Shown here: positions 1 to 64,000 of the stretch, in pieces
Position numbering within the stretch: position 1 is the first letter of the stretch
Layout: every line of letters begins with the position of its first letter
Assembly: GCA_024399965.1 (NCBI GenBank)
Contig: JAKSNJ010000005.1
Span: forward strand, 20,281-84,280
DNA from: Paludibacteraceae bacterium
Lineage (GTDB): Bacteria > Bacteroidota > Bacteroidia > Bacteroidales > Paludibacteraceae
Direction: 5' to 3'
DNA: 64,000 bases
Made by a program: the position numbers and the translations under genes
The notes under the pieces: model-generated
Told to the model about the DNA's origin: nothing
The model's input: only the letters and a program-made list of their open reading frames with translations
The model's database searches: none

Positions 1-912
1 CGTTTTCCGGCGTGCAGCGATGTCGTCGATATATTTTTGGTGCTCCTTGTCATAAATCATCGTACGCAAGCGCGAGAGGGCACGCTCTTTGTTCTTGGGC
101 TGGTCGCGCGTTTCGGTACATTCAATCAGTATTTCCTGCACCTCACCGGTGTTGGGATTTTTCCAATTATAGCGCAAACGCACGCCGGACGAAACTTTGT
201 TCACGTTCTGTCCGCCGGCACCGCCACTACGGAAATAGTCCCACTTGATTTCGCCCTCGTTTATGCTAACCTCAAACTCCTCTGCCTCAGGCAACACAGC
301 CACCGTGGCAGCAGAGGTGTGCAAACGTCCTTGTGTCTCCGTAGCAGGGACACGCTGAACACGATGTACCCCACTCTCATATTTGAGCGTGCCATAGACA
401 TTTTCGCCCGTCACATTGAAGATGATTTCCTTGTAACCACCCACAGCACCCTCCGAGAAAGAGGACACGGTGTATTTAAAGCCCTTGAGTTCAAAGTATT
501 TGGTGTACATACGGAACAGGTCACCAGCAAAGAGGGCTGCCTCGTCACCGCCCGTACCGCCACGAATTTCCATAACCACGTTCTTTCCATCTTCCGGATC
601 ACGGGGCAAAAGCATAAGCTTAACTTCCTCCTCCAACGCAGGTATTTGCGGTTCGAGTTCGTCTATCTCCATACGTGCCATCTCCTTAAGTTCAGGGTCG
701 GACTCATTGAAAAAGAGGTCCTTGGCGTCCTCTAAACTTTTGACGGCTCTTTTGTATTTATTGGCAGAAACGAGTACACGTTCCAAGTCCTTATAATCGC
801 GATTAAGGCGCACATAGCGCGCTTGGTCGGCAATGACGGCAGGGTCGGTAATCATGAGCGATACCTCATGAAACTTGGCCTCCAGTCCTTCTATTTTATC
901 CAGTATATCCAT
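1..912 (-). CDS. prfA: Peptide chain release factor 1 (3' end outside window)
   Basis: Release factor 1 reads UAA and UAG stop codons in the ribosomal A site and triggers hydrolysis of peptidyl-tRNA. The reading frame starts at the ATG at 912 (MDILDKIEG) and stays open to base 1, giving 304 residues. RF1 is usually about 355-360 residues, so roughly 55 C-terminal residues lie outside the window. The stop-codon reading tripeptide is visible as PAT in RVPATETQGR, which separates it from RF2. The catalytic GGQ loop is in GGAGGQNVNKV at about residues 225-235. It follows folD in a minus-strand run, with a heptanucleotide repeat between them. The RF1 call is firm because the window also carries RF2 (prfB) with a different recognition motif. 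Confidence 0.96.
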   Translation of the reverse strand, partial: MDILDKIEGLEAKFHEVSLMITDPAVIADQARYVRLNRDYKDLERVLVSANKYKRAVKSLEDAKDLFFNESDPELKEMARMEIDELEPQIPALEEEVKLMLLPRDPEDGKNVVMEIRGGTGGDEAALFAGDLFRMYTKYFELKGFKYTVSSFSEGAVGGYKEIIFNVTGENVYGTLKYESGVHRVQRVPATETQGRLHTSAATVAVLPEAEEFEVSINEGEIKWDYFRSGGAGGQNVNKVSSGVRLRYNWKNPNTGEVQEILIECTETRDQPKNKERALSRLRTMIYDKEHQKYIDDIAARRKT

Positions 913-920
913 TTAGTAAA

Positions 921-962
921 TTGAGAATTGAGAGTTGAGAGTTTAGAGGGTAGAGTTTAGAG
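921..962. repeat. Heptanucleotide tandem repeat, six units
   Basis: Six 7-bp units in a row: ttgagaa, ttgagag, ttgagag, tttagag, ggtagag, tttagag. The array lies between prfA and folD and runs into folD, encoding the last codons of folD and its stop. Related arrays sit at 2402, 24558, 61294 and 63655, and inside gcvP and the cotH-like gene. Confidence 0.85.
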
Positions 963-1824
963 AATAGGCCTGAAGGGTGTTTTGGAGTAAACTGACGATG
1001 GTCATAGGACCTACACCACCCGGAACAGGTGTGATATACGCACATTTGGGTGCTACCTGCTCATAGTCCACGTCGCCGGCAAGGCGGTAACCACGTTCTG
1101 TAGATGGATCTTCCACACGGGTGATACCCACATCTATGATGGTAGCACCCTCACTAACCATATCCGCCGTGAGCAGTCCAGGGTGACCGACTGCCACAAT
1201 GATAATGTCTGCCGAAAGGCATATCTGTTTCAGGTGCGCCGTATGACTATGACAGAGTGTTACGGTAGCGTTACCACGTTCATGCTTCTGCATCAGGAGG
1301 GTTGCCATCGGTTTGCCCACTATGTTGCTGCGCCCAATGACAACGATGTGCTTGCCATCGGTAGTGATATCATAACGACTGAGCAGTTCACGTATGCCAC
1401 GCGGAGTGGCAGAGACGATGCAAGGCAACCCCTTGGCAGCACGGCCTACGTTCTCGGGCGTAAGACCATCAACATCTTTTTGGTAATCAATGGCAGACGT
1501 GATGGTTTGCTCGTCAATATGCTTGGGCAAAGGCAGTTGGACAATAAATCCGTCCATTGAAGTATCGCTATTCAGTTTATGCACCTCAGCCAACAGTTCC
1601 TGCTCGGAAATAGTATCTTCGTACGCTATCTTGACGGCTTCAATGCCCACCTCGGCACACGCCTTTATTTTGTTTGCCACATACGTTTCCGATGCAGGGT
1701 TATGCCCCACAATGACGATGCCCAACTTGGGCGCACGTTTGCCTTGGTTGAGCAAGGTGGCTATCTGCGCTTTGAGTTCGGAACGTATCTCAGCGGCTAT
1801 TTGTTTCCCATTCAGTATAGTCAT
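943..1824 (-). CDS. folD: Bifunctional methylenetetrahydrofolate dehydrogenase / methenyltetrahydrofolate cyclohydrolase
   Basis: FolD interconverts 5,10-methylene-, 5,10-methenyl- and 10-formyl-tetrahydrofolate in the cytoplasm, supplying one-carbon units for purines and formyl-Met. The 293-residue product has the usual length. Visible signatures are SETYVANKIKAC with the catalytic lysine (about residues 47-58), VQLPLPKH, the nucleotide-binding GRSNIVGKPM and the C-terminal PVPGGVGPMT. The start codon lies inside the 3' end of the upstream lytic transglycosylase gene (about 35 bp overlap), which suggests translational coupling. The last residues (about YSLNSTL) are encoded by a heptanucleotide repeat, so the C-terminus has probably been rewritten by the repeat. 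Confidence 0.96.
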   Translation of the reverse strand: MTILNGKQIAAEIRSELKAQIATLLNQGKRAPKLGIVIVGHNPASETYVANKIKACAEVGIEAVKIAYEDTISEQELLAEVHKLNSDTSMDGFIVQLPLPKHIDEQTITSAIDYQKDVDGLTPENVGRAAKGLPCIVSATPRGIRELLSRYDITTDGKHIVVIGRSNIVGKPMATLLMQKHERGNATVTLCHSHTAHLKQICLSADIIIVAVGHPGLLTADMVSEGATIIDVGITRVEDPSTERGYRLAGDVDYEQVAPKCAYITPVPGGVGPMTIVSLLQNTLQAYSLNSTL

Positions 1825-2395
1825 TTCTGTATTTATTTGCTGTCTTTAATACTTGCTTCACGTATCGTCGCGGGTATGATGAGGACACGTACGGTTCCAC
1901 TTGCGACCAAACATAAGGATTTGCACCATCTGCCTTGGCCAGTTTGCGTGCCGCAAAAATGAATCCGGGCCCTACATTGTACGACGCTAACACGAATTTG
2001 GTTTGCTCGTCCTGATTATGAATAAACGCCCATTTGCCCTGCAAGAACTGAATATATTTGACTCCGGCACGTATATTGTCCTCCGGCACCCAAATGGTAG
2101 AGTCGTTCAGTCCGAATCGGCGAGCCGTCTTGGGCATGAGTTGCATCACCCCACATGCGCCGGATTGAGAATGTGCCTTAGCGTGAAAACGGCTCTCGTG
2201 GTAAGCCACCGAAGCCAATAGTGGCCAATCCCACCCCACCTCGGGAGCACACTGCTCAAAGCAGGACTGAAAAGGCACCATCTCCTCACGTGTGATTTCT
2301 TCCTCACCCTCACTAACCTCCACACGCATAAAGCCCAATAGAAAGGAGAGAACTGCCACGAGAAACAATATGATAGCTGCCTTTTTCATATCCAC
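1790..2395 (-). CDS. Lytic transglycosylase, SLT-domain, membrane-anchored
   Basis: A soluble lytic transglycosylase-like (SLT) protein expected to cleave the MurNAc-GlcNAc bond of peptidoglycan in the periplasm. The N-terminus MDMKKAAIILFLVAVLSFL is a hydrophobic anchor or signal without an obvious lipobox. The SLT hallmarks follow: the catalytic Glu in YHESRF (about residue 68), GVMQLMPKTAR (about 82-92) and ASYNVGPG (about 137-144). At 201 residues it is little more than one catalytic domain, resembling the C-terminal half of MltF. It is transcribed between ffh and folD and overlaps folD. Confidence 0.9.
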   Translation of the reverse strand: MDMKKAAIILFLVAVLSFLLGFMRVEVSEGEEEITREEMVPFQSCFEQCAPEVGWDWPLLASVAYHESRFHAKAHSQSGACGVMQLMPKTARRFGLNDSTIWVPEDNIRAGVKYIQFLQGKWAFIHNQDEQTKFVLASYNVGPGFIFAARKLAKADGANPYVWSQVEPYVSSSYPRRYVKQVLKTANKYRNDYTEWETNSR

Positions 2396-2401
2396 AACCT
2401 A

Positions 2402-2432
2402 CTCTAAACTCTAAACTTTAAACTCTAAACTC
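2402..2432. repeat. Heptanucleotide tandem repeat, four units
   Basis: Units ctctaaa, ctctaaa, ctttaaa, ctctaaa plus ctc fill the short gap between ffh and the lytic transglycosylase gene. This is the reverse complement of the tttagag unit seen at 24558. Confidence 0.85.
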
Positions 2433-2437
2433 CCCTC

Positions 2438-3736
2438 CTATCTGCGTTTCATCTGCTGCACTTTGCGCATCATCTTGCTGGTTTGCTCAAACTGCTTGAG
2501 GAAACGATTGAGTTCGACGATGGAAGTGCCGGAACCACGGGCGATACGGTCCTTGCGCGAGCCGTTGAGACAGCCCGGATTGGCACGCTCGTAGGGAGTC
2601 ATACTGCCAATAATGGCTTCGATGGGTTTGAAGGCATCGTCGCTCACTTCCACGTTCTTGAGCGCTTTGTCCATGCCCGGAATCATGCCCATGAGGTCTT
2701 TCATAGAGCCCATTTTCTTGAGTTGCTGCAACTGACTGATAAAGTCATTGAAGTCAAATTGGTTGTGGGCAATTTTCTTGCTGATACGGCGTGCTTCCTG
2801 CTCATCGTACTGCTCTTGCGCACGCTCTACCAAACTCACCACATCACCCATACCGAGGATACGGTCGGCCATACGCGACGGATGGAAGACGTCCAGTGCC
2901 TCCATCTTCTCACCCGTACCGATAAACTTGATGGGCTTATCCACAACGCTGCGAATAGACAGGGCAGCACCACCGCGGGTATCACCGTCCAATTTGGTAA
3001 GGATAACACCGTCAAAGTTCAGACGGTCGTTGAACTCTTTGGCTGTATTGACGGCATCTTGACCCGTCATGGCATCTACGACGAACAGCGTCTCGGAGGG
3101 CTCAATGGCTTGCTTGATGGCTGCTATCTCCTGCATCATCTGCTCATCTACTGCCAAACGACCGGCGGTATCGACGATGAGCACATCATAACCATAAGTG
3201 CGTGCCTCGCGAACGGCTTTCTTGGCCTTCTCCACCGGATTGGGTTCTGTCTCCTCCGTATATACTTTCGCGCCCACCTGCTCGCCCAACACGCGCAACT
3301 GCTCAATAGCAGCCGGACGATAGACATCACAGGCAGCCAACATCACTTTCTTGCCACGCTTCTGTATGAGCAGATTTGCCAACTTGGCAGCGTGAGTGGT
3401 CTTACCGGAACCCTGCAAACCGGCCATCAGGATAACCGCCGGATTGCCTTTGAGATTCAAATCCACACTCTCACCACCCATCAAGGCAGCCAACTCGTCG
3501 TGCGTAATCTTGACCATCAACTGCCCCGGGCGGACAGCCGTCATGACACTCTGACCGAGGGCTTTTTCCTTGACTTGGTCGGTAAACTGCTTGGCGGTCT
3601 TGTAGTTGACATCCGCTTCCAACAGGGCTTTGCGGATATCTTTGACCGTTTCGGCGATATTGATTTCGGTAATACGTCCCTCACCTTTGAGGATTTTAAA
3701 ACTGCGTTCTAATCGTTCACTGAGATTATCAAACAT
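2438..3736 (-). CDS. ffh: Signal recognition particle protein (SRP54)
   Basis: Ffh binds the SRP RNA and signal sequences of nascent membrane proteins and delivers ribosomes to FtsY through coupled GTP hydrolysis. The start is placed at MFDNLSERLE (3736), because the nine residues upstream do not resemble Ffh and would lie within the promoter-proximal leader. The product is 432 residues. The N domain is followed by the G domain with P-loop GLQGSGKTTHAAKLA (the last Thr of the common GKTTT is His), DTAGR and TKLDGDTRGG. A Met-rich M domain ends MMRKVQQMKRR. A consensus promoter at 3761-3792 drives it. Confidence 0.97.
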   Translation of the reverse strand: MFDNLSERLERSFKILKGEGRITEINIAETVKDIRKALLEADVNYKTAKQFTDQVKEKALGQSVMTAVRPGQLMVKITHDELAALMGGESVDLNLKGNPAVILMAGLQGSGKTTHAAKLANLLIQKRGKKVMLAACDVYRPAAIEQLRVLGEQVGAKVYTEETEPNPVEKAKKAVREARTYGYDVLIVDTAGRLAVDEQMMQEIAAIKQAIEPSETLFVVDAMTGQDAVNTAKEFNDRLNFDGVILTKLDGDTRGGAALSIRSVVDKPIKFIGTGEKMEALDVFHPSRMADRILGMGDVVSLVERAQEQYDEQEARRISKKIAHNQFDFNDFISQLQQLKKMGSMKDLMGMIPGMDKALKNVEVSDDAFKPIEAIIGSMTPYERANPGCLNGSRKDRIARGSGTSIVELNRFLKQFEQTSKMMRKVQQMKRR

Positions 3737-3760
3737 ACTTATCCATTTTAATTTTGGCTG

Positions 3761-3792
3761 CAAAGATACACTTTTTTTTTGAAATTTCCAAA
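3761..3792 (-). promoter_or_regulatory. Bacteroidota-type promoter for ffh
   Basis: On the minus strand TTTG (3792-3789), 20 bp, then TATCTTTG (3768-3761), matching TTTG-N19/21-TAnnTTTG. It stands back to back with the plus-strand promoter at 3798, with 5 bp between the two -33 elements. Confidence 0.85.
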
Positions 3793-3797
3793 TTTAA

Positions 3798-3829
3798 TTT
3801 GCATAAATGCAAATAAAAGCGTATCTTTG
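3798..3829 (+). promoter_or_regulatory. Bacteroidota-type promoter, leaderless arrangement
   Basis: TTTG at 3798-3801, 20 bp, TATCTTTG at 3822-3829. The ATG of the next gene begins only 8 bp after the -7 box, so the transcript should have almost no 5' untranslated region. Confidence 0.85.
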
Positions 3830-3837
3830 TACTCGAT

Positions 3838-5175
3838 ATGCGACGAACATTGTTTTTTATACTCCTAATCGGCTGTTTTGCTGGAAGTGCGCAGGCGGTG
3901 CAGAAAGAGCCGTCTCCACGTATTCCGCCACGCAAAGACGTTCATTTGCGTTATCGGCTGACAGGTACGGCAGGTTGGCTGAACAGGGACGACAAGATAA
4001 TCGGTACTTCCCAAGTAAAGGGGCTGACGATGGACCGCCCCGTGGTAGTGGGTGGTACGTTTGCCGTGGAGTTTATGCCAATGGACCGCAACTTGGGTCT
4101 GCGCCGCTGGAATAACACTTCGGTGGGTGTGGCGCTGACGGTGCTGGACCTTGGACAACAACAATATTTAGGACAAGTGATTGCACCCCACGCATACGTA
4201 AACGTGCCGTTGGTAAGGAAACCTCACTTCGAATTTGGGTTACGTCCCGGACTGGGAGTGGCCTTTGTGACAAAGACGTACGCCAACACGGTGCCCGATG
4301 AATACAGATGGAATGCCTACACCAAAAACGGGCAACAGATTGCCAATGTGTCGATAGGCAGCATTGCCAATGCGTGGATTACCGCCGGTGTGTATGTTGA
4401 TGTGCCGATTAAGAAAGGTTGGTCATTTGCCGTATCGGCAGCGTGGCAGCACGTGAGCAACGGTAGCGTGATGACCCCCAATGCCGGCTACAATATGTTC
4501 AACGGAGAAATGGGACTGGTATATTCCCCCGAGACCAATCCCGGAGGGCACTATTACGTGGAACCGATGACGATTGTGCCACACGAGTTGTACGAGGGCG
4601 TGAAGAAGAAGTGGGACGTGGAAATCGGTTTGGCAGGTGGTTGCAGAAGTGTGTATTACAGGGACCGAGAATGGTTTGGTGTAGGGTCGTTTACCGTAGC
4701 AGCCCACTGGCAGCCGGTGAGTATTTTCCGCTTGGGAGGCGGTGTAGATGTGTTCTATGACGGGGCATACCGGAGTGTGTGTGACAAGTTGGCAACCCCG
4801 AATACGACTGCCCCGATTACCTATTTTGGCAAGACGTATCTGGCAGAGAGCAAGGTCAGCAATTGTTTTCGGGTAGGTATCAGTTTGCAGCCCGAAATGG
4901 TGTTGGGTAACCTGACATTTGGCTATCACTTAGGTATTTATCTGTATGACCCCGTGAAGAACTTGGAGCCGTACAAAGAGGCCGAAAAAGGACTTGACCG
5001 GGGAATCTTCTATAAATACGACCCGATGAAGGCAAGCACGTATCAAGATGGTTGGTTTTATCAAAAGCTACAACTTAAATACCTTTGTACCAAACATTTA
5101 TATGTTCAGTTAGGGCTTAAGTTGCATATTATGAAGGCCGAATTTATAGATGCCGGTTTGGGAATACGGATATAA
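3838..5175 (+). CDS. PagL-like acyloxyacyl hydrolase (lipid A deacylase), outer membrane
   Basis: The 445-residue protein starts with a clear signal peptide (MRRTLFFILLIGCFAGSAQA, cut about residue 20). The first half resembles the PagL / acyloxyacyl hydrolase family (PF09411), beta-barrel enzymes that remove an acyl chain from lipid A. The key segment WQHVSNGS holds His205 and Ser207, followed by NAGYNMFNGEMGL with Glu224, in line with the His-Ser-Glu triad of PagL. The second half (about residues 235-445) is a further strand-rich region with alternating aromatic residues, so the protein is about twice the size of PagL. A second barrel or family-specific extension is possible. Translation starts 8 bp after the promoter -7 box. 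The substrate is inferred from family membership. Confidence 0.78.
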   Translation: MRRTLFFILLIGCFAGSAQAVQKEPSPRIPPRKDVHLRYRLTGTAGWLNRDDKIIGTSQVKGLTMDRPVVVGGTFAVEFMPMDRNLGLRRWNNTSVGVALTVLDLGQQQYLGQVIAPHAYVNVPLVRKPHFEFGLRPGLGVAFVTKTYANTVPDEYRWNAYTKNGQQIANVSIGSIANAWITAGVYVDVPIKKGWSFAVSAAWQHVSNGSVMTPNAGYNMFNGEMGLVYSPETNPGGHYYVEPMTIVPHELYEGVKKKWDVEIGLAGGCRSVYYRDREWFGVGSFTVAAHWQPVSIFRLGGGVDVFYDGAYRSVCDKLATPNTTAPITYFGKTYLAESKVSNCFRVGISLQPEMVLGNLTFGYHLGIYLYDPVKNLEPYKEAEKGLDRGIFYKYDPMKASTYQDGWFYQKLQLKYLCTKHLYVQLGLKLHIMKAEFIDAGLGIRI

Positions 5176-5199
5176 TTTTTGTATTTTTTGGTCGAAAAA

Positions 5200-5231
5200 T
5201 TTGCTTATTTCCAAAAAAAGCAGTACCTTTG
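5200..5231 (+). promoter_or_regulatory. Bacteroidota-type promoter for tRNA-Pro
   Basis: TTTG at 5200-5203, 20 bp, TACCTTTG at 5224-5231. The mature tRNA begins 13 bp after the -7 box. Confidence 0.88.
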
Positions 5232-5244
5232 CAGTCGCAAATGA

Positions 5245-5318
5245 CGGAAAGTAGTTCAGCCCGGTAGAATGCCTGGTTTGGGACCAGGTGGTCGCAGGTT
5301 CGAATCCTGTCTTTCCGA
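5245..5318 (+). tRNA. tRNA-Pro (anticodon TGG)
   Basis: The 7-bp acceptor stem pairs CGGAAAG (5245-5251) with CTTTCCG (5311-5317), followed by discriminator A. The anticodon stem CCTGG/CCAGG (5272-5276/5284-5288) encloses loop TTTGGGA with anticodon TGG at 5279-5281. The T loop is GGTTCGAATCC. CCA is not encoded. It is a single-gene transcription unit with its own promoter and terminator. Confidence 0.97.
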
Positions 5319-5325
5319 CATCATG

Positions 5326-5356
5326 AAAAAAGTCCGCCAAACGCGGACTTTTTTTT
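5326..5356 (+). terminator. Rho-independent terminator after tRNA-Pro
   Basis: An inverted repeat AAAAAAGTCCGC / GCGGACTTTTTT with a 5-base loop, ending in a run of T. The A-run on the other side could make it act on both strands and stop hicB transcription as well. Confidence 0.9.
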
Positions 5357-5384
5357 AGTTTGTTGGGTGCCAATCAACATACGT

Positions 5385-5786
5385 TTACACCATTGTAAAG
5401 GCAGCCATCTTGCGTCCCAATTGATTGATACCATCTTGAATACGTTGTGCTTGTGCACGGGAGATATATTCGCCTTTCTTATAACGTCTCATCAGTGTAT
5501 CATTAATGCCGACTATTTTGGAAAAAGCAGCCAAATTGATGAAGGAGAACTCCTCCAAAGCAGAAGCCGTGTCGTATTTGTATTCAAATTCAAGGTTCTT
5601 CAGTTCTTCAGGAAGTTGCTCACCATCCTCAATATAACTTGCTTTCATATCGTTTAAACAGGAGTCAAAATCCGCTTTTGCTTCTACCAAAGTAGCACCA
5701 TTACCAATAATTATATTTTCCAAATCGGGCGTATGAAGTCCAAAAGAGCCGTCTTTTCCTAATTCAATTAAAACTGTTGTTTTCAT
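5385..5786 (-). CDS. hicB: HicB-family antitoxin with C-terminal DNA-binding helix-turn-helix
   Basis: The 133-residue protein fits the HicB antitoxin family. The N-terminal half (about residues 1-65) has the partly degraded RNase H-like fold with GKDGSFGLHTPDLENIIIGNG and an acidic linker. The C-terminal half (about 80-130, INLAAFSKIVGINDTLMRRYKKG) looks like an XRE-type helix-turn-helix. HicB should neutralise HicA and repress the shared promoter. It lies 36 bp downstream of hicA in the same transcript, the common toxin-first order. The helix-turn-helix type is inferred by eye. Confidence 0.85.
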   Translation of the reverse strand: MKTTVLIELGKDGSFGLHTPDLENIIIGNGATLVEAKADFDSCLNDMKASYIEDGEQLPEELKNLEFEYKYDTASALEEFSFINLAAFSKIVGINDTLMRRYKKGEYISRAQAQRIQDGINQLGRKMAAFTMV

Positions 5787-5822
5787 ATTTCTTCAATGTT
5801 TTCGCCTAAAAGTTTATAGTAG

Positions 5823-6011
5823 TTATTTTATCCCTGATGCCTTCAGAATTGATTGCAGTGTTTTAGGTTTTACCTCTTCTGATTGGTGTCTCGGTATAGG
5901 AATTTGTCTGCCGGGAATTCTGGGATTGTAATAAATATCATGATTAGCGCCATGCCTCTTTATCTGCCACCCAAGAGGAGTAAGAATTTTCAATAATTCA
6001 CTATATTTCAT
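5823..6011 (-). CDS. hicA: HicA-family mRNA interferase toxin
   Basis: A 62-residue HicA toxin starting MKYSELLKIL. The family signature is present: a short double-stranded-RNA-binding-like fold with LGWQIKRHGANHDIYYNP, where His in RHGANHD is the expected catalytic residue, then the basic PIPRHQSEEVKPKTLQSILK. HicA toxins cleave mRNA independently of ribosomes. The start was set at 6011 rather than an in-frame ATG at 6038, because 6011 matches the family start and 6038 overlaps the promoter -7 box. Confidence 0.9.
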   Translation of the reverse strand: MKYSELLKILTPLGWQIKRHGANHDIYYNPRIPGRQIPIPRHQSEEVKPKTLQSILKASGIK

Positions 6012-6035
6012 GTCGTTTTTTTCTGTTTGACGGTG

Positions 6036-6067
6036 CAAAGGTACAACATTTTTTTGATATATGCAAA
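6036..6067 (-). promoter_or_regulatory. Bacteroidota-type promoter for hicAB
   Basis: On the minus strand TTTG (6067-6064), 20 bp, TACCTTTG (6043-6036), 24 bp upstream of the hicA start. The spacer contains the CATATATCAAAAAAA sequence common to many promoters in this window. HicB autoregulation would be expected to act here. Confidence 0.87.
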
Positions 6068-6180
6068 CTTTTATGTACTTTTTTTAATACATATTGCATT
6101 TTTGATACATATTACTACCCTATCTAACTCAAAACAGCATAAGACATATCAGAACAATCTATACTGCATAATTGCTCAAT

Positions 6181-6235
6181 CACATACTAATAACATACTA
6201 ATCACATACTAATCACATATTAATCACATACTAAA
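6181..6235. repeat. 11-bp tandem repeat, five units
   Basis: Units cacatactaat, aacatactaat, cacatactaat, cacatattaat, cacatactaaa. The reverse complement continues into the same flank (CCGTGTTTTTAGTATGTG) as the larger array at 33973, so the two arrays are related copies in opposite orientation. The array lies between hicA and the GNAT gene, in a stretch (6068-6279) without other features. Confidence 0.85.
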
Positions 6236-6279
6236 AACACGGAAAATCAAGGAGAAGTGACAAGCAATCTTTCATTTGC

Positions 6280-6795
6280 TTATTTCAACATCTGAGACAT
6301 CAAATATTTATTAGGTCTATCCTCTTTTATTACAAACTTTTCTCTAAAGTAAAAATTGATTGCCCGAATATTATCTTTTCTAACTTCTAAATCTATTTTT
6401 TCGAATATGTCAGTATGATTAACCATCTGTAGTGTAGCCATTAAAAGATGACCACATCCACGATGTTGAAAATCGGATAAGACAAATAGAAGAGTAACAT
6501 ATAAATATTTATTCGGCATATTCTTATAATAAAAATTAGCTCCAATACATTGTTGGTTTTTACATATCAATAGGATATTCGCAAACTGGGCCAATTTAGT
6601 GCTAAAGTCTTGCATATTAATTGTTTCGTGAAGATTTGGGACAAAAGAGTAATCGCCCAATAGCAATAACTGGTAAACTTCCTCCGCTGATAATGATTTT
6701 GGGGCAAATGAATAAACTTTAAATCCATTCGAAAAGATTCCGTTGCTCACAATGCATCCCTTATTCAAAAGGGATTCTTCAATTAGATTTTCCAT
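6280..6795 (-). CDS. GNAT-family N-acetyltransferase
   Basis: A 171-residue protein with the GNAT fold in its C-terminal half. LLFVLSDFQHRGCGHLLMATL (about residues 104-124) contains the acetyl-CoA-binding Q/R-x-x-G-x-G/A loop, and IDLEVRKDNIRAINFYFREKF (about 135-155) is the typical final strand-helix with NxxAxxFY-like spacing. The substrate cannot be told. The gene is visibly AT-richer than manA and ffh around it and sits alone between two repeat structures, which suggests recent acquisition. No consensus promoter was found. Confidence 0.78.
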   Translation of the reverse strand: MENLIEESLLNKGCIVSNGIFSNGFKVYSFAPKSLSAEEVYQLLLLGDYSFVPNLHETINMQDFSTKLAQFANILLICKNQQCIGANFYYKNMPNKYLYVTLLFVLSDFQHRGCGHLLMATLQMVNHTDIFEKIDLEVRKDNIRAINFYFREKFVIKEDRPNKYLMSQMLK

Positions 6796-6867
6796 ACGAT
6801 TAATAGTTTTTTGTTGCGCATAACTATCAATCGGTTAGGAATATAATAAAAAGTGTGAAACTCTCTA

Positions 6868-7025
6868 TTCGCGTTCTAGGAAGCCTGAGAAGAAACCCTT
6901 AATATCGCATAGAAAGCTTCACACATGCACTATGTGTTATGCGATATTAAGTTATTACTCAAGCATAAAATGAACGCTTTTCCCAATTCAAAAATTAGTT
7001 TCTCAGGCTTTTTCTTGAACGCGAA
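6868..7025. repeat. Nested inverted repeat of about 158 bp
   Basis: Outer arms TTCGCGTTC (6868-6876) with GAACGCGAA (7017-7025), and AAGCCTGAGAA (6881-6891) with TTCTCAGGCTT (7000-7010). Inside is a perfect 14-bp pair CTTAATATCGCATA (6898-6911) and TATGCGATATTAAG (6938-6951), closed by a small hairpin acacat/atgtgt (6921-6937). No reading frame fits it. It may be a non-autonomous mobile element, a structured RNA or a bidirectional transcription block between the GNAT gene and manA. Confidence 0.7.
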
Positions 7026-7093
7026 ATAATAGCTAATGCTTATTTAAATATGTCCTCCTGTTTAACGTCGGTGAGCGACTATGTCGTTATAAA

Positions 7094-8026
7094 TCAGACG
7101 ATGTAAGTCTCTAACAAGGTGCAAGCGTTGTTGGGCGTTAGGCGAATATCGCGCACAGCAGCCGGAATAAGTGCCGTTTCTCCTGCTGTCAGGGTGATGG
7201 CCTCGCCCTCCTCCCCATCTAATGCCTCAATACGGACCTCACCTTCGGTACACATATAGACCACAAACGAATCAAGAGGCGCATAATCTCGCTCTATCAT
7301 CTTGCTGAAAGTCAATACGTTGGTGCAGAAATGTTCGTCCTGAACAATAGATGCCACCGAATTATCTTTGCGCTCGTAAGGGACTAATGGCTGCGCCAAA
7401 GCATCGTAGTTGAGCACCTCCAACGACTGCTCGATATGCAAGGGGCGCAACTTCCCATCTAAGCCCGGTCGGCGGTAGTCATAGAGGCGATAAGTCATAT
7501 CGCTTGACTCCTGAATCTCAGCCACTTGCGTGCCCCGACAAAGGGCATGTACCGTACCTGCCTCAATAAAAGCGACATCGCCCTTTTGGACAGGAACACG
7601 CTGCAGCAGCGACAAAATAGAGTCATCGTTCAGCGACTGCGCCACCTCCTCACGCGACGTGGGACGCGCAAAACCCATTAAGATAGAGGCATCGGCGTCA
7701 CCGCCTGTGACATACCACACCTCGGTTTTGCCCAGTTGTTCCACCTCGGCTGCTGCCATATCGTCAGGATGCACCTGCACACTCAAATCATCCTTCGCCT
7801 CAATGAACTTGAAGAGCAGAGGAAAGGCGTCGCCATACATTTGATAGATGGCACCTCCCACCAACTCGTCCATGTAGGTTTCCAACAACTCCGGCAAAGT
7901 GTTCCCTGCCAAAAAGCCGTTTTCAACTACCGAATGGTCTTGCCCATAGGCAGACAGAGTCCACGACTCATGTCCCCAAACTTTGGGTTTATAGATAGGT
8001 GTGAATTTTAACGGATACAACAGCAT
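7094..8026 (-). CDS. manA: Type I mannose-6-phosphate isomerase
   Basis: A zinc-dependent cupin enzyme interconverting mannose-6-phosphate and fructose-6-phosphate, linking glycolysis to GDP-mannose and surface glycan synthesis. The 310-residue length fits the short bacterial form. Metal ligands are visible in VQVHPDD (about residues 83-89) and in FIEAGTVHAL, where Glu and His follow the cupin pattern. The N-terminus starts LYPLKFTPIYKPKVWGHESW, as is usual for Bacteroidota ManA. It lies one base downstream of galE in a minus-strand sugar-nucleotide operon with the nucleotidyltransferase gene. Confidence 0.93.
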   Translation of the reverse strand: MLLYPLKFTPIYKPKVWGHESWTLSAYGQDHSVVENGFLAGNTLPELLETYMDELVGGAIYQMYGDAFPLLFKFIEAKDDLSVQVHPDDMAAAEVEQLGKTEVWYVTGGDADASILMGFARPTSREEVAQSLNDDSILSLLQRVPVQKGDVAFIEAGTVHALCRGTQVAEIQESSDMTYRLYDYRRPGLDGKLRPLHIEQSLEVLNYDALAQPLVPYERKDNSVASIVQDEHFCTNVLTFSKMIERDYAPLDSFVVYMCTEGEVRIEALDGEEGEAITLTAGETALIPAAVRDIRLTPNNACTLLETYIV

Positions 8027-8027
8027 T

Positions 8028-9059
8028 TTATTCTATTCCACGAAGTTTCTTTTCCCAATTCCAAGCAGACATCAGCACCTCTTCCACAGGGGTATCTGCC
8101 TTCCAGCCAAGCACCGTATTGGCTTTGTCGGGTTTAGCCCAGACTTGCTCAATGTCGCCCTCACGACGGCCAACAATCTCGTACTTGAGATGCACGCCCG
8201 TTACCTTGATAAAGGTACGCAGGATTTCCAACACACTCAAGCCACGTCCTGTGCCGAGGTTGAAGATTTCAACCTGCTCGGTAGGTGCGCCGGACAGCAT
8301 ACGTTCCACTGCCTTAACGTGGGCCTTAGCCAAATCCATAACATAGATATAGTCACGGATACACGAGCCATCGGGGGTGTTATAGTCATCACCGAAGACA
8401 CGCAGACATTCACGCAAGCCGGCAGCCGTTTGGGTAACAAAAGGCAGGAGGTTATTGGGTATGCCATTGGGCAACTCACCAATCTCAGCCGATGGGTGTG
8501 CGCCAATCGGGTTGAAATAACGCAAGATAGTGGCATGTAGGTTGGCATTGGAGTGACAGGTGTCCTGAATAATCTCCTCATTGACCTGTTTGGTATTGCC
8601 ATAGGGCGAAAGGGCCTTTTGAATAGGTGCCGTCTCATCTACAGGCAGGTGGTTGGCATCGGGCTGACCATAGACCGTACACGAAGACGAGAAGACGATG
8701 TTCTTCACACCGTGTGCCATCATAAGTTCAAGCAGGTTGATGAGCGAGCCAAGGTTGTTGCGATAGTACAGGAGGGGTTTCTCAACAGACTCACCCACTG
8801 CCTTGCTGGCTGCAAAGTGAATAACGGCCTCAATGTCACTATAGCGCGCAAAGAGACGATCCATATTGGTATAGTCCAAGCAGTCAATGTTCTCAAAATC
8901 AGGACGACGACCGACAATGCGCTCAATACCATCCAAGACCTCCACATTGCTATTGCTCAAATTATCTACAATGACCACGTCATACCCCTGCTCCATCAAG
9001 CAAACCACGGTATGCGAGCCAATATAACCGGTACCACCAGTGACTAAAATACGTGCCAT
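8028..9059 (-). CDS. galE: UDP-glucose 4-epimerase
   Basis: An extended short-chain dehydrogenase that interconverts UDP-glucose and UDP-galactose with bound NAD. The 343-residue product begins with the Rossmann motif VTGGTGYIGSHT. It contains the catalytic YxxxK in SPYGNTKQVNEEI (about residues 152-164), the upstream SSSCTVYG, and the substrate segment RYFNPIGAHPSAEIGE. Order in the transcript is nucleotidyltransferase, galE, manA with almost no gaps, consistent with a surface-polysaccharide precursor operon. Confidence 0.95.
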   Translation of the reverse strand: MARILVTGGTGYIGSHTVVCLMEQGYDVVIVDNLSNSNVEVLDGIERIVGRRPDFENIDCLDYTNMDRLFARYSDIEAVIHFAASKAVGESVEKPLLYYRNNLGSLINLLELMMAHGVKNIVFSSSCTVYGQPDANHLPVDETAPIQKALSPYGNTKQVNEEIIQDTCHSNANLHATILRYFNPIGAHPSAEIGELPNGIPNNLLPFVTQTAAGLRECLRVFGDDYNTPDGSCIRDYIYVMDLAKAHVKAVERMLSGAPTEQVEIFNLGTGRGLSVLEILRTFIKVTGVHLKYEIVGRREGDIEQVWAKPDKANTVLGWKADTPVEEVLMSAWNWEKKLRGIE

Positions 9060-9061
9060 AA

Positions 9062-9961
9062 TTAGAACAGTTTTGCAGGATAAACACCCTTGTTAATCAA
9101 TTCGTTAATCTTCAGAATAAACTGTGGGCGGTCCTCCGCATACGTTACACCAAACCAGCGTGCAGGGGTGTCCAGCACCTTGCAGGTGGCCTTGCCGGCA
9201 ACGATAAGGTCATTGACCAAAGTAGGAATATAGAACTCCTTTTTTAGTTCCTGTCCGTTCTGCTGCAAGAAGAGTTTGAATGCCTCCTCAACATAGCCAA
9301 AATACTCCGGCGTAAAGCCCCACATGTTCATAGAAACAGGCGTATTCTCAGGAACGATGGTATCTACCCCATTCTCGGTATAGACGATGGCGCCGTTCTT
9401 CTTCTCAATCTGCGTGCGCTCCACCACGTCCGTCAAGAACCCGTTGGCATCGGTTGCACAAACACCACGACTGACACTACCGTTCTCGCTGAGGGTGTTC
9501 TGAATACGATAACCCACCATGCAGTATTGTCCCTGCTTGCCTTCCATGTTCTTGAGGAAATCAGCCAAGACCTCGTAAGACTCCTTGCCATAGAAATCGT
9601 CGGCATTGATAACGGCAAACGGCTCCTTGATAACATCTTTCGCCATCAGCACAGCGTGGTTGGTACCCCACGGTTTGGTGCGCTCCTGATTATACGAACA
9701 GCCGGCAGGCACTTTATCCAACGACTGGAAACATACCTCGCAAGGTACTTTGTCAGCATACTTGCTCAAGACCACTTTGCGAAAATCGTCCTCAAAGTCT
9801 TTACGAATGACAAAAACTATTTTGCCAAAACCAGCACGAAGCGCATCAAAAACGCTATAATCCATGATAGTTTCACCATTGGGGCCAAGTCCATCAATCT
9901 GTTTCAGGCCTCCGTAACGGCTACCCATGCCGGCAGCCAAGATAAATAAAGTAGGTTTCAT
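9062..9961 (-). CDS. Sugar-phosphate nucleotidyltransferase (UTP-glucose-1-phosphate uridylyltransferase-like)
   Basis: A 299-residue nucleotidyltransferase with the glycosyltransferase-A-like signature FILAAGMGSRYGGLKQ (about residues 5-20) and the metal-binding INADDFYG (about 107-114). It probably makes a nucleoside diphosphate sugar, and its position directly upstream of galE makes UDP-glucose the likeliest product. The start is set at MKPTLFILA (9961), because the upstream in-frame ATG at 9994 would overlap the neighbouring gene and adds residues foreign to the family. The exact substrate is inferred. Confidence 0.82.
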   Translation of the reverse strand: MKPTLFILAAGMGSRYGGLKQIDGLGPNGETIMDYSVFDALRAGFGKIVFVIRKDFEDDFRKVVLSKYADKVPCEVCFQSLDKVPAGCSYNQERTKPWGTNHAVLMAKDVIKEPFAVINADDFYGKESYEVLADFLKNMEGKQGQYCMVGYRIQNTLSENGSVSRGVCATDANGFLTDVVERTQIEKKNGAIVYTENGVDTIVPENTPVSMNMWGFTPEYFGYVEEAFKLFLQQNGQELKKEFYIPTLVNDLIVAGKATCKVLDTPARWFGVTYAEDRPQFILKINELINKGVYPAKLF

Positions 9962-9966
9962 AGTAT

Positions 9967-11160
9967 TTATTTTTTGTGAAATATATTTTCCCAATATTGT
10001 TTGCGTCGCTCCATGTACTCCAAGCGTTTTTGCTCAAAATCCGCACGCCGCTTCTGCATATCGTCACGGAAATTGTCGTAACGTGACTTATGAATCAGCC
10101 ACGTACCGTATATCTCCGAACAATTACCTGCCGTGGTAAATGCCTGAATATGGTGGTCACGCATGAACTTCATCAATTCAGCATACTCATCCTTGGTAAG
10201 CAGAGTCTGCACCTCAATTTGCTTGGTATTGGTATAACCACCCTCTACCTCATACAACGAGCAGCCACGACCGATATTCCTAATGATATAGGTACGTATC
10301 CTATCCCACTCCGGCGAGATGATACAGACTCGCTTTTTGTTGTTCATCGAGACCGTGAAATAGTCAATGACCATGCCGTTAATCCACGTACCGATAAGAC
10401 CAATAACAACCATACGGAAATCATTGATAATGAAAGCCGTGCAGCAAATAAGCGCACCACCAATCGTAACCGAGGCACCTATATCAAAGTGGAGGAACTT
10501 ATTGATTATCTTGGCAATAATGTCCAAGCCGCCCGTAGAGGCATTCATACGAAACTCAAACGCCTGACAAGCACTAAGCAGTAGCACAAAACAAATCAAG
10601 TCAAACCACACATCTCCCATTCCTAATCCGGCGGACATGACGGAGTCCTTGATTTGCTCCAACACCTGACCTGAACGGGACAAGAGATACGGATTGCCGT
10701 TGGGGTCCAACACAACCCTATGCTGGCAAAGTTGAATCAAGACATCTTCGTTATAAATAACACGGTGCGTGAAGTTGGTATAAGGATAAATACGGTCCCA
10801 CAACTGCGTCATCGGACCCAAAATCATTGCCGTATAAACCGTTTTGGCACCAAACTCGTTGCCAATCAACAGGAAAGCCAATATAAGCAAGAAAGCATTA
10901 ATGCCCATCACCCAATACGAGAACGTATCGGCATTACCCCCTAAAGCCGTGTTGATGACGATACTGAGACCTGAGATAGTACCCACAATCAGGTGGCTGG
11001 GTATCAAGAAATAATACACGGCAGCACTACCAAAGAGCATACCAAAGGTCATCAAAAACAGTTCTTTCCAGAACTTAGCAGTGCGCATAGCGGCCATGAA
11101 CTCGTGGCCAAGTTGCTTCCAATAAGCAGCCGTAAAATATTGTTTAGCAGTTTGATCCAT
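9967..11160 (-). CDS. YitT-family membrane protein with C-terminal DUF2179 domain
   Basis: About 397 residues starting MDQTAKQYF. Several hydrophobic segments (about residues 35-300) form the YitT membrane domain (PF02588), with typical phrases such as SAAVYYFLIPSHLIVGTISG and ASTGGLDIIAKI. The soluble DUF2179 region (PF10035) follows, with VCIISPEWDRIRTYIIRNIGRG and CSLYEVEGGYTNT. The C-terminus has an unusual basic, aromatic tail (RRADFEQKRLEYMERRKQYW). The family is thought to move small molecules, but no substrate is established. An ATG at 11172 would overlap the aspartokinase stop region. A second YitT gene lies at 15581. Confidence 0.88.
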   Translation of the reverse strand: MDQTAKQYFTAAYWKQLGHEFMAAMRTAKFWKELFLMTFGMLFGSAAVYYFLIPSHLIVGTISGLSIVINTALGGNADTFSYWVMGINAFLLILAFLLIGNEFGAKTVYTAMILGPMTQLWDRIYPYTNFTHRVIYNEDVLIQLCQHRVVLDPNGNPYLLSRSGQVLEQIKDSVMSAGLGMGDVWFDLICFVLLLSACQAFEFRMNASTGGLDIIAKIINKFLHFDIGASVTIGGALICCTAFIINDFRMVVIGLIGTWINGMVIDYFTVSMNNKKRVCIISPEWDRIRTYIIRNIGRGCSLYEVEGGYTNTKQIEVQTLLTKDEYAELMKFMRDHHIQAFTTAGNCSEIYGTWLIHKSRYDNFRDDMQKRRADFEQKRLEYMERRKQYWENIFHKK

Positions 11161-11897
11161 TAGTGAATCCAAGTCCCTTGTTCCTCAGGACGGAGGAAAG
11201 GTTTAACAAAAAGAGGTATTTGCTTTTCCAACAGGGGTTGGAAGGTTTTTTTATGTACAATCTGTGCCCCCTGCTCCACCAATTGAGCAGCTTCGGCATA
11301 GGTCATCTCGTGAATAAGACGCGCATCACGCACCTTACGCGGGTCGGCCGAATACACACCCAAAACATCTTTCCACAAAGTAACCGAATCGGCATCTAAC
11401 ATATACGCCAAAAGGGCAGCCGTATAGTCCGACCCCTCACGCCCTAACGTGGTACGCAAGCCATCGGCTGTACCGCCTATAAAACCCTGAGTAACATAGA
11501 TATGCGCAGGGTGAGCAGAAAGATACTGATGTAATAAGGTAGTGGAAGTAGCGATGTCCACATTGGCCTCACGGAACGTAGAATCTGTGCGCAAAACAGA
11601 CGTGATGTCCATCCATTGATTAGCCAATCCGGCATGATTGAGATAAGCACTGACTATACGCGTGGACTGCAATTCGCCGGTAGAGACCACTTGGTCGTAC
11701 AGACAATTATAATCGCGGTCCTCAAAAGGAGCATCCGGATAGAGCATCTGGGTAAAGTCCTCCAACTGATTGGTGGTCTTGCCCATCGCGGAAACGACAA
11801 TCATTAAATCGTCCGTCTCCTGCGCTACGATATCCGCCAAATGGCGAATACGTTCCGCATTTTTAACTGATGCACCTCCGAACTTATAGATTTTCAT
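11160..11897 (-). CDS. Aspartate kinase, catalytic domain only (no ACT domains)
   Basis: The 245-residue protein is an amino-acid kinase fold that should phosphorylate aspartate, the first step to lysine, threonine and methionine. It has KFGGASVKN at the start, GREGSDYTAALLAYMLDA, WKDVLGVYSADPRKV and KTFQPLLEKQIPLFVKPF. It stops where the catalytic domain ends. Family members are usually about 400-460 residues with two C-terminal ACT domains that bind lysine or threonine, and these are absent. The next gene begins at once and encodes YitT, so the loss is not an obvious frameshift. It may be a feedback-free form or have another role. Confidence 0.85.
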   Translation of the reverse strand: MKIYKFGGASVKNAERIRHLADIVAQETDDLMIVVSAMGKTTNQLEDFTQMLYPDAPFEDRDYNCLYDQVVSTGELQSTRIVSAYLNHAGLANQWMDITSVLRTDSTFREANVDIATSTTLLHQYLSAHPAHIYVTQGFIGGTADGLRTTLGREGSDYTAALLAYMLDADSVTLWKDVLGVYSADPRKVRDARLIHEMTYAEAAQLVEQGAQIVHKKTFQPLLEKQIPLFVKPFLRPEEQGTWIH

Positions 11898-11898
11898 C

Positions 11899-12399
11899 TT
11901 ATCCTAAATTCGCCATACGAATAGCCGTTACGGCACCTTCAACGCCCTTGTTTCCCAATTTACCGCCGGAACGCTCCTTGGCTTGTTTCTCGTTGAGCAC
12001 GGTCAGTACGGAGAAAATAACCGGCGTAACTCCCTTGCTATTGAGCATTGTTACCCCATTAGTAATCGATTGACACACATAGTCAAAGTGGGGTGTCTCG
12101 CCCTTGATGACACAACCAATAACGATGATGGCATCAAAGCGACTATGACGATTATTGATATTCGGCTGTGGGATTAGGCGACCGGCAGCATAGGTCAGTT
12201 CTACCGTACCCGGCACGTGCTGCACCAAGATATTTTCCGCCGACACGCCATTGTCCAACAATGTTTGCTTGGCACCCTCAGCCATAGGAGCAGTGTACTC
12301 CTTGTTCCAATCCGCAACTATAATTGCATAACGCTGACGCAAAAGGGCATCAGCGTTAGGCAACGTAGACGAATCGTATTGACTCAAATCAGTCGTCAT
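11899..12399 (-). CDS. ribH: 6,7-dimethyl-8-ribityllumazine synthase
   Basis: Lumazine synthase condenses 5-amino-6-ribitylamino-uracil with 3,4-dihydroxy-2-butanone 4-phosphate in riboflavin synthesis. The 166-residue product has the family length. Visible motifs are the substrate loop VPGTVELTYAAGRL (about residues 62-75), VIGCVIKGETPHFDYV (about 95-110) with the catalytic His just after GET, and GVTPVIFSVLTVLNEKQAKERSG. It sits 4 bp after the TPR gene and ends just before the aspartokinase gene, so the three are probably co-transcribed. Confidence 0.95.
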   Translation of the reverse strand: MTTDLSQYDSSTLPNADALLRQRYAIIVADWNKEYTAPMAEGAKQTLLDNGVSAENILVQHVPGTVELTYAAGRLIPQPNINNRHSRFDAIIVIGCVIKGETPHFDYVCQSITNGVTMLNSKGVTPVIFSVLTVLNEKQAKERSGGKLGNKGVEGAVTAIRMANLG

Positions 12400-12403
12400 A
12401 GAT

Positions 12404-13081
12404 TTATTGTGCTAAAACAATGTACTTGTCAATGTCCTGCGCCTCTTGGGTCTGTGGGAAGTTGTCGCGAATCTGCTCAAAGCACTTCTTGGCAGCGGCC
12501 TTGTTTCCCATTTCCATATACACCAAACCGGCTTTCTTCAAGCTCATGGGAGCAAGCAATTCATTACCTGACTTAGCGACAGCATCAAAGGCCTTAACGG
12601 CTTTGTCCAATTCGCCCATTTGCACATAAGCATCACCCAATAACTGGCGAGCAGCAGGGTCAATCATCAAATCATCTGCCGAGAACTTCTTTAAATACTC
12701 AGCAGCGTCCTCGTACTGACCTAACTGGTAATAACAAATACCTGCGTAGAGGTTAGCCAACTCACCTTGCTGATACATTGCATAATCGTCAGCAATAGCC
12801 AAGAAGCCCATGCACTCAGCATCATCGCCGTTCAGGGCCATTTCCCATTGACCTTGGTTAAAATACTCTACCGCTTTGGCCGTCTCGTTGCTGGCCTCCA
12901 TCGTGTGCGGTTTGATTACGTAATTATTGAGCGCAATGCAGCCCAATACGACTACGATAATACCAATAACGATACCAAAGAGCATGTTTTGATGATCCTC
13001 AATCCATTGACCGGTAGTGTTGAGCGCCTCACTCATATTCTCGAGTTGCTCGTCTTCTTTCTTAAAATTTTGTTTTGCCAT
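12404..13081 (-). CDS. Membrane-anchored tetratricopeptide repeat protein
   Basis: A 225-residue protein with a hydrophilic N-terminus, one transmembrane segment (about residues 35-58, LFGIVIGIIVVVLGCIALN) and a periplasmic TPR region. Repeat-like segments include LANLYAGICYYQLGQYEDAAEYLKKF, ARQLLGDAYVQMGELDKAVKAF and GLVYMEMGNKAAAKKCFEQI. The layout resembles YfgM-like proteins, which associate with the Sec translocon, but the match is only architectural. It opens the transcript leading into ribH, with its own promoter at 13119-13150. Confidence 0.82.
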   Translation of the reverse strand: MAKQNFKKEDEQLENMSEALNTTGQWIEDHQNMLFGIVIGIIVVVLGCIALNNYVIKPHTMEASNETAKAVEYFNQGQWEMALNGDDAECMGFLAIADDYAMYQQGELANLYAGICYYQLGQYEDAAEYLKKFSADDLMIDPAARQLLGDAYVQMGELDKAVKAFDAVAKSGNELLAPMSLKKAGLVYMEMGNKAAAKKCFEQIRDNFPQTQEAQDIDKYIVLAQ

Positions 13082-13118
13082 ATTTGTATATAATTTGTTT
13101 TATTTCATAAAAAGCGTG

Positions 13119-13150
13119 CAAAGATACACATTTTTTCGCAAATATGCAAA
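13119..13150 (-). promoter_or_regulatory. Bacteroidota-type promoter for the TPR-ribH operon
   Basis: On the minus strand TTTG (13150-13147), 20 bp, TATCTTTG (13126-13119), 37 bp upstream of the TPR gene start. Confidence 0.85.
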
Positions 13151-13167
13151 TTTTTTCACTAAAAAAA

Positions 13168-13360
13168 GGTGTCACAACGCGTTTTGCTCGAGAAAACTCC
13201 TAAAAATAGGATTTGAGACCTTACTTATTCTTTGTAATCCGGCCACCCTCTCGCTACGCTTTCGCGGTCACGGCAAGAAGTACCGGCACGCCATTGAATA
13301 GGCAGTATCTCGGTTAAAATATATCTGTTGAGTTTTCCGGTCTCGTAGCGTTATGACACC
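13168..13360. repeat. Imperfect inverted repeat of about 190 bp between the TPR gene and trpS
   Basis: Left arm 13168-13199 begins GGTGTCACAACGC and ends AGAAAACTC. Right arm 13330-13360 reads, as its reverse complement, GGTGTCATAACGC ... GGAAAACTC. The arms match at both ends with a mismatched middle. The interior is GC-rich, with short self-complementary parts and no supported reading frame. The rest of the 13082-13380 gap holds only the promoter at 13119. Confidence 0.6.
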
Positions 13361-13380
13361 CGTTTGTCTGCGCTTTGCAA

Positions 13381-14367
13381 TTAGTTTCTAAATCCAATAA
13401 TCTCGCGCACTTCGCGAATAGTCTGTGCGGCGCGCTCATGTGCACGTTCGGCACCAAGTTGCGCAATCTTGGTCAGCAAGGCCTCGTCGTTGCGATATGC
13501 CTCTATCTTCTCACGAATAGGAGCCACCGTGGCACAAATGTCTGCAGCCAACTGCTTTTTCATGTCGCCGTAACGAATCTCGCAGGTATTCCATTTATCG
13601 TTGAAATACTCCACAGTATCCGGCGTAGAAACAGCTTCCATCAACGTAAAGAGATTCTGAATTACCTCGGGCTTTTCGCTGTTCATCGCTTGCGGACCTG
13701 CATCCGTGACGGCACGCATCACTTTCTTGGTAATCGTTTTGTCATCTTCAAACAGATAAATGCAGTTGCCATTGCTCTTACCCATCTTGCCACTGCCGTC
13801 TAAGCCGGGTATTTTGACCGCCTGCTTGGTGTAGTAGAAGTTTTGCGGCTCCTTAAAATACTCCACATTGTAGATGCGATTGAACCGACGCGCAAACAGA
13901 CGTGCCATTTCCATATTCTGCTCTTGGTCCTTACCTACAGGCACTTTATCTGCCTTGTGCATAAGTATATCTGCTGCCATCAGTGTGGGATAAGTCAATA
14001 AACCGGCATTCACATTGTCGGGCTGCTGGCGCACTTTTTCCTTAAAACTGGTGACACGCTCCAACTCGCCCAAATAAGCATTCATATTGAAATACAGATA
14101 CAACTCCAACACCTCTTTTACATCGCTTTGGATGTAAATAGGCGCTTTCTCGGGGTCTATACCACAAGCCAAATACTCTGCCAAAATGGTACGAGCCGAT
14201 TGGCGTATATTTTCCGGTGTAGGATGCGTAGTCAAACTATGCCAATCGGCAATAAAGAACATGCAATCGTACTCGTCTTGCATACGTACAAAGTTCTTGA
14301 CCGCACCAAAATAGTTGCCCAAATGTAGATTTCCGGTTGGGCGAATACCACTAATTACTCGTTCCAT
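13381..14367 (-). CDS. trpS: Tryptophanyl-tRNA synthetase
   Basis: A class I aminoacyl-tRNA synthetase charging tRNA-Trp. The 328-residue product has the usual bacterial length. The HIGH motif appears as PTGNLHLGNYFGA (about residues 10-22) and the KMSKS motif as KMGKSNG (about 194-200). DEYDCMFFIADWHSLTTH and TLMAADILMHKADKVPVGKDQ are also typical. It follows the Lrp-type regulator with a 2-bp gap, so both use the promoter at 14864-14895. Confidence 0.97.
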   Translation of the reverse strand: MERVISGIRPTGNLHLGNYFGAVKNFVRMQDEYDCMFFIADWHSLTTHPTPENIRQSARTILAEYLACGIDPEKAPIYIQSDVKEVLELYLYFNMNAYLGELERVTSFKEKVRQQPDNVNAGLLTYPTLMAADILMHKADKVPVGKDQEQNMEMARLFARRFNRIYNVEYFKEPQNFYYTKQAVKIPGLDGSGKMGKSNGNCIYLFEDDKTITKKVMRAVTDAGPQAMNSEKPEVIQNLFTLMEAVSTPDTVEYFNDKWNTCEIRYGDMKKQLAADICATVAPIREKIEAYRNDEALLTKIAQLGAERAHERAAQTIREVREIIGFRN

Positions 14368-14369
14368 AA

Positions 14370-14822
14370 TTATTCGATAGGTAAGCTACGTTCAATGCCT
14401 TGCTCCAGACATGTCAATGTTTCCGTATTCGTTATGCCGTCAATATTCAAAATGGCATTTAACAATCGCAGCAAGTCCTTGTCACTACGGGCATACATTT
14501 TAATCAACATAGCGTATGCACCGAGGGTGTAATATTCCTCCACCACTTCGGGAATCTCTTTAAGGGCCTCCACCACGCTGTGGTACTTAGAACCGGATGT
14601 CAACTCAACACCGATTAACACACACCGCGTATAACCCAATGTCTCCGCATTCACTTGGTATCCCGAGCCAATGATTACACCATTGTCACACATTTTTTGC
14701 ACTCGCTGATGAATAGCAGCACGGCTCACATCGCATTGATCTGCGACATCCTTGAACGGAATACGCGCATTCTGAGTGATGATTTTAAGGATTTTTCGGT
14801 CTAATGCATCAATTTTTTCCAT
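14370..14822 (-). CDS. Lrp/AsnC-family transcriptional regulator
   Basis: A 150-residue regulator with an N-terminal winged helix-turn-helix (DALDRKILKIITQNARIPFKDVADQCDVSRAAIHQRVQKM, with recognition helix SRAAIHQRV) and a C-terminal ligand-binding RAM domain (about residues 75-150, CVLIGVELTSGSKYHSVVEAL). Such proteins respond to amino acids. The start MEKIDALDRK (14822) fits the family better than the upstream ATG at 14894, which lies within the promoter. Being joined to trpS hints at, but does not prove, a link with tryptophan or general amino-acid supply. Confidence 0.93.
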   Translation of the reverse strand: MEKIDALDRKILKIITQNARIPFKDVADQCDVSRAAIHQRVQKMCDNGVIIGSGYQVNAETLGYTRCVLIGVELTSGSKYHSVVEALKEIPEVVEEYYTLGAYAMLIKMYARSDKDLLRLLNAILNIDGITNTETLTCLEQGIERSLPIE

Positions 14823-14863
14823 ATATCTATATTTTTTGTTAGCAAAATGATTTAAATCGACTA

Positions 14864-14895
14864 CAAAATTACAACTTTTTTTTGATATATGCAAA
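14864..14895 (-). promoter_or_regulatory. Bacteroidota-type promoter for lrp-like gene and trpS
   Basis: On the minus strand TTTG (14895-14892), 20 bp, TAATTTTG (14871-14864). It interlocks with the plus-strand promoter at 14881: the two -33 elements face each other as TTTGATATATGCAAA. Confidence 0.85.
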
Positions 14896-14911
14896 TTTTT
14901 TTATACTTTTG
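14881..14911 (+). promoter_or_regulatory. Bacteroidota-type promoter for the O-methyltransferase gene
   Basis: TTTG at 14881-14884, 19 bp, TACTTTTG at 14904-14911, leaving a 39-bp leader before the ATG. It overlaps the divergent promoter at 14864-14895, so the two probably exclude each other. Confidence 0.8.
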
Positions 14912-14950
14912 TAAACAATTTGTAAAGAATATTAACATTTCACTATTATT

Positions 14951-15580
14951 ATGACACTAAACGAATATATTGAGCAACACTCGTCACTCGAATCAGAATT
15001 GCTGCAAACTATCAACCACGATACCAACCTGCACGTGCTGAATGCACACATGCTGTCAGGACAGGTACAGGGACGATTGTTGGCCCTGCTGAGCAAGATG
15101 ATTCAGCCCAAGCGCATTGTAGAATTAGGCACTTTTACCGGTTATTCAGCCCTATGCTTGGCAGAAGGACTAACCAGTGACGGTCAGCTCATTACGATAG
15201 AGCATAATGATGAACTGGAAGATATGATTCGCCACAACTTTCACGCCTCCGCCTATGAGCAACAAATCTCCCTAATGATAGGAGACTGCAAGGAGTTGAT
15301 ACCTACCCTGCCAAACGATATTGATTTAGTGTTTATGGACGCAGACAAACGCGAATATTGCACCTATTTAGACCTTATATATACTCACGTACGCGCGGGA
15401 GGTTGGGTGCTAGCCGACAACACCCTGTGGGACAGGCATGTCATCGACCCCGCCTATGACAAAGACGCGCAAACATTGGGTTTGCGCGCCTTCAACGACC
15501 AAGTTGCTCAAGATGAGCGTTTTGAGAAAGTTATTTTACCTATTCGGGACGGACTGACTATTATGCGCAAGATAGGATAA
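14951..15580 (+). CDS. SAM-dependent O-methyltransferase (class I, catechol/caffeoyl-CoA type)
   Basis: A 209-residue methyltransferase of the O-methyltransferase family 3 type. SAM-binding motif I is VELGTFTGYSALCLAEGL (about residues 56-73). DLVFMDADKREY (about 124-135) and ADNTLWDRHVIDP are the metal- and substrate-side motifs of this family. The natural substrate is not known for most bacterial members. It is a single-gene unit between divergent lrp-trpS and convergent YitT. Confidence 0.9.
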   Translation: MTLNEYIEQHSSLESELLQTINHDTNLHVLNAHMLSGQVQGRLLALLSKMIQPKRIVELGTFTGYSALCLAEGLTSDGQLITIEHNDELEDMIRHNFHASAYEQQISLMIGDCKELIPTLPNDIDLVFMDADKREYCTYLDLIYTHVRAGGWVLADNTLWDRHVIDPAYDKDAQTLGLRAFNDQVAQDERFEKVILPIRDGLTIMRKIG

Positions 15581-16582
15581 TCACCCCCTAATCTTGTCAA
15601 ATCCGCTACCAAACACACCACTTACATTGGAACAAGAGACAAACGCCTCAGGGTCAATCTGCTGAATGAGATTAAGAATGGTGCCGGACTCATGCTTACG
15701 TGCCAAGACGGTGATTACCGTAATGGACTGACCGCTGAACCACCCTTTACCATCTAACAACGTGACACCACGATGAACCGTAGCCGAAATAGCAGAGGCG
15801 ATTTCGTCGTGCTTACGACTAAAGATAAAGAACTGCACAGACTGACGAATACGGGACATAAACCAATCGACCGTAGCCGTGTAGGCCACCGTCATAGATA
15901 TACCGCACATAATGCGTCCAAACTTATAGTCGGCAAGGGATTGTCCTTCAAGATTGGTACCTTCCGGCAGAGGCAAGAACCACGCACTGAGTATAATCAG
16001 CACATCGCAGATAATCATCACTTTACCCAAGGAAATATCCCTGTAATGGTGTACAATCATAGCGATAATATCTGTTCCGCCGGACGAACCGTTGCAGAAC
16101 AGCACCAATCCCAAAGACATGCCAAACAGCACGCCACCCACGATACAACCCAAGAGAGGGTCGTCAATAATGGGTGTTTCACGAATGGGAATAAGGCGAT
16201 ACCACAGCGCCAAAGTGAAAGCTCCGAAAATCGTACGGATACAAAACCTCCAACCCACCGTCAAACAGGCAACAAGCAGCAATACACTATTGATAACCAA
16301 TGTAGTAAGCCAAATAGGTATCGCTCCGCCCCATTGTCCGAAGAGTTGCGGGAAGTCACCTTGAGTGGCATAATAAATCATAGAGCATATACCTGTCAAG
16401 CCACCGCCGACAGCGTGGTGCGGAATAAATATCCAGTTGACCATTAGCGCCAACGGACACAAGGCAAAGAAAATGCCTAAATACTCCAACGCCACTTCAA
16501 GACGGTACCGCCCGGGTGTAATAATACCGTGCGGATCGGTTTGCTCATGAATGATAGTGGTTTGCATATCAATACTTGGCAA
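15581..16582 (-). CDS. YitT-family membrane protein with DUF2179 domain (second copy)
   Basis: A 333-residue paralogue of the protein at 9967-11160. Membrane segments occupy about residues 30-250, with NWIFIPHHAVGGGLTGICSM and GLVLFCNGSSGGTDIIAMIV as YitT signatures. The C-terminal DUF2179 region contains VQFFIFSRKHDEIASAIS and RGVTLLDGKGWFSGQS. Its start overlaps the 3' end of gcvP by 14 bp, so it is translated from the gcvP transcript. It ends next to the O-methyltransferase stop without an obvious terminator. Confidence 0.9.
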   Translation of the reverse strand: MPSIDMQTTIIHEQTDPHGIITPGRYRLEVALEYLGIFFALCPLALMVNWIFIPHHAVGGGLTGICSMIYYATQGDFPQLFGQWGGAIPIWLTTLVINSVLLLVACLTVGWRFCIRTIFGAFTLALWYRLIPIRETPIIDDPLLGCIVGGVLFGMSLGLVLFCNGSSGGTDIIAMIVHHYRDISLGKVMIICDVLIILSAWFLPLPEGTNLEGQSLADYKFGRIMCGISMTVAYTATVDWFMSRIRQSVQFFIFSRKHDEIASAISATVHRGVTLLDGKGWFSGQSITVITVLARKHESGTILNLIQQIDPEAFVSCSNVSGVFGSGFDKIRG

Positions 16583-19391
16583 TTAAGTTACGGTCACCCC
16601 AACCATTATCTACTCTGCCGACGGGAATCCAGAACTTATTGGCACGTACCCAATCGGTAGGATAAGCGGCTTTTTGACGGCTGTAAGGGTGTGTCCACTC
16701 GTCTGCCACTATCTCGTATTCAGCATGTGGAGCATTGAGAAGCACATTATCCGTTTTGTCCGCCGTACCGTTTTCTATCTCACGGATCTCCTCACGGATA
16801 GTCAGTAGGGCATCAATAAATTGGTCTAACTCATGTTTACTCTCCGATTCGGTAGGCTCTACCATCAGCGTGCCATGCACAGGGAAAGAGAGCGTAGGCG
16901 CGTGGTAACCGAAGTCCATCAGTCGTTTGGCAATATCACCTTCAGTGATTCCAATAGCGTGGAACTGACGGCAGTCAAGGATAAGTTCATGCCCTACCCG
17001 TCCTGTTTCGCCTATATAAACAATGCCATAGGCGTCTTTAAGTTTGGCAGCCATATAGTTGGCACTCAGGATAGCAGCGGCAGTGGCTTCACGTAAGCCC
17101 TCGTTGCCGAGCATACGAATATAACCATAACTGATTAGTGCCATATTAGCGTTACCATATAGAGCAGACGACACACGATTGACATCTGCGGTAGGTATAT
17201 AAGGTTTCAGCCGTTCGTTGCAGCAGATAGCACCCACACCCGGGCCACCACCACCGTGAGGCGAAGCGAAACTCTTGTGCAAGTTCAAGTGGCATACGTC
17301 GGCACCGATAAAGCCCGGATTGGTGTAGCCAATCTGTGCATTCATATTGGCACCGTCCATATAAACCAAACCGCCATTGTCGTGAATGATTTGGCACATT
17401 TGGCGAATGGCTTGCTCAAAAATACCGTGCGTAGAAGGATACGTTATCATGCAGCCGGCCAAAATGTCTTTGTTGACTTCGGCTTTGGCTTGCCAATCGG
17501 CAAGGTCGGTATTACCCTTTTCGTCGCACTTGACCACACAAGGAGTAAAGCCGGCTTGTGCGCAGGAGGCGGGATTAGTTCCGTGGGCCGATTCGGGAAT
17601 CAGAAGAACGGTACGCTGCTGTTGTTTATTCTTCCACAAGTACTGGCGAATGGTTACCAAACCCGTGTATTCACCGGCGGCACCACTGGTGGGTTGCAGA
17701 TTACATGCCGCAAAGCCCGTGATAGTAGCCAGTTGTTGCTCCAGTTCTTCCAACATCTCCGTGTAGCCCTCCACCTGTTTAGCAGGAGCCAAGGGATGAA
17801 CGGCGGTCCAACCGGGCATTGTGATAGGCAGCATAGCGGAAGCAGGATTCAGTTTCATAGTGCAACTGCCCAGCGGAATCATCGTATGTGCTAAACTGAT
17901 ATCTTTGCGGTCTAAACGCTTGATATAACGCATCATATCTGTCTCGGTATGATAGCGTTGGAACACATCTTGCTGCATATAATCCACCTCACGAATACGA
18001 CTTTCGTCTATGGCCCACAAACCCTCAAACGCCGTTTCGTCGTCCTCGTATTGGGGCATTCCGTCGCTCTGTTCAGCAAAGAGTTCGATGAGGTCGTTCA
18101 TATCGTCTATAGTGACTGTTTCGTCTATACTCAGGGCGATATAGTCCTCACCATAGTAGAAATTAAAGCCCTTCTCTTCGGCTGCTTTCTTAAACTCCTT
18201 CATCGTGCATTGTGCATTGTCAACCGTCAACCTAATCTTGAGCGTGTCGAAGAACTCGGTGTTTTCCTGCGTATAGCCGTATGCTTGCAACATTTCGCTC
18301 AGATAGACCGCCTTGCCGTGTATGCCTTCGGCTATTTGGCGTATGCCTTCAGCACCGTGATAAACGCCGTAGAAACCTGCCATCATGGCACAAAGTGCCT
18401 CGGCTGTGCATATATTCGAAGTGGCTTTTTCGCGTTTGATATGTTGCTCACGCGTTTGTAGTGCCAAGCGGAAAGCCGGTTGCTCGTGGCTATCTTTACT
18501 CAGTCCGATGATACGACCGGGCATATCACGTTTGTATTCGTCGCGTGTGGCCATATAGCCGGCAGTAGGACCGCCAAAGCCCATCGGCAAGCCAAAGCGC
18601 TGAGCCGTACCGCACATAATATCGGCATCTAACGGCTTGAGCAGAGCCAAAGCCATCAAGTCTGCCACTACGGTCACTTTGAGTCCCTGTGCATGACATT
18701 GGTCAATGAAATAGCCGTAATCCTCAATGGAACCGTCGGCATTGGGGCACTGAATGAGTGCGCCAAAGTATTCGGCAGAAGGAGTAAAGGTGGCGTAATT
18801 ACCTTTAACGAGTTGAATACCCTGCCCTGCAGCACGCGTTTGGAGAACAGCCCACGTATTGGGCCAAATCTTTTCGTCCACAAATACCTTGCAGACATTA
18901 TTCTTGACCTGCTCGCGGCTACGCAGGTTGCGCATCATCGTTACAGACTCGGCAGCAGCGGTGGCCTCGTCCAGCAGGGAGCAGTTAGCCAAGGGCAGAC
19001 CGGTCAGGTCACTTATCATCGTTTGGAACACAAACAGGGCTTCCAAGCGTCCCTGACTGACCTCCGCCTGATAAGGAGTGTAAGAGGTGTACCACACAGG
19101 ATTTTCCAGTACGTTACGTTGGATAACGGCAGGTGTGATAGTGCCGTACCAACCCCGACCGATTAAACTTTTGTAAGGCATATTCTTGGCAGCCATGGCA
19201 GCTATGCTGTCCAAATGTTCCTGTTCGGTAAGCGGTTCGTCCAAGTCCAGCGGTTGTGGCAGAAGAATATCCTTGGGCATTGTTTGCTCAATCAGTTGTT
19301 CAACGGACCGAACACCAATCGTTTGGCACATATCTTTTTGGTCTTGTTCACTCAGACCGATGTGCCGATTTTTGAGGTAATTAACTTGCAT
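16569..19391 (-). CDS. gcvP: Glycine dehydrogenase (decarboxylating), P-protein of the glycine cleavage system
   Basis: The PLP enzyme that decarboxylates glycine and loads the aminomethyl group on the H-protein lipoyl arm. The product is 940 residues, the one-chain form. The PLP lysine is in HLNLHKSFASPHGGGGPG (about residue 690), and the N-terminal half carries GRGWYGTITPAVIQRN and NCSLLDEATAAAE. No gcvT or gcvH lies next to it. A heptanucleotide repeat identical over 29 bp to one upstream of rplS is embedded in the gene at 18206-18233 and encodes about LTVDNAQCTM near residue 390, without breaking the frame. Transcription starts at the promoter at 19439-19470. Confidence 0.97.
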   Translation of the reverse strand: MQVNYLKNRHIGLSEQDQKDMCQTIGVRSVEQLIEQTMPKDILLPQPLDLDEPLTEQEHLDSIAAMAAKNMPYKSLIGRGWYGTITPAVIQRNVLENPVWYTSYTPYQAEVSQGRLEALFVFQTMISDLTGLPLANCSLLDEATAAAESVTMMRNLRSREQVKNNVCKVFVDEKIWPNTWAVLQTRAAGQGIQLVKGNYATFTPSAEYFGALIQCPNADGSIEDYGYFIDQCHAQGLKVTVVADLMALALLKPLDADIMCGTAQRFGLPMGFGGPTAGYMATRDEYKRDMPGRIIGLSKDSHEQPAFRLALQTREQHIKREKATSNICTAEALCAMMAGFYGVYHGAEGIRQIAEGIHGKAVYLSEMLQAYGYTQENTEFFDTLKIRLTVDNAQCTMKEFKKAAEEKGFNFYYGEDYIALSIDETVTIDDMNDLIELFAEQSDGMPQYEDDETAFEGLWAIDESRIREVDYMQQDVFQRYHTETDMMRYIKRLDRKDISLAHTMIPLGSCTMKLNPASAMLPITMPGWTAVHPLAPAKQVEGYTEMLEELEQQLATITGFAACNLQPTSGAAGEYTGLVTIRQYLWKNKQQQRTVLLIPESAHGTNPASCAQAGFTPCVVKCDEKGNTDLADWQAKAEVNKDILAGCMITYPSTHGIFEQAIRQMCQIIHDNGGLVYMDGANMNAQIGYTNPGFIGADVCHLNLHKSFASPHGGGGPGVGAICCNERLKPYIPTADVNRVSSALYGNANMALISYGYIRMLGNEGLREATAAAILSANYMAAKLKDAYGIVYIGETGRVGHELILDCRQFHAIGITEGDIAKRLMDFGYHAPTLSFPVHGTLMVEPTESESKHELDQFIDALLTIREEIREIENGTADKTDNVLLNAPHAEYEIVADEWTHPYSRQKAAYPTDWVRANKFWIPVGRVDNGWGDRNLIAKY
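18206..18233. repeat. Heptanucleotide repeat inside gcvP coding sequence
   Basis: Units tgcattg, tgcattg, tcaaccg, tcaacct. Its reverse complement shares 29 identical bases with the array at 63655-63696 upstream of rplS. Because 28 bp is not a multiple of three, the frame was kept only through flanking adjustment or a later change. Confidence 0.8.
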
Positions 19392-19438
19392 ATATTGATT
19401 TAACTTTATTATCGCGATTCATTTTTGCGTTTGCACCG

Positions 19439-19470
19439 CAAAATTACACTTTTTTTTTGATATATGCAAA
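19439..19470 (-). promoter_or_regulatory. Bacteroidota-type promoter for gcvP
   Basis: On the minus strand TTTG (19470-19467), 20 bp, TAATTTTG (19446-19439), 47 bp upstream of the gcvP start. Confidence 0.85.
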
Positions 19471-19485
19471 TATATTTGCCAAAAC

Positions 19486-19517
19486 CTTGCGTATGTCAAA
19501 TTTTTTTTGTACTTTTG
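19486..19517 (+). promoter_or_regulatory. Bacteroidota-type promoter for the candidate RNA and MBOAT gene
   Basis: CTTG (one mismatch) at 19486-19489, 20 bp, TACTTTTG at 19510-19517. Its -7 half lies in the 55-bp direct repeat that recurs at 22621. Confidence 0.75.
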
Positions 19518-19555
19518 CGTCGCAAAACGGTGCTTAGAGCACTCCACAAAACTGC
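19501..19555 (+). repeat. 55-bp direct repeat, left copy
   Basis: Identical to 22621-22675 at 54 of 55 positions (A versus G at 19524/22644). It holds the spacer end and -7 box of a promoter, then a transcribed part with hairpin GTGCT-TAG-AGCAC. The copies bracket the candidate RNA and the MBOAT/SGNH genes, as left and right ends of an inserted segment would. Confidence 0.88.
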
Positions 19556-19850
19556 CGTCCACCGCGGACGTTAAAAGCGGAGACATATTGATTTAATAAG
19601 GCGTTTAACACGCTTTGTTCTTGGCACATGTGAACCTGAGAAATTCATAAAAGTTATAAACCAAGACGAAGTAACTAAGACGCCTACTAAGTGTGTATTC
19701 GTGTACAATGTGCTTTATTGATTATGGCATAGTGTACGTATATGTATACCACGGCGTAGGTTTAGAGTTGCTCGTTTCTGATTATAACTGGCAATCTCAG
19801 GGCCAACATGTGCAGGACGAGTAAACTACTCGAACCTGCGCTTTTTGTTT
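19524..19850 (+). ncRNA. Candidate structured RNA or long attenuator leader
   Basis: A roughly 330-nt stretch with a promoter at its 5' end, a strong terminator at its 3' end and no supported reading frame. Helices visible by eye are GTGCT/AGCAC (19530-19542), CGTCC/GGACG (19556-19570), GCGT/ACGC (19601-19613) and TCTTGG/CCAAGA (19619-19666). It does not show tmRNA or RNase P RNA landmarks. It could be a free-standing RNA such as a Bacteroidales 6S-like RNA, or a leader that controls read-through into the MBOAT gene 40 bp beyond the terminator. The 5' boundary is inferred from the promoter. Confidence 0.55.
19812..19850 (+). terminator. Rho-independent terminator ending the candidate RNA
   Basis: Hairpin GCAGG-ac-GAGTA-aac-TACTC-gaa-CCTGC (19812-19839), followed by GCTTTTTGTTTTG. 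It lies between the promoter at 19486 and the MBOAT start at 19893. Confidence 0.82.
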
Positions 19851-19892
19851 TGTAATAAGTGGAAAGCATAGGTTCATAAAATATAATGTACT

Positions 19893-21308
19893 ATGCTATT
19901 CAACTCACTGGAGTTCGCAATCTTTTTACCATTGGTGTTCCTGCTGTATTGGTTCGTCTTTGACTACGCCATGAAGCGGTGCCCCAAGCAATTACTATGG
20001 CAAAACCTATTCGTGGTTGTTGCCAGTTATGTCTTTTATGGATGGTGGGACTGGCGTTTCCTTATTCTTATTGCTTTCACCTCGTTCTGTTCGTGGGGTA
20101 GCGGTTTACTGATTGACAAGTCCCTTAAGCCCAAACTATGGCTAACCCTCAACATCGTCATTAACCTACTGATATTAGGTATTTTCAAATACTTTAATTT
20201 CTTTGTAGATAGTTTCTGTGACTTGTTTGGTTTGACCAATACAATAGTGATTAAGATCATTTTACCTGTCGGCATTTCATTTTATACCTTCCAAGCATTA
20301 TCCTATAGTATTGATGTCTATCGCAAGAAGATTGTCCCCACCAAAGATGTGGTGGCATTCTTTGCATACGTCAGTTTCTTTCCTCAATTGGTTGCAGGAC
20401 CTATCGAACGAGCAACCAATCTATTGCCACAATTTGAGAAGAAACGTGTATTTGATTATGCAGAAGCCGTCGATGGTATGCGACGTATTTTGTGGGGACT
20501 ATTCAAGAAAATAGTGGTGGCAGATAATTGTGCCACGTATGTAGATCAAGTATGGAATAATTATCAAAACGAATGTGGCAGTACACTTGCTTTGGCTGCC
20601 ATCTTATTTGCCTTTCAGATTTATGGTGACTTTTCCGGTTATTCGGATATAGCCATCGGTTCTGCCAAGTTGTTTGGTATTCGTCTGCGAGATAACTTCC
20701 TAACACCATATTTCTCTCGCAATATGGCTGAGTTTTGGAAACGGTGGCATATCTCACTTAATACATGGTTTGTAGATTATGTGTATATTCCTCTTGGCGG
20801 TAGTAGAGAAGGACGCTGGAAGACGATTCGTAATACATTTGTTATCTTTTTGTTGAGTGGTCTTTGGCACGGAGCGAATTGGACTTATGTTACTTGGGGC
20901 TTGTATCATGCTTTGTTATTTGTTCCACTTATTTTGTTGGGTCGTACAAAGGCATATCAGGGTACTGCTACTTGGAAACAAATTCCTCAAATTCTGCTCA
21001 CTTTTATCCTAGTTGTTATTGGTTGGATTATCTTCCGTGCCCCAAGTATCGTAGATGCATGGGGGTATATTTGTGGGATGATGAAACATTGGGGGATACC
21101 TAATATAATTAGTCCAACTTATATGTTACCCATGCCGTTTCTTATGCTTGTTTTTATTATACTTGAATGGAAACACCGTAATCAGCAGCACGGTTTAGAT
21201 ATTCCACAATTAGTATTATGGAAACGTTGGTTAGTTTATATAGGTATTTTTGTGTTAATATATACTTTTGGTGCCACAGCTGAAACTTTTATCTATTTCC
21301 AATTCTAA
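19893..21308 (+). CDS. MBOAT-family O-acyltransferase (AlgI-like)
   Basis: A 471-residue membrane protein with about ten hydrophobic segments, starting MLFNSLEFAIFLPLVFLLYW as in AlgI/PatA-type polysaccharide O-acetylation proteins (PF03062). Family hallmarks are VGISFYTFQALSYSIDVYR, FPQLVAGPIERA and the active-site region RWHISLNTWFVDYVYIPLGG, then LSGLWHGANWTYVTWG with the conserved catalytic His in WHG. It would move acyl groups across the inner membrane to a partner that modifies an exported glycan. The SGNH-like gene 5 bp downstream is the natural partner. The pair lies between 55-bp direct repeats and becomes increasingly AT-rich toward its 3' end. Confidence 0.93.
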   Translation: MLFNSLEFAIFLPLVFLLYWFVFDYAMKRCPKQLLWQNLFVVVASYVFYGWWDWRFLILIAFTSFCSWGSGLLIDKSLKPKLWLTLNIVINLLILGIFKYFNFFVDSFCDLFGLTNTIVIKIILPVGISFYTFQALSYSIDVYRKKIVPTKDVVAFFAYVSFFPQLVAGPIERATNLLPQFEKKRVFDYAEAVDGMRRILWGLFKKIVVADNCATYVDQVWNNYQNECGSTLALAAILFAFQIYGDFSGYSDIAIGSAKLFGIRLRDNFLTPYFSRNMAEFWKRWHISLNTWFVDYVYIPLGGSREGRWKTIRNTFVIFLLSGLWHGANWTYVTWGLYHALLFVPLILLGRTKAYQGTATWKQIPQILLTFILVVIGWIIFRAPSIVDAWGYICGMMKHWGIPNIISPTYMLPMPFLMLVFIILEWKHRNQQHGLDIPQLVLWKRWLVYIGIFVLIYTFGATAETFIYFQF

Positions 21309-21313
21309 AAAAA

Positions 21314-22318
21314 ATGATGCGAAAATTTGTTGTACATATAGTTATCTTTTTATTGATAATATTAGCATTAGCTACACTTGTTGACATTCTTGTTTCTCAA
21401 GGTTTACGGCACACCCCAAAGAACCATTTAGAAACAATGAATATGGTTATGAACGACTCGCCTAAATATGATGTGCTTATACTTGGCAATTCTCGCAGTG
21501 CAAATGGCTATGACCCATATATCTTAGATTCTATTTTGGGTTGCAATAGTTATAATTTGAGCACTTCTGGAAAATCATTTAGAATTAGCAATCTACGTTA
21601 TCAAGCATATCGACGCAATAATCCTGCACCTAAAATGCTTATTGTTAACATTGATCACATTGAACTAAGTGAGGGCACATTAGGTTTTGAGAATTATATG
21701 TTTTATCCTTACATTACAGATTCTTTAGTAAAACCTATATTAACAATGAATAATTTTGATTGGTTAGATCAGCATATTCCAATGTATCGTTATCGTGGTG
21801 ATTACAAATATATTTGTCTTGGATTGTGTGAATTATTGAACATCTATCATCTTAAGGGGAAGGGATATAAAGGTTATACTCCCAACCCAAATAATTCATG
21901 GAATGGAAACAATATGCATGCAGAAATTAGAAATAAACCACATCAACTTAATGTAGGATTGGATTCCGCAGTTTTAGAAATAGCGGATTCTTTTATGGAA
22001 CAAGTAAAAAAAGAAGGTGTACAAGTAGTTATGGTTTATTCTCCTCTATATTATCTAGTGCAAGAAAATTTATCGTCTAAATATGATACACTTAAATGCA
22101 CCTATGAAGCACTCAGTTTGAAGTACGACGTGCCTATTTTAGATTATCAGTCACTACCTATCAACCATGATAGTACATATTTTGCAGATGGGAATCATTT
22201 AAATCAGGCAGGAGCAGAATTATTTACTACGCTATTAGCGAAGGACATTGATTCATTACATCTTTTTAATCATAAAATTCTTCTAAACCATTCTTGTAAA
22301 GAGCAAATTCATGAGTGA
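21314..22318 (+). CDS. SGNH-hydrolase-like membrane-anchored protein, acylation partner of MBOAT
   Basis: 334 residues with one N-terminal transmembrane segment (about 5-28) and a periplasmic domain. The nucleophile block reads LILGNSRSANGYDP (about residues 56-69, Ser in GNSRS) and the catalytic Asp-His block DGNHLNQAG (about 296-304), as in AlgJ/AlgX/DUF1574-like partners of MBOAT proteins. It probably transfers acetyl groups to a secreted polysaccharide. The gene is much AT-richer than its flanks, a sign of transfer. Two ATGs (21314, 21317) are possible starts. Confidence 0.82.
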   Translation: MMRKFVVHIVIFLLIILALATLVDILVSQGLRHTPKNHLETMNMVMNDSPKYDVLILGNSRSANGYDPYILDSILGCNSYNLSTSGKSFRISNLRYQAYRRNNPAPKMLIVNIDHIELSEGTLGFENYMFYPYITDSLVKPILTMNNFDWLDQHIPMYRYRGDYKYICLGLCELLNIYHLKGKGYKGYTPNPNNSWNGNNMHAEIRNKPHQLNVGLDSAVLEIADSFMEQVKKEGVQVVMVYSPLYYLVQENLSSKYDTLKCTYEALSLKYDVPILDYQSLPINHDSTYFADGNHLNQAGAELFTTLLAKDIDSLHLFNHKILLNHSCKEQIHE

Positions 22319-22483
22319 CCTTCAAGCCGGCAAAAACTAGCAACTCAAATTACATACAAAATCTTACACATCGTCAGTCGCTCATTCCCCCTGTTTGCAC
22401 CTGTTTGCAACATAACATCAACATAACATAGTCGATGGGTATCAATACCGTTAAGGGAACCGATTTGCATCCAAAATTCACCC

Positions 22484-22527
22484 TCCGTGTATCGTTCGTC
22501 CATCGTTCGTATATCGTTGGTCTCGAG
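22484..22527. repeat. 11-bp tandem repeat, about four units
   Basis: Units tccgtgtatcg, ttcgtccatcg, ttcgtatatcg, ttggtctcgag. It starts with the same CCCTCCGT as the related array at 61144. It lies in the 22319-22683 gap, which otherwise holds the promoter and direct repeat of yigZ. A nearby CGAACGAT is the inverse of the unit core. Confidence 0.75.
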
Positions 22528-22605
22528 ATAGACGAACGATAAGGGGTACATCATTTCATCATTCAGCCACAAAGTGGCGGTTAAACACATCATTTTACAA
22601 AAAGA

Positions 22606-22637
22606 TTTGCGCATCTCGATTTTTTTTTGTACTTTTG
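22606..22637 (+). promoter_or_regulatory. Bacteroidota-type promoter for yigZ-like gene
   Basis: TTTG at 22606-22609, 20 bp, TACTTTTG at 22630-22637, giving a leader of about 40 nt before the ATG at 22684. Confidence 0.85.
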
Positions 22638-22675
22638 CGTCGCGAAACGGTGCTTAGAGCACTCCACAAAACTGC
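22621..22675 (+). repeat. 55-bp direct repeat, right copy
   Basis: Copy of 19501-19555 with one difference. It contains the -7 box and most of the 5' leader of the yigZ-like gene. Confidence 0.88.
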
Positions 22676-22683
22676 AAGCCGTT

Positions 22684-23052
22684 ATGGTTTACGAAGGAAT
22701 ATACAAGGACAGAGGAAGTAAATTCTTGGCTTTTGCAGAGCCAATCAGCAACGAAGAAGAAGCCAAAGAACGAATAGCATGGTACAAAAAGAAATACCAT
22801 GACGCACGGCATGTATGTTACGCATACCGCCTCGGTGAAAACCTCTTCCGCACTAAAGATGACGGAGAGCCGCACGGCACCGCCGGCATACCTATATTAC
22901 GTGCCATAGATGCTGCCAAATTGGACAATATATTAGTGGTGGTGGTGCGCTACTTCGGCGGTACTCTACTCGGCACCGGCGGACTGATGGTTGCCTACAG
23001 AGAGGCCACAAGAGCTGCGGTGAGGGGTTGGACCGCTACGCTGATGGAATAA
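22684..23052 (+). CDS. YigZ/IMPACT-family protein, N-terminal domain only
   Basis: 122 residues matching the N-terminal UPF0029 domain (PF01205) of YigZ/IMPACT proteins: SKFLAFAEPISNEEEAK, ARHVCYAYRLG, DDGEPHGTAGIPIL and VVVRYFGGTLLGTGGL. Full-length YigZ is about 200 residues with a C-terminal DUF1949 domain, absent here. The last codons and stop (about GWTATLME) come from a dispersed repeat that continues to 23134 and recurs at 44964, so the repeat may have cut off the second domain. The start is set at 22684, because an upstream in-frame ATG lies in the promoter repeat. Confidence 0.88.
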   Translation: MVYEGIYKDRGSKFLAFAEPISNEEEAKERIAWYKKKYHDARHVCYAYRLGENLFRTKDDGEPHGTAGIPILRAIDAAKLDNILVVVVRYFGGTLLGTGGLMVAYREATRAAVRGWTATLME

Positions 23053-23134
23053 GGACCGCCTATGGCTGATGGAATAAAGACAGTCCATACTCCATATTCC
23101 ATCAGTGAGCGAAGCGAACGGTCTATACTCTAAA
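23030..23134. repeat. Dispersed repeat of about 105 bp (copy 1)
   Basis: Aligns along its length with 44964-45066. Parts: GGACCGCTACGCTGATGG, a second GACCGC..GCTGATGGAATAA, GACAGTCC, the heptads ccatact, ccatatt, ccatcag, then GTGAGCGAAGCGAACGGTC. CTGATGGAATA can pair with TATTCCATCAG and GACCG with CGGTC, so the transcript folds on itself. Confidence 0.82.
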
Positions 23135-23140
23135 ATATAA

Positions 23141-24139
23141 ATGAATAAATATAAACAAATACGAGCATGGAGAGTGGAGCCGATGCGGATGGTGGCAGAC
23201 CTGCTAATTCATTGGCCCTATTTGGATTGCATTGCCCATAAAACAGCGACTTCGTTGCAATTGGACTACGCCGAAGGACAACAACAACAGATAGAACAAG
23301 ATATTCGCCACGGTGCATTCTTTATGACCAACCACCGAGACATCGTGATGGACTCGGCATGGTTGAGTATGCTGCTTGAGAAGAAATATGGTATTCGTCC
23401 CTTTATCGGCATAGGTAATAATTTATTCGGCAAATGGTGGATAGAGCCCTTTGTGCGATTGAACCGTGCTTTTGTGGTCATTCGTGACGGTTCGCCTCGC
23501 GACCTGCTGCAACACAGCAAGACTCTATCGGAGTATATACAGCACCTGCGTCGACAAGGCAAGAGTATATGGCTTGCGCAACGCGAGGGTCGTGCCAAAG
23601 ACGGCAATGACCGCACCCAACCGGCGGTACTGAAGATGCTGACCATGGCAAACACGGGACAGATAATAGAGACGATAAAGCAACTCAATATATGTCCGGT
23701 CAGTATCAGTTATGAATACGACCCGTGCGATTACCTCAAGGCCCAAGAGATGCAACAGAAACGCGACATAGAAGGTTGGAAGAAGAGCAAACAGGACGAC
23801 CTGACCTCTATGCACACCGGCATACATGGTCAAAAAGGGCGTGTGGTATTTCGCATCACTCCGTCTATCAACCACTGGATAGACAGCCACCGAGACGAAT
23901 TGGAACAGATGAACAAAAACGAGCAAGTCGCTGCCGTGGCTGCACAAATAGACCAACAAATACATGCCAACTACGAGCTATTTGAGCGTGGCACGGAATT
24001 TGAGCAATACTTGCAACAACAATACAACAAAATAAACATACCCAACAAGGACAAGACATTCCTAATGAGTAAATTACACGAAATGTATCAAAATCCCGTT
24101 ATCAACTATGAAAAAAGCCATTTTCCCGGGCTCGTTTGA
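23141..24139 (+). CDS. PlsC-like acyltransferase (lipid acylation)
   Basis: 332 residues with the acyltransferase motif NHRDIVMD (H-x4-D, about residues 65-72) and the following FIGIGNNLFGKWWIEPFVRLNRAFVVIRDG and WLAQREGRAKDG, the order seen in glycerol-3-phosphate and lysophosphatidate acyltransferases. It is predicted to act on phospholipid or related lipids at the inner membrane. The last 32 bp overlap coaD. The exact acceptor is not readable from the sequence, and the C-terminal third (residues about 220-332) is less typical. Confidence 0.82.
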   Translation: MNKYKQIRAWRVEPMRMVADLLIHWPYLDCIAHKTATSLQLDYAEGQQQQIEQDIRHGAFFMTNHRDIVMDSAWLSMLLEKKYGIRPFIGIGNNLFGKWWIEPFVRLNRAFVVIRDGSPRDLLQHSKTLSEYIQHLRRQGKSIWLAQREGRAKDGNDRTQPAVLKMLTMANTGQIIETIKQLNICPVSISYEYDPCDYLKAQEMQQKRDIEGWKKSKQDDLTSMHTGIHGQKGRVVFRITPSINHWIDSHRDELEQMNKNEQVAAVAAQIDQQIHANYELFERGTEFEQYLQQQYNKINIPNKDKTFLMSKLHEMYQNPVINYEKSHFPGLV

Positions 24140-24557
24140 CCCCTTTACTATCGGTCACTACGATATCGTAAACCGCGGACTCAAACTATTTGACCACATC
24201 ACCATCGGAATCGGTCGCAATTCGGTGAAGAAAGAGACCTTTCCTATTCGTGAGCGTTTGACCGCCATACAAAAGATATTTGGTGACAACCCCAAGGTAG
24301 ATGTACAGATATATGACTGCCTGACCGTAGATTTTGCCAAACAAGTAGGTGCCGAGTTTATCTTGCGCGGAATCCGTTGCGTAGAAGACTTTGAGTACGA
24401 ACGCAATATGGCAGAAGCCAATAAACAAATCGGTGGCATTGAGACGATGCTGCTCTACACGCGCCCCGAATATGCACATATATCGTCCACACTGGTGCGC
24501 GACCTATATTCCTATAACAAAGACGTGAGCGCATTTGTTCCGAATAAGTTGAAGTAG
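24108..24557 (+). CDS. coaD: Pantetheine-phosphate adenylyltransferase
   Basis: CoaD adenylates 4'-phosphopantetheine to dephospho-CoA, the penultimate step of CoA synthesis. The 149-residue product has nucleotide-binding GSFDPFTIGHYDIVNRGL (TxGH, about residues 8-25), RGIRCVEDFEYERNMAEAN (about 86-104) and ISSTLVRDL (about 125-133). It starts inside the acyltransferase gene, pointing to coupled translation, and ends in a short heptanucleotide repeat before the S41 protease gene. Confidence 0.96.
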   Translation: MKKAIFPGSFDPFTIGHYDIVNRGLKLFDHITIGIGRNSVKKETFPIRERLTAIQKIFGDNPKVDVQIYDCLTVDFAKQVGAEFILRGIRCVEDFEYERNMAEANKQIGGIETMLLYTRPEYAHISSTLVRDLYSYNKDVSAFVPNKLK

Positions 24558-24578
24558 TTTAGAGTTTAGAGTTTAGAG
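24558..24578. repeat. Heptanucleotide tandem repeat, three units
   Basis: Three exact copies of tttagag fill the gap between the coaD stop and the S41 protease start. Confidence 0.85.
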
Positions 24579-24580
24579 AT

Positions 24581-26158
24581 ATGAGAGGTAAGTTATTTAG
24601 TATATTGCTGGTCAGTTGCTTGACTGTTTGGGCAGGAGACAGCATTAAGACGGTGGACATCAACCGCAGTTTGCACATCTACAACGATGTGATGCGGCAG
24701 TTGGACATGAACTATGTCGATACCTTGGACTACAAAGACCTATTGCAAACCGGCATACAAGCCATGCTGTCGCATGTAGATCCCTACACCGTATATATAC
24801 CCAAAGACGAGGACGAGAGTTTGAAGATGATGACCACCGGCAAGTACGGCGGTATAGGTGCTATTATTATGCAGCGTGACTCGGTGGTGGTAATCAGCGA
24901 GCCGTATGTAGGTATGCCCGCCCAACAGAACGATGTTCTTGCCGGCGACACCATCTTAGAGGTAGATGGCATGGACTGCTTTAAGAAAACGACCAAAGAG
25001 GTGAGCGATAAATTGCGTGGCAAGGCCGACACACCCGTTCGGCTGAAACTGAAACGATATGGTGAGAAGAAGCCCATCATTCGCGAATTTGACCGCAAGG
25101 AAATTCACCTGCCGGCAGTCAGTTATTACACCTCCTTGCCAGACAGCGTAGCCCCCAAGACAGGTTATATCCTCTTCAGCGAATTTACCACCAACAGCAG
25201 TCAGGATTTCCTGCAAGCCGTAGATAAGATGGTACGCGAGCAGCAGATAGAGCGTTTGGTAATCGACTTGCGTGGCAACGGTGGCGGTATTATAGACGAG
25301 GCCATTCGCATCGTGGGTTACTTTGTCAACAAAGGCACGGAGGTGGTTACTACCAAGGGCAAAGCCCAAAACTCCAACCGCAGTTACACCACATCAACCT
25401 TCCCCCTCTATGCCCAAATGCCATTGGTGGTGCTGGTGGATCACAACACCGCTTCGGCTGCTGAGATAGTGAGTGGCGGTTTGCAAGACCTGAAACGCGC
25501 CACTATCGTTGGGCAACGTACCTTTGGTAAGGGTTTGGTACAGTCGCTTCGTCCGATTGCCTACGACGGGCATCTGAAAGTAACCACCGCCCACTACTAC
25601 CTACCCTCCGGACGCTGCATACAAGCCATCGACTATGCCGAACGGCAAAAAGGACATGCCTTGAAACGCGATACGGCAGGAGGTATATTGCCGGACGTTG
25701 TTATTAACGATTCCAATAAAGTAGATATTACCTATACACTCTTTGCCAAACAACTGCTGTTTGACTACGCGACGCGCTATCACGCTACACATGCTACCAT
25801 AGCCGAGCCCACAGTGTTTGAGGTAGATGAGGCGATATTAAGTGACTTTATGCAGTTCTTGGACGAACGGCATTTTACCTACGAGACGGAGACAAGCAAG
25901 TACCTCAAACAGACGTTAGATGTAGCAAAGCACGAAGATATTGACTCACTGACCTTGCAACAAATAGAAGCGTTAGAACCACTGCTGACACCGGATTACA
26001 AGGAAGCCATTCGCCGTAATGAGACATCGGTAAAAGAAGCGCTTGGCGGTGAAATAGTGGAGCGATACTACTATCGCGAGGGACGTATTGCCTATATGCT
26101 GCGCAGTGATAAAGAACTCAAACGTGCTATTGAGGCACTGAACGACAAACAACTATGA
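24581..26158 (+). CDS. S41-family carboxyl-terminal processing protease
   Basis: 525 residues with a signal peptide (MRGKLFSILLVSCLTVWA), a PDZ domain (about residues 80-170, GGIGAIIMQRDSVVVISEPY and ILEVDG) and the S41 catalytic core. The nucleophile is in NTASAAEIVSGGLQD (about residue 290) and the lysine in RTFGKGLVQS (about 315). Such CtpA-like proteases trim or degrade periplasmic proteins from the C-terminus. That may matter in a genome whose exported proteins share a C-terminal tail, though no link is shown. The stop overlaps the next start by ATGA. Confidence 0.93.
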   Translation: MRGKLFSILLVSCLTVWAGDSIKTVDINRSLHIYNDVMRQLDMNYVDTLDYKDLLQTGIQAMLSHVDPYTVYIPKDEDESLKMMTTGKYGGIGAIIMQRDSVVVISEPYVGMPAQQNDVLAGDTILEVDGMDCFKKTTKEVSDKLRGKADTPVRLKLKRYGEKKPIIREFDRKEIHLPAVSYYTSLPDSVAPKTGYILFSEFTTNSSQDFLQAVDKMVREQQIERLVIDLRGNGGGIIDEAIRIVGYFVNKGTEVVTTKGKAQNSNRSYTTSTFPLYAQMPLVVLVDHNTASAAEIVSGGLQDLKRATIVGQRTFGKGLVQSLRPIAYDGHLKVTTAHYYLPSGRCIQAIDYAERQKGHALKRDTAGGILPDVVINDSNKVDITYTLFAKQLLFDYATRYHATHATIAEPTVFEVDEAILSDFMQFLDERHFTYETETSKYLKQTLDVAKHEDIDSLTLQQIEALEPLLTPDYKEAIRRNETSVKEALGGEIVERYYYREGRIAYMLRSDKELKRAIEALNDKQL

Positions 26159-27990
26159 GAATAGGAGTACGCTATATTCTATTAGGCAGCATTTGCCTCG
26201 CACAAATAGCCCTGATGACTCTCTCCACCGGTTGCGCCAACCGCGGAATAGGTCCGCAAGGCGGTCCAAAGGACAGTTTGCCACCTGTTATCACCAAGAT
26301 GACTGTGCCCAACGGCGCACGCAACGTGACACAAAAGGAGATGAGTATTCAGTTCAACGAGTTTATCTTGCTGGACGGCAGTACCGACAACATCCTTATC
26401 TCGCCACCTCAACAACGGCCGCCTGAAATAAAAGCCGTCGGTAAACGCATTGACATTGCTTTTCAGGAGGACCTAAGGGACTCAACCACCTACACCATTG
26501 ATTTCGGCGACCAAATAGTAGATAACAACGAAAAGAATCCGCTAAAAGATTTTGCACTGTCTTTCTCTACCGGTGACCAAATTGACTCATTGGAAGTATA
26601 TGGCCAACTTATCAATGCAGAGGACCTGAATCCGCTTTCCGGTGTGATAGTCGGTTTGCATGAGAACACCGAAGACTCGGCATTTATGACACTGCCCTTT
26701 ACCCGTATCGGGCGCACCAACGAAGAGGGTGAGTTCTCTATCAAGAACGTCAAAGCCGGTTCCTACCGTCTGTATGCCCTGCAGGACCAAAGTCGCGACT
26801 ATCTGTTCCAACCCGGTGAAGGTATCGCCTTTCAAGACGAATTGGTAACACCCTATATCACCATTAGCACCGAAACGGACACGATTTATTTGCCGGACAC
26901 ATTAGATGTTGACGGTCGTCCGATTGCAGACAGTGTAATCACGGCTGAATACTATTACTACGAGCCATCTAACCTGCTGTTGCGTTTCTTTAAGGAGAAC
27001 TATCAACGGCACTATTTCCAACGCGCATTACGCAAGGAGGCACATGCCATTACATTCTATTTCGGTGCACCACAGGACGAGTTACCTACCTTTGATGGTC
27101 TGCCTCAGGGCATTTTGCAAGCCAATCAGGGCAAAGATACGCTGACCTATTGGCTGACCGACTCGGCAGATATTAAGAACGATACATTACGATTTACGAT
27201 GACCTACCTTAAGTCGGACTCGCTCTATCAACTGCAACCGCAGACCGATACCCTTCAGACCGTCTATCGCGCACCCAAACTGACGGAACGTGCCCTAAAA
27301 GCCATGCAGCAGAAGCGAGAGAAGACAGGCCTTGCCATTCAGTCCAATGCCAGCAGTAAAGTACACCATTTTGATACATTGTATATCAGTTCACCTACCC
27401 CATTGGCAGAGGTGCTTGCAGATAGCATTCATCTGCAGCTGAAGAAGGACAGCACCTTTACGCCGGTTGCTATACAGGTGCAAACAGACAGCAATCAAAT
27501 GAAGGTACGTCTTATCACGTCTTTGCGTGCCAACCAAGACTACCGCATCGTGGTCGATTCGGCAGCGATGACCGATGTGTACGGTTTTGCCAACAAAGCC
27601 AATCATTTTGACCTGCACGTGCGTTCGACAGAGGAATATGCCACTATGACTATCTTGCTGCAGCCATATATTGACAATGCCTATATTCAACTGCTGGACA
27701 GCAAAGACATGCCTATCACTACCGTCAAGGCAGAACAGGAAGGGACACTATTTAAGTACCTTGAGCCGGGCACCTATTTTATGCGTATGTTTATTGACGA
27801 AGACGGAGATAGCAAATGGACTACGGGCGACTGGAAGACACACCGTCAGCCGGAGCAAGTGGCATATTTCCCCAAGAAGATGACCTTGCGTGCCAACTGG
27901 ACCTTTGAAGAGACTTTCCGCTGGCAGGAACGCCCCTTATTGGAGCAGAAACCGGCAGCTATTCGCAAGGACTTGAATAAACAGAAATAA
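26155..27990 (+). CDS. Lipoprotein with N-terminal SbsA-type Ig-like domain
   Basis: 611 residues. The N-terminus has a signal and lipobox LSTGC (Cys about 27), then GPQGGPKDSLPPVITKMTVPNGARNV, which opens a bacterial Ig-like SbsA domain (PF13205, about residues 40-135) common in Bacteroidota lipoproteins. A carboxypeptidase-regulatory-like region follows (about 145-215, GVIVGLHENTEDSAF to AGSYRLYALQD). The C-terminal region ends with DEDGDSKWTTGDW. It probably sits in the outer membrane, with unknown function. It is translationally coupled to the S41 protease gene. Confidence 0.82.
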   Translation: MRIGVRYILLGSICLAQIALMTLSTGCANRGIGPQGGPKDSLPPVITKMTVPNGARNVTQKEMSIQFNEFILLDGSTDNILISPPQQRPPEIKAVGKRIDIAFQEDLRDSTTYTIDFGDQIVDNNEKNPLKDFALSFSTGDQIDSLEVYGQLINAEDLNPLSGVIVGLHENTEDSAFMTLPFTRIGRTNEEGEFSIKNVKAGSYRLYALQDQSRDYLFQPGEGIAFQDELVTPYITISTETDTIYLPDTLDVDGRPIADSVITAEYYYYEPSNLLLRFFKENYQRHYFQRALRKEAHAITFYFGAPQDELPTFDGLPQGILQANQGKDTLTYWLTDSADIKNDTLRFTMTYLKSDSLYQLQPQTDTLQTVYRAPKLTERALKAMQQKREKTGLAIQSNASSKVHHFDTLYISSPTPLAEVLADSIHLQLKKDSTFTPVAIQVQTDSNQMKVRLITSLRANQDYRIVVDSAAMTDVYGFANKANHFDLHVRSTEEYATMTILLQPYIDNAYIQLLDSKDMPITTVKAEQEGTLFKYLEPGTYFMRMFIDEDGDSKWTTGDWKTHRQPEQVAYFPKKMTLRANWTFEETFRWQERPLLEQKPAAIRKDLNKQK

Positions 27991-27993
27991 CGA

Positions 27994-28641
27994 TTAGTCG
28001 AGCGTGGCAAAGGTATAACCCTGCTCACGCAACCACGCCAAGACACGCGGCAGTGCTTCCAATGTATTGGGGGCACTTTTTTTGCTATCGTGAAAGAGAA
28101 TAATACTGCCATTACGGGTGTAACGCTGCACAATACGCACAATATCGTCCGGCGTGTAGTAGCGCGTGTTGTAATCGTGGGTAATGACGTCCCATAAGAC
28201 GATACGGTATCCGTTACGCAACAGCCACCGTTTTTGGCGTGCAGTCTGCCTACCGTGTGGCGGACGAAAGAGATGACAGTTATGCCACATATTACCCAAA
28301 GTACGCTCAAGCACCTCGTCACATAACTGACAATTCAACCGATAAATAGAATAATCGGTTCGCCAACCGGGCAGATGATTAAAGGTGTGATTACCTATTT
28401 GGTGCCCACGGCGCAATACCTCTTGCGCCAATTCAGGATAGCGGTACACGTTCTCACCCACCTGAAAGAAAGTGGCTTTGGCATCGTATTGATCCAAGAG
28501 GTCCAGCACCTGAGGTGTTACCTCAGGCACCGGACCATCATCAAATGTCAGAAACACCGTATGTTGCTGCTTATCGCCTCGCCATAACGTATGCGGTACC
28601 AGACGTTGCAGCCACGATGGTATTTGGTAGATTATTCCCAT
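27994..28641 (-). CDS. Polysaccharide deacetylase family protein
   Basis: 215 residues of the NodB-type carbohydrate esterase 4 fold. Motif 1 TFDDGP is at about 32-37, motif 2 reads NHTFNH (about 80-85) and motif 3 RPPHGRQTARQ (about 125-135). DVITHDYNTR and FHDSKK complete motifs 4 and 5. It would remove N-acetyl groups from peptidoglycan or another glycan. There is no clear signal peptide, though the N-terminus is mildly hydrophobic. It overlaps the ROK kinase gene upstream by 10 bp and converges on the lipoprotein gene. Confidence 0.9.
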   Translation of the reverse strand: MGIIYQIPSWLQRLVPHTLWRGDKQQHTVFLTFDDGPVPEVTPQVLDLLDQYDAKATFFQVGENVYRYPELAQEVLRRGHQIGNHTFNHLPGWRTDYSIYRLNCQLCDEVLERTLGNMWHNCHLFRPPHGRQTARQKRWLLRNGYRIVLWDVITHDYNTRYYTPDDIVRIVQRYTRNGSIILFHDSKKSAPNTLEALPRVLAWLREQGYTFATLD

Positions 28642-29591
28642 GCGAGTGCAGATGCGCCCAAGACAGCAGCGTCCGCTTCTTTAAGGTCAGAGAACATAAC
28701 TTTGACTTTGTTCTTCCAAATAGGCATTACGTTCTCGTTGAGGGCCTTTACGATGGGGTCCATAATCCAATGACCGGACTTGGTCAGTCCACCGAACAGG
28801 ACAATCGCTTCGGGCGCAGAGAATGCCACAAAGTCAGCCAGTTTTTGTCCGAGCAGTGTGCCGGTGTAGTCAAAGATTTGCTTGGCTACTTCGTCGCCTT
28901 CTTCAGCAGCTTTGAAGACATCGTACGAAGTAATCTTGTCTATATCCTCTACATTGCGCAGGAGGGTTGGTTGGGTAGTGGTGGCCAAAATCTCTTTGGC
29001 GGTACGTGCCACACCGTTTGCACTGGCGTATGCCTCAATACAACCACGCTGACCACAACCGCACAGACGTGCTTTGTCGCTACGGTCTATTTTGGTGTGA
29101 CCCAGTTCACCGGCAAAGCCGTCATGACCATAGACCATCTTACCGTCTATCACGATACCTGAACCGACACCGGTGCCAAGCGTAATCATGATAAAGTTCT
29201 TCATACCGCGAGCAGCGCCATATTGCATTTCGCCCATAGCGGCAGCATTGGCATCGTTGGTAATGGTGCAAGGTACACCAAATTTCTCGCTCATGAGTTT
29301 AGCAAATGGAACAATACCTTTCCATGGCAGGTTGGCAGCGTTCTCGATATTGCCGGAGTAGTAGTTGGCATTGGGCGCACCGGCACCTATACCGCGAATC
29401 ATCTCCATGCCACCAACAGGCACAATGATTTTGATTGCCTCCTCGTAGAGGGCGTTTACATAATCGTTAATGTCCGTGTATTGTTGCGTTTTGATAGAGG
29501 TGCGTGCCAACACGTGGCCACGTGCATCTACAATACCTAATACACTGTTCGTGCCTCCCATATCGAGGCCCAGCACATACGGTTTATCCAT
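28632..29591 (-). CDS. ROK-family glucokinase
   Basis: 319 residues. The ATP site is GLDMGGTNSVLGIVDARG (about residues 8-25), the sugar site ITNDANAAAMGE (about 110-121), and the ROK zinc/Cys motif ELGHTKI...CGCGQRGCIEAYAS (about 150-180) is complete. Most such Bacteroidota enzymes phosphorylate glucose with ATP, but N-acetylmannosamine or other hexoses cannot be excluded. It is the first gene of a two-gene unit with the polysaccharide deacetylase. Confidence 0.9.
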   Translation of the reverse strand: MDKPYVLGLDMGGTNSVLGIVDARGHVLARTSIKTQQYTDINDYVNALYEEAIKIIVPVGGMEMIRGIGAGAPNANYYSGNIENAANLPWKGIVPFAKLMSEKFGVPCTITNDANAAAMGEMQYGAARGMKNFIMITLGTGVGSGIVIDGKMVYGHDGFAGELGHTKIDRSDKARLCGCGQRGCIEAYASANGVARTAKEILATTTQPTLLRNVEDIDKITSYDVFKAAEEGDEVAKQIFDYTGTLLGQKLADFVAFSAPEAIVLFGGLTKSGHWIMDPIVKALNENVMPIWKNKVKVMFSDLKEADAAVLGASALAWE

Positions 29592-29611
29592 AGTAGTAAA
29601 TAAGTTATTAA

Positions 29612-30814
29612 TTAATGATTAGTTTGATTATTCACTTTTTGCCCTAAGACATTATACCACATACCTTTGCTATAAATCATCAATTGGCGATTGATGAGGT
29701 AACTCTTTCCCTCCTGCCATTTATCGGTATTTGTCAATTTCTGCCACCCTGTAGCCGGCTTGTGATTACCACTTTCCAACGCGAAGGCCACCGGCTCTTC
29801 ATCTACCAATTCTTTGCCACTGCGGTCACAATCCATCCACCAAGCATACACATCTAAGTCCTTATCCAAGCTCCATAGTTTACGGTTGCTATCGGTTAGA
29901 TTTAACTTGATATGATACGTATAGGCATTGGGTAGCGACGAAGGTCCCACTTTAGAGATTGTCATCACGCAATCGGTTATGCTACCGGTTGTGCCACCTT
30001 CTTTGCTTGGGAAGACAATATATGAATACGCACTACCACCTGTTTCGTGGATATAATACGCTTTGCCATCTTGGTAGTAATGGGACGATTTATACGTTCC
30101 CGCTATGGAGTATTGAGACGGTGCCAAAATAGTTAGTCCCACTTGCGGCACAGCGTCCCAATCTTCTTCTTGCAACAACGACAACTCCACGTAATAATAT
30201 TGTGCATCTGCTGGCGAGAACTTACTTTGACACGCATAAAAATCGGCTTGAGCATAGTTAATATCCAACTTATTGCTGCCATCGACAACTTCTTGGTCAC
30301 CTACTACGTATAGATACAAGTGCTGAAAGCCGATAAATTTCTTGGTGTTGTCATAATAAAAACGGAAACGCTTGTTAGACGTAATATACACCAGCATTTG
30401 GGTACCGTTATTGGTCGTAATGTCGGTATATCCGGAGTTCATTGCCAAATAACAAGATTGCGCTCCTTTTCCGTCGGTTATTAAACTATTTTGCTTCGCT
30501 TCTGTGCGAATAAAGCCGGTGCTAGTTTTAATACCATATTCGTTGGCAGATTCGGCATTAACGGTTACAACATAATCGTCAAGATTATCTGCATTTATCT
30601 TGCCGTTCGCAACGGTTGCTTTGACATAATTACCACTGGCATCTTCACCGTTCCACACATACGCTTCCGTTTCTGACGGCTGATATACAATCAAGTATTT
30701 ACCGGGCCACCCTGCAGCAGGTTTAGCACCTATGCGAGAGTAAGTGGTGGCATTTGTGATTTGCCAACCACCAACAAATCCGCATAAAATACCAAGCAAT
30801 AGTTTTTTTATCAT
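29612..30814 (-). CDS. Exported protein with shared C-terminal tail, function unknown
   Basis: 400 residues with a signal peptide (MIKKLLLGILCGFVGGWQI). No known domain is recognised. The body is rich in Tyr, Ser and beta-type sequence, with stretches such as KYLIVYQPSETEAYVWNGED that suggest a beta-sandwich. The C-terminus reads ...LINRQLMIYSKGMWYNVLGQKV plus a few polar residues, the tail shared by six exported proteins here. It lies 11 bp downstream of the 984-residue gene. Confidence 0.72.
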   Translation of the reverse strand: MIKKLLLGILCGFVGGWQITNATTYSRIGAKPAAGWPGKYLIVYQPSETEAYVWNGEDASGNYVKATVANGKINADNLDDYVVTVNAESANEYGIKTSTGFIRTEAKQNSLITDGKGAQSCYLAMNSGYTDITTNNGTQMLVYITSNKRFRFYYDNTKKFIGFQHLYLYVVGDQEVVDGSNKLDINYAQADFYACQSKFSPADAQYYYVELSLLQEEDWDAVPQVGLTILAPSQYSIAGTYKSSHYYQDGKAYYIHETGGSAYSYIVFPSKEGGTTGSITDCVMTISKVGPSSLPNAYTYHIKLNLTDSNRKLWSLDKDLDVYAWWMDCDRSGKELVDEEPVAFALESGNHKPATGWQKLTNTDKWQEGKSYLINRQLMIYSKGMWYNVLGQKVNNQTNH

Positions 30815-30825
30815 ATAATTGCCAT

Positions 30826-33780
30826 TTATTCGATTTGGCCGAATAAGTTATAGTGTACACCACCTTTTACGATGACGATATGTCCGCCCTTCAGCATTTT
30901 GGTAGGCATCAGTTTATTTGCCTTGTGTTGCATAGTAGCGGTAGGATATTGCTCCTTGCCCCACGTCACATCGGTTACATAGTAGGTGCCGCCGTTGTTG
31001 CAAGCCATATCGGTGAACTTGAATGCCATAAAGAAGACATCAGGTATTAACGGTTGATCTGCCAATGGCACCATAACATAACTCCACTGATTCTCGGAGT
31101 CCTCATCGGCATACGGGATATATTCATCCAAATCTATCAAATGTTGGAAGTAAATATCCTTCGGGTCGGACGGGTCGATGAAATAAACCTCCAACTGATG
31201 TGTCTGTCCCTCAAACAAGATGTCGGACATCACTTTGAAGGTAAACACCTGAGAAGCAGCGTTCTTGTAATCCAATGCGGGCGTTACGAGCCACATCTCG
31301 GATTCGGTCGGCTCGCTAACACCGAACATATAGCCGGTGGCTTTGGCTTGGGTCGTGGTGTCGGAGTTGAAGCCCCACCAAGCACGTGTACCTTTCTTAA
31401 CGACATTCTGCCAATCGGTTACTTTGAGCGTCTTGTTACGCAGGGTGGGCAGTGCAGTAGAGAAGTTCTCGTCAAGGAGTTTATAGGGGCTATTGGTATT
31501 CCACACAAATTCGGTATCGTAGTCCGTCGGAACGGGGTCTGCTTTGGTGGCTGTACCGGTTACGTCAATCGTGATGGTGTTACCTTTTTCGGTAGTGAAA
31601 GTAACGGTAGCAGCATATTCGCCTTCGGTCATTGGGCAGAATGTGATGACCGTAGTATGAGGGGTGTTCTTCACGATGAGCGATTGGTCGATGGAGAAGC
31701 CCGAACCCTTAGTCTGCTCGATTGTTACCTTTACATCGTCTATACAGTTCTCCGAAGTGACGGAAACAGATTGCGACTGGGTTTCCTTGGCTTTGCAGGA
31801 GAAGGCAGACAAGGTGGTAGGAGTGACGGTGACAGCGGGTGTCTTGGTGGAGTCAATAGCCGTACCCAGCAGCGAACGAGCCGTGTTGTAAAGGGTGGCT
31901 TCGGGATCGTCCATGAAATTAACCAATGCCTCAAAGTGCCCCGTGGTCTTCGGCGCAAAATAGACATCTACGGTCTCGGTGGCTTGGGTAAGCGAGGATT
32001 TGCTGGCATGGAAATATGCCTTGCCCGTACCCGAAATCTCTACCAAGACGGGCTTGGTGAGGTTGGCTTGCTTAACGGTGAAAGTACCGACAAGAACCGA
32101 ATCACCTATATTGGCCTCTATGGATTTGACACTTTCGGGCGTAACGGTAAACATCGGTTCAGTCGATTCGTGTACTTTCAAACTGAACTTGTCAAAGAGC
32201 ACCTGCACACCTTTTTTTATACCTACGCGCACGTATAGGGAAGTTGCGCCTTCGGGTTTGGTGATGATAAAGGACTTTTCTGTCCACTCAGATTGGTTGC
32301 CCAAGGTAACTTTGAGAATATCGGCATCAGCATCCATTTGGTCCACGCGAGGACTGTGCCAATAACTATCCGAAACGATATCATCATCGCCTTTGGAGGT
32401 TTTTACTTTGTAGTTCACCTTCAGTTCAAACTGCGTACCGGCAGGATAGGTGTCATCTATCTTGACTTCCTGAGTGAGATAGGACATGTTGGTGGTCAGT
32501 TGGTTGGCAAACATTGCCACTTCGCCATCTAATTTGTCATTAGTCTCTATGCTTTGTCCCAAAGGAATAGTCCAGTCGGTCCACGAAGTACCGAACATGT
32601 TGCTGCTATACTCCTCAAAACTGGGATTACTTAGCAATTCGGTTGCAGGGTCAATCACAGGTGCTTCCACGCCCTCCCATGCAATAGCCACTTTTTGGGT
32701 CAGTGTACCGCTGGTGAGCGTGATGGTATCTTTCTGTTCGCCCTTGACGGTAGGTGTAAGGGTTACTGTTACTGTCACTCCTTTGGCAGCGTCAGCCACG
32801 GCGATAGAGGCAGGACTAACGGCAACATCGCCACTCTTTTTGGCAACGGCAATTGCCTCCGTCAGGTCTGTTCCTGTCACGGTGAATTGATAGGTTTGTT
32901 GGTCCTTGTTGATGGTCAGTTCGCCAAAGTCGTATGACTTCTTATCTTCCGGCACCACGAGGGTTGGGGTCTTCACATCGCTGCCACTTTCCCACAGGTC
33001 AGCCCAAGCGGTAGCCACCTTGATCTCGTCGATGTACATATCGCGAGAGGTGTTGGTGGCTTGATTGATCATCACACCTGCAATAGAGGCAGCATCGTCT
33101 TTAGCATCTGCACCTTGTTTTGCTCCTCCACCTGTCGTTGTGTCACGAACACAGGTGACAGTAGGTTGGGTCGTACTCGAAGTAGGATTGATATAGAGCG
33201 ATGCAAAGTCGTTCTTTTCGCCATCAGTAAAGTCGTATTGCATTACAATGAGATAGGTCTCACCGTAGGTAAGTTTTTGAGAATAACGCAAATAACTATT
33301 AGACTCTGAATACTTGGCAATACCCAAATAGTAGCCATCGGCATCTTTCTTGGTGTACAGTCTTGCGAATGCATTGGAACCGTTTATAGCAGGAGCCATG
33401 TACATAAAATACTCCTTCGTGCCATCTGTACTTTGCAGTGTATTGATTTTAATTAAGGCGCTCACAAAGACAGAACCTGTATTGATGTCTGCAAACTGGC
33501 GACCGGTTTTATAACCTTGGGCTGCAATTTTGACTGCTTTACCTGTTGCTTTAGTGCAGTAGTTAGAATAGGTCAGATTGGTATCTGCCACTTGCAGCAA
33601 GGTCCTCGTACCTGATACGGTGTAGTACCAAGAGGTGTAATCCGTATAACTGAGATCATCTTGGGTTGTTTTGGTGGTAAGGTCACCAACGCTGTAGTTA
33701 AAACTCTCCGTCCAAACTACCTTTGCTTGTGTAGTTGCCAATGTGGTCAGTGCCACAATAAACGTTAAAAATCTTTTCAT
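30826..33780 (-). CDS. Large exported multidomain protein with LamG-like N-terminus and shared tail
   Basis: 984 residues with signal peptide MKRFLTFIVALTTLATTQA. The first about 265 residues (ESFNYSVGDLT ... YIDEIKVATAWADLWESG) align with the first 260 of the plus-strand protein at 34251 and look like a concanavalin-like domain. Ig-like modules follow (about 275-370 and 540-760), with a carbohydrate-binding-like region at about 385-535. A further LamG/cleaved-adhesin-like part begins near DENFSTALPTL. The protein ends IVIVKGGVHYNLFGQIE, the shared tail. Likely a surface or secreted adhesin or glycan-binding protein. Confidence 0.75.
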   Translation of the reverse strand: MKRFLTFIVALTTLATTQAKVVWTESFNYSVGDLTTKTTQDDLSYTDYTSWYYTVSGTRTLLQVADTNLTYSNYCTKATGKAVKIAAQGYKTGRQFADINTGSVFVSALIKINTLQSTDGTKEYFMYMAPAINGSNAFARLYTKKDADGYYLGIAKYSESNSYLRYSQKLTYGETYLIVMQYDFTDGEKNDFASLYINPTSSTTQPTVTCVRDTTTGGGAKQGADAKDDAASIAGVMINQATNTSRDMYIDEIKVATAWADLWESGSDVKTPTLVVPEDKKSYDFGELTINKDQQTYQFTVTGTDLTEAIAVAKKSGDVAVSPASIAVADAAKGVTVTVTLTPTVKGEQKDTITLTSGTLTQKVAIAWEGVEAPVIDPATELLSNPSFEEYSSNMFGTSWTDWTIPLGQSIETNDKLDGEVAMFANQLTTNMSYLTQEVKIDDTYPAGTQFELKVNYKVKTSKGDDDIVSDSYWHSPRVDQMDADADILKVTLGNQSEWTEKSFIITKPEGATSLYVRVGIKKGVQVLFDKFSLKVHESTEPMFTVTPESVKSIEANIGDSVLVGTFTVKQANLTKPVLVEISGTGKAYFHASKSSLTQATETVDVYFAPKTTGHFEALVNFMDDPEATLYNTARSLLGTAIDSTKTPAVTVTPTTLSAFSCKAKETQSQSVSVTSENCIDDVKVTIEQTKGSGFSIDQSLIVKNTPHTTVITFCPMTEGEYAATVTFTTEKGNTITIDVTGTATKADPVPTDYDTEFVWNTNSPYKLLDENFSTALPTLRNKTLKVTDWQNVVKKGTRAWWGFNSDTTTQAKATGYMFGVSEPTESEMWLVTPALDYKNAASQVFTFKVMSDILFEGQTHQLEVYFIDPSDPKDIYFQHLIDLDEYIPYADEDSENQWSYVMVPLADQPLIPDVFFMAFKFTDMACNNGGTYYVTDVTWGKEQYPTATMQHKANKLMPTKMLKGGHIVIVKGGVHYNLFGQIE

Positions 33781-33826
33781 ACCTTATAATGTGTTAATTT
33801 TGTTAGCAATTATTTCAAATTCGCTA

Positions 33827-33858
33827 CAAAGATACATTTTTTTTTTGACATACGCAAC
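33827..33858 (-). promoter_or_regulatory. Bacteroidota-type promoter for the 984-residue exported protein
   Basis: On the minus strand GTTG (one mismatch, 33858-33855), 20 bp, TATCTTTG (33834-33827), 46 bp upstream of the ATG. Confidence 0.75.
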
Positions 33859-33972
33859 AATTTGCACAATAAAATCATTTTTTATCTATCAAATAGGTGT
33901 TTTAATGCACGGTGCAAAAAAAATGTAGCACACACAAGCGCCCAATCCACAACCACCCTGCCCCGTGTTTTT

Positions 33973-34071
33973 AGTATGTGATTAATATGTGATTAGTATG
34001 CGATTAGTATGCGATTAGTATGTGATTAATATGTGATTAGTATGTTATTAGTATGTTATTAGTATGGTATT
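33973..34071. repeat. 11-bp tandem repeat, nine units
   Basis: Nine consecutive units of the form agtatgtgatt (variants aatatgtgatt, agtatgcgatt, agtatgttatt, agtatggtatt). It shares its flank and first units with the inverted copy at 6181. It lies in the 33781-34250 gap between two divergent paralogous genes, which otherwise holds only their promoters. Confidence 0.92.
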
Positions 34072-34169
34072 CAGCAACTGTGGTGCTAACGTTGAGTCGA
34101 CATAATGAGCAACCAAGCATAGCGAACAAATACAAAATAACACTCTTTTCGCATTTTTCTTGTCAAAAA

Positions 34170-34201
34170 TTTGCACATATCAAAAATTTTGTGTAATTTT
34201 G
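34170..34201 (+). promoter_or_regulatory. Bacteroidota-type promoter for the 661-residue exported protein
   Basis: TTTG at 34170-34173, 20 bp, TAATTTTG at 34194-34201, followed by a 49-bp leader before the ATG at 34251. Confidence 0.85.
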
Positions 34202-34250
34202 CAACCGATTTTGCAAATATGTCTAACAAAATAAAAGAAAGGTATTAGTT

Positions 34251-36236
34251 ATGAAAAAGATTTTTACATTTATTATCTGTGTATTAGCTGCAATCAGCTT
34301 GAACGCAACAAGTCCTATTCTTATTGAGAATTTTGAGTATCAACTTGGAGGATTAACCAATCAAGGTGATTGGATTAAGAAAGACCCCTATACTTCCACT
34401 GCCATTGAATTAGTTAACACTCCACTAACTTATGGTGACTACATTAAGACTGGTAGCGGTTTGGCAGCTTTTGTTACCAATCCAACATTAATTGCTAAGG
34501 ATAAAAATGCTTATTATAGTAAAGCATTGTCTGCACAATACAACTCAGGGACACTTTATATGTCTGCTTTGGTCAAAGTAACAGAAGAAGTGTTATCATC
34601 CACTAATCCTTCATATATTTTGTGTTTTGCCAAAGTAACTAGTAGTAGCACCTCTGAATATGCAAGATTGGCATTTATGAAAGGATCTAGTGCCACAAAA
34701 TTCAAAGTAGGAGTATTTAAAAGTGCAGCAGCCAAAGCCGTATACTATTCATCTGAGTTGACCGTGGGTGAAACTTATTTATTTGTTTTGGGCTATACTT
34801 GGAATGTCAGTGCAAGCGATGACGTCGCTTCTTTATGGGTAAATCCAACCAACTTTACCACACAACCATCTGCTAACGCAATAGAAAGTAGTGGTTCGGA
34901 CGCAGGATATATCAATGGTATTTATCTTGCACAAAAAAGTACCACTAATTCAATATGTCCAACCGCTTTGATTGATGGCATTCGCGTTGCTACCACTTGG
35001 GCAGATCTCTTTACTAGCAGTGAGGAAGAGGAAGAAGAGGAAGAGGACAAAGACCCCGAATTGACAGTTAGCAAAAGTGCATTAGAATTTAAAAACTTTA
35101 CTGCCGGAGAGACACCCAGTTTGACTTTCACGGTAACAGGTGCCAACTTGACCGAGGACATTACAATTTCTTCTGAGTCTTCTGCATTCAGTTTTTCGCC
35201 AGCCAGTATCAGCAAGGAGAATGCAGGTACCCCGACAACAGTTACCGTGACCTTAAGTGCTACACAAGCTGCTGATTTCTCTAATCAAACAATTACAATC
35301 GCTTCCGGTGAATTAAACAAAACAGTAACGGTAAAAGGTAATGTATATATTCCTGAACTCGTTAATGTTATGGCTTTTTCTTTCTTATTCAGCCAAGAAG
35401 ATACAGAAGGGAAAATTTATAATTACGCCGGTACGGCAGCAAAAATTCTTTCCGTAGATTCCGAACTCAAGCAAATTATATTAAAGGATGCAACAAAATC
35501 CGTCAAAGTACAAATATCTGATGCCGATTGGGCAGCCAACACATACGCTGCAGGTATGAAAGTTACTAAATTCGTCTTCACGGCTGAGATTATGTTAGGA
35601 GGACAGTTGGCTATCTGCACCCCTATAACCTTGACCTTTGCCGAACCTAACTTCTCACGTGAAATGACTTCCACCAACTTGGCAACCATCTGCCTAAAGG
35701 GCGATGTTAGCAACTTCGCCAAGCTGCAGGAGCAAGCCACCTTCTACAAGATTTTGTGCAAACAGGAATACGAAGGCGAGGTGTATAATATCATCTTGGA
35801 GGAAGTAAACACCAATATGGAAGCCGGCAAACCCTACATCTTCCAACCAAAAGAACCTTGCACGCTGAAATTCTACTATTCTGCCGCAACTGACTTTGCA
35901 GGCAGCGAAAACGGCCTCATAGGTACATTTTCCAACATGGACATTGACGAAGGTATGTTCTTGGTAAGCAACAATATGTTCTGCAAAGCAGGTACGGGTT
36001 GCACCTTGGCTGCCAACCGTGCTTACATTGACATGGACCAAGTGCCTGCCGAGGAAGATGCCCAACCGAAGGTAGGTATGCGCCAACTCAGTTTGCAAAA
36101 CGCAGACAAGAAAATGCCAACCGAACTGGCTAAACCTATAGTAAGCAGCCAAGCACAAAAATTCATCGTAAAAGGCAAGTTGATGTTCAAGAAGAACAAC
36201 AATTTCTACAACGCACAAGGTCAAATCGTTAAATAA
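34251..36236 (+). CDS. Exported LamG-like/Ig-like protein with shared tail
   Basis: 661 residues with signal peptide MKKIFTFIICVLAAISLNA. The N-terminal about 250 residues are paralogous to the divergent 984-residue protein (shared phrases include ENFEYQLGGLT, SGTLYMSALVKV, ASLWVNPT and IDGIRVATTWADLF). An acidic linker of eight Glu leads to an Ig-like module (about 265-360), then a region with nucleic-acid-binding-like strands (about 365-450) and a C-terminal domain with KPYIFQPKEP. It ends KLMFKKNNNFYNAQGQIVK, the shared tail. A 42-codon peptide gene follows after 15 bp. Confidence 0.76.
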   Translation: MKKIFTFIICVLAAISLNATSPILIENFEYQLGGLTNQGDWIKKDPYTSTAIELVNTPLTYGDYIKTGSGLAAFVTNPTLIAKDKNAYYSKALSAQYNSGTLYMSALVKVTEEVLSSTNPSYILCFAKVTSSSTSEYARLAFMKGSSATKFKVGVFKSAAAKAVYYSSELTVGETYLFVLGYTWNVSASDDVASLWVNPTNFTTQPSANAIESSGSDAGYINGIYLAQKSTTNSICPTALIDGIRVATTWADLFTSSEEEEEEEEDKDPELTVSKSALEFKNFTAGETPSLTFTVTGANLTEDITISSESSAFSFSPASISKENAGTPTTVTVTLSATQAADFSNQTITIASGELNKTVTVKGNVYIPELVNVMAFSFLFSQEDTEGKIYNYAGTAAKILSVDSELKQIILKDATKSVKVQISDADWAANTYAAGMKVTKFVFTAEIMLGGQLAICTPITLTFAEPNFSREMTSTNLATICLKGDVSNFAKLQEQATFYKILCKQEYEGEVYNIILEEVNTNMEAGKPYIFQPKEPCTLKFYYSAATDFAGSENGLIGTFSNMDIDEGMFLVSNNMFCKAGTGCTLAANRAYIDMDQVPAEEDAQPKVGMRQLSLQNADKKMPTELAKPIVSSQAQKFIVKGKLMFKKNNNFYNAQGQIVK

Positions 36237-36251
36237 GAAAGGAGTATCGTT

Positions 36252-36380
36252 ATGAACAAGACATATTTTCAACCCATCACAAATGTTGTAGCCACACAGG
36301 CAGTCACCTTCTTGTGCGCCAGTGGTATGCCGGAAGGTAATGTGGAAAAAACACCACTTGACTATATGACAGGTGACTAA
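36252..36380 (+). CDS. Small peptide of the M-x-K-x-Y-x-x-P type
   Basis: A 42-codon frame with ribosome-binding-like AGGAG 6-10 bp upstream. The product begins MNKTYFQPITNVV and has FLCASGMPEG in the middle and an acidic end (PLDYMTGD). The start resembles those of the peptides at 56716 (MRKNYIAP) and 57923 (MKKYINP). All three genes follow directly after an exported-protein gene. A strong terminator lies 48 bp downstream, so it ends the transcript. Function unknown. Confidence 0.6.
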   Translation: MNKTYFQPITNVVATQAVTFLCASGMPEGNVEKTPLDYMTGD

Positions 36381-36427
36381 ACACCACACGCTGTTTGGAT
36401 ATTCTTTTAAAGGTACAAAAAGCGTGT

Positions 36428-36462
36428 ACACCCCTACTCTTTCGGGAGCAGGGGTGTTTTTT
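36428..36462 (+). terminator. Rho-independent terminator after the small-peptide gene
   Basis: Perfect 8-bp stem ACACCCCT (36428-36435) and AGGGGTGT (36450-36457) with a 14-base loop, running into TTTTTT. It also faces the convergent C1 peptidase gene. Confidence 0.88.
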
Positions 36463-36485
36463 ATGCAAAGAAACAAAGGTGAGGG

Positions 36486-37697
36486 TTACAACCCTAATTT
36501 CTTACGTATGACACGTGGAATAGCGTCCTTATGAACAAGGATATCGTTGGTTTTATACTCCATAAACGCACGCGAGATATACCAAATACCCTTGTATTTG
36601 CTGCGTTGCGTGCCCCACGAGTTCTTGACCATGTAGTATAGTTTGCCGTTTTGGTCATGCGCCGTACCGAAGATTTGCATACCGTGGTCGTCGGTATTCT
36701 CCCAGTTATCAAACGCACGTTGACGCAATTCTTGCGTTATTTCCATCTCGGGGAGAGGTTTCTTGGTCAGTTCATCGGTCTTGGCCTTGCTGTCCAATCC
36801 CAGCCACTTAGCCATATCCGAGCCGGTGAGGTCGGCACCCTTGTCGGCATCGGGCATCACGCCTATTCCCTTGCGCGAGAAACCCACTTCGCTCACGTCT
36901 GCACCCCACGCCATCGTATAGCCCTTGGCGATGGCATTGTCAATAATCGCCATCAGGTCCTCCAACGGCACATTATACATTTGGTCCATACGCCAGTTAT
37001 CCGGCACCTCCAACGCAAAACGCGTATAGAACGGATGGTGTGTATAACTGGTAATCGACACATAATCGTCCGGATTAAGCCCCAACGACTGCGCATAGGA
37101 CTGCGGTGTATAGGATTTACCCTCGTACGTAAACGACTCAGGACATGCGCCTAAATAGGTATCATAGATGGCTTGTAAGCCCTTTTTCCACACGGGCGTG
37201 AGACGTTTGATTTTGCTATTATGGCACAGGGCCTTGACATAGCCCTCAGCCACGGCGTCCAACTCATTGTGCACGGGCAGGGTATCGGCCTCGGTAGTGC
37301 CATACTGAATACCCGGCATAACGGACTGCGGCACCATACCGTAATTGCGTAAGCAGTACAGCACATCGTATGCCGAGCCGCCTCCTGCAAAAGCCACATC
37401 GCCGTACATGCGTACCACATATTCGGCACGGTCCATCATCGTGCGATTAACCACAAACATCTCCGACAAATCGACTTCACGTCCTTGCATACGCAGCACC
37501 TCAGACTCCAAGAAACCAATGGCCGAGAATGCCCAACACGTCCCTGAACGGTGCTGGTCCTTAACGGGCGTAATAGCCACACTGTCTATCGTTGTAAACT
37601 GAAAGCCAACACTATCGGTCGTATCTTTCGCCACGGTATCGGTCACAACCGTATCCATCGCACATAGTGCGGTTACAAAAAGAAATAGTAAGTTCAT
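36486..37697 (-). CDS. C1-family (papain-like, bleomycin hydrolase type) cysteine peptidase, exported
   Basis: 403 residues with a short N-terminal signal. The catalytic Cys is in HRSGTCWAFSAIG (Cys54), the His in DDHGMQIFGTAHD (about residue 338) and the Asn in MVKNSWGT (about 362), the full C1 triad. Length and spacing match bleomycin hydrolase/aminopeptidase C-like proteins, which Bacteroidota export to the periplasm. It would cut peptides from the N-terminus. It heads toward the terminator of the peptide gene and follows a lipoprotein gene. Confidence 0.9.
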   Translation of the reverse strand: MNLLFLFVTALCAMDTVVTDTVAKDTTDSVGFQFTTIDSVAITPVKDQHRSGTCWAFSAIGFLESEVLRMQGREVDLSEMFVVNRTMMDRAEYVVRMYGDVAFAGGGSAYDVLYCLRNYGMVPQSVMPGIQYGTTEADTLPVHNELDAVAEGYVKALCHNSKIKRLTPVWKKGLQAIYDTYLGACPESFTYEGKSYTPQSYAQSLGLNPDDYVSITSYTHHPFYTRFALEVPDNWRMDQMYNVPLEDLMAIIDNAIAKGYTMAWGADVSEVGFSRKGIGVMPDADKGADLTGSDMAKWLGLDSKAKTDELTKKPLPEMEITQELRQRAFDNWENTDDHGMQIFGTAHDQNGKLYYMVKNSWGTQRSKYKGIWYISRAFMEYKTNDILVHKDAIPRVIRKKLGL

Positions 37698-37709
37698 ATC
37701 GCTTGCAAA

Positions 37710-38528
37710 TTAGTTAGATAGGGCTTTGATGCTGAACACATAGCGGTCATCCTTGTTGCCTTCACCATCCCCTATGTAAATTATCTTAATAGCTCCTAAA
37801 GCTTTATTTTCTGTTCCAAATAATATGACATCATCGTTACGTAGCGCCAATATGGTATGGTCACATTTACAACTCTTATATGCGCTCACAATGGACGTTT
37901 TAGTAGCTTCACTATAATCAAAACTCTCGAAACGCGCAAAATAAACATTTGGAGATGTCCACGACCGCGACATAACATCTGAACTATCAGTCGGTGCAAC
38001 ATCTCTAAAATATAGTCCTTTCATGGTTGTATCTGCCAATACAGCCGTCATTGTTTCTAACGAGAAATAACTTGATTGACCTGACAAGGCGGAATACAAA
38101 GTAACATCATCAATAGGTCTAAGTTTTTGTTCGGTAGGCGCTACCCACACACGCAACGACAGCGAAGATGTTTCGCCATCTGTTGCGTATGCTGTAGTCG
38201 TAAAAGTAACTAATGTTGTGTCCTCAAACACATTGGTATGGTACAATGTGTGCATTTTAATCTCCTTCAATGGATCTTGAAATACCGTATCCAACACTGT
38301 TTGGTTCAGATACACTTCATCAAACGAAGTGATAGTAATACGCCGAACAGTAGATGTTGTAGAACGTGCCTCTGTATATAATTGGCAATATGTATCACCC
38401 TGCAGTTTGTCACTATTTGTCGAAAAGTTTTCTACAGATGTATATGCAAATACAGGAGACTCTTTTCTCCCCTCACATGCCATTAATCCCAAAGCAATTG
38501 AGCACACAAGTATTAGTTTGGATTTCAT
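37710..38528 (-). CDS. Lipoprotein of unknown function
   Basis: 272 residues. The signal peptide ends at lipobox LGLMACEG (Cys18). The remainder is Thr/Ser-rich and strand-forming, with VRRITITSFDEVYLNQTV and SLSLRVWVAPTEQ, and no recognised domain. The C-terminal part contains KSCKCDHTILALRNDD and GAIKIIYIGDGEGN. It sits between a coiled-coil lipoprotein gene and the C1 peptidase gene with 3-13 bp gaps, so the three genes and the upstream barrel gene are probably one transcript. Confidence 0.75.
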   Translation of the reverse strand: MKSKLILVCSIALGLMACEGRKESPVFAYTSVENFSTNSDKLQGDTYCQLYTEARSTTSTVRRITITSFDEVYLNQTVLDTVFQDPLKEIKMHTLYHTNVFEDTTLVTFTTTAYATDGETSSLSLRVWVAPTEQKLRPIDDVTLYSALSGQSSYFSLETMTAVLADTTMKGLYFRDVAPTDSSDVMSRSWTSPNVYFARFESFDYSEATKTSIVSAYKSCKCDHTILALRNDDVILFGTENKALGAIKIIYIGDGEGNKDDRYVFSIKALSN

Positions 38529-38531
38529 AAA

Positions 38532-39146
38532 TTAACGAGTACGTTTAGCGTTTTTATTGGCTTCATTAATGCGTTTTTGCAAGTCCAATTCCTCTTGGAC
38601 CTTTTGAAGTTGCGCTTTCAACTGAGCATTTTCTGCTGCTACATTATTATGTTTGGCTTCCATCTGTGCTTTAAAAGCTTCCATTTCGGCTGCTTTCTCC
38701 GTTACTGATTTCTTTTTCAAAGCAAATACTTTCACTGTCAATATTTCTTTGACATTGCGACCACCAAACATGTGTTCATACTCGTTACGAGCGGACACCG
38801 GCATAATATAATCGGCGTTAGGATATGTTTCTACTACCTTATAACAAGCTTGACGCATCCATTTGCTCATCGCAATACGATTGGTAAAATCAATGTTAGT
38901 TACCGTATAATTGCGTGGGTCGTATGCATCACCATTAATTGTTAACACCTTCGTAATAAGACCATATCTCTTATACGTTACTTCCATGGTAACATCACCC
39001 AAGTAGTCATAATCTGCCATTGTTACGTTCATGCGAACAATGTCAGGTTTGGCAGGGGTATATGCACGGTTAACATTATGCTGACTTACGCAAGATGTTG
39101 CTAAAGCCATCACTGCCACCAATGCTAAATAAACGACTTTTTTCAT
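38532..39146 (-). CDS. Lipoprotein with C-terminal coiled coil
   Basis: 204 residues. Signal and lipobox ATSCVSQ (Cys19), then a globular region (about 30-140) with DYDYLGDVTMEVTYKRYG and NADYIMPVSARNEYE. The C-terminal 60 residues (from about KSVTEKAAEMEAFKAQMEAK to EELDLQKRINEANK) are a clear heptad coiled coil. The family is not recognised. It lies 21 bp after the barrel gene and 3 bp before the next lipoprotein gene. Confidence 0.75.
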   Translation of the reverse strand: MKKVVYLALVAVMALATSCVSQHNVNRAYTPAKPDIVRMNVTMADYDYLGDVTMEVTYKRYGLITKVLTINGDAYDPRNYTVTNIDFTNRIAMSKWMRQACYKVVETYPNADYIMPVSARNEYEHMFGGRNVKEILTVKVFALKKKSVTEKAAEMEAFKAQMEAKHNNVAAENAQLKAQLQKVQEELDLQKRINEANKNAKRTR

Positions 39147-39167
39147 AATGATTCTTTTAAATGATTA

Positions 39168-39971
39168 TTACTTACGGAAATAATAGGTAAACGTGATAGC
39201 TGCATCAGCCCCCCAAGTACCTTCCATATAGGAGCTACTCTTGCCTTCTATATAATCCTCCAATTCGTGATAACCTTCTACACGACCGATGTACTTGTAT
39301 TTACTTCCATTGTCGTTAATCGTGGTCATACCCTTATTTTCAAATTTAGCATGTCCAGAATAACCACCTTCAATACCAATAGCAAACGGCAGGTCCGCAA
39401 CAAACACTTGCAAGCCCAAGAATACACCGCCACCGATTACAAAAGCACCTTGAGAAAATTTGTTGGTATACTTTTTACCATCATATACATCGGTACTGCT
39501 TTCATTGTTTAGATTGAAACCGAGTGGAACTTGTGCACCAACGTATACATCTAAAATGTTATTAGTATTAAAGTGGTAAGCAAACCCTGGCAAAAAACGT
39601 GTAAAATTCACATTCGTGGACTCTTTATATGAGCCATACTTGCTATCTTTTGCAGCATCTTTTTCGGTAGTCGCCTTAGCAGCAAATTCAAAACCAAGAC
39701 GGAACTCCCAATTGTCGGTCATATAATACTTGATATTAACTACCGGAAGAGCCCAAAAGATATTGTCACCAAAGGCGTCATCCTTGTTCATTTCTACCAA
39801 ATCCATCACTTGAGTTACTGAAGCACCTAAATACATACCAAAATCGCCAGCTTGAGGACGATTACCCGTACGAGGAAGAACACTAGCATTTGGTTCTCCT
39901 GTTGAGAGTTGAGCGAAAGCAGAAGCAACACCCATTGCTGCTACTAACAAAGTTAAAAATGTTTTTTTCAT
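39168..39971 (-). CDS. Outer-membrane beta-barrel protein
   Basis: 267 residues with signal peptide MKKTFLTLLVAAMGVASAFAQ. Alternating hydrophobic strands and aromatic girdles (WEFRLGFEFAAKA, FLPGFAYHFNTNN, AFVIGGGVFLGLQVF) and a final aromatic residue close to the C-terminus (TFTYYFRK) fit an outer-membrane porin-like or OmpW/OmpA-like barrel. Function unknown. First gene of a likely barrel, two lipoproteins and peptidase operon. Confidence 0.8.
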   Translation of the reverse strand: MKKTFLTLLVAAMGVASAFAQLSTGEPNASVLPRTGNRPQAGDFGMYLGASVTQVMDLVEMNKDDAFGDNIFWALPVVNIKYYMTDNWEFRLGFEFAAKATTEKDAAKDSKYGSYKESTNVNFTRFLPGFAYHFNTNNILDVYVGAQVPLGFNLNNESSTDVYDGKKYTNKFSQGAFVIGGGVFLGLQVFVADLPFAIGIEGGYSGHAKFENKGMTTINDNGSKYKYIGRVEGYHELEDYIEGKSSSYMEGTWGADAAITFTYYFRK

Positions 39972-40047
39972 TTTGTTTAGATAATTTTAGTGAGCTCTAC
40001 ATCCTTTCAGGCGATTCGAGAATTCCTTTCATACAAAAGCATGTTTT

Positions 40048-41013
40048 TTACTCAAAGTCATGTATTTCCTTACCGAATTGGCAATACTGCGGAACGGTCA
40101 TGCACAAGGCATCATGAATACAATGTACCTCAAACGTGCCCATGATATCCATCGTAATGCCATCTGCCTCAAACTGCGTATGCTCCTTCGTCTCTATCAC
40201 AAAGTCCTTGCCCGCAAAGGGGTGTACAAACGGCAGTTTATAAAGTTGACCGTTAAAGAGGTTGGGAATACCCACACATAGCTGTTTAAAGGTCGGCTTT
40301 TCCACATACATACCATGCAATATGCCGTCACGCGGATCGGCCTCGGCATTCTGCTTTATACCGCCACCGTTATAAGGACCATTGGCGATATTAAGGTGGA
40401 ACATCTTGCTATCAACCAGCGATTTGCCATCTACCAGCAGGTGCATCTTCTGCAACTTGAGTTGAATCAATGCCCAAAAGAAACCGATTAGATAATTCAC
40501 ATGGTGGGAACCGATATAGTATTTAAGGTGCTGACCATACACGTTGGTAAGCGAGTCTATACCAAAACCGACGGAATTGATAAAGTACCGATGGTGTTCT
40601 ATTCCGTTTCGCCAATAGGTAAGGCACCCCACGTCCAACGGCTGCGACTTGCCCTCAAAGAACAGTTGCAAACTGCGTTTGAAACGACGGTCTAAGCCCC
40701 AAAAACGTGCAAAATCGTTACCCGTACCGCGTGGCATAATACCAAATTGGATTTGACTGCGCTGCGTAGGCGTCAGATTAGAGCGCATAATACCGTTGAT
40801 GGCCTCGCTGATGGTGCCATCGCCACCCAGTACCAAAATCTGGTCATAACCTTTCTCCACTAACTCACGTGCCAATTCGAGCGCATGGTTAGCATAACGT
40901 GTAACGCGGTAAGTAAACGGCTGATGTCGGGCTCGTAAAGTTTTCCATAGATAGATGCGTTGCGCACGCATGGCACGCTTGCCTGATTTGGGGTTGATAA
41001 TTATTCCAAGCAT
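40048..41013 (-). CDS. Diacylglycerol/lipid kinase family protein
   Basis: 321 residues matching the DAGK catalytic domain (PF00781). NPKSGKRAM lies at the start, VLGGDGTISEAINGI (about residues 61-75) is the nucleotide-binding GGDGT motif, and MPRGTGNDFARFWG (about 94-107) the second signature. The C-terminal part (NIANGPYNGGGIKQNAEADPRDG, EADGI) is typical of YegS/BmrU-like lipid kinases. It would phosphorylate diacylglycerol or a related lipid. It is followed upstream on the same strand by holA. Confidence 0.92.
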   Translation of the reverse strand: MLGIIINPKSGKRAMRAQRIYLWKTLRARHQPFTYRVTRYANHALELARELVEKGYDQILVLGGDGTISEAINGIMRSNLTPTQRSQIQFGIMPRGTGNDFARFWGLDRRFKRSLQLFFEGKSQPLDVGCLTYWRNGIEHHRYFINSVGFGIDSLTNVYGQHLKYYIGSHHVNYLIGFFWALIQLKLQKMHLLVDGKSLVDSKMFHLNIANGPYNGGGIKQNAEADPRDGILHGMYVEKPTFKQLCVGIPNLFNGQLYKLPFVHPFAGKDFVIETKEHTQFEADGITMDIMGTFEVHCIHDALCMTVPQYCQFGKEIHDFE

Positions 41014-41033
41014 ACTTTATTAGATTGACGGTT

Positions 41034-42035
41034 TTAGTGTAAAATACGATATATGAGTTCCTTCCACAAGTCCTCGTCTTTTGCGGAAGGATTGTTAATG
41101 CCTTTTAGCCGAGCATCGGTATCTCGGAAATACCCGATAATACGGAAGGTTTTCATCGCGTTGTATCGTTTGGCAGCTGCAGCATAATCCTTTACAAAGA
41201 ACGGATTGATACCCAAAGCGGCCGCAACTGCTCGGTCGGACTTATCGGACAAATAGTGATACAACATCAAGTTTTGGAAAAAACCAAATAATATACCCAA
41301 CTCCTTAACCATCGGGTGGTCTTTAGACGAAGCAAAATAGTGCGTAATACGATTGGCTTTCAGCACATCACCACGAATAAGTGCGTCTTGCAGTTCAAAG
41401 ACATTATAATCCTTGCTGATACCTATATTGCGCTCCACCAATTCGGGTGTGATAGTCGTTACACCTTCAGGACGGCCATCTACCAGTTTACGCAAAGCAC
41501 CCACGATAGCCGTGAGGTCATTGCCAATATATTCCGCTAACAACTGCGATACCTTGGGGTCCACTTCGTTGTGCAAATACTGCGTAATCCAACCCGCCAC
41601 CTGATAGTCGCGCAACTTGTCGGACTGCATGATTACGCCACCTTTCTTCTCCAATGTCTTCCACACATTCAGGCGTTTATCGGGGTTGCCGTATTTATAG
41701 CACAGCACCAGTACAGATGATGGTTGCGGATTGTCCATATATGCTGCCAAGGCGTCCCATTTCTTAATCGTCTGCGCCTCCTTGACAATGATAACTTTGC
41801 GTCCACCCATCATAGCAAAACCGCGTGCCTGACCTATCACGGGCGCTATATCAGCACCGGCAAGGTCCTTGCCGTACAGCACCATTTGGTCGAACTCACG
41901 CGCCATATCGTCCAAAGCATGCTGCTCAATATAAGCCGTCGCCTCGTCTATATAGTACGATTCCTCACCACACAGGAGAATAACCGGTGCGTATTTGTCA
42001 GATTGGAATTGCTTAATAAGGTCTTCGTATTTCAT
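41034..42035 (-). CDS. holA: DNA polymerase III delta subunit
   Basis: HolA is the clamp-loader subunit that opens the sliding clamp. The 333-residue product, starting MKYEDLIKQFQSDKYAPVILLCGEES, has the family layout: an AAA-like domain I, ARGFAMMGGRKVIIVKEAQ, VLVLCYKYGNPDKR, and a C-terminal helical domain (GLFGFFQNLMLYHYL, FVKDYAAAAKRY). The ATG at 42035 is preferred over the ATG at 42131, which lies beyond its own promoter. The promoter is at 42057-42088. Confidence 0.9.
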   Translation of the reverse strand: MKYEDLIKQFQSDKYAPVILLCGEESYYIDEATAYIEQHALDDMAREFDQMVLYGKDLAGADIAPVIGQARGFAMMGGRKVIIVKEAQTIKKWDALAAYMDNPQPSSVLVLCYKYGNPDKRLNVWKTLEKKGGVIMQSDKLRDYQVAGWITQYLHNEVDPKVSQLLAEYIGNDLTAIVGALRKLVDGRPEGVTTITPELVERNIGISKDYNVFELQDALIRGDVLKANRITHYFASSKDHPMVKELGILFGFFQNLMLYHYLSDKSDRAVAAALGINPFFVKDYAAAAKRYNAMKTFRIIGYFRDTDARLKGINNPSAKDEDLWKELIYRILH

Positions 42036-42056
42036 GATAAACCCACAAATCGGCTG

Positions 42057-42088
42057 CAAAGGTACAAAAAAAAAATTAAATATGCAAA
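42057..42088 (-). promoter_or_regulatory. Bacteroidota-type promoter for holA
   Basis: On the minus strand TTTG (42088-42085), 20 bp, TACCTTTG (42064-42057), 21 bp upstream of the holA start. Confidence 0.87.
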
Positions 42089-42091
42089 TAA

Positions 42092-42123
42092 ATTGCGTAT
42101 GTCGAATTTTTTTTGTAATTTTG
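42092..42123 (+). promoter_or_regulatory. Bacteroidota-type promoter, leaderless cotH-like gene
   Basis: ATTG (one mismatch) at 42092-42095, 20 bp, TAATTTTG at 42116-42123. The ATG is at 42131, 7 bp after the -7 box, so transcript and coding sequence should begin at about the same base. Confidence 0.8.
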
Positions 42124-42130
42124 CAACGCA

Positions 42131-43822
42131 ATGCGAAAGATACTTTTTTTCATATCACTTTGCGCAGCCGCAGCGGTGTATGCAGTAAATATTCCACAAG
42201 GGACATTCTACTACGACAACGGCAAAACCGGTTACAGCCACGTTAAATTCGTGTATGGCAATAATTCGGTCAGTTACGTCAAAAGTATGAGTCCGCTCAC
42301 GCAGACAACCTGCGGACACACGGCATCGACCACGTGGCAGATTACGTTCAGTCAAGCCGTGCAGAATATGTACCGCTACAGTTTCGCACAAACCGACTTG
42401 GCAGACGGCACTTACAACAAAAGTTTCACTACACTAAAGGACGAAATCAGCAACACCCGCAACGAACTGCGTACCGCCACTCGCGAAGACGCTTTTGGTG
42501 CGGACGACATCTTCATTCCCTCATCCGGCGATAATTGGGCGCAAGGCGCTTGGACAGCATTGTGTGCCCCTGCAGCAGTGGCATCCGGCACTCTGCCCGT
42601 ACTATACATCGACACAGAGAACGGCAAAGAAATCGTTTCCGAAGAGGAATATATCAACGCCACCTATCATTTGGACAACGATGCACCGCAACCTATGCAG
42701 ATACGCGGACGAGGCAACTACACTTGGCGCGACTTTGACAAGAAACCCTACCGCCTCAAATTGGAAAGCAAAGCAGCCCTGCTCGGCATGGCGAAAAGCA
42801 AGCACTGGGCACTGCTCGCGCACGCAGACGATACTTACGGTTTTATGCGCAACGCCCTCGGCTTCTGGTTGAGCAAGCGCATCGGTCTGAAATGGACGCC
42901 ATCGCAAGAACCCGTAGAGGTGATACTGAACGGACAATACTGGGGGCTGTATTTCCTGACTGAGACAATTCGCGTAGATAAGACGCGCGTCAATATCGTG
43001 GAGCAACCAGACTTGCTGAATGCAGTTTCGGATTCAATCACAGGCGGCTGGCTGGTAGAGATAGACAATTACTACAGCGAGAGCGGACAAGTACACATGA
43101 CAGAAGGGAACGGCGAGAATATCATGATAACCCTGCACACCCCCGAACTGACCTCTCAACACCAGTGGAACTACATCAGCAGCCAAATGACGGCCTTGGA
43201 CAAGGCCATATATGGCAATTACCCCGAACAATTGATTGATTTGGACGAAGCAGCCAAATACTACATCGTGCAGGAGATAATGGAGGACTGCGAATCCTAT
43301 CACGGCAGTTGCTATCTATACAAAGACATGGGTACCGACAAAAAGTGGATGTGGGGGCCTGTGTGGGACTTCGGTAACTCTTTTGAACGCCATGCCGACC
43401 GTTTTATTTGGGACCGCCCTATTTGGAGTCAAGTGTGGATAGGCCAACTATACACCAATACGTCTTTTCAAAAACTGGTAAAGAAATACTGGCAGCATTT
43501 CCTGTATTACGACTATGCAGACTTGAGTTCGTACATTGACAGTTACGTATCCCTGATATCCGCTGCTGCCAAGAATGACGCCGCCCGTTGGCCTCAATAC
43601 GGCAATAGCAATATGAGCGATAAGAAACAAAAAGTGAAAGACCGTCTGTCATGGCGCACTAACTGGCTCAAGCAACAATGGGGCGAAGGCAAACAAGATA
43701 CAGGGGTGGAAGAGTTGAGAGTTGATAGTGTAGAGTTTAGAGGGAAATATATACATAACGGACGGCTGATTATTCGCCACAACGGCAAGACATACAATGC
43801 CTACGGGGCAGTTGTACGGTAG
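42131..43822 (+). CDS. CotH-family kinase-like exported protein with shared tail
   Basis: 563 residues with signal peptide MRKILFFISLCAAAAVYA. The region from about residue 155 to 510 is a CotH domain (PF08757), an atypical kinase fold: MQIRGRGNYTWRDFDKKPYRLKLE, KSKHWALLAHADD, LNGQYWGLYFLTETIRVDK and the GPVWDFGNSFE acid motif. CotH proteins phosphorylate secreted or coat proteins in spore formers; the bacterial substrate here is unknown. The linker after the domain (about EELRVDSVEFRG) is encoded by a heptanucleotide repeat (43715-43742), and the protein ends LIIRHNGKTYNAYGAVVR, the shared tail. Confidence 0.88.
   Translation: MRKILFFISLCAAAAVYAVNIPQGTFYYDNGKTGYSHVKFVYGNNSVSYVKSMSPLTQTTCGHTASTTWQITFSQAVQNMYRYSFAQTDLADGTYNKSFTTLKDEISNTRNELRTATREDAFGADDIFIPSSGDNWAQGAWTALCAPAAVASGTLPVLYIDTENGKEIVSEEEYINATYHLDNDAPQPMQIRGRGNYTWRDFDKKPYRLKLESKAALLGMAKSKHWALLAHADDTYGFMRNALGFWLSKRIGLKWTPSQEPVEVILNGQYWGLYFLTETIRVDKTRVNIVEQPDLLNAVSDSITGGWLVEIDNYYSESGQVHMTEGNGENIMITLHTPELTSQHQWNYISSQMTALDKAIYGNYPEQLIDLDEAAKYYIVQEIMEDCESYHGSCYLYKDMGTDKKWMWGPVWDFGNSFERHADRFIWDRPIWSQVWIGQLYTNTSFQKLVKKYWQHFLYYDYADLSSYIDSYVSLISAAAKNDAARWPQYGNSNMSDKKQKVKDRLSWRTNWLKQQWGEGKQDTGVEELRVDSVEFRGKYIHNGRLIIRHNGKTYNAYGAVVR
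43715..43742. repeat. Heptanucleotide repeat inside cotH-like coding sequence
   Basis: Units ttgagag, ttgatag, tgtagag, tttagag. They encode the linker between the CotH domain and the C-terminal tail. Confidence 0.75.
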
Positions 43823-43849
43823 TTGAAATTTAGCGTATAAAGTGAATTT

Positions 43850-44956
43850 ATGATAACAATAGAACAATTGAAAGACGTTCAGCAACGCGCTGACAAATTG
43901 AAACAGTACTTGCAGATTGACGAGAAACGCGTTCAACTGGAGGAGGAAGAGTTACACACCCAAGCACCCGGTTTTTGGGACGATGCCAAAGCCGCCGAAG
44001 CACAAATGCGCAAGGTGAAGAATATCAAACGCTGGATAGAAGGGTTTGAGGGCGTGCGCTCGGCTACCGATGAGTTAGCACTGGCTTTTGACTTCTTCAA
44101 AGATGAGTTAGTTACCGAACAAGATGTAGATAACGCCTACTCCACCGCCCTTGCAGCTGTGGAAGATTTGGAAATGAAGAATATGCTGTCGCACGAGGAA
44201 GACAGTATGCCGGCCGTGCTGAAGATTGTGTCCGGTGCCGGTGGTACAGAGGCGCAAGACTGGGCAGAACAACTGATGCGTATGTATCAGCGCTACTGCG
44301 AGAAGCACGACTATAAAGTAACCGTCAGCAACTTCCAAGAGGGCGATGAGGCAGGTATCAAGACCGTAACGTTTAACATAGAAGGCGACATGGCATACGG
44401 CTATTTGAAAAGCGAGAACGGCGTACATCGCCTCGTGCGCGTAAGCCCGTACAATGCCCAAGGTAAACGCATGACCTCCTTCGCCAGTGTATTTGTAGTG
44501 CCGTTGATAGACGACAGCATAGATATCGAAGTGAACCCTGCCGGTATCAGTTGGGACACGTTCCGCAGTTCGGGCGCAGGAGGACAGAACGTAAACAAAG
44601 TAGAGTCCGGTGTACGTCTGCACTATAAGTTCATCAACTGCCTGACAGGTCAGCCCGACGAGATAGTTATTGAAAATACGGAAACGCGTGACCAGCCCAA
44701 GAACCGCGAAAACGCCTTGCGCCACCTCCGGTCACAGTTGTATGAATTGGAGTTGGAGAAACGCCGTCAAGCCGCAGCCAAAGTGGAAGCAGGTAAGAAA
44801 AAGATTGAATGGGGCAGTCAGATACGCAGTTATGTGTTTGATGACCGTCGCGTAAAAGACCATCGCACCAATTATGAGACACACAATGTGAACGCGGTCA
44901 TGGACGGCGACATAGATGCGTTCATCAAAGCATACTTGATGGAATTTCCCGATTAA
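43850..44956 (+). CDS. prfB: Peptide chain release factor 2, without programmed frameshift
   Basis: RF2 reads UAA and UGA. The 368-residue frame runs uninterrupted from ATG 43850. At the place where most bacteria carry an in-frame UGA after ...YL (here KQYLQIDEKR), a Gln codon (CAG) stands, so the usual autoregulatory +1 frameshift is absent. The recognition motif reads RVSPYNAQGK (SPY, a variant of SPF), and the catalytic loop is GAGGQNVNKVESG. It starts 27 bp after the cotH-like gene and is followed by the dispersed repeat at 44964. Confidence 0.96.
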   Translation: MITIEQLKDVQQRADKLKQYLQIDEKRVQLEEEELHTQAPGFWDDAKAAEAQMRKVKNIKRWIEGFEGVRSATDELALAFDFFKDELVTEQDVDNAYSTALAAVEDLEMKNMLSHEEDSMPAVLKIVSGAGGTEAQDWAEQLMRMYQRYCEKHDYKVTVSNFQEGDEAGIKTVTFNIEGDMAYGYLKSENGVHRLVRVSPYNAQGKRMTSFASVFVVPLIDDSIDIEVNPAGISWDTFRSSGAGGQNVNKVESGVRLHYKFINCLTGQPDEIVIENTETRDQPKNRENALRHLRSQLYELELEKRRQAAAKVEAGKKKIEWGSQIRSYVFDDRRVKDHRTNYETHNVNAVMDGDIDAFIKAYLMEFPD

Positions 44957-44963
44957 CCAATTA

Positions 44964-45066
44964 AGGACCGCTGACGCTGATGGAGTAAAGACCGCTTCGC
45001 TGATGGAATAAGGACAGTCCATACTCCATACTCTATCAGTGAGCGCAGCGAACGGTCTATAATCTA
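44964..45066. repeat. Dispersed repeat of about 105 bp (copy 2)
   Basis: Aligns with 23030-23134: GGACCGCTGACGCTGATGG, GACCGCTTCGCTGATGGAAT, GACAGTCC, heptads ccatact, ccatact, then ATCAGTGAGCG and AGCGAACGGTC. Here it fills the gap between prfB and dnaE and may form a hairpin in the transcript. Confidence 0.82.
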
Positions 45067-45088
45067 AATTAGCCAATTAACCAATAAG

Positions 45089-48000
45089 ATGTTTACCCAC
45101 TTACACGTTCATAGTCAATACTCGGTGCTGGACGGAATGAGCAAAGTACCGGCATTGGTAGATAAAGCCATCCGATGCGGTATGCCCGCCATCGCCCTGA
45201 CCGACCACGGCAATATGTACGGCATAAAAGAATTGCTGGACTACTGCAAAAGTATTAACAAAAAGCGCAAAGAGGCAGGCGAAGCTCCCTTCAAGCCCAT
45301 TGTGGGTGTAGAAGCATACTGCGCCCGTCGTGGTCGTTTCAGCCGTAGTGACGAAAAAGCCATCAACGGTTGGGGACGTGAGTACATCATCGACCGTAGC
45401 GGTTGGCATCTTATCCTGCTTGCCAAAAACATGACCGGCTATCAAAACCTGTGCAAGATAGTCAGTGCCGGATTTATGGACGAGGCGTATTACTACAGTC
45501 CGCGTATTGATAAATCCCTATTAGAGCAATATCACGAAGGTATTATTTGCTCAAGCGCGTGCTTGGGCGGCGAGTTGCCACAGTATATTTTAGAAGGCAA
45601 GTTAGACGAAGCAGAACAGACTATTCAGTGGTTCAAAAACCTATTTGGCGACGACTACTATATCGAACTACAACGCCACGAGACACAAAAGCCCGGCGGT
45701 GACCAAGAGACGTATCAGAAGCAATGCCAAGTGAATCCCGTACTCATCGAGTTGGCACGTAAATACGGCATCAAAGTGATTGCTACCAACGATGCTCACT
45801 TTGTGGAAGAAGAGCACGCCGAGGCACATGACCGACTGATATGTCTCAGCACCAACCACTACGTAGATGATGTCAACCGAATGCACTACACCAAGCAGGA
45901 GTGGCTCAAGTCGCAGGAGGAGATGGCCGCCATCTTTGCCGATATACCTGAGGCGCTGGAGAATACGCAAGAGATTGTAGATAAGGTAGAGATATACGAC
46001 ATCGACCGCGACCCTATTATGCCCCTATTCCCTATTCCTGAGGACTTTGGTACAGAAGCACAGTGGCGTGAGAAGTTTACCCCCGAACAACTGATTGCGG
46101 AGTTTACCTCTGACGAGAACGGCGAGAATCCCCTACCCCAAGACGAGGCAGACAAGAAAATAAAGAAACTCGGTGGTATAGACCGCCTTTACCGCATTAA
46201 GTTTGAGGCCGACTATTTGAAGCACCTCACTATGCAAGGCGCAACCAAGCGTTACGGTGACCCCTTGCCCCAAGAGGTAGAAGACCGCATACGGTTTGAG
46301 TTACACGTGATGAAGACCATGGGTTTCCCCGGTTACTTCCTCATCGTGATGGACTTTATCAAGGGCGCACGCGAAGAATTGGGCGTCAGTGTAGGTCCGG
46401 GTCGTGGCAGTGCGGCCGGTTCGGTAGTAGCTTACTGCCTACGCATTACCGATTTGGATCCTTTGAAGTACGACTTACTGTTTGAGCGTTTCCTGAATCC
46501 CGACCGTATATCTTTGCCTGATATAGATACGGACTTTGACGATGCCGGACGAGGCAAGGTGCTTGATTGGGTAAGTAAGAAATACGGCGAAACCCACGTG
46601 GCACATATCATTACCTATGGCACGATGGCGACCAAGTCGGCATTGGCCGATGTAGGGCGTGTACAGCGTGTGCCACTACCAACCGTCAACGAGATAAAGA
46701 AACTCGTTCCAGACGCTTTCCCTGAGAACTTGAAAGACGCCAAAGGCAAACCGCTGAAAGTGAATCTGAAGAACTGTTACCAGCATGTAGATGAACTAAA
46801 AGCGTTGCTAAACGGTGCGGACGCCGGCATACGCGATATGCTGACGTATGCGGAACAGTTGGAAGATACGATTCGGCAAGTCGGCATTCACGCTTGCGGT
46901 GTCATTATCGGTGCAGATGACCTCACTAAGTTTGCGCCCCTATCCTCAGTAGAAGACAAGGACAGCAAAAAGCGTGTGCTGGTAACCGAGTACGACGGAC
47001 ACGTAGTTGAGAGCGTGGGACTGATTAAGATGGACTTCCTCGGGCTCAAGACGCTAACGATTATCAAGGAGTGTCTCGCCCAAATCAAACGTGCAAAAGG
47101 TATAGACATCGACATCGACCACATTCCGTTGGACGATGCCGAGACCTATAAACTATTCTCCGAAGGCAAGACGGTGGCGGTGTTCCAGTTTGAATCGACC
47201 GGTATGCAGAAATACTTGCGCGATTTGCAACCGAACGTCATCACCGACCTGATTGCCATGAACGCCCTTTATCGTCCGGGGCCATTGGAGTATATTCCTA
47301 CGTTCATTAAACGTAAGAAAGGCGAAGAACCCATCACCTATGATATTCCTTGCATGGAACAGTACCTAAAGGATACGTACGGCGTAACCGTTTATCAGGA
47401 GCAGGTGATGTTGCTCAGTCGTCTCTTGGCAGGTTTTACCCGAGGTGAGAGTGATGCCTTGCGTAAGGCGATGGGTAAGAAGAAAAAGGACATCGTTGAT
47501 GCTATGAAGCCCAAGTTTATCAAGGGCGGTCAGGAGCGCGGTCACGACCCAAAGATATTAGAGAAGATTTGGCATGACTGGGAGGCATTTGCTTCATACG
47601 CTTTCAATAAGTCGCACGCTGCCTGCTATGCTTGGGTGGCCTATCAGACGGGCTATCTCAAGGCGCATTTCCCTGCCGAGTTCATGGCTGCCAACTTGAC
47701 TGTTGCCAAAGACGATATCACCACCGTGACTAAATATATGGACGAGTGCCGCAGTTTAGGCATAGATGTGCTGGAGCCAGACGTGAACGAGTCTGACTTG
47801 ACCTTCACTGTCAATACCGCCGGTGCTATTCGTTTCGGTTTAGGAGGTATCAAGGGCGTGGGCGAAGGTGCAGTAGAGGCCATTCTCCGTGAACGTGAGG
47901 CCAACGGCAAATATACCAGCGTGTTTAATTTCTTAGAGCGTGTCAACCTGCAAGCTTGTAACCGCAAAACGGTTGAGAACTTAGCCAAATGCGGTGCATT

Positions 48001-49042
48001 AGACTGTTTCCAAGGTATTTACCGCGAACAGATATTAGGTATCAACGACAAGGGCGAAGACATGTTAGACGTGCTTATGCGCTACGGCAACAAGTATCAG
48101 CAAGATAAGCAACAACAGCAGAACACCCTATTCGGTGAGATTGACGGCGGTATCGAGATACAGAAGCCAGAATTGCCTAAGTCGCCTCACATGACCACGA
48201 TTGAGCGACTAAATATAGAGAAAGAACTCATTGGTATTTATCTCTCAGCGCACCCATTGGACGAGTACGAGTTTGAGGTGCGGCAGATGAGCACTATTCA
48301 TAGCGACGACCTCAACTGGTTAGATAGCCGACGCAAGGAGGTGGAAATCACCAAACGAGACGGTTCCAAGTCCACCAAACGCCGTATTTGTCTCAAAGAT
48401 TGGGAAGGTGTCATTGAGGAGGCAGAGAACGAAGAAGGCGAAACAGAGCAGATTGATGTTTACCAAAAGTTGAAGAGCTTAATTGAGAAACACCAGAATA
48501 CGCCTATGCACTTATGCGGTTTAGTTACCTCCGCAGAGGAGCGAACGGGGCGTAGCGGTATTCCCTATGGGACCTACACGATAGAGGATTATAACGGCAG
48601 TTACAGTTTTGCATTGTTCCGCGAGACATATCAGCAAATGGCTCCGGTACTCAAGCCCAATGTGTATGTTTACCTTACCGGCACCTTGCAGCAGGTGGGT
48701 AAAGGGCGTGATTATTTCAAGGAAAAGCCCCTAACCGAGGGCGAATATGAGTTCGCCATTCAGCAGGTAGAGTTTCTGCAGGAGGTGCAGGACAAGTATC
48801 TGTCCCAACTGGTGTTGCGTATTCCGATAGAGAACGTGGACAGCAGTTTGGTAGATGAACTGACGGACACGGTTAAGCAGCACCCGGGTAAATCATTGCT
48901 CAAGATAGAGATTTACGACACCGGTAAGCAGAACGTGATTCAGTTTACCTCACAAACGTACACCGTGCATGTCAACAAAGAGTTTTACGCTTGGCTCAAG
49001 GCCAAAGAGCAAGAAGGTATATTGTCAATCGCTATAAAATAA
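45089..49042 (+). CDS. dnaE: DNA polymerase III alpha subunit
   Basis: The replicative polymerase. The 1317-residue product begins with a PHP domain (FTHLHVHSQYSVLDGMSK, about 1-20; AIALTDHGNMYG). The polymerase core shows the catalytic Asp triad region LPDIDTDFDDAGRGKVLDWV (about residues 475-494), with GPGRGSAAGSVVAYCL before it and ALYRPGPLEYIPTFI after it. It continues through helix-hairpin-helix and OB-fold parts (MHLCGLVTSAEERTGR). Length is somewhat above the E. coli protein (1160), as is common in Bacteroidota. It leads a plus-strand run with yicC and a BtuF-like gene. Confidence 0.97.
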   Translation: MFTHLHVHSQYSVLDGMSKVPALVDKAIRCGMPAIALTDHGNMYGIKELLDYCKSINKKRKEAGEAPFKPIVGVEAYCARRGRFSRSDEKAINGWGREYIIDRSGWHLILLAKNMTGYQNLCKIVSAGFMDEAYYYSPRIDKSLLEQYHEGIICSSACLGGELPQYILEGKLDEAEQTIQWFKNLFGDDYYIELQRHETQKPGGDQETYQKQCQVNPVLIELARKYGIKVIATNDAHFVEEEHAEAHDRLICLSTNHYVDDVNRMHYTKQEWLKSQEEMAAIFADIPEALENTQEIVDKVEIYDIDRDPIMPLFPIPEDFGTEAQWREKFTPEQLIAEFTSDENGENPLPQDEADKKIKKLGGIDRLYRIKFEADYLKHLTMQGATKRYGDPLPQEVEDRIRFELHVMKTMGFPGYFLIVMDFIKGAREELGVSVGPGRGSAAGSVVAYCLRITDLDPLKYDLLFERFLNPDRISLPDIDTDFDDAGRGKVLDWVSKKYGETHVAHIITYGTMATKSALADVGRVQRVPLPTVNEIKKLVPDAFPENLKDAKGKPLKVNLKNCYQHVDELKALLNGADAGIRDMLTYAEQLEDTIRQVGIHACGVIIGADDLTKFAPLSSVEDKDSKKRVLVTEYDGHVVESVGLIKMDFLGLKTLTIIKECLAQIKRAKGIDIDIDHIPLDDAETYKLFSEGKTVAVFQFESTGMQKYLRDLQPNVITDLIAMNALYRPGPLEYIPTFIKRKKGEEPITYDIPCMEQYLKDTYGVTVYQEQVMLLSRLLAGFTRGESDALRKAMGKKKKDIVDAMKPKFIKGGQERGHDPKILEKIWHDWEAFASYAFNKSHAACYAWVAYQTGYLKAHFPAEFMAANLTVAKDDITTVTKYMDECRSLGIDVLEPDVNESDLTFTVNTAGAIRFGLGGIKGVGEGAVEAILREREANGKYTSVFNFLERVNLQACNRKTVENLAKCGALDCFQGIYREQILGINDKGEDMLDVLMRYGNKYQQDKQQQQNTLFGEIDGGIEIQKPELPKSPHMTTIERLNIEKELIGIYLSAHPLDEYEFEVRQMSTIHSDDLNWLDSRRKEVEITKRDGSKSTKRRICLKDWEGVIEEAENEEGETEQIDVYQKLKSLIEKHQNTPMHLCGLVTSAEERTGRSGIPYGTYTIEDYNGSYSFALFRETYQQMAPVLKPNVYVYLTGTLQQVGKGRDYFKEKPLTEGEYEFAIQQVEFLQEVQDKYLSQLVLRIPIENVDSSLVDELTDTVKQHPGKSLLKIEIYDTGKQNVIQFTSQTYTVHVNKEFYAWLKAKEQEGILSIAIK

Positions 49043-49044
49043 AT

Positions 49045-49965
49045 ATGTTACAATCAATGACCGGCTACGGCAAGGCCGAATATACATTTGCCGACCACAA
49101 GACGATTGTGGAACTGCGTAGTTTGAATAGCAAACAACTCGATTTAAATCTCAAAGTAGCGTCTATTTTCCGTGACAAAGAGCCGGACATACGGGCCCTG
49201 CTCACAGCACCGTTGGAGCGCGGTAAGGTAGATGTAGCCATTTATACGCAAGCCCTTGACGGCAGCGCCACCCCCAACGAAATCACGCCTATCAACGAGG
49301 AACTTTTTACCTATTACTATCAGCAACTGCGTCACCTGCAGGACCAACTCGGAATGCCTGCACCTCAGGATTACACGGGTGCCATCTTGCGTATGCCGGG
49401 TGTGGTAGCGCAAGCCAACACGTTGGCGACGATAGATAACGATGAGTGGAAGATATTGCAAGGTGCTATCCAGCAGGCCTTGGCATCGTTCCGTGCCTTC
49501 CGCGTGCAGGAGGGAGCCGCCTTGGAAAAGATGTTCACGGAGAAATTAGACGGCATACTGGCACTGCTTGCGCAAGTGGAGCCCCTTGAGAAAGGCCGTG
49601 TAGAAAAAATCAAAGAGCGCCTAATCGACAACCTCAATAAACTGACTGACGGTTCATCGGCCGACAAGAAGGTAACTATCGCCTACGACAAGTCCCGTTT
49701 GGAAGCAGAGTTGATTTATTATCTTGAAAAGCTGGACATAACAGAAGAGAAAGTGCGTCTTCGTAATCACATTAAGTATTTCCGTGAAACGATGTCGCAA
49801 GACGGTGCCGGTGTAGGCAAGAAACTCGGTTTCATAGCACAGGAGATGGGACGCGAGATTAACACGCTCGGCAGCAAGTCCAACGAGTCGCAGATGCAGA
49901 TACTTGATGTGCAGATGAAGGATATCCTCGAGCAAATCAAAGAGCAAGTTCTCAATGTGCTGTAA
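49045..49965 (+). CDS. YicC/YloC family endoribonuclease
   Basis: 306 residues starting MLQSMTGYGKAEYTF, the family N-terminus (PF03755), with ELRSLNSKQLDLNLK (about 24-38) and a C-terminal DUF1732 domain containing LRNHIKYFRETM and GKKLGFIAQEMGREINTLGSKSN. YicC proteins degrade certain RNAs in stationary phase or stress. The start 49045 is 2 bp after the dnaE stop, giving tight coupling. An in-frame ATG at 48991 lies inside dnaE and is not supported by the family. Confidence 0.94.
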   Translation: MLQSMTGYGKAEYTFADHKTIVELRSLNSKQLDLNLKVASIFRDKEPDIRALLTAPLERGKVDVAIYTQALDGSATPNEITPINEELFTYYYQQLRHLQDQLGMPAPQDYTGAILRMPGVVAQANTLATIDNDEWKILQGAIQQALASFRAFRVQEGAALEKMFTEKLDGILALLAQVEPLEKGRVEKIKERLIDNLNKLTDGSSADKKVTIAYDKSRLEAELIYYLEKLDITEEKVRLRNHIKYFRETMSQDGAGVGKKLGFIAQEMGREINTLGSKSNESQMQILDVQMKDILEQIKEQVLNVL

Positions 49966-51039
49966 GTGCATAAAGTACTCCACCATATTACCCTCGCCAT
50001 TTCAGCCGGTGTATTGCTGATGTTGGTGTCCTGCGCTCCGTCGCCCCCTAATCCCATCAGAGAGGGGAACCGCTACGCAACGGGCTTTCGCATTGAGCAG
50101 CAGGACTCATCTATTCGGCTGACTATTTATTCGCCGTGGCATAGTTCCCAAGTGATGGGTGTCTATACGATAGAGCGTCCTTATCGCCGCCTTGCCTCTA
50201 ATGCGTGTACGCACGTGGGATATATTAAGGAATTGGGCGCGCTGTGTTGCCTTGTGGGTATTACCGACCTGAATTTGGTCTATACGCCTCTGCCGGACTC
50301 GGTGAAGGATTTAGGCAACAGTATGTCCCCCAATATGGAACGTATCGTGCTGAGCGGTGCTGAGGTCATGCTGCTCTCCACATACGCGGAAGGCGACGGT
50401 ACTCCTGAGCGTCTTCGCACATTGGGTATGCCTATTGTTTATATCAACGAGTGGCAGGAGAGCCACCCCCTTGCCCGTGCCGAGTGGATACGTGTTTTTG
50501 GAGCCCTAACGGGGCATCTGGCGGAGGCAGACAGTATTTTCAATATCGTTTGTGCCAACTATAACTCACCTCTCCCCCTTACTGAGGGGGTTGGGGGGTG
50601 TGACCTCACCCACTCTCCCTCCCTTCTCTCGGGTCAAGATTTCCGCGGCACGTGGTATGTTCCGGCAGGGAAGACGTATATGGGTCAACTGTTTCAGGAC
50701 GCAGGTTATGCCTATCGCTATGCCGATGACGAACGAACCCAATCTATTCCGTTAAGTACGGAGCAGGTAATCCGCGAGTTTGAGGAGGCAGATGTGTGGG
50801 TAGGCGTGCAAGCCAGTAGTTTAGCCGAATTGGCCCAAATAGACGACAAGCACCGTTGGTTTAAGGCCTATCAGACAGGCCGTGTGTATTCGTATGGCAA
50901 ACGCACTACTGCTACCGGTGGAAATGATTTTTGGGAGACGGGAGCCGTACATCCGGAATATATATTGCGCGATTTGCGCCATATCCGCGAGTGTAATTGC
51001 TCACCGGATTCGCTATTTTTCCTCCGTCAATTAAACTAA
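49966..51039 (+). CDS. BtuF-like periplasmic binding lipoprotein (GTG start) with repeat insertion
   Basis: 357 residues of the PF01497 type that feeds cobalamin or ferric-siderophore transporters. A lipobox LVSCAPS lies at about residue 23. Conserved parts include RLASNACTHVGYIKELGALCCLVGI, SGAEVMLLSTYAEGDGTPERLRTLGMPIVYINEW and EEADVWVGVQASSLAEL. The start is GTG, directly after the yicC stop. A GC-rich palindromic repeat (50567-50632) is embedded in frame, adding a loop (about LPLTEGVGGCDLTHSPS near residue 205) not expected in the family. Confidence 0.87.
   Translation: MHKVLHHITLAISAGVLLMLVSCAPSPPNPIREGNRYATGFRIEQQDSSIRLTIYSPWHSSQVMGVYTIERPYRRLASNACTHVGYIKELGALCCLVGITDLNLVYTPLPDSVKDLGNSMSPNMERIVLSGAEVMLLSTYAEGDGTPERLRTLGMPIVYINEWQESHPLARAEWIRVFGALTGHLAEADSIFNIVCANYNSPLPLTEGVGGCDLTHSPSLLSGQDFRGTWYVPAGKTYMGQLFQDAGYAYRYADDERTQSIPLSTEQVIREFEEADVWVGVQASSLAELAQIDDKHRWFKAYQTGRVYSYGKRTTATGGNDFWETGAVHPEYILRDLRHIRECNCSPDSLFFLRQLN
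50567..50632. repeat. GC-rich palindromic repeat inside the BtuF-like gene
   Basis: Contains CTCCCCCTTACTGAGGGGG, the reverse complement of the core CCCCCTCAGTAAGGGGGAG also found at 56847 and 61209. The frame stays open across it. Confidence 0.82.
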
Positions 51040-51062
51040 AGTTTTTTGAGGCATTTTTTTAG

Positions 51063-51100
51063 TCGACACTCATTCGACGGTCATTCGACACTCATTCGAC
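51063..51100. repeat. 11-bp tandem repeat, about three and a half units
   Basis: Units tcgacactcat, tcgacggtcat, tcgacactcat, then tcgacccc. It lies between the convergent BtuF-like and InlB-type genes. Confidence 0.75.
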
Positions 51101-51116
51101 CCCCTCAAGCCCCCCC

Positions 51117-51794
51117 TCAATTCACCGGTTGCCCAAGTGCGTCATAGCGTTGGTCAAGGCGTTGAATGTATAGGTGTTCTTTATAGATGTATTTGCGTAC
51201 TTTATCCTTTGTAGCAGTAATCTGCTCACTGCCGGTAGCATATACTGCAAATATCTCGCTTCTCAACTCAAGTGGGCAGTGATTATCAGTACCTCCCTCC
51301 TGTGATGGAGGTATGATTTGGGCATAATACTCCCCTGATAATAGTTCTTGTTTATTGACATAGTAGCCCCTATGTACCAATATATCATCTTCAGGATGAG
51401 CGATGTTATCCGGTTCGCCCACGATACGATACCAAGAAACATCATTTTCCTGCGGTTGATAGCCCTTTTGATACAGGTCTTTCACATTTACCATTACCAG
51501 TTGACCATATAGATTTGCTAATTGAATAATTGTTTGTGGGGCGCATACCTCCTCAAAGATGGCATATATATCTATATTTCCATCTTCGCCAATCACTATT
51601 TCTCTGGGGTTGTCGGTGTTGCCGTCCGACCAGCGAACAAAGCGATTTCCGTTCTCCGGTGTAGCGGTGATAGTAACAATATCACCGCAATGCAATCCGC
51701 CTAATTCGGTATCTTGTGCCCAAAGAGGAATAGTCCATGGACTGAGTAGTATACTCAGCAGCCATGTATATACTATGTGCCTCGTTGATTTCAA
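51117..51794 (-). CDS. Exported InlB-type repeat protein with shared tail
   Basis: 225 residues with signal peptide ending LSPWTIPLWAQ. It contains one InlB B-repeat-like module (about residues 35-85, CGDIVTITATPENGNRFVRWSDGNTD). A further domain contains YQKGYQPQENDVSWYRIVGE and NKQELLSGEYYAQI. It ends YIYKEHLYIQRLDQRYDALGQPVN, a diverged copy of the shared tail. Last gene of the minus-strand surface locus that starts near 60.6 kb. It converges on the BtuF-like gene. Confidence 0.75.
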   Translation of the reverse strand: MKSTRHIVYTWLLSILLSPWTIPLWAQDTELGGLHCGDIVTITATPENGNRFVRWSDGNTDNPREIVIGEDGNIDIYAIFEEVCAPQTIIQLANLYGQLVMVNVKDLYQKGYQPQENDVSWYRIVGEPDNIAHPEDDILVHRGYYVNKQELLSGEYYAQIIPPSQEGGTDNHCPLELRSEIFAVYATGSEQITATKDKVRKYIYKEHLYIQRLDQRYDALGQPVN

Positions 51795-51797
51795 GTT

Positions 51798-51861
51798 TAG
51801 TTGTCTAGTTTTCTAATTATCTAGTTATCTAGTTTACTAGTTACCTAGTTTATTAGTTATT
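51798..51861. repeat. 8-bp tandem repeat, eight units
   Basis: Units tagttgtc, tagttttc, taattatc, tagttatc, tagtttac, tagttacc, tagtttat, tagttatt. The array fills the gap between two exported-protein genes and covers the stop codon of the upstream one (51857-51859). Confidence 0.85.
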
Positions 51862-52381
51862 TTTTAGCGACAGTTACGGAACCATTACCGGCAGTAGAAG
51901 CTTTAACGGTGAACTCAGCTTCCTCAAAGATGGCAGTATAGGTATTGTCGGTGTCGTTAGCGGCGACGGTGATAGTGCGTTCTGCCGTAGTAACGCCGTC
52001 GGACCATTGTTTGAATTGGTAGCACTTGCTTGCCGGAACAGCTGTTAGTTTGACTTCTTGACCAAAATCATAGCTACCGCCACCGGTTACAGTACCCATT
52101 TCGGTTTCAGCAGCAACAGCCACTACGGTGTAGGATGCAGCAGTAAATACGGCCTCGTAGTTAGTGGTCAGTTCCATGTCGGCATTTACCTCCACCTCAC
52201 GCACGGGATTGGTGTTGTTGTGGTCGTCTTCCCAGTAGAGGAACTTGTAACCGGCATCAGGAGTGGCAGTGATGGTTACGGTTTGTCCGCAAGTAGCGGT
52301 TGTTTGTGTAAGATCTTGTGCCCAAGCACTTGTCATGCAGCTTATGAAGGCAGCTGCTACCATTAACATTGTTTTTTTCAT
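51857..52381 (-). CDS. Small exported protein with InlB-type modules
   Basis: 174 residues with signal peptide MKKTMLMVAAAFISCMTSAWAQ. Two and a half InlB B-repeat-like modules fill the rest (CGQTVTITATPDAGYKFLYWED, GQEVKLTAVPASKCYQFKQWSDG, ASTAGNGSVTVAKK), each with the typical Y/F-x-x-W and an A-x-F ending. It lacks the shared tail. Its terminal module is close to that of the 1401-residue protein upstream. Probably cell-surface or secreted, function unknown. Confidence 0.75.
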   Translation of the reverse strand: MKKTMLMVAAAFISCMTSAWAQDLTQTTATCGQTVTITATPDAGYKFLYWEDDHNNTNPVREVEVNADMELTTNYEAVFTAASYTVVAVAAETEMGTVTGGGSYDFGQEVKLTAVPASKCYQFKQWSDGVTTAERTITVAANDTDNTYTAIFEEAEFTVKASTAGNGSVTVAKK

Positions 52382-52423
52382 ATTCGTGGAAATTTAATAG
52401 TTATCAATTTGTAAATTTGTAAA

Positions 52424-55400
52424 TTATTTAATATTTATTTTGACTGAACCGCCGAGGTTATTTTTGACGGAGGCAGTTATTGTGCGCTCAATTGGTGTGA
52501 ACTGAGCAGTATAGGTGGCATCTTCGGTGACAAGGATACGCCGAGTGGCATTGGTATCGCCATCGGTCCATTGGTTGAAGATGTAGCAATTTGGCTCATC
52601 TATAGCCGCTATTTGCGGACGGGCGTAGTAGGTATATACGCCACTGCCGGATACTTCGCCCTCGCCCTCGTTTGCGGTTTGTACGGTTATGGTAAATTTC
52701 GGGTCACAATGGTAGTAATAGGTTTGCTCTGAATAAGAGCGTAAAATATCGTTGGACCAAGTAGCATATAACTCGGTTCGGAGTTTAGAATTAGCATCAT
52801 TATCATATGTCGTTTCTGATACAGACTGAATAGTCCAATTATTATTTCTAAACACATAGACATAGGTGGCTGTATTTCCATATTTTGCATCGTATGTTTT
52901 ATCGGTCTTTGTATCGTAGTACCAACCCGTTGTTTCTGAATATCGTGAATTGATTTGTTCTATAATACGACCTTGCTCATCATATGTATATTCATATTTG
53001 AACATTCCAATCCAATCCCATAGTGTAGCAGACCACTTGTAAGAAACTTCTGTAGTTTTGATTCCAAATTCATTATAGATACTTTCGGTTTTGTTAATTC
53101 CCTCCCAATCCCATATATCGGTTTTTGTATTAAATTTATAACTAGCACTCATAATCTGAATAGTTCCGGTATCATCGTACATAGATTCGCTGCGAGTGCT
53201 ACCTTTCCACCTATTGTTTTCGTATGTCCAATAGGCATAATAGATTTGATTGCCAAAGTCATCAAATGATTTCTCCATTTTAGAAGAATAACTCCATTTG
53301 GATGATTTCCACGATGACTTCATTTCTAGTATTTTGCGACCTTCTGAATCATATTGTGTCTCGATTTTTGTACCTGTACCATACCATGTGTTTTTGTTGG
53401 TCTTCCAATAGTAATGCGCGTCTAATACAACACGATTTTCTGCATCGTATTGTATTTCCCATTTGGTAGAGGTAGATAAATTGCTCCATGCACCATTTTT
53501 CCATTGTGCATCAATAAATAGTATATTGTTGCCGTGTTCATCGTAGGTGTATTCCTGCTTTAAACTATCAGCCCAAGCATTATCTTTCCAACAATAGGTG
53601 TAGATACTTTCCGGATTGCCCAATGTGGTATAGGTATTACTGATTTTGACGGTACCCACCCACTGACCATTTGACCAAATATAGTTGGCAATGGATTGGT
53701 TTTTACCCTCTCCATATTCGTATTTGACCATAGTGGCATATTCCCAATTGAAGCCACCTAACCATTTATAGGTAATAGTAGAATCCGGTTTGCCGGCTGT
53801 GGTGTAGGTCTCTGCTATTTTGCTAATACCCTTCCAAGCCGAACCGTCCCACGTATATTTCGCCGTGGTAATATCTTTGCTGCCGGTGCCGTATTCTTTT
53901 TCTTCTCTGGTATTATACACAAAATCACCCCCTGACACCTTGTAGGTGGTTTGGCTTTTTATTCTGCCGTCGTCGTATTGGCTACTTCCGGATTTGGATT
54001 GTGGAGTCCAACCGCTGCCGTTCCATTTCCAAGTGGCGGTAGTCAGGTCTTCGCCTTCGTTGTAAAACACACCCGTCTTGCTTTTTCCGACCCACATACC
54101 ATTTTCCCACACATAATTGGCAGTGACTACATTCTTTTTGCCGCTGTATTCATATTCGGTACGTGTATCACCCAACCAATCGGAACCGGTCCAGAAATAG
54201 TGGGTTTCTGTATGTACTTTATTATTGGGGTAATAGGTGTAACCAATACGAGAAGTGGCTACCCATTGATTATTCTCCCAAATAAATGAGTTTTGGATTT
54301 GTTCACCGTCCAGATACGTAAATTCTGTTTTACTGCCACCTGTTTGTACGCCATCTTTCCATATCTGTGTCATAGCAAGTGTTTGTTGTCCGTTTTCGTA
54401 TGTATTGGTGGTACGTTTTGTTTCTATCCAAGTGCCATTGATATAGTCGTACGAAGACGACTGTGTCAGTTTGCCGTCGGTATAGGTGTTGTCTGTTTTG
54501 CTGATAAACAGCCAATCGTTGTTTTGGTAGATATATTTGGTGGAATTGATTAAACCAAATTCGCCATAGGTGTTGGTCGTTTTATTACCACCGATTTGTT
54601 CCGTACCATCCCAGTTCTCGGTCATTACGAGAATGAGACGACCTTTGTCGTCGTAGGTGTTGGTATTTTTAGATGTCAGTTCCCATTTATTATTTTTCCA
54701 CTCGTAAGTAATGGTTTGGTAGTTGATTCCTGCTTCGTTGTAGAAGTATTCCTGTTTGAGGTTGTTTTTCCATGTTGTGATATTCCAAACGGAAGTGATA
54801 TAAGTGGCTATTTGTCCGTCTGCGGTATAAGTATAGGCCTCTTTTTTATCGCCTGTCCATTTATTATTCTTCCATTTATAGGTAGCTAATTCTGACACTC
54901 GTCCCTCAGCGTCTAATATTTTTTCCTCTTTTTGTGTACCTACCCACGCATTGTTTTTCCACGTATAGTAGGCATACATGATTTGTTGCCCTTGTGCATT
55001 GAAAGCATATTCTTTTTTCGTCGTACCTACCCAATCGCCATCACCCCAGATATATTGCTCATCTAAGATTTTATTTTTCTTGCTATCGTAGTTGTAGATA
55101 GATTTTGTCTTGCCAATAAACTGTTTATTGGTGCTATCCCACTCATAGATAATGACGGCTGTTTGCTGCTTATTGACAAAGGTGTATTCTTCTTTTTTTA
55201 TACCTTTCCAATCGGAGCCGTCCCATGTATATTGTTCATCAAGAATCTGATTACCGGCAGTGTCGAAGTCTGCTATCAGATTGGTAGCATACACAAATTG
55301 GCGATTGGCATCGTCCCAAGAATAAGTAATTGTTTGGAGTTTTTGTGCTTTGGCATTAAAAGTATATTCTTCTTTTTGTGTGCCCTGCCAATAGCCCTCT

Positions 55401-56629
55401 TTGTTCCACGTATATTGCGTAATAGAGTTTTTGTTTTTCCACTGATCGTAGGTATATTGTGTCCAAGATTTGCCTACGAAGTCGCCTTCGCCCTTGTTGG
55501 CGGTAGCGTCCCATTGATAAATAATTTCTTCGGTCAGGTAGGTCTTGTCTATATAGGTGTGTTCTTCCTTTTTTATTCCTACCCATTTGCCATTTTGGAT
55601 GGCATATTCCTCATGATATATTTCGTTCTCCCACTCGTCGTACTCAATTTGCAATTTGGAAATAGGAATAAAGGTCTTGGTAGCAGTGTCCCATTGGTAG
55701 ATAGTGGTCATCGTGAGGTTACCACCGGCATCGTAAGCATATTCTTCTTTGGCTACGCCTATTTTTTCACCATCTTTCCATGTGTATTGTTCCAACAGGG
55801 TGCGCAAATTTTTGTCCCCCCTGAAATAGGCGTAGTGGTTTTCGGAAGAGGGCGACCACGTTTGTGATATAGGGTCGTATGTATTGTAAAAACGAGATAA
55901 GGTTTGGTTGCCGTAGGTGTCGTATTCAAAATCGTAACGCGACGTACCTTTCCAATTGCCATTTTCCCATGTATATTGTTCTGTCAAGGTTGGGCTTTTA
56001 GGAGATGTGGTAGAGTTATACTCCCACGCTTGCCACGACGAGCCAATCCATTGAGAGGTGGAGGTGTCGTAGCCGCTATAGTAGCGGTCTAAGATTTTAT
56101 TACCTTTGCTGTCGTAGTTAAGTTCGGATTTTGTTTTGGGAATCCAGTTGGTACTATTGCCCGTGTAATAAACAGATAATATCTGTCTATTTTTGTCATC
56201 GTAGGTATATTCGTATTTGGTTCTCTTTGCCCAGTCGTCGGTGCCCCAGTTGTATATCTCCCATGTAAGGGTAGAGCCTTTGGCATTGTAGGTATAGACA
56301 TTTTTCTCGTTGCCTACCCAATCATTTTGAGTTGTTGACCATTTCCATGTGGAGGTGGATTTGGTTTTTCCGTTGGGATAATATTCGGTTTCGGTTTTGG
56401 TACCGCTGGTGATGATGCCATCGGTCAGTTTGGTGTTTTCGGTTAAGGTTGTTCTTCCTGCCTCGTCGTAGGCGTAGATAGTTTTGGCGGTAGGGGTATT
56501 GTTTTGGTCATACGTGATTACGCTATCCACAGGACAGGCAGCCGCTGTAACGGCAGCAGTTACTGTTACAGAAGTCCACAATGCCACAACAAGGCAGACT
56601 GAAAACCCTATGTATGTGCGTACGCTCAC
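52424..56629 (-). CDS. Giant exported protein with about forty tandem W-G-x-x-K / Y-x-Y-D repeats
   Basis: 1401 residues: a signal peptide (to about residue 27, TVTAAVTAAA), several tens of tandem repeats of about 25-32 residues, then one InlB-type module. Each repeat follows W-x-x-x-x-W-x-G-x-x-K-x-E-Y-x-Y-[DN]-x-x-G-x-x, for example YTWDGSDWKGIKKEEYTF and YEWKNNKWELTSKNTNTYDD. The pattern resembles YD/RHS-type repeats and suggests a long beta-stranded filament or shell. No enzyme domain was seen. It ends in FTITVQTANEGEGEVSG ... SVKINIK, like the following 174-residue protein. It may be an adhesin, toxin scaffold or cell-wall fibre. Confidence 0.8.
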   Translation of the reverse strand: MSVRTYIGFSVCLVVALWTSVTVTAAVTAAACPVDSVITYDQNNTPTAKTIYAYDEAGRTTLTENTKLTDGIITSGTKTETEYYPNGKTKSTSTWKWSTTQNDWVGNEKNVYTYNAKGSTLTWEIYNWGTDDWAKRTKYEYTYDDKNRQILSVYYTGNSTNWIPKTKSELNYDSKGNKILDRYYSGYDTSTSQWIGSSWQAWEYNSTTSPKSPTLTEQYTWENGNWKGTSRYDFEYDTYGNQTLSRFYNTYDPISQTWSPSSENHYAYFRGDKNLRTLLEQYTWKDGEKIGVAKEEYAYDAGGNLTMTTIYQWDTATKTFIPISKLQIEYDEWENEIYHEEYAIQNGKWVGIKKEEHTYIDKTYLTEEIIYQWDATANKGEGDFVGKSWTQYTYDQWKNKNSITQYTWNKEGYWQGTQKEEYTFNAKAQKLQTITYSWDDANRQFVYATNLIADFDTAGNQILDEQYTWDGSDWKGIKKEEYTFVNKQQTAVIIYEWDSTNKQFIGKTKSIYNYDSKKNKILDEQYIWGDGDWVGTTKKEYAFNAQGQQIMYAYYTWKNNAWVGTQKEEKILDAEGRVSELATYKWKNNKWTGDKKEAYTYTADGQIATYITSVWNITTWKNNLKQEYFYNEAGINYQTITYEWKNNKWELTSKNTNTYDDKGRLILVMTENWDGTEQIGGNKTTNTYGEFGLINSTKYIYQNNDWLFISKTDNTYTDGKLTQSSSYDYINGTWIETKRTTNTYENGQQTLAMTQIWKDGVQTGGSKTEFTYLDGEQIQNSFIWENNQWVATSRIGYTYYPNNKVHTETHYFWTGSDWLGDTRTEYEYSGKKNVVTANYVWENGMWVGKSKTGVFYNEGEDLTTATWKWNGSGWTPQSKSGSSQYDDGRIKSQTTYKVSGGDFVYNTREEKEYGTGSKDITTAKYTWDGSAWKGISKIAETYTTAGKPDSTITYKWLGGFNWEYATMVKYEYGEGKNQSIANYIWSNGQWVGTVKISNTYTTLGNPESIYTYCWKDNAWADSLKQEYTYDEHGNNILFIDAQWKNGAWSNLSTSTKWEIQYDAENRVVLDAHYYWKTNKNTWYGTGTKIETQYDSEGRKILEMKSSWKSSKWSYSSKMEKSFDDFGNQIYYAYWTYENNRWKGSTRSESMYDDTGTIQIMSASYKFNTKTDIWDWEGINKTESIYNEFGIKTTEVSYKWSATLWDWIGMFKYEYTYDEQGRIIEQINSRYSETTGWYYDTKTDKTYDAKYGNTATYVYVFRNNNWTIQSVSETTYDNDANSKLRTELYATWSNDILRSYSEQTYYYHCDPKFTITVQTANEGEGEVSGSGVYTYYARPQIAAIDEPNCYIFNQWTDGDTNATRRILVTEDATYTAQFTPIERTITASVKNNLGGSVKINIK

Positions 56630-56649
56630 GCGAATATTTAATTCCCAAC

Positions 56650-56683
56650 AACTGCCCGACCCGTTGAAACAGGTCAGGCAGTT
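56650..56683. repeat. Intercistronic inverted repeat
   Basis: AACTGCCCGACC (56650-56661) and GGTCAGGCAGTT (56672-56683) form a 12-bp stem with one mismatch and a 10-base loop between a peptide gene and the 1401-residue gene. No T-run follows on the transcribed strand, so it is more likely an mRNA-stability or processing hairpin than a terminator. Confidence 0.65.
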
Positions 56684-56715
56684 AGTTTGGTTAATTGGTT
56701 AGAATATACCGGCTA

Positions 56716-56829
56716 TTAGTCGCCGATTACCTCTTGTTGGGTACTAACAGAAGCTACACCAAGGTATTCTACCATCAAACGGTCCATTTGAACATCCTCA
56801 CATAGAGGAGCAATATAATTCTTTCTCAT
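56716..56829 (-). CDS. Small peptide of the M-x-K-x-Y-x-x-P type
   Basis: A 37-codon frame, product starting MRKNYIAPLCEDVQMDRL and ending VSTQQEVIGD. It begins like the peptides at 36252 and 57923 and follows the 335-residue exported-protein gene after 64 bp, with a GC-rich palindromic repeat in that gap. A Cys lies near the start. Function unknown; it could be a secreted signal or pilus-type subunit precursor, or a short regulatory peptide. Confidence 0.55.
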   Translation of the reverse strand: MRKNYIAPLCEDVQMDRLMVEYLGVASVSTQQEVIGD

Positions 56830-56846
56830 AAAAACTTTGTTTTTTG

Positions 56847-56884
56847 ACACCCCCCGACCCCCTCAGTAAGGGGGAGAAGGGGAT
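56847..56884. repeat. GC-rich palindromic repeat
   Basis: Core CCCCCTCAGTAAGGGGGAG preceded by CACCCCCCGA, shared with 61209 and, inverted, with 50567. It lies between the 335-residue gene and its downstream peptide gene. Confidence 0.85.
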
Positions 56885-56893
56885 AGTTAATAA

Positions 56894-57901
56894 TTAGAGG
56901 CCAAGAACATTAAACATCTTACCATCTTTAACAATCACAAGGCGACCATTAATCAGGTAAGAACCATCCTTAACGCCATCAGCAGCGACTTGCATATCCT
57001 CGGTGGCAGCACCACGAACAACAGAGAAGAAACGTGCGGATACACCGGATGTGGGTACATATTCATCCATTGCGGAGATGTCGGTCAAAGCCAGATAAGC
57101 ACGGTTAGCAAGCACGGTAGAAGTTCCCAAGGCAGGAACGAAGGACTGACCTTTTACTACGTAGTAACCATCTGTGCCGAGTGTGGTCTGCCCAAATGTA
57201 CCGGTCAAACCACAAGCACCCTCTTGCAGAGTAGCTGTTACATCGGGGTTGTAGAAGAATTTCTGTGCATCAGCGGTAGCGTTGAAGATGTAAGGTTTAC
57301 CCGCAACCATATCAGCCGCAGCGACAGGCACCACTGCTATCTTGGTAGCATCGGCATTGCGTCCAGCTAATTCGTAAACGACAGCACCTTCAACAGAAGT
57401 GATGAGTTCAGGATAGCAGATAGTACCCCAGTTGTCGGAAGCAACCTCACGCGGATAGTAATTTTCAACAGGAGCAGCGCAAAGTTGATACATATCTTCC
57501 ACCCAAGTGTTAACTTTGTCGGAAGCAATAGTGATATTGATGACAGCATCTTTTGCTAATTCGGTGATTGTGCCATCAGCGAGATTCTTCATATACAGAG
57601 GAGCACCGGAAGCATCCGTAACGGTCATAGTAGCCGTAGTGGCTTGGATTTTGAAACCGATAGGAAGTTCTCCTAAAGTCTCCAAACGCAATTGTTCACA
57701 TTTTTTGCTATTATATACAGCATACAAAGCAATTGAGTTACCCGGTTCTACCTCCGCAGTAAGGGTTCCTTCTGTGGACTCTGTCAAATACATGTCAGAT
57801 TCCCAAGCTTCGTTGTCTAAGATATGTATGGTAACCGAAGAAGTTGCCATCACATTTAATGTTGCTGCAATCATAAGCAGCGATATAAAAAGTTTTTTCA
57901 T
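56894..57901 (-). CDS. Exported protein with shared C-terminal tail, function unknown
   Basis: 335 residues with signal peptide MKKLFISLLMIAATLNVMA. The first half (about 20-150) looks like an immunoglobulin-like sandwich (SVTIHILDNEAWESDMYLTE). The middle has WGTICYPELITSVEGAVVYELAGRN and GKPYIFNATADAQKFFYNPD, similar in style to the domain in the 661-residue protein. The C-terminus SYLINGRLVIVKDGKMFNVLGL is the shared tail, ending at the Gly-Leu. It follows the 46-codon peptide gene by 21 bp and is followed by another peptide gene. Confidence 0.76.
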   Translation of the reverse strand: MKKLFISLLMIAATLNVMATSSVTIHILDNEAWESDMYLTESTEGTLTAEVEPGNSIALYAVYNSKKCEQLRLETLGELPIGFKIQATTATMTVTDASGAPLYMKNLADGTITELAKDAVINITIASDKVNTWVEDMYQLCAAPVENYYPREVASDNWGTICYPELITSVEGAVVYELAGRNADATKIAVVPVAAADMVAGKPYIFNATADAQKFFYNPDVTATLQEGACGLTGTFGQTTLGTDGYYVVKGQSFVPALGTSTVLANRAYLALTDISAMDEYVPTSGVSARFFSVVRGAATEDMQVAADGVKDGSYLINGRLVIVKDGKMFNVLGL

Positions 57902-57922
57902 TTTATTAATTACTTGATTTGA

Positions 57923-58063
57923 TTATACATATAATTTTCTTGCAGGAGCTGGTATTCCACTATCACCTTGTATTCCTTCGCCTTTTACTCCACTACCATT
58001 ACAAAGAGCAGATAATAAATCTACTTTAACGATTTCAATAGTCGGATTAATATACTTTTTCAT
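57923..58063 (-). CDS. Small peptide of the M-x-K-Y-x-x-P type, Cys/Gly-rich
   Basis: A 46-codon frame, product starting MKKYINPTIEIVKVDLLSAL, then CNGSGVKGEG and a Gly/Pro-rich end. It starts 4 bp after the stop of the 754-residue exported-protein gene. The leader-like N-terminus, a Leu/Ala/Cys step and a Gly-rich remainder resemble a processed precursor, but this is inference. Related starts occur at 36252 and 56716. Confidence 0.6.
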   Translation of the reverse strand: MKKYINPTIEIVKVDLLSALCNGSGVKGEGIQGDSGIPAPARKLYV

Positions 58064-58067
58064 AACT

Positions 58068-60332
58068 TTATTCTGCTTTAGTGTCCCAAATCATAGTCTT
58101 GTAGTCGATAGGCAATGTCATTTCACCACCATCATTCTTAATCAAGAATACTTCCATAGGACGAAGTTTGAGTTTGGCGTTAGGGGATTCAAGACTTAAC
58201 TCTGTCACCGATTTCCACTGGTATACCTTATTTGGTTGATTTACGCACTTGTAATAATATACAGCGAGGTTATCTGAACTGCCACTGAATTGTTCTTTAA
58301 TAGCTTTCAGCAATGTCTTAACATCCATTTCTGCTACGTAACTATTACCAAATCCGTTCCAGAAATTAGCACGCAAAGTCATTGTCTTGCTGGTATTACC
58401 TACCAATTTACCTTTGAATGTGTATTTAACACCGGGAGTTTGATTATATGTCAAGAATTGGTAGTTAACAAATGGATCATTCAAATCATTGACATCTAAA
58501 TCTTTTTTGTGATTAGGATTCGCAACATTACGATTCAAGAAACCAAGCTCTTGCCAACTTTCCGTATCATAGTTATATTTCTCAAAATATGTTTCAACAT
58601 TGTCTTCGCAAGATAACTCATCAACTACGAAACCGAAAGGAATAGCGACACGCTCATATAAATAAGCAGGAGCATCTACGAATGAACGAGTAGTCAATTC
58701 AACAGTGGCACGAGGAGTGGTGTTGAAGGTAACTTCAGGATTAATCAGCAATTGACCATAGTCGGTTGCATCAGCTTCTATAATTATGTTGTCATTAGAA
58801 GTAGAAATGATACCTTGTTTGGAAGTAACCACCACCATTGCTTTGGGTTCAATAACAAGAACTGCATCTTGGCTCAAAGCAACTTCTCCAACATTGAGAC
58901 GAGCACCTGCTTTAACAACCACTTTATCATTACCAACTACGGCAAGGTATTCAACATTTTTCGTACCTGTAATTTCAGTTACTATTTGATTATCTAAATC
59001 TTGGTTGTTTAATTTTACATAACTATTTTCAGTGTTGAAGTCTTGTTTCCAAGTTTCACCTTGAGGAAGGTTACCAATCGTCCAGTAAGTATCACCTTTA
59101 TCATCATTCCAATAAGTGATAACACCATCTACGTTAGATACAAATTCTGAGATGTCAGAACTGAAAGTACCACCTGTCAATGTACCATTGTCAGCAATAT
59201 GTTGTTTTTCTTGGTCCGTAGCAACAATAGCTCCTAATTCGCCCTCAACATTACCGGCAGAGATATTAACAGCAGGTAATTTATCATCACCTTTGGTTGC
59301 AACCTCTTCTATACCATAACCACTATTAGACGATATATTTGCATCTCCTTTGATTGTAAGTGACATTCCGTCTTTCACATATCCGTCGTGCGAATCTACT
59401 ATGATTGCCGAACCAGAAGCATCAGCTCCATCCCCATTTGGAATAGGAGTAGAGTAATTTTCAGAAGTACATAGAACATGAGTTCCATCCAAGGTAAGTT
59501 GACCACCCTTGATGTAAATACCGACCTCATCACCTATAAGTTCAGCAGCTCCAATGTTCCATATAGCATACCCACCTGCAAAGAGCGAATAAGCACCACC
59601 ATAAATATAAGCACCATCGTGAATATTAATTTGAGGTACATTACCAGTCGTTTGTTTGATATTGCCCAACACCCAAATTCCCACATAGTTAGGTGCGTTA
59701 ACACTTCCGTCAATATCCACCTTTATACCATATCCACACTTTGTTTTACCTGAGACACCAGATTGGAAAAGGAGAATGCCATATTGTTCAATATTCAAAG
59801 TCACATTCTCACCTAATTTAAAGTAAGAATAAACATTATCGTCCGAAACAGAACGGCCAAATAAAGCAACGCGATTTGATACATTCATCGTGGCTTGTTT
59901 AGAAGAACTATTGATGACTTGCAACTTACCTCCAGCAGAATCATCGTTTTTACCAATGGCAAAACCAGCAAGAGTCAAGGTGTTTCCTGCAAGGTCAATG
60001 ATATACTCTCTACCATAAATACCATAGAGAGCGTCATCTGTTTCAGAAAAATCATCCAATAATGTTATTTTTCCTATTTCCCCTTCGTCAACGGCTTTTT
60101 TGGCATCAAGGAAAGTTGCAAAATATAAAGTAGTTTCTCCAACTTCCAATTTAATTAAATCCCCCTCCTCTTTAGTTGCATGCCCATTGGTAGCATCCAA
60201 CTTACGGGCGTGTGGGTGGTTCGTTTCAGCAACATCTAATCTGCCCTCAATAGTAGGACAATTAATTGCTTTCGCTTGTCCGCTAATCAGCAACGCTGTT
60301 GCCATTAGCATGTAAGAAAATAGTTTTTTCAT
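58068..60332 (-). CDS. Large exported protein, beta-helix-like adhesin candidate
   Basis: 754 residues with signal peptide MKKLFSYMLMATALLISGQAKA. Residues about 60-420 form a regular series of short hydrophobic strands and Asn/Gly turns (LAGNTLTLAGFAIGKNDD, VNAPNYVGIWVLGN, GIYIKGGQLTLDGTHVL) that reads like a right-handed beta-helix. A second part (about 470-754) has ILVIEPKAMVVVTSKQG-like strands and a C-terminal domain with LKLRPMEVFLIKNDGGEM. It lacks the shared tail. First large gene of the minus-strand surface locus; a peptide gene follows 4 bp on. Confidence 0.74.
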   Translation of the reverse strand: MKKLFSYMLMATALLISGQAKAINCPTIEGRLDVAETNHPHARKLDATNGHATKEEGDLIKLEVGETTLYFATFLDAKKAVDEGEIGKITLLDDFSETDDALYGIYGREYIIDLAGNTLTLAGFAIGKNDDSAGGKLQVINSSSKQATMNVSNRVALFGRSVSDDNVYSYFKLGENVTLNIEQYGILLFQSGVSGKTKCGYGIKVDIDGSVNAPNYVGIWVLGNIKQTTGNVPQINIHDGAYIYGGAYSLFAGGYAIWNIGAAELIGDEVGIYIKGGQLTLDGTHVLCTSENYSTPIPNGDGADASGSAIIVDSHDGYVKDGMSLTIKGDANISSNSGYGIEEVATKGDDKLPAVNISAGNVEGELGAIVATDQEKQHIADNGTLTGGTFSSDISEFVSNVDGVITYWNDDKGDTYWTIGNLPQGETWKQDFNTENSYVKLNNQDLDNQIVTEITGTKNVEYLAVVGNDKVVVKAGARLNVGEVALSQDAVLVIEPKAMVVVTSKQGIISTSNDNIIIEADATDYGQLLINPEVTFNTTPRATVELTTRSFVDAPAYLYERVAIPFGFVVDELSCEDNVETYFEKYNYDTESWQELGFLNRNVANPNHKKDLDVNDLNDPFVNYQFLTYNQTPGVKYTFKGKLVGNTSKTMTLRANFWNGFGNSYVAEMDVKTLLKAIKEQFSGSSDNLAVYYYKCVNQPNKVYQWKSVTELSLESPNAKLKLRPMEVFLIKNDGGEMTLPIDYKTMIWDTKAE

Positions 60333-60385
60333 AAATTAAATTAACTTAGTTTTTTGGAGTTAAAGCTCCGTTTTGTTAATACATG

Positions 60386-60402
60386 TTTCCCAGCGGAAAC
60401 GT
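60386..60402 (-). other. Leader hairpin upstream of the 754-residue gene
   Basis: GTTTCC-GCTG-GGAAAC on the transcribed strand, followed nearer the ATG by a second small hairpin GGAG-CTTTAA-CTCC. Neither is followed by a T-run. They lie in the 60333-60499 gap, which holds nothing else recognisable. Confidence 0.4.
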
Positions 60403-60499
60403 TAGTTAGTTTTAAAAATTAAATTTGTTTGAGTTTGTTTGATTTTTTACTGTCTGTTTCGTATAAATAAATTGATTGTCAATTGGTTAATAATAAAAT

Positions 60500-60631
60500 T
60501 TATCTTTTTTCTTCATCATTATCAATTTCATCATGGTGGTCGTAATAGTAGCGTTCACACTGGCGATAATAGTCCTCCTTTAACCTGCGATGCCGCAAAG
60601 ATGGAATAAAGATTTCTAATAGTTTTGACAT
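60500..60631 (-). CDS. Possible small basic/aromatic peptide
   Basis: A 43-codon frame, product starting MSKLLEIFIPSLRHRRLKED and continuing with Tyr- and His-rich sequence (YYRQCERYYYDHHDE) and an acidic end. There is an A-rich but weak ribosome-binding region upstream. It has no resemblance to the K-x-Y-x-x-P peptides. It lies between the candidate terminator at 60685 and the 754-residue gene, and could be a real gene or a chance frame. Confidence 0.4.
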   Translation of the reverse strand: MSKLLEIFIPSLRHRRLKEDYYRQCERYYYDHHDEIDNDEEKR

Positions 60632-60684
60632 ATTGTTTGGTTTTTCTTGGTTTTCAATAGATTAAATTACACGCCCTGACACAC

Positions 60685-60717
60685 AAAAAAAGCGGGACTG
60701 CACTATTGCTGTCTCGC
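60685..60717 (-). terminator. Probable Rho-independent terminator of the upstream leader or RNA
   Basis: On the minus strand AGCGAGAC-AGC ... GC-A-GTCCCGCT forms a stem with one A/C mismatch and a bulge, followed by seven T. It lies about 350 bp downstream of the promoter at 61040-61071 and before the exported-protein genes. Confidence 0.6.
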
Positions 60718-61033
60718 TCATCAGGGCTCTGGTATCGCCTGCAATTCCAAACAAACAACATTGAAGCCCACGCCGAATATGCACGCGCGCGTACCATAAT
60801 ATATAGTACGCACGGAATATGACGCATATCCCGAGGGCATCTTTGTTTTCCTTGTTTCGGAATTTTATGAATTTACCAGATTCTGATGAGCCAAAACAAA
60901 GCACAAATATGCCTTTTATGTATGTCACAAAACCCATGTAGGAGGGATATCAAGAGACGCTTCTCTACCCCCGATGGGTGTGACCGGCAGAGCCGTATCC
61001 TCCCACCCTCTAACCCTACGTGAGCTTTTGATT
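60685..61033 (-). ncRNA. Candidate structured RNA or leader before the surface-protein locus
   Basis: About 350 nt between a consensus minus-strand promoter and a terminator-like hairpin. Near the 5' end ACCCTA and TAGGGT can pair (61013-61038). Next are CGGC-tct-GCCG and CACCC..GGGGG pairs, and farther on GCGTAC ... GTACGC. A 91-codon frame at 60662-60937 crosses it but ends beyond the terminator and has no family features, so it is not called. It may be a stand-alone RNA or an attenuator controlling the genes from 60631 downward. Confidence 0.5.
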
Positions 61034-61039
61034 AGGGTG

Positions 61040-61071
61040 CAAAGGTACAACATATTTATGACATTTGCAAA
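61040..61071 (-). promoter_or_regulatory. Bacteroidota-type promoter for the candidate RNA / surface locus
   Basis: On the minus strand TTTG (61071-61068), 20 bp, TACCTTTG (61047-61040). Confidence 0.85.
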
Positions 61072-61143
61072 TTTTTGGGGTAGAAAACTTACGATTTTTA
61101 AGATTTTGCAACATATTTGGGTTAAAAAATCGTTAAATTGCCC

Positions 61144-61187
61144 TCCGTCCACCGTCCGTATATCGTTCGTATATCGTTCGTATACCC
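61144..61187. repeat. 11-bp tandem repeat, four units
   Basis: Units tccgtccaccg, tccgtatatcg, ttcgtatatcg, ttcgtatacc. It starts CCCTCCGT like the array at 22484. Confidence 0.8.
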
Positions 61188-61208
61188 AAGGCAACTTACT
61201 TTTTTTAA

Positions 61209-61288
61209 GGCCCCCCGACCCCCTCAGTAAGGGGGAGGGAGGGACCCTCTCGGTCCCCCTTCAGAGGGGGAAGAGAGATGGGAGGGGT
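61209..61288. repeat. GC-rich palindromic repeat, longest copy
   Basis: GGCCCCCCGACCCCCTCAG, TAAGGGGGAG, then a second fold GGGACCCTCTCGGTCCC and CCCCCTTCAGAGGGGG. The core is shared with 56847 and 50567. It lies downstream of the vanZ-like gene. Confidence 0.85.
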
Positions 61289-61293
61289 GATAG

Positions 61294-61328
61294 TTGAGAA
61301 TTGAGAGTTGAGAATTGAGAATTGAGAG
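61294..61328. repeat. Heptanucleotide tandem repeat, five units
   Basis: Units ttgagaa, ttgagag, ttgagaa, ttgagaa, ttgagag, the same unit family as at 921. It ends 14 bp before the vanZ-like stop codon. Confidence 0.88.
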
Positions 61329-61341
61329 TAAAATTAACTCA

Positions 61342-61701
61342 TTATTTTTGCCAGACACGGGCGAGGGCAATGCCCATCGCAATGCCAATGAGGTCGGCAA
61401 CAAAATCCCACCAACTGCCGGAACGGTACGTCAGGCAGTAATTCTGAACCACCTCCAACACCCCACCCCAGCCAATGCTCCACACAGCAGCCGTGAGATA
61501 AACCAACACCGACGAGAAATGTGCCCGACGAGCGTCATGATAGACCAACCACGCCAAGACCATAAACAAAAAAGCATGTACGTACTTATCCGCATTCGCT
61601 ATAAGCGGCATAGATACCTCCTCCGGCATCTTAACCAACAACAGCACTCCAATCAACGCTGTCATCACAAAGGACAGCCCAAAACATCGTATTCGTTTCA
61701 T
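61342..61701 (-). CDS. VanZ-like membrane protein
   Basis: 119 residues starting MKRIRCFGLSFV, with four hydrophobic segments (about residues 5-22, 38-55, 62-85, 98-115). The VanZ-type pattern (PF04892) is visible in ANADKYVHAFLFMVLAWLVY (D-K-x-x-H near a membrane face) and in SWWDFVADLIGIAMGIALA (D-x-x-x-D/N-x-x-G). The role of VanZ-like proteins outside teicoplanin resistance is unclear. It sits 18 bp downstream of gmk. Confidence 0.85.
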   Translation of the reverse strand: MKRIRCFGLSFVMTALIGVLLLVKMPEEVSMPLIANADKYVHAFLFMVLAWLVYHDARRAHFSSVLVYLTAAVWSIGWGGVLEVVQNYCLTYRSGSWWDFVADLIGIAMGIALARVWQK

Positions 61702-61719
61702 TTGGCACACAGAGTAGCG

Positions 61720-62274
61720 CTAATCCAAGAAAGCACTAACCGTTTGGATTAGTTGCAGTTTCGCCTTATCCAAGTCATCGTTGACGATGGTGACATCAAA
61801 CTTGGGCTGATCTAACAACTCGACCTCCGCTTTGGCGACACGTTCCTCGATTTTTTCGGCACTGTCGGTAGCACGTCCAATAAGACGTTTGCGCAATTCA
61901 TCTACCGAAGGAGGCGCCACAAAAATAGAAAGGGCATTGTCGCCAAAGTATTTTTTGAGATTAATTCCCCCCTTGACATCCACATCAAAGACCACATGAT
62001 GCCCCTTGCTCTCAATACGCTCAATCTCGCTTTTGAGGGTACCGTAATACGTGCCTGCATAGACATTTTCGTACTCCACGAACTCATCGTTTCGGACACG
62101 CTGAAGAAACTCCTCGTTAGAAATGAAATAGTATTCACAGCCGTGCTGCTCGTGCCCCCGTGGCGCACGTGTGGTACAAGACACAGAAAACTCCAAGTCG
62201 CTACGCTGACTTAATAAATAATTAACCAAAGTCGATTTACCGGCACCCGAAGGCGCACTGAAAATGAGTATCAT
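61720..62274 (-). CDS. gmk: Guanylate kinase
   Basis: Phosphorylates GMP with ATP. The 184-residue product has P-loop SAPSGAGKSTLVNYL (about residues 5-19), FSVSCTTRAPRGHEQHGCEYYF (GMP site, about 33-54), HVVFDVDVKGG (about 93-103) and the basic lid RKRLIGRATDS. It lies 1 bp downstream of mnmE in the same transcript. Confidence 0.96.
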   Translation of the reverse strand: MILIFSAPSGAGKSTLVNYLLSQRSDLEFSVSCTTRAPRGHEQHGCEYYFISNEEFLQRVRNDEFVEYENVYAGTYYGTLKSEIERIESKGHHVVFDVDVKGGINLKKYFGDNALSIFVAPPSVDELRKRLIGRATDSAEKIEERVAKAEVELLDQPKFDVTIVNDDLDKAKLQLIQTVSAFLD

Positions 62275-62275
62275 A

Positions 62276-63550
62276 CTATTTACCTATACAAAACTTACTA
62301 AAGATATTATTAAGCACTTCCTGCGAAGTGATTTGTCCCGTTATCTCCCCCAATCCGTTGAGGCAGTCCTGCAAGTCCTCGCTGAGCAGTTCGCCACTTA
62401 AGCCCATTTGCAAGCCGTCCCCGACGCGCCGTATGGCCTCCAAGGCACGGCACAGCGCCTGATAGTGGCGGAGCGAGGAGATAATATTTCCACCTGTTTG
62501 CAGCCGGTCGGCTTTTGACACCAAGTATTGCTTGAGAGCAGCTATATCGCCGTTCTTGGCCGAGACGCATAATTGGCCCGGGACAGCGTGCAGGTCGGCT
62601 TTGTTATACACATGCAGCACCTTATCGCCCTGTAATGTTTCTTCGGGGCAGGTTGCATCAATCACTTCGAGGATAATCTGCGCCTGCTCCATCGCCTTAC
62701 GGCTGCGCTCAATGCCCATATTCTCAACGGCATCGCACGTTTCGCGAATACCGGCCGTGTCAATAAACCGGAACAGAATACCGTGAATGACCAGCGTTTC
62801 CTCGACCGTGTCGCGCGTAGTACCGGCAATATTGCTCACGATAGCACGTTCCTCGCCAAGCAAAGCATTCAGCAAGGTCGATTTGCCCACATTGGTTTTT
62901 CCCACGATTGCCACCGGAATACCGTTCTTGATGGCATTGCCGGTCCGGAAAGAGTCAGTCAGTCGGGTGAGTTTGTCCGTTATCTCCCCGGTCAGGGCTT
63001 TCAACTCGTTACGGTCAGCAAACTCCAAGTCCTCGTGGTCGGCAAAGTCCAGTTCCAACTCCAAGAGGGAGGTGAGTTTGAGCAAACGGTCACGCAACAC
63101 GCCTAACTCGTCGGAAATCCCCCCTCGCAACTGGTGCAGCGCCATATTCGCCTCTGCCTGCGTTTGCGCCGCAATCAAATCAGCCACCGCTTCCGCCTGC
63201 ATGAGGTCCATCTTGCCGTTGAGAAAAGCGCGCTGCGTAAACTCTCCGGCCCGTGCCGGTCGTGCTCCCAAGTCAACCAATCGGCGCTGGATTTCCTGCT
63301 GGATATACATGCTGCCGTGACAAGAGAATTCAACTACATCTTCGCCCGTAAACGAATGAGGGGCACGAAAAGAGGTTACCACCAAATCGTCTAAGTCCCT
63401 AACGGCACAAAAATGCACCTGCCGTTTTAGGGGCTTTCCGCACAACTGTTCCGCCATCTGTATGGCCTGCGGACCGGAAAGGCGTATCACCGCAATGGCA
63501 CCGCTGCCAAAGGGCGTAGATAGAGCAACTATGGTATCATTTGCCGTCAT
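62276..63550 (-). CDS. mnmE: tRNA uridine-5-carboxymethylaminomethyl synthesis GTPase
   Basis: MnmE with MnmG modifies the wobble uridine of certain tRNAs. The 424-residue product has the N-terminal folate-binding domain (TPFGSGAIAVIRLSG, FTGEDVVEFSCHGS), a helical domain, the inserted G domain with GKTNVGKSTLLNALLGEERA (about residues 214-233), IAGTTRD and DTAGIRET, and the terminal FCIGK whose Cys is functionally important. It is a little shorter than E. coli MnmE (454). The promoter overlaps that of rplS. Confidence 0.96.
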   Translation of the reverse strand: MTANDTIVALSTPFGSGAIAVIRLSGPQAIQMAEQLCGKPLKRQVHFCAVRDLDDLVVTSFRAPHSFTGEDVVEFSCHGSMYIQQEIQRRLVDLGARPARAGEFTQRAFLNGKMDLMQAEAVADLIAAQTQAEANMALHQLRGGISDELGVLRDRLLKLTSLLELELDFADHEDLEFADRNELKALTGEITDKLTRLTDSFRTGNAIKNGIPVAIVGKTNVGKSTLLNALLGEERAIVSNIAGTTRDTVEETLVIHGILFRFIDTAGIRETCDAVENMGIERSRKAMEQAQIILEVIDATCPEETLQGDKVLHVYNKADLHAVPGQLCVSAKNGDIAALKQYLVSKADRLQTGGNIISSLRHYQALCRALEAIRRVGDGLQMGLSGELLSEDLQDCLNGLGEITGQITSQEVLNNIFSKFCIGK

Positions 63551-63568
63551 TTCTGTAGAAATATGCTA

Positions 63569-63600
63569 CAAAAGTACAAAAAAATTTGCATATGTCCAAA
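63569..63600 (-). promoter_or_regulatory. Bacteroidota-type promoter for mnmE
   Basis: On the minus strand TTTG (63600-63597), 20 bp, TACTTTTG (63576-63569), 18 bp upstream of the mnmE start. It interlocks with the rplS promoter at 63585-63616, with -33 elements facing as TTTGCATATGTCCAAA. Confidence 0.87.
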
Positions 63601-63616
63601 AAAAAGTGTACTTTTG
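63585..63616 (+). promoter_or_regulatory. Bacteroidota-type promoter for rplS
   Basis: TTTG at 63585-63588, 20 bp, TACTTTTG at 63609-63616, followed by a leader of about 140 nt that carries a heptanucleotide repeat. Confidence 0.87.
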
Positions 63617-63654
63617 CACCGAATTTCGGTTATAGCCGCTGACGATTAAGGTAG

Positions 63655-63696
63655 TTGACGGTTGACGGTTGACAATGCACAATGCACGGTTGACAA
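63655..63696. repeat. Heptanucleotide tandem repeat in the rplS leader, six units
   Basis: Units ttgacgg, ttgacgg, ttgacaa, tgcacaa, tgcacgg, ttgacaa. Twenty-nine bases are identical to the reverse complement of the repeat inside gcvP. It should be transcribed as part of the rplS leader. Confidence 0.88.
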
Positions 63697-63759
63697 AGAG
63701 AATCGCAACGAATAGTAGTGTATACTGTAACCAGCGTAACCATTAAAATCTTATAAACA

Positions 63760-64000
63760 ATGGATTTAATGAAGATTGCCGAAGAGGCATTTGCCGGTGA
63801 GAAAAAAGAGTTTCCGGCTTTCAAAGCAGGTGACCAAATCACCGTGGCTTATCGTATTAAAGAGGGTAACAAGGAGCGCGTACAAGAGTTCCGTGGCGAC
63901 GTGATTGCTATTCACGGCGACGAAGACAAAAAGCGCTTCACCGTTCGCAAAATGTCCGGCAACGTCGGCGTTGAGCGTATCTTCCCGATGGACAGCCCGT
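63760..64000 (+). CDS. rplS: 50S ribosomal protein L19 (3' end outside window)
   Basis: The first 80 codons of L19, a large-subunit protein at the 30S-50S interface. It starts MDLMKIAEEAFAGEKKEFPA, as in Bacteroidota L19, and continues with FKAGDQITVAYRIKEGNKERVQEFRGDVIAI and KMSGNVGVERIFPM, the conserved core. The ATG at 63760 is chosen by family match; the later in-frame ATG (codon 4) is less likely. Roughly 35 to 40 residues are missing at the window edge. Confidence 0.96.
   Translation, partial: MDLMKIAEEAFAGEKKEFPAFKAGDQITVAYRIKEGNKERVQEFRGDVIAIHGDEDKKRFTVRKMSGNVGVERIFPMDSP

Follow-up and report, generated by a model that had tools for sequence, protein, structure and literature searches.

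What is the structured non-coding stretch that lies with two genes between a pair of direct repeats, just ahead of a yigZ-like gene, in a Paludibacteraceae bacterium, and how did this arrangement arise? The window analysed here is a 64,000-nt stretch of contig JAKSNJ010000005.1, and its features are collected in Table 1. The answer that we favour, with moderate confidence, is that positions 19556–19847 would form a cis-acting leader RNA, a member of a large family that would work by transcription attenuation, with the MBOAT/SGNH operon as one of its clients.

Table 1. Features of the repeat-bounded interval and of the second RNA copy (positions in the window).
Feature	Positions	Strand	Remarks
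Repeat copy 1: promoter (-7 box at 19510) and leader hairpin 19530–19542	19487..19555	+	Site of putative old yigZ promoter
Leader RNA (putative), conserved core from 19581	19556..19847	+	R1 match, homologues, terminator end
Px, 5′ strand	19599..19606	+	Partner 19678–19685; covaries
P2, 5′ strand	19613..19624	+	Partner 19661–19671
PK-B, long-range, 5′ strand	19635..19641	+	Partner 19795–19801
PK-A, long-range, 5′ strand	19652..19659	+	Partner 19782–19789
P2, 3′ strand	19661..19671	+	Partner 19613–19624
Px, 3′ strand	19678..19685	+	Partner 19599–19606
PK-C, proposed antiterminator strand	19768..19777	+	Partner 19815–19824
PK-A, 3′ strand	19782..19789	+	Partner 19652–19659
PK-B, 3′ strand	19795..19801	+	Partner 19635–19641
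Intrinsic-terminator-like hairpin (19812–19839) and T-run	19812..19846	+	5′ arm holds PK-C partner 19815–19824
MBOAT O-acyltransferase, putative client gene	19893..21308	+	PF03062; DltB chains 6bug, 8jem
SGNH/AlgX-like protein, second gene of unit	21314..22318	+	Weak PF16822, below cut-off
Repeat copy 2: promoter (-7 box at 22630) and hairpin 22650–22662	22607..22675	+	Now ahead of yigZ
yigZ-like gene, ATG start	22684..23052	+	PF01205
Second window copy of leader RNA	60685..60929	-	R1 74.4 bits

A repeat search of the window gave a 69-nt pair of 93% identity, and its 3′ 55 nt (19501–19555 against 22621–22675) differ at a single position, as the original prediction had it. The -7 box and hairpin ascribed to both repeats were located in each copy, the box as TAnnTTTG, which we take to be the Bacteroidales-type consensus, and the hairpin as the palindrome GTGCTTAGAGCAC. 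The first gene between the repeats is indeed an MBOAT gene (PF03062, E = 4.8e-31, 108.7 bits against a curated cut-off of 27) and is similar in sequence to the DltB chains 6bug and 8jem. The second gene is present as claimed, but its SGNH/AlgX similarity is weak, the best match, to PF16822, reaching 16.6 bits (E = 0.0065) against a curated cut-off of 26.5. MBOAT plus SGNH O-acylation pairs are known in DltB/DltD and AlgI/AlgX; the cassette resembles these in that an MBOAT domain with DltB-chain similarity is followed by a weakly SGNH/AlgX-like protein, and differs in that the partner, merely 25% and 21% identical to its counterparts in the genomes G122 and G123, diverges far beyond the MBOAT protein (83% and 78%). 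The operon probably O-acylates a surface or secreted glycan. The GC content falls from 49.9% in gcvP to 40.0, 41.1 and 36.0% in successive thirds of the MBOAT gene and 32.2% in the SGNH-like gene, and is 50.1% in yigZ (window 45.5%); the cassette thus grows AT-richer toward its 3′ end, although the SGNH-like gene, to which this trend had been ascribed, is itself flat (halves 31.7 and 32.8%). A longer yigZ frame with a TTG start at 22627, within repeat copy 2, was also seen.

A yigZ gene was found in 27 of the 28 same-genus genomes searched. In three relatives gcvP adjoins yigZ in divergent orientation without MBOAT, at a distance of about 0.6 kb in G017 and G043 and about 0.17 kb in G008, and the predicted insertion of the MBOAT/SGNH unit beside yigZ is therefore supported. 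Far from all close relatives carrying the cassette at this site, the 26 other same-genus genomes all lack MBOAT in the 1.5 kb around yigZ. For the other 23 genomes this 1.5 kb does not hold gcvP either, so that the surroundings of yigZ are themselves changeable. The proposed comparison of the gcvP–yigZ interval thus yielded cassette-free intervals, but not the expected single copy of the whole repeat, as the single promoter ahead of yigZ in G017 and G043 lacks the hairpin half. When the sequences flanking each repeat copy were aligned with those beside this promoter, copy 1 scored 59 and 51 and copy 2 only 32 and 32, all four alignments beating 500 of 500 shuffles. The better alignment of the copy 1 flank argues that the unit would have entered beside the old yigZ promoter, most likely just downstream of it, with the second promoter–leader copy now serving yigZ, in line with the predicted regeneration of the yigZ promoter.

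The 55-bp repeat is a common promoter joined to a dispersed hairpin. When 221 bases starting at 19480 were searched against the source genome, at least 26 matches were found among the 40 of 72 candidates that were scored; beyond self and copy 2, at least 22 fall in query positions 2–72, the promoter stretch, two of them extending into the hairpin, and at least two fall in the leader RNA part. The hairpin palindrome has five exact copies in the source genome, four of them behind a -7 box, and 22 and 24 copies in two relatives. The suspicion that the repeat occurs in many unrelated leaders is therefore correct for each half separately, but does not extend to all 55 nt together. Nor did the repeat hold up as an end that is specific to the cassette or as its capture site: the same ends are absent at two relatives' loci elsewhere with RNA and MBOAT. 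At L147 the flanks hold no repeat of at least 25 nt, and at L146 they hold a promoter-like pair of 71 nt and 85% identity. No transposase or recombinase was found between the repeats by frame list and family search, MBOAT and SGNH being the only long sense frames, which agrees with the earlier remark that no integrase is visible. The hairpin was also considered as a REP/RAYT element and rejected, as the Y1 transposase (PF01797) is absent where hairpin copies are most numerous: in nine genomes searched it was present in three (G009, G003 and G007), of which only G009 has hairpins, and in none of G000, G017 and G043. For the repeat pair there is about an even chance of another origin, in which the hairpin came to stand behind two ordinary promoters on separate occasions, or promoters recombined with each other, with no insertion of a defined element. 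The recurrence of the promoter half, the dispersal of the hairpin, the -7 boxes ahead of most of its copies and the 85% promoter-like pair of the G122 unit are all consistent with this, whereas the agreement at 54 of 55 nt, the stretch behind the hairpin included, is closer than that of the other two hairpin leaders (82–84%) and speaks against it.

The structured non-coding stretch predicted between the repeats was confirmed and goes far beyond local structure, with long-range helices that covary across 106 copies. R1, which models just the 5′ domain, matches 19581–19692 with 96.9 bits, the window copy being among the seven sequences from which it was built. The second copy in the window stands before a 43-aa reading frame (60500–60631) and a 754-aa protein (58068–60332). 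Within the genus, 163 of 178 genomes gave R1 matches; the corresponding figures were 52 of 101 for the family and 12 of 198 for the order, nine of these last in other Bacteroidales families, and among 296 genomes across the phylum only the window's own matched. A genome holds up to 18 copies of the RNA, and in the source genome a 621-bp identical block with an RNA copy sits at two places. A query from another family found an unannotated copy on plasmids of two cultured strains, Phocaeicola dorei CL06T03C03 and P. vulgatus CL10T00C06; a third query matched the same two plasmids partially, a genus-type query gave no match to plasmids, and the plasmid copy as query found only itself. Carriage by phages was rejected, the exact core pattern being absent from viral contigs and two queries giving no match in phage records, and so was the RNA as part of the MBOAT cassette, since it precedes MBOAT in only three of 13 other MBOAT loci scanned. 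As judged from these sequences, the leader RNA is an independent family.

By Rfam and literature searches, the family is apparently undescribed. At the gathering score Rfam 15 gave only a tRNA in the window and no family for ten loci with RNA copies; at loose E-values there were weak matches, far below cut-off, to the eukaryotic families mir-4012, TtnuHACA8, mir-33 and mir-1277, and nothing for the locus L094. Weinberg's survey of 2017 reportedly holds 224 candidate RNAs. No description of the leader RNA was met in the literature searched, where supplementary candidate lists, including that of PMC8040213 with its 3161 candidate RNAs, lay outside the comparison. PMC2864571 lists Bacteroidales-1, Bacteroides-1 and other Bacteroidetes motifs, which the leader RNA resembles as a structured RNA of the same bacteria; those of them that are in Rfam were unmatched at the gathering score.

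For the fold, 139 matches were reduced to 121 unique copies, of which 107 fit a text pattern for the 3′ domain. Among the 14 that did not, two (L088 and L092) are cut by contig ends, and ten of the other twelve (all but L229 and L201) were inspected by eye, seven of them having the 3′ domain and three (L208, L173 and L202) lacking it. Removal of a spurious pattern match (L046) left 106 copies for the tests of PK-A, PK-B and PK-C; 105 were used for the terminator and for Px and P2, and 104 for the mismatch count below. Pairing of each strand with its own partner was compared with pairing to the partners of other copies in 2000 permutations, which ignore relatedness. None of the 2000 equalled the observed pairing for PK-A, PK-B or PK-C (73, 24 and 49 distinct helices, respectively), for the local helix Px or for the terminator arms; P2, too conserved in sequence for a good test, gave 121 of 2000, and three control region pairs gave no signal (683, 244 and 638 of 1000). 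A strand pairs better with its own partner than with the median partner from other copies in 96 of 106 cases for PK-A and in only 45 and 49 for PK-B and PK-C, the helices of the latter two being common to many copies. From the first model, part of R1, an outer helix P0 (AGAC with GUCU) was unsupported (476 of 2000) and a hairpin P1 (GCGU with ACGC) marginal (85 of 2000), and an early RNAalifold fold of seven copies was set aside because nested folds cannot show long-range helices. On the sense strand G.T exceeds A.C in Px (80:10), P2 (40:14) and PK-C (77:5), while PK-A is reversed (A.C over G.T, 43:11), in part as a product of the extension rule used. This bias in Px, P2 and PK-C argues against a DNA-level element, in which a folded single strand would be a recombination or capture site carrying accessory genes along, as do the shared strand of promoter and T-run and the lack of a recombinase gene in the cassette; its portability ahead of unrelated genes, the duplicated 621-bp block and the plasmid copies would suit such an element, which we nevertheless regard as very unlikely.

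The 3′ end of the RNA resembles an intrinsic terminator, the 5′ arm of which could alternatively pair in PK-C. The two overlap in 97 of 105 copies, by a mean of 1.9 nt of the longest unbroken helix of 5.6 nt on a conservative measure; in the window copy they share about 8 paired nt, with energies of -13.1 kcal/mol for the terminator hairpin and -11.2 kcal/mol for the PK-C duplex. Of 118 copies, 92 are preceded by a -7 box at a distance of 20–170 nt, compared with 15 when the opposite strand is scanned. An upstream GAYGU..AAA element was rejected, being present in just 22 of 121. A structured leader just ahead of a same-strand gene, one mark of a riboswitch, is seen in 95 of 103 callable copies, with the gene at a median of 70 nt (a neighbour could not be called for 17 of 120 copies, in several cases because the locus ends, and in at least one of the eight "opposite" cases, L113, a longer antisense frame had been picked). 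L113 has a secreted-type frame on the same strand 52 nt downstream. Only eight of 106 copies have a -7 box within 120 nt past the terminator, and the client would therefore usually depend on read-through. The strand and distance of the next gene and the scarcity of these boxes speak against a small RNA of about 300 nt that stands alone and acts in trans as a free molecule, the adjoining gene being incidental; we hold this to be quite unlikely, even though its own promoter and terminator and the several copies in a genome would fit it. A shared client pathway, another mark of a riboswitch, was not seen, as the 95 downstream proteins form 57 clusters and show no more than an enrichment in signal peptides (54 of 95, compared with 81 of 270). 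Such diversity is easier to reconcile with a general permit for accessory genes than with a metabolite signal, as if the RNA modified RNA polymerase or recruited an elongation factor for processive antitermination with no small ligand; set against a terminator of its own that overlaps PK-C, the layout of a local expression platform, that reading seems unlikely.

The sequences themselves show the family, the covarying helices, the shape of the terminator and its overlap with PK-C, the strand and distance bias of the next gene, and the cassette-free gcvP–yigZ intervals. Repeat copy 1 would supply the promoter for the RNA, whose 5′ domain (Px, P2 and a small hairpin) would dock on the 3′ domain through PK-A and PK-B, presenting UUGCUCGUUU for pairing with GGACGAGUAA as PK-C. 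Formation of PK-C would break the terminator hairpin and let polymerase read into the downstream gene; in the undocked RNA the terminator would form and transcription would stop. The client here would be the MBOAT/SGNH operon, while other copies would serve genes that are unrelated to one another and are often accessory or code for exported proteins. That the RNA is transcribed, that it switches, in which direction and on what trigger, which may be a small molecule, a protein or a polymerase factor, is what we infer from this arrangement.

The RNA is intricate, frequent in rumen and gut Bacteroidales and unmatched in Rfam, which makes it a strong candidate orphan class of regulator. If one leader serves dozens of genes that are unrelated and often encode exported products, the accessory proteins that gut bacteria secrete or display at their surface would share one regulatory input. 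Tentatively, the leader may represent a novel class of switch RNA, perhaps responsive to a small signalling molecule, and a portable Bacteroidales leader for a large set of accessory exported, glycan-modifying and defence-like genes that also travels on plasmids of bacteria from the human gut. It can already be put to experimental test in two cultured Phocaeicola strains, whose plasmids hold a copy.

Among known systems, the c-di-GMP-I class comprises transcription-terminating riboswitches used in many copies. The leader RNA resembles these in its leader position, pseudoknotted fold and proposed antiterminator/terminator layout, and in its many copies per genome and many exported clients; it differs in having no sequence or covariance match in Rfam 15, and its 57 client clusters, without a common theme, set it apart from most metabolite riboswitches as well. 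The EAR (epsC motif) and put RNAs act by processive antitermination. Like EAR and put, the RNA described here is a pseudoknotted leader tied to surface and accessory genes, but it is not homologous to them by Rfam, and here a terminator directly follows the structure and overlaps it.

The non-coding RNA stretch between the repeats has matches in several genomes of the same genus, and a covariance model of the RNA 5′ domain (R1), built from seven copies, shows how widely the family is distributed. At E <= 0.01, 163 of 178 genomes of the genus were positive, with up to 18 copies per genome and 7 in the window's own, as were 52 of 101 genomes of the family, in 19 of 33 genera. At E <= 0.001 the order sample gave 12 of 198 genomes, namely the window's own, two of the same family and nine of other families. 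The phylum sample gave only the window's own (1/296) and also serves as a specificity check on R1. No Rfam family was reached by the RNA. An exact pattern of the RNA core matched 84 genome stretches and found no match in viral contigs; among the 80 matches listed, the RNA-bearing records were titled Paludibacteraceae, Candidatus Colicola, Bacteroidales, Bacteroidia or Muribaculaceae. A second RNA copy in the window lies in a block that is repeated elsewhere in the same genome and also takes in the start of a 43-aa reading frame. Beyond the block the two versions of this frame resemble each other without being identical, and the arrangement looks like a recent recombination between two RNA-led loci.

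The RNA is typically placed as a leader. A -7 box is found 20-170 nt 5′ of 92 of 118 copies (opposite strand, 15), and is seen within 120 nt behind the terminator in only 8 of 106. Of 120 copies, 95 are followed by a gene in the same orientation and 8 by one in the opposite orientation, the median distance being 70 nt; for the other 17 no neighbour could be called. The 95 client proteins fall into 57 clusters, the largest of which, with 22 members, is exemplified by a BspA-type leucine-rich-repeat protein; the other large one, of 11, is a secreted-type family. A simple signal-peptide rule made for this analysis fits 54 of the 95 clients, as against 81 among 270 further proteins encoded at these loci (Fisher p = 6.8e-6). 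Other clients, by reading, resemble methyltransferases, kinases, metallo-beta-lactamase-fold proteins and glycan enzymes.

Covariation was assessed by comparing the pairing of each segment with its own partner and with the partners of other copies, over 2000 permutations. The 139 hits gave 121 unique copies, and the 3′ domain, which is not part of R1, was found by a text pattern in 107, leaving 106 after removal of one spurious case. Mean pairing of the long-range helices was 7.47 with own against 5.31 with other partners for PK-A (73 distinct helices), 7.13 against 5.09 for PK-B (24) and 7.95 against 7.12 for PK-C (49), each with 0/2000 permutations. Counted copy by copy, pairing with the own partner was better than with the median of the others in 96 (PK-A), 45 (PK-B) and 49 (PK-C) of the 106; PK-A is the strongest case, and the PK-B and PK-C helices are common to many copies. 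The local helix Px also gave a signal (6.08 against 5.64, 105 copies, 0/2000), and the helices P0 (476/2000), P1 (85/2000) and P2 (121/2000) did not clearly pass. The permutations do not preserve relatedness, and the test draws its weight from the large number of distinct helices and from the flat controls, three region pairs without signal (683, 244 and 638 of 1000 permutations). For Px, P2 and PK-C, but not for PK-A, G.T pairs on the sense strand are more numerous than A.C pairs. The terminator arms covary as well (5.38 against 4.90, 0/2000). In 97 of 105 copies they overlap PK-C, the mean overlap being 1.9 nt when the longest unbroken helices are compared; for the window copy it comes to about 8 paired bases.

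Plasmids of Phocaeicola dorei CL06T03C03 and P. vulgatus CL10T00C06 contain a match, 72% over 95% of the query, to an RNA copy taken from another Bacteroidales family, and nothing is annotated beneath it. The plasmid RNA scores 37.7 bits with R1, retains by eye PK-A (ACAGAAGU with ACUUCUGU), PK-B and PK-C, and ends 63 nt 5′ of a same-strand gene for a hypothetical protein whose N-terminus reads like a signal peptide. Because the copies in the two species are identical, spread of the RNA by plasmid between gut species is suggested.

Coordinates of the RNA copies, repeats, hairpins and cassette genes
Feature	Window	Other locus	Remark
RNA before the MBOAT gene	19556-19847
Direct repeat, copies 1 and 2	19487-19555; 22607-22675
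MBOAT gene	19893-21308
SGNH-like partners behind closely related MBOAT	21314-22318	L146 6729-7685; L147 6924-7829
Second RNA copy block	60583-61203	G000:C43:3207-3827 (L047)	621 bp, identical
Plasmid RNA copies		L285 5992-6250 (NZ_CP072250.1); L286 2992-3250 (NZ_CP096966.1)	mutually identical
Hairpin GTGCTTAGAGCAC	19530-19542; 22650-22662	L247-L276	dispersed

The 55-bp direct repeat that the original prediction saw around the non-coding stretch, the MBOAT gene and the SGNH-like gene is real, and is part of a 69-nt pair with 93% identity. A Bacteroidales-type promoter makes up its 5′ half; a 221-base query gave 26 matches, from 40 of 72 candidates scored, in the window's own genome, a 1.66-Mb draft that is 83% complete, and 22 of these are matches of the promoter stretch beyond copies 1 and 2. 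The 3′ half carries the palindrome GTGCTTAGAGCAC (or GTGCTTGGAGCAC), with 5 exact copies in the window's genome, 24, 22, 6, 2 and 1 in the relatives G043, G017, G009, G122 and G021, and none in G005, G007 and G003; a control with the pattern reversed gave at most one match per genome searched. In the window's genome a -7 box stands just upstream of 4 of the 5 hairpins, and the majority of the relatives' copies that were read are not directly behind one. With up to 24 per genome, the hairpins sometimes form close pairs, and the next letters are mostly A/T-CCA, reminiscent of a CCA-ended tRNA acceptor minihelix. At three loci of G017 (L073, L074 and L075) the hairpin, read in frame into some gene ends, would encode an RCLEHS-like tail, whose letters also occur within the TTG frame of the window's yigZ.

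As proposed, the cassette is most likely an insertion between gcvP and yigZ, judged from cassette-free gcvP-yigZ neighbours in G017 and G043 (about 0.6 kb apart) and G008 (about 0.17 kb). In G017 and G043 (loci L120 and L121) the gap where the window has the cassette reads as one small putative exported-protein gene. Of 28 genomes of the genus searched, 27 have yigZ; no MBOAT lies within 1.5 kb of it at the 26 other loci, and the neighbourhood is not fixed, since gcvP is absent from that distance in 23 of them. G017 and G043 each have a single yigZ promoter, whose flank is closer to that of copy 1 (scores 59 and 51) than to that of copy 2 (32 and 32), and all four scores exceed every one of 500 shuffles. 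On this showing copy 1 is probably the original promoter of yigZ and copy 2 its replacement. The expectation that the insertion supplied yigZ with its promoter thus probably holds, and the cassette does lack an integrase, no recombinase frame being found. The window MBOAT is 83% and 78% identical to genes at other genomic sites in G122 and G123. The SGNH-like partner is 25% and 21% identical to its counterparts there, as if the partners had been exchanged or were under diversifying selection.

We are highly confident that this is a genuine cis-acting structured RNA that Rfam does not cover. That it acts through regulated termination is somewhat favoured, and the bold reading, a new class of switch, is tentative. 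Its unusual trait is generality: one RNA stands before dozens of unrelated genes, which argues either for a signal in wide use or for a general permission to express genes of this kind. In its anatomy it matches a transcription-attenuation leader, with a promoter, a folded domain, a proposed antiterminator overlapping the terminator and then the gene.
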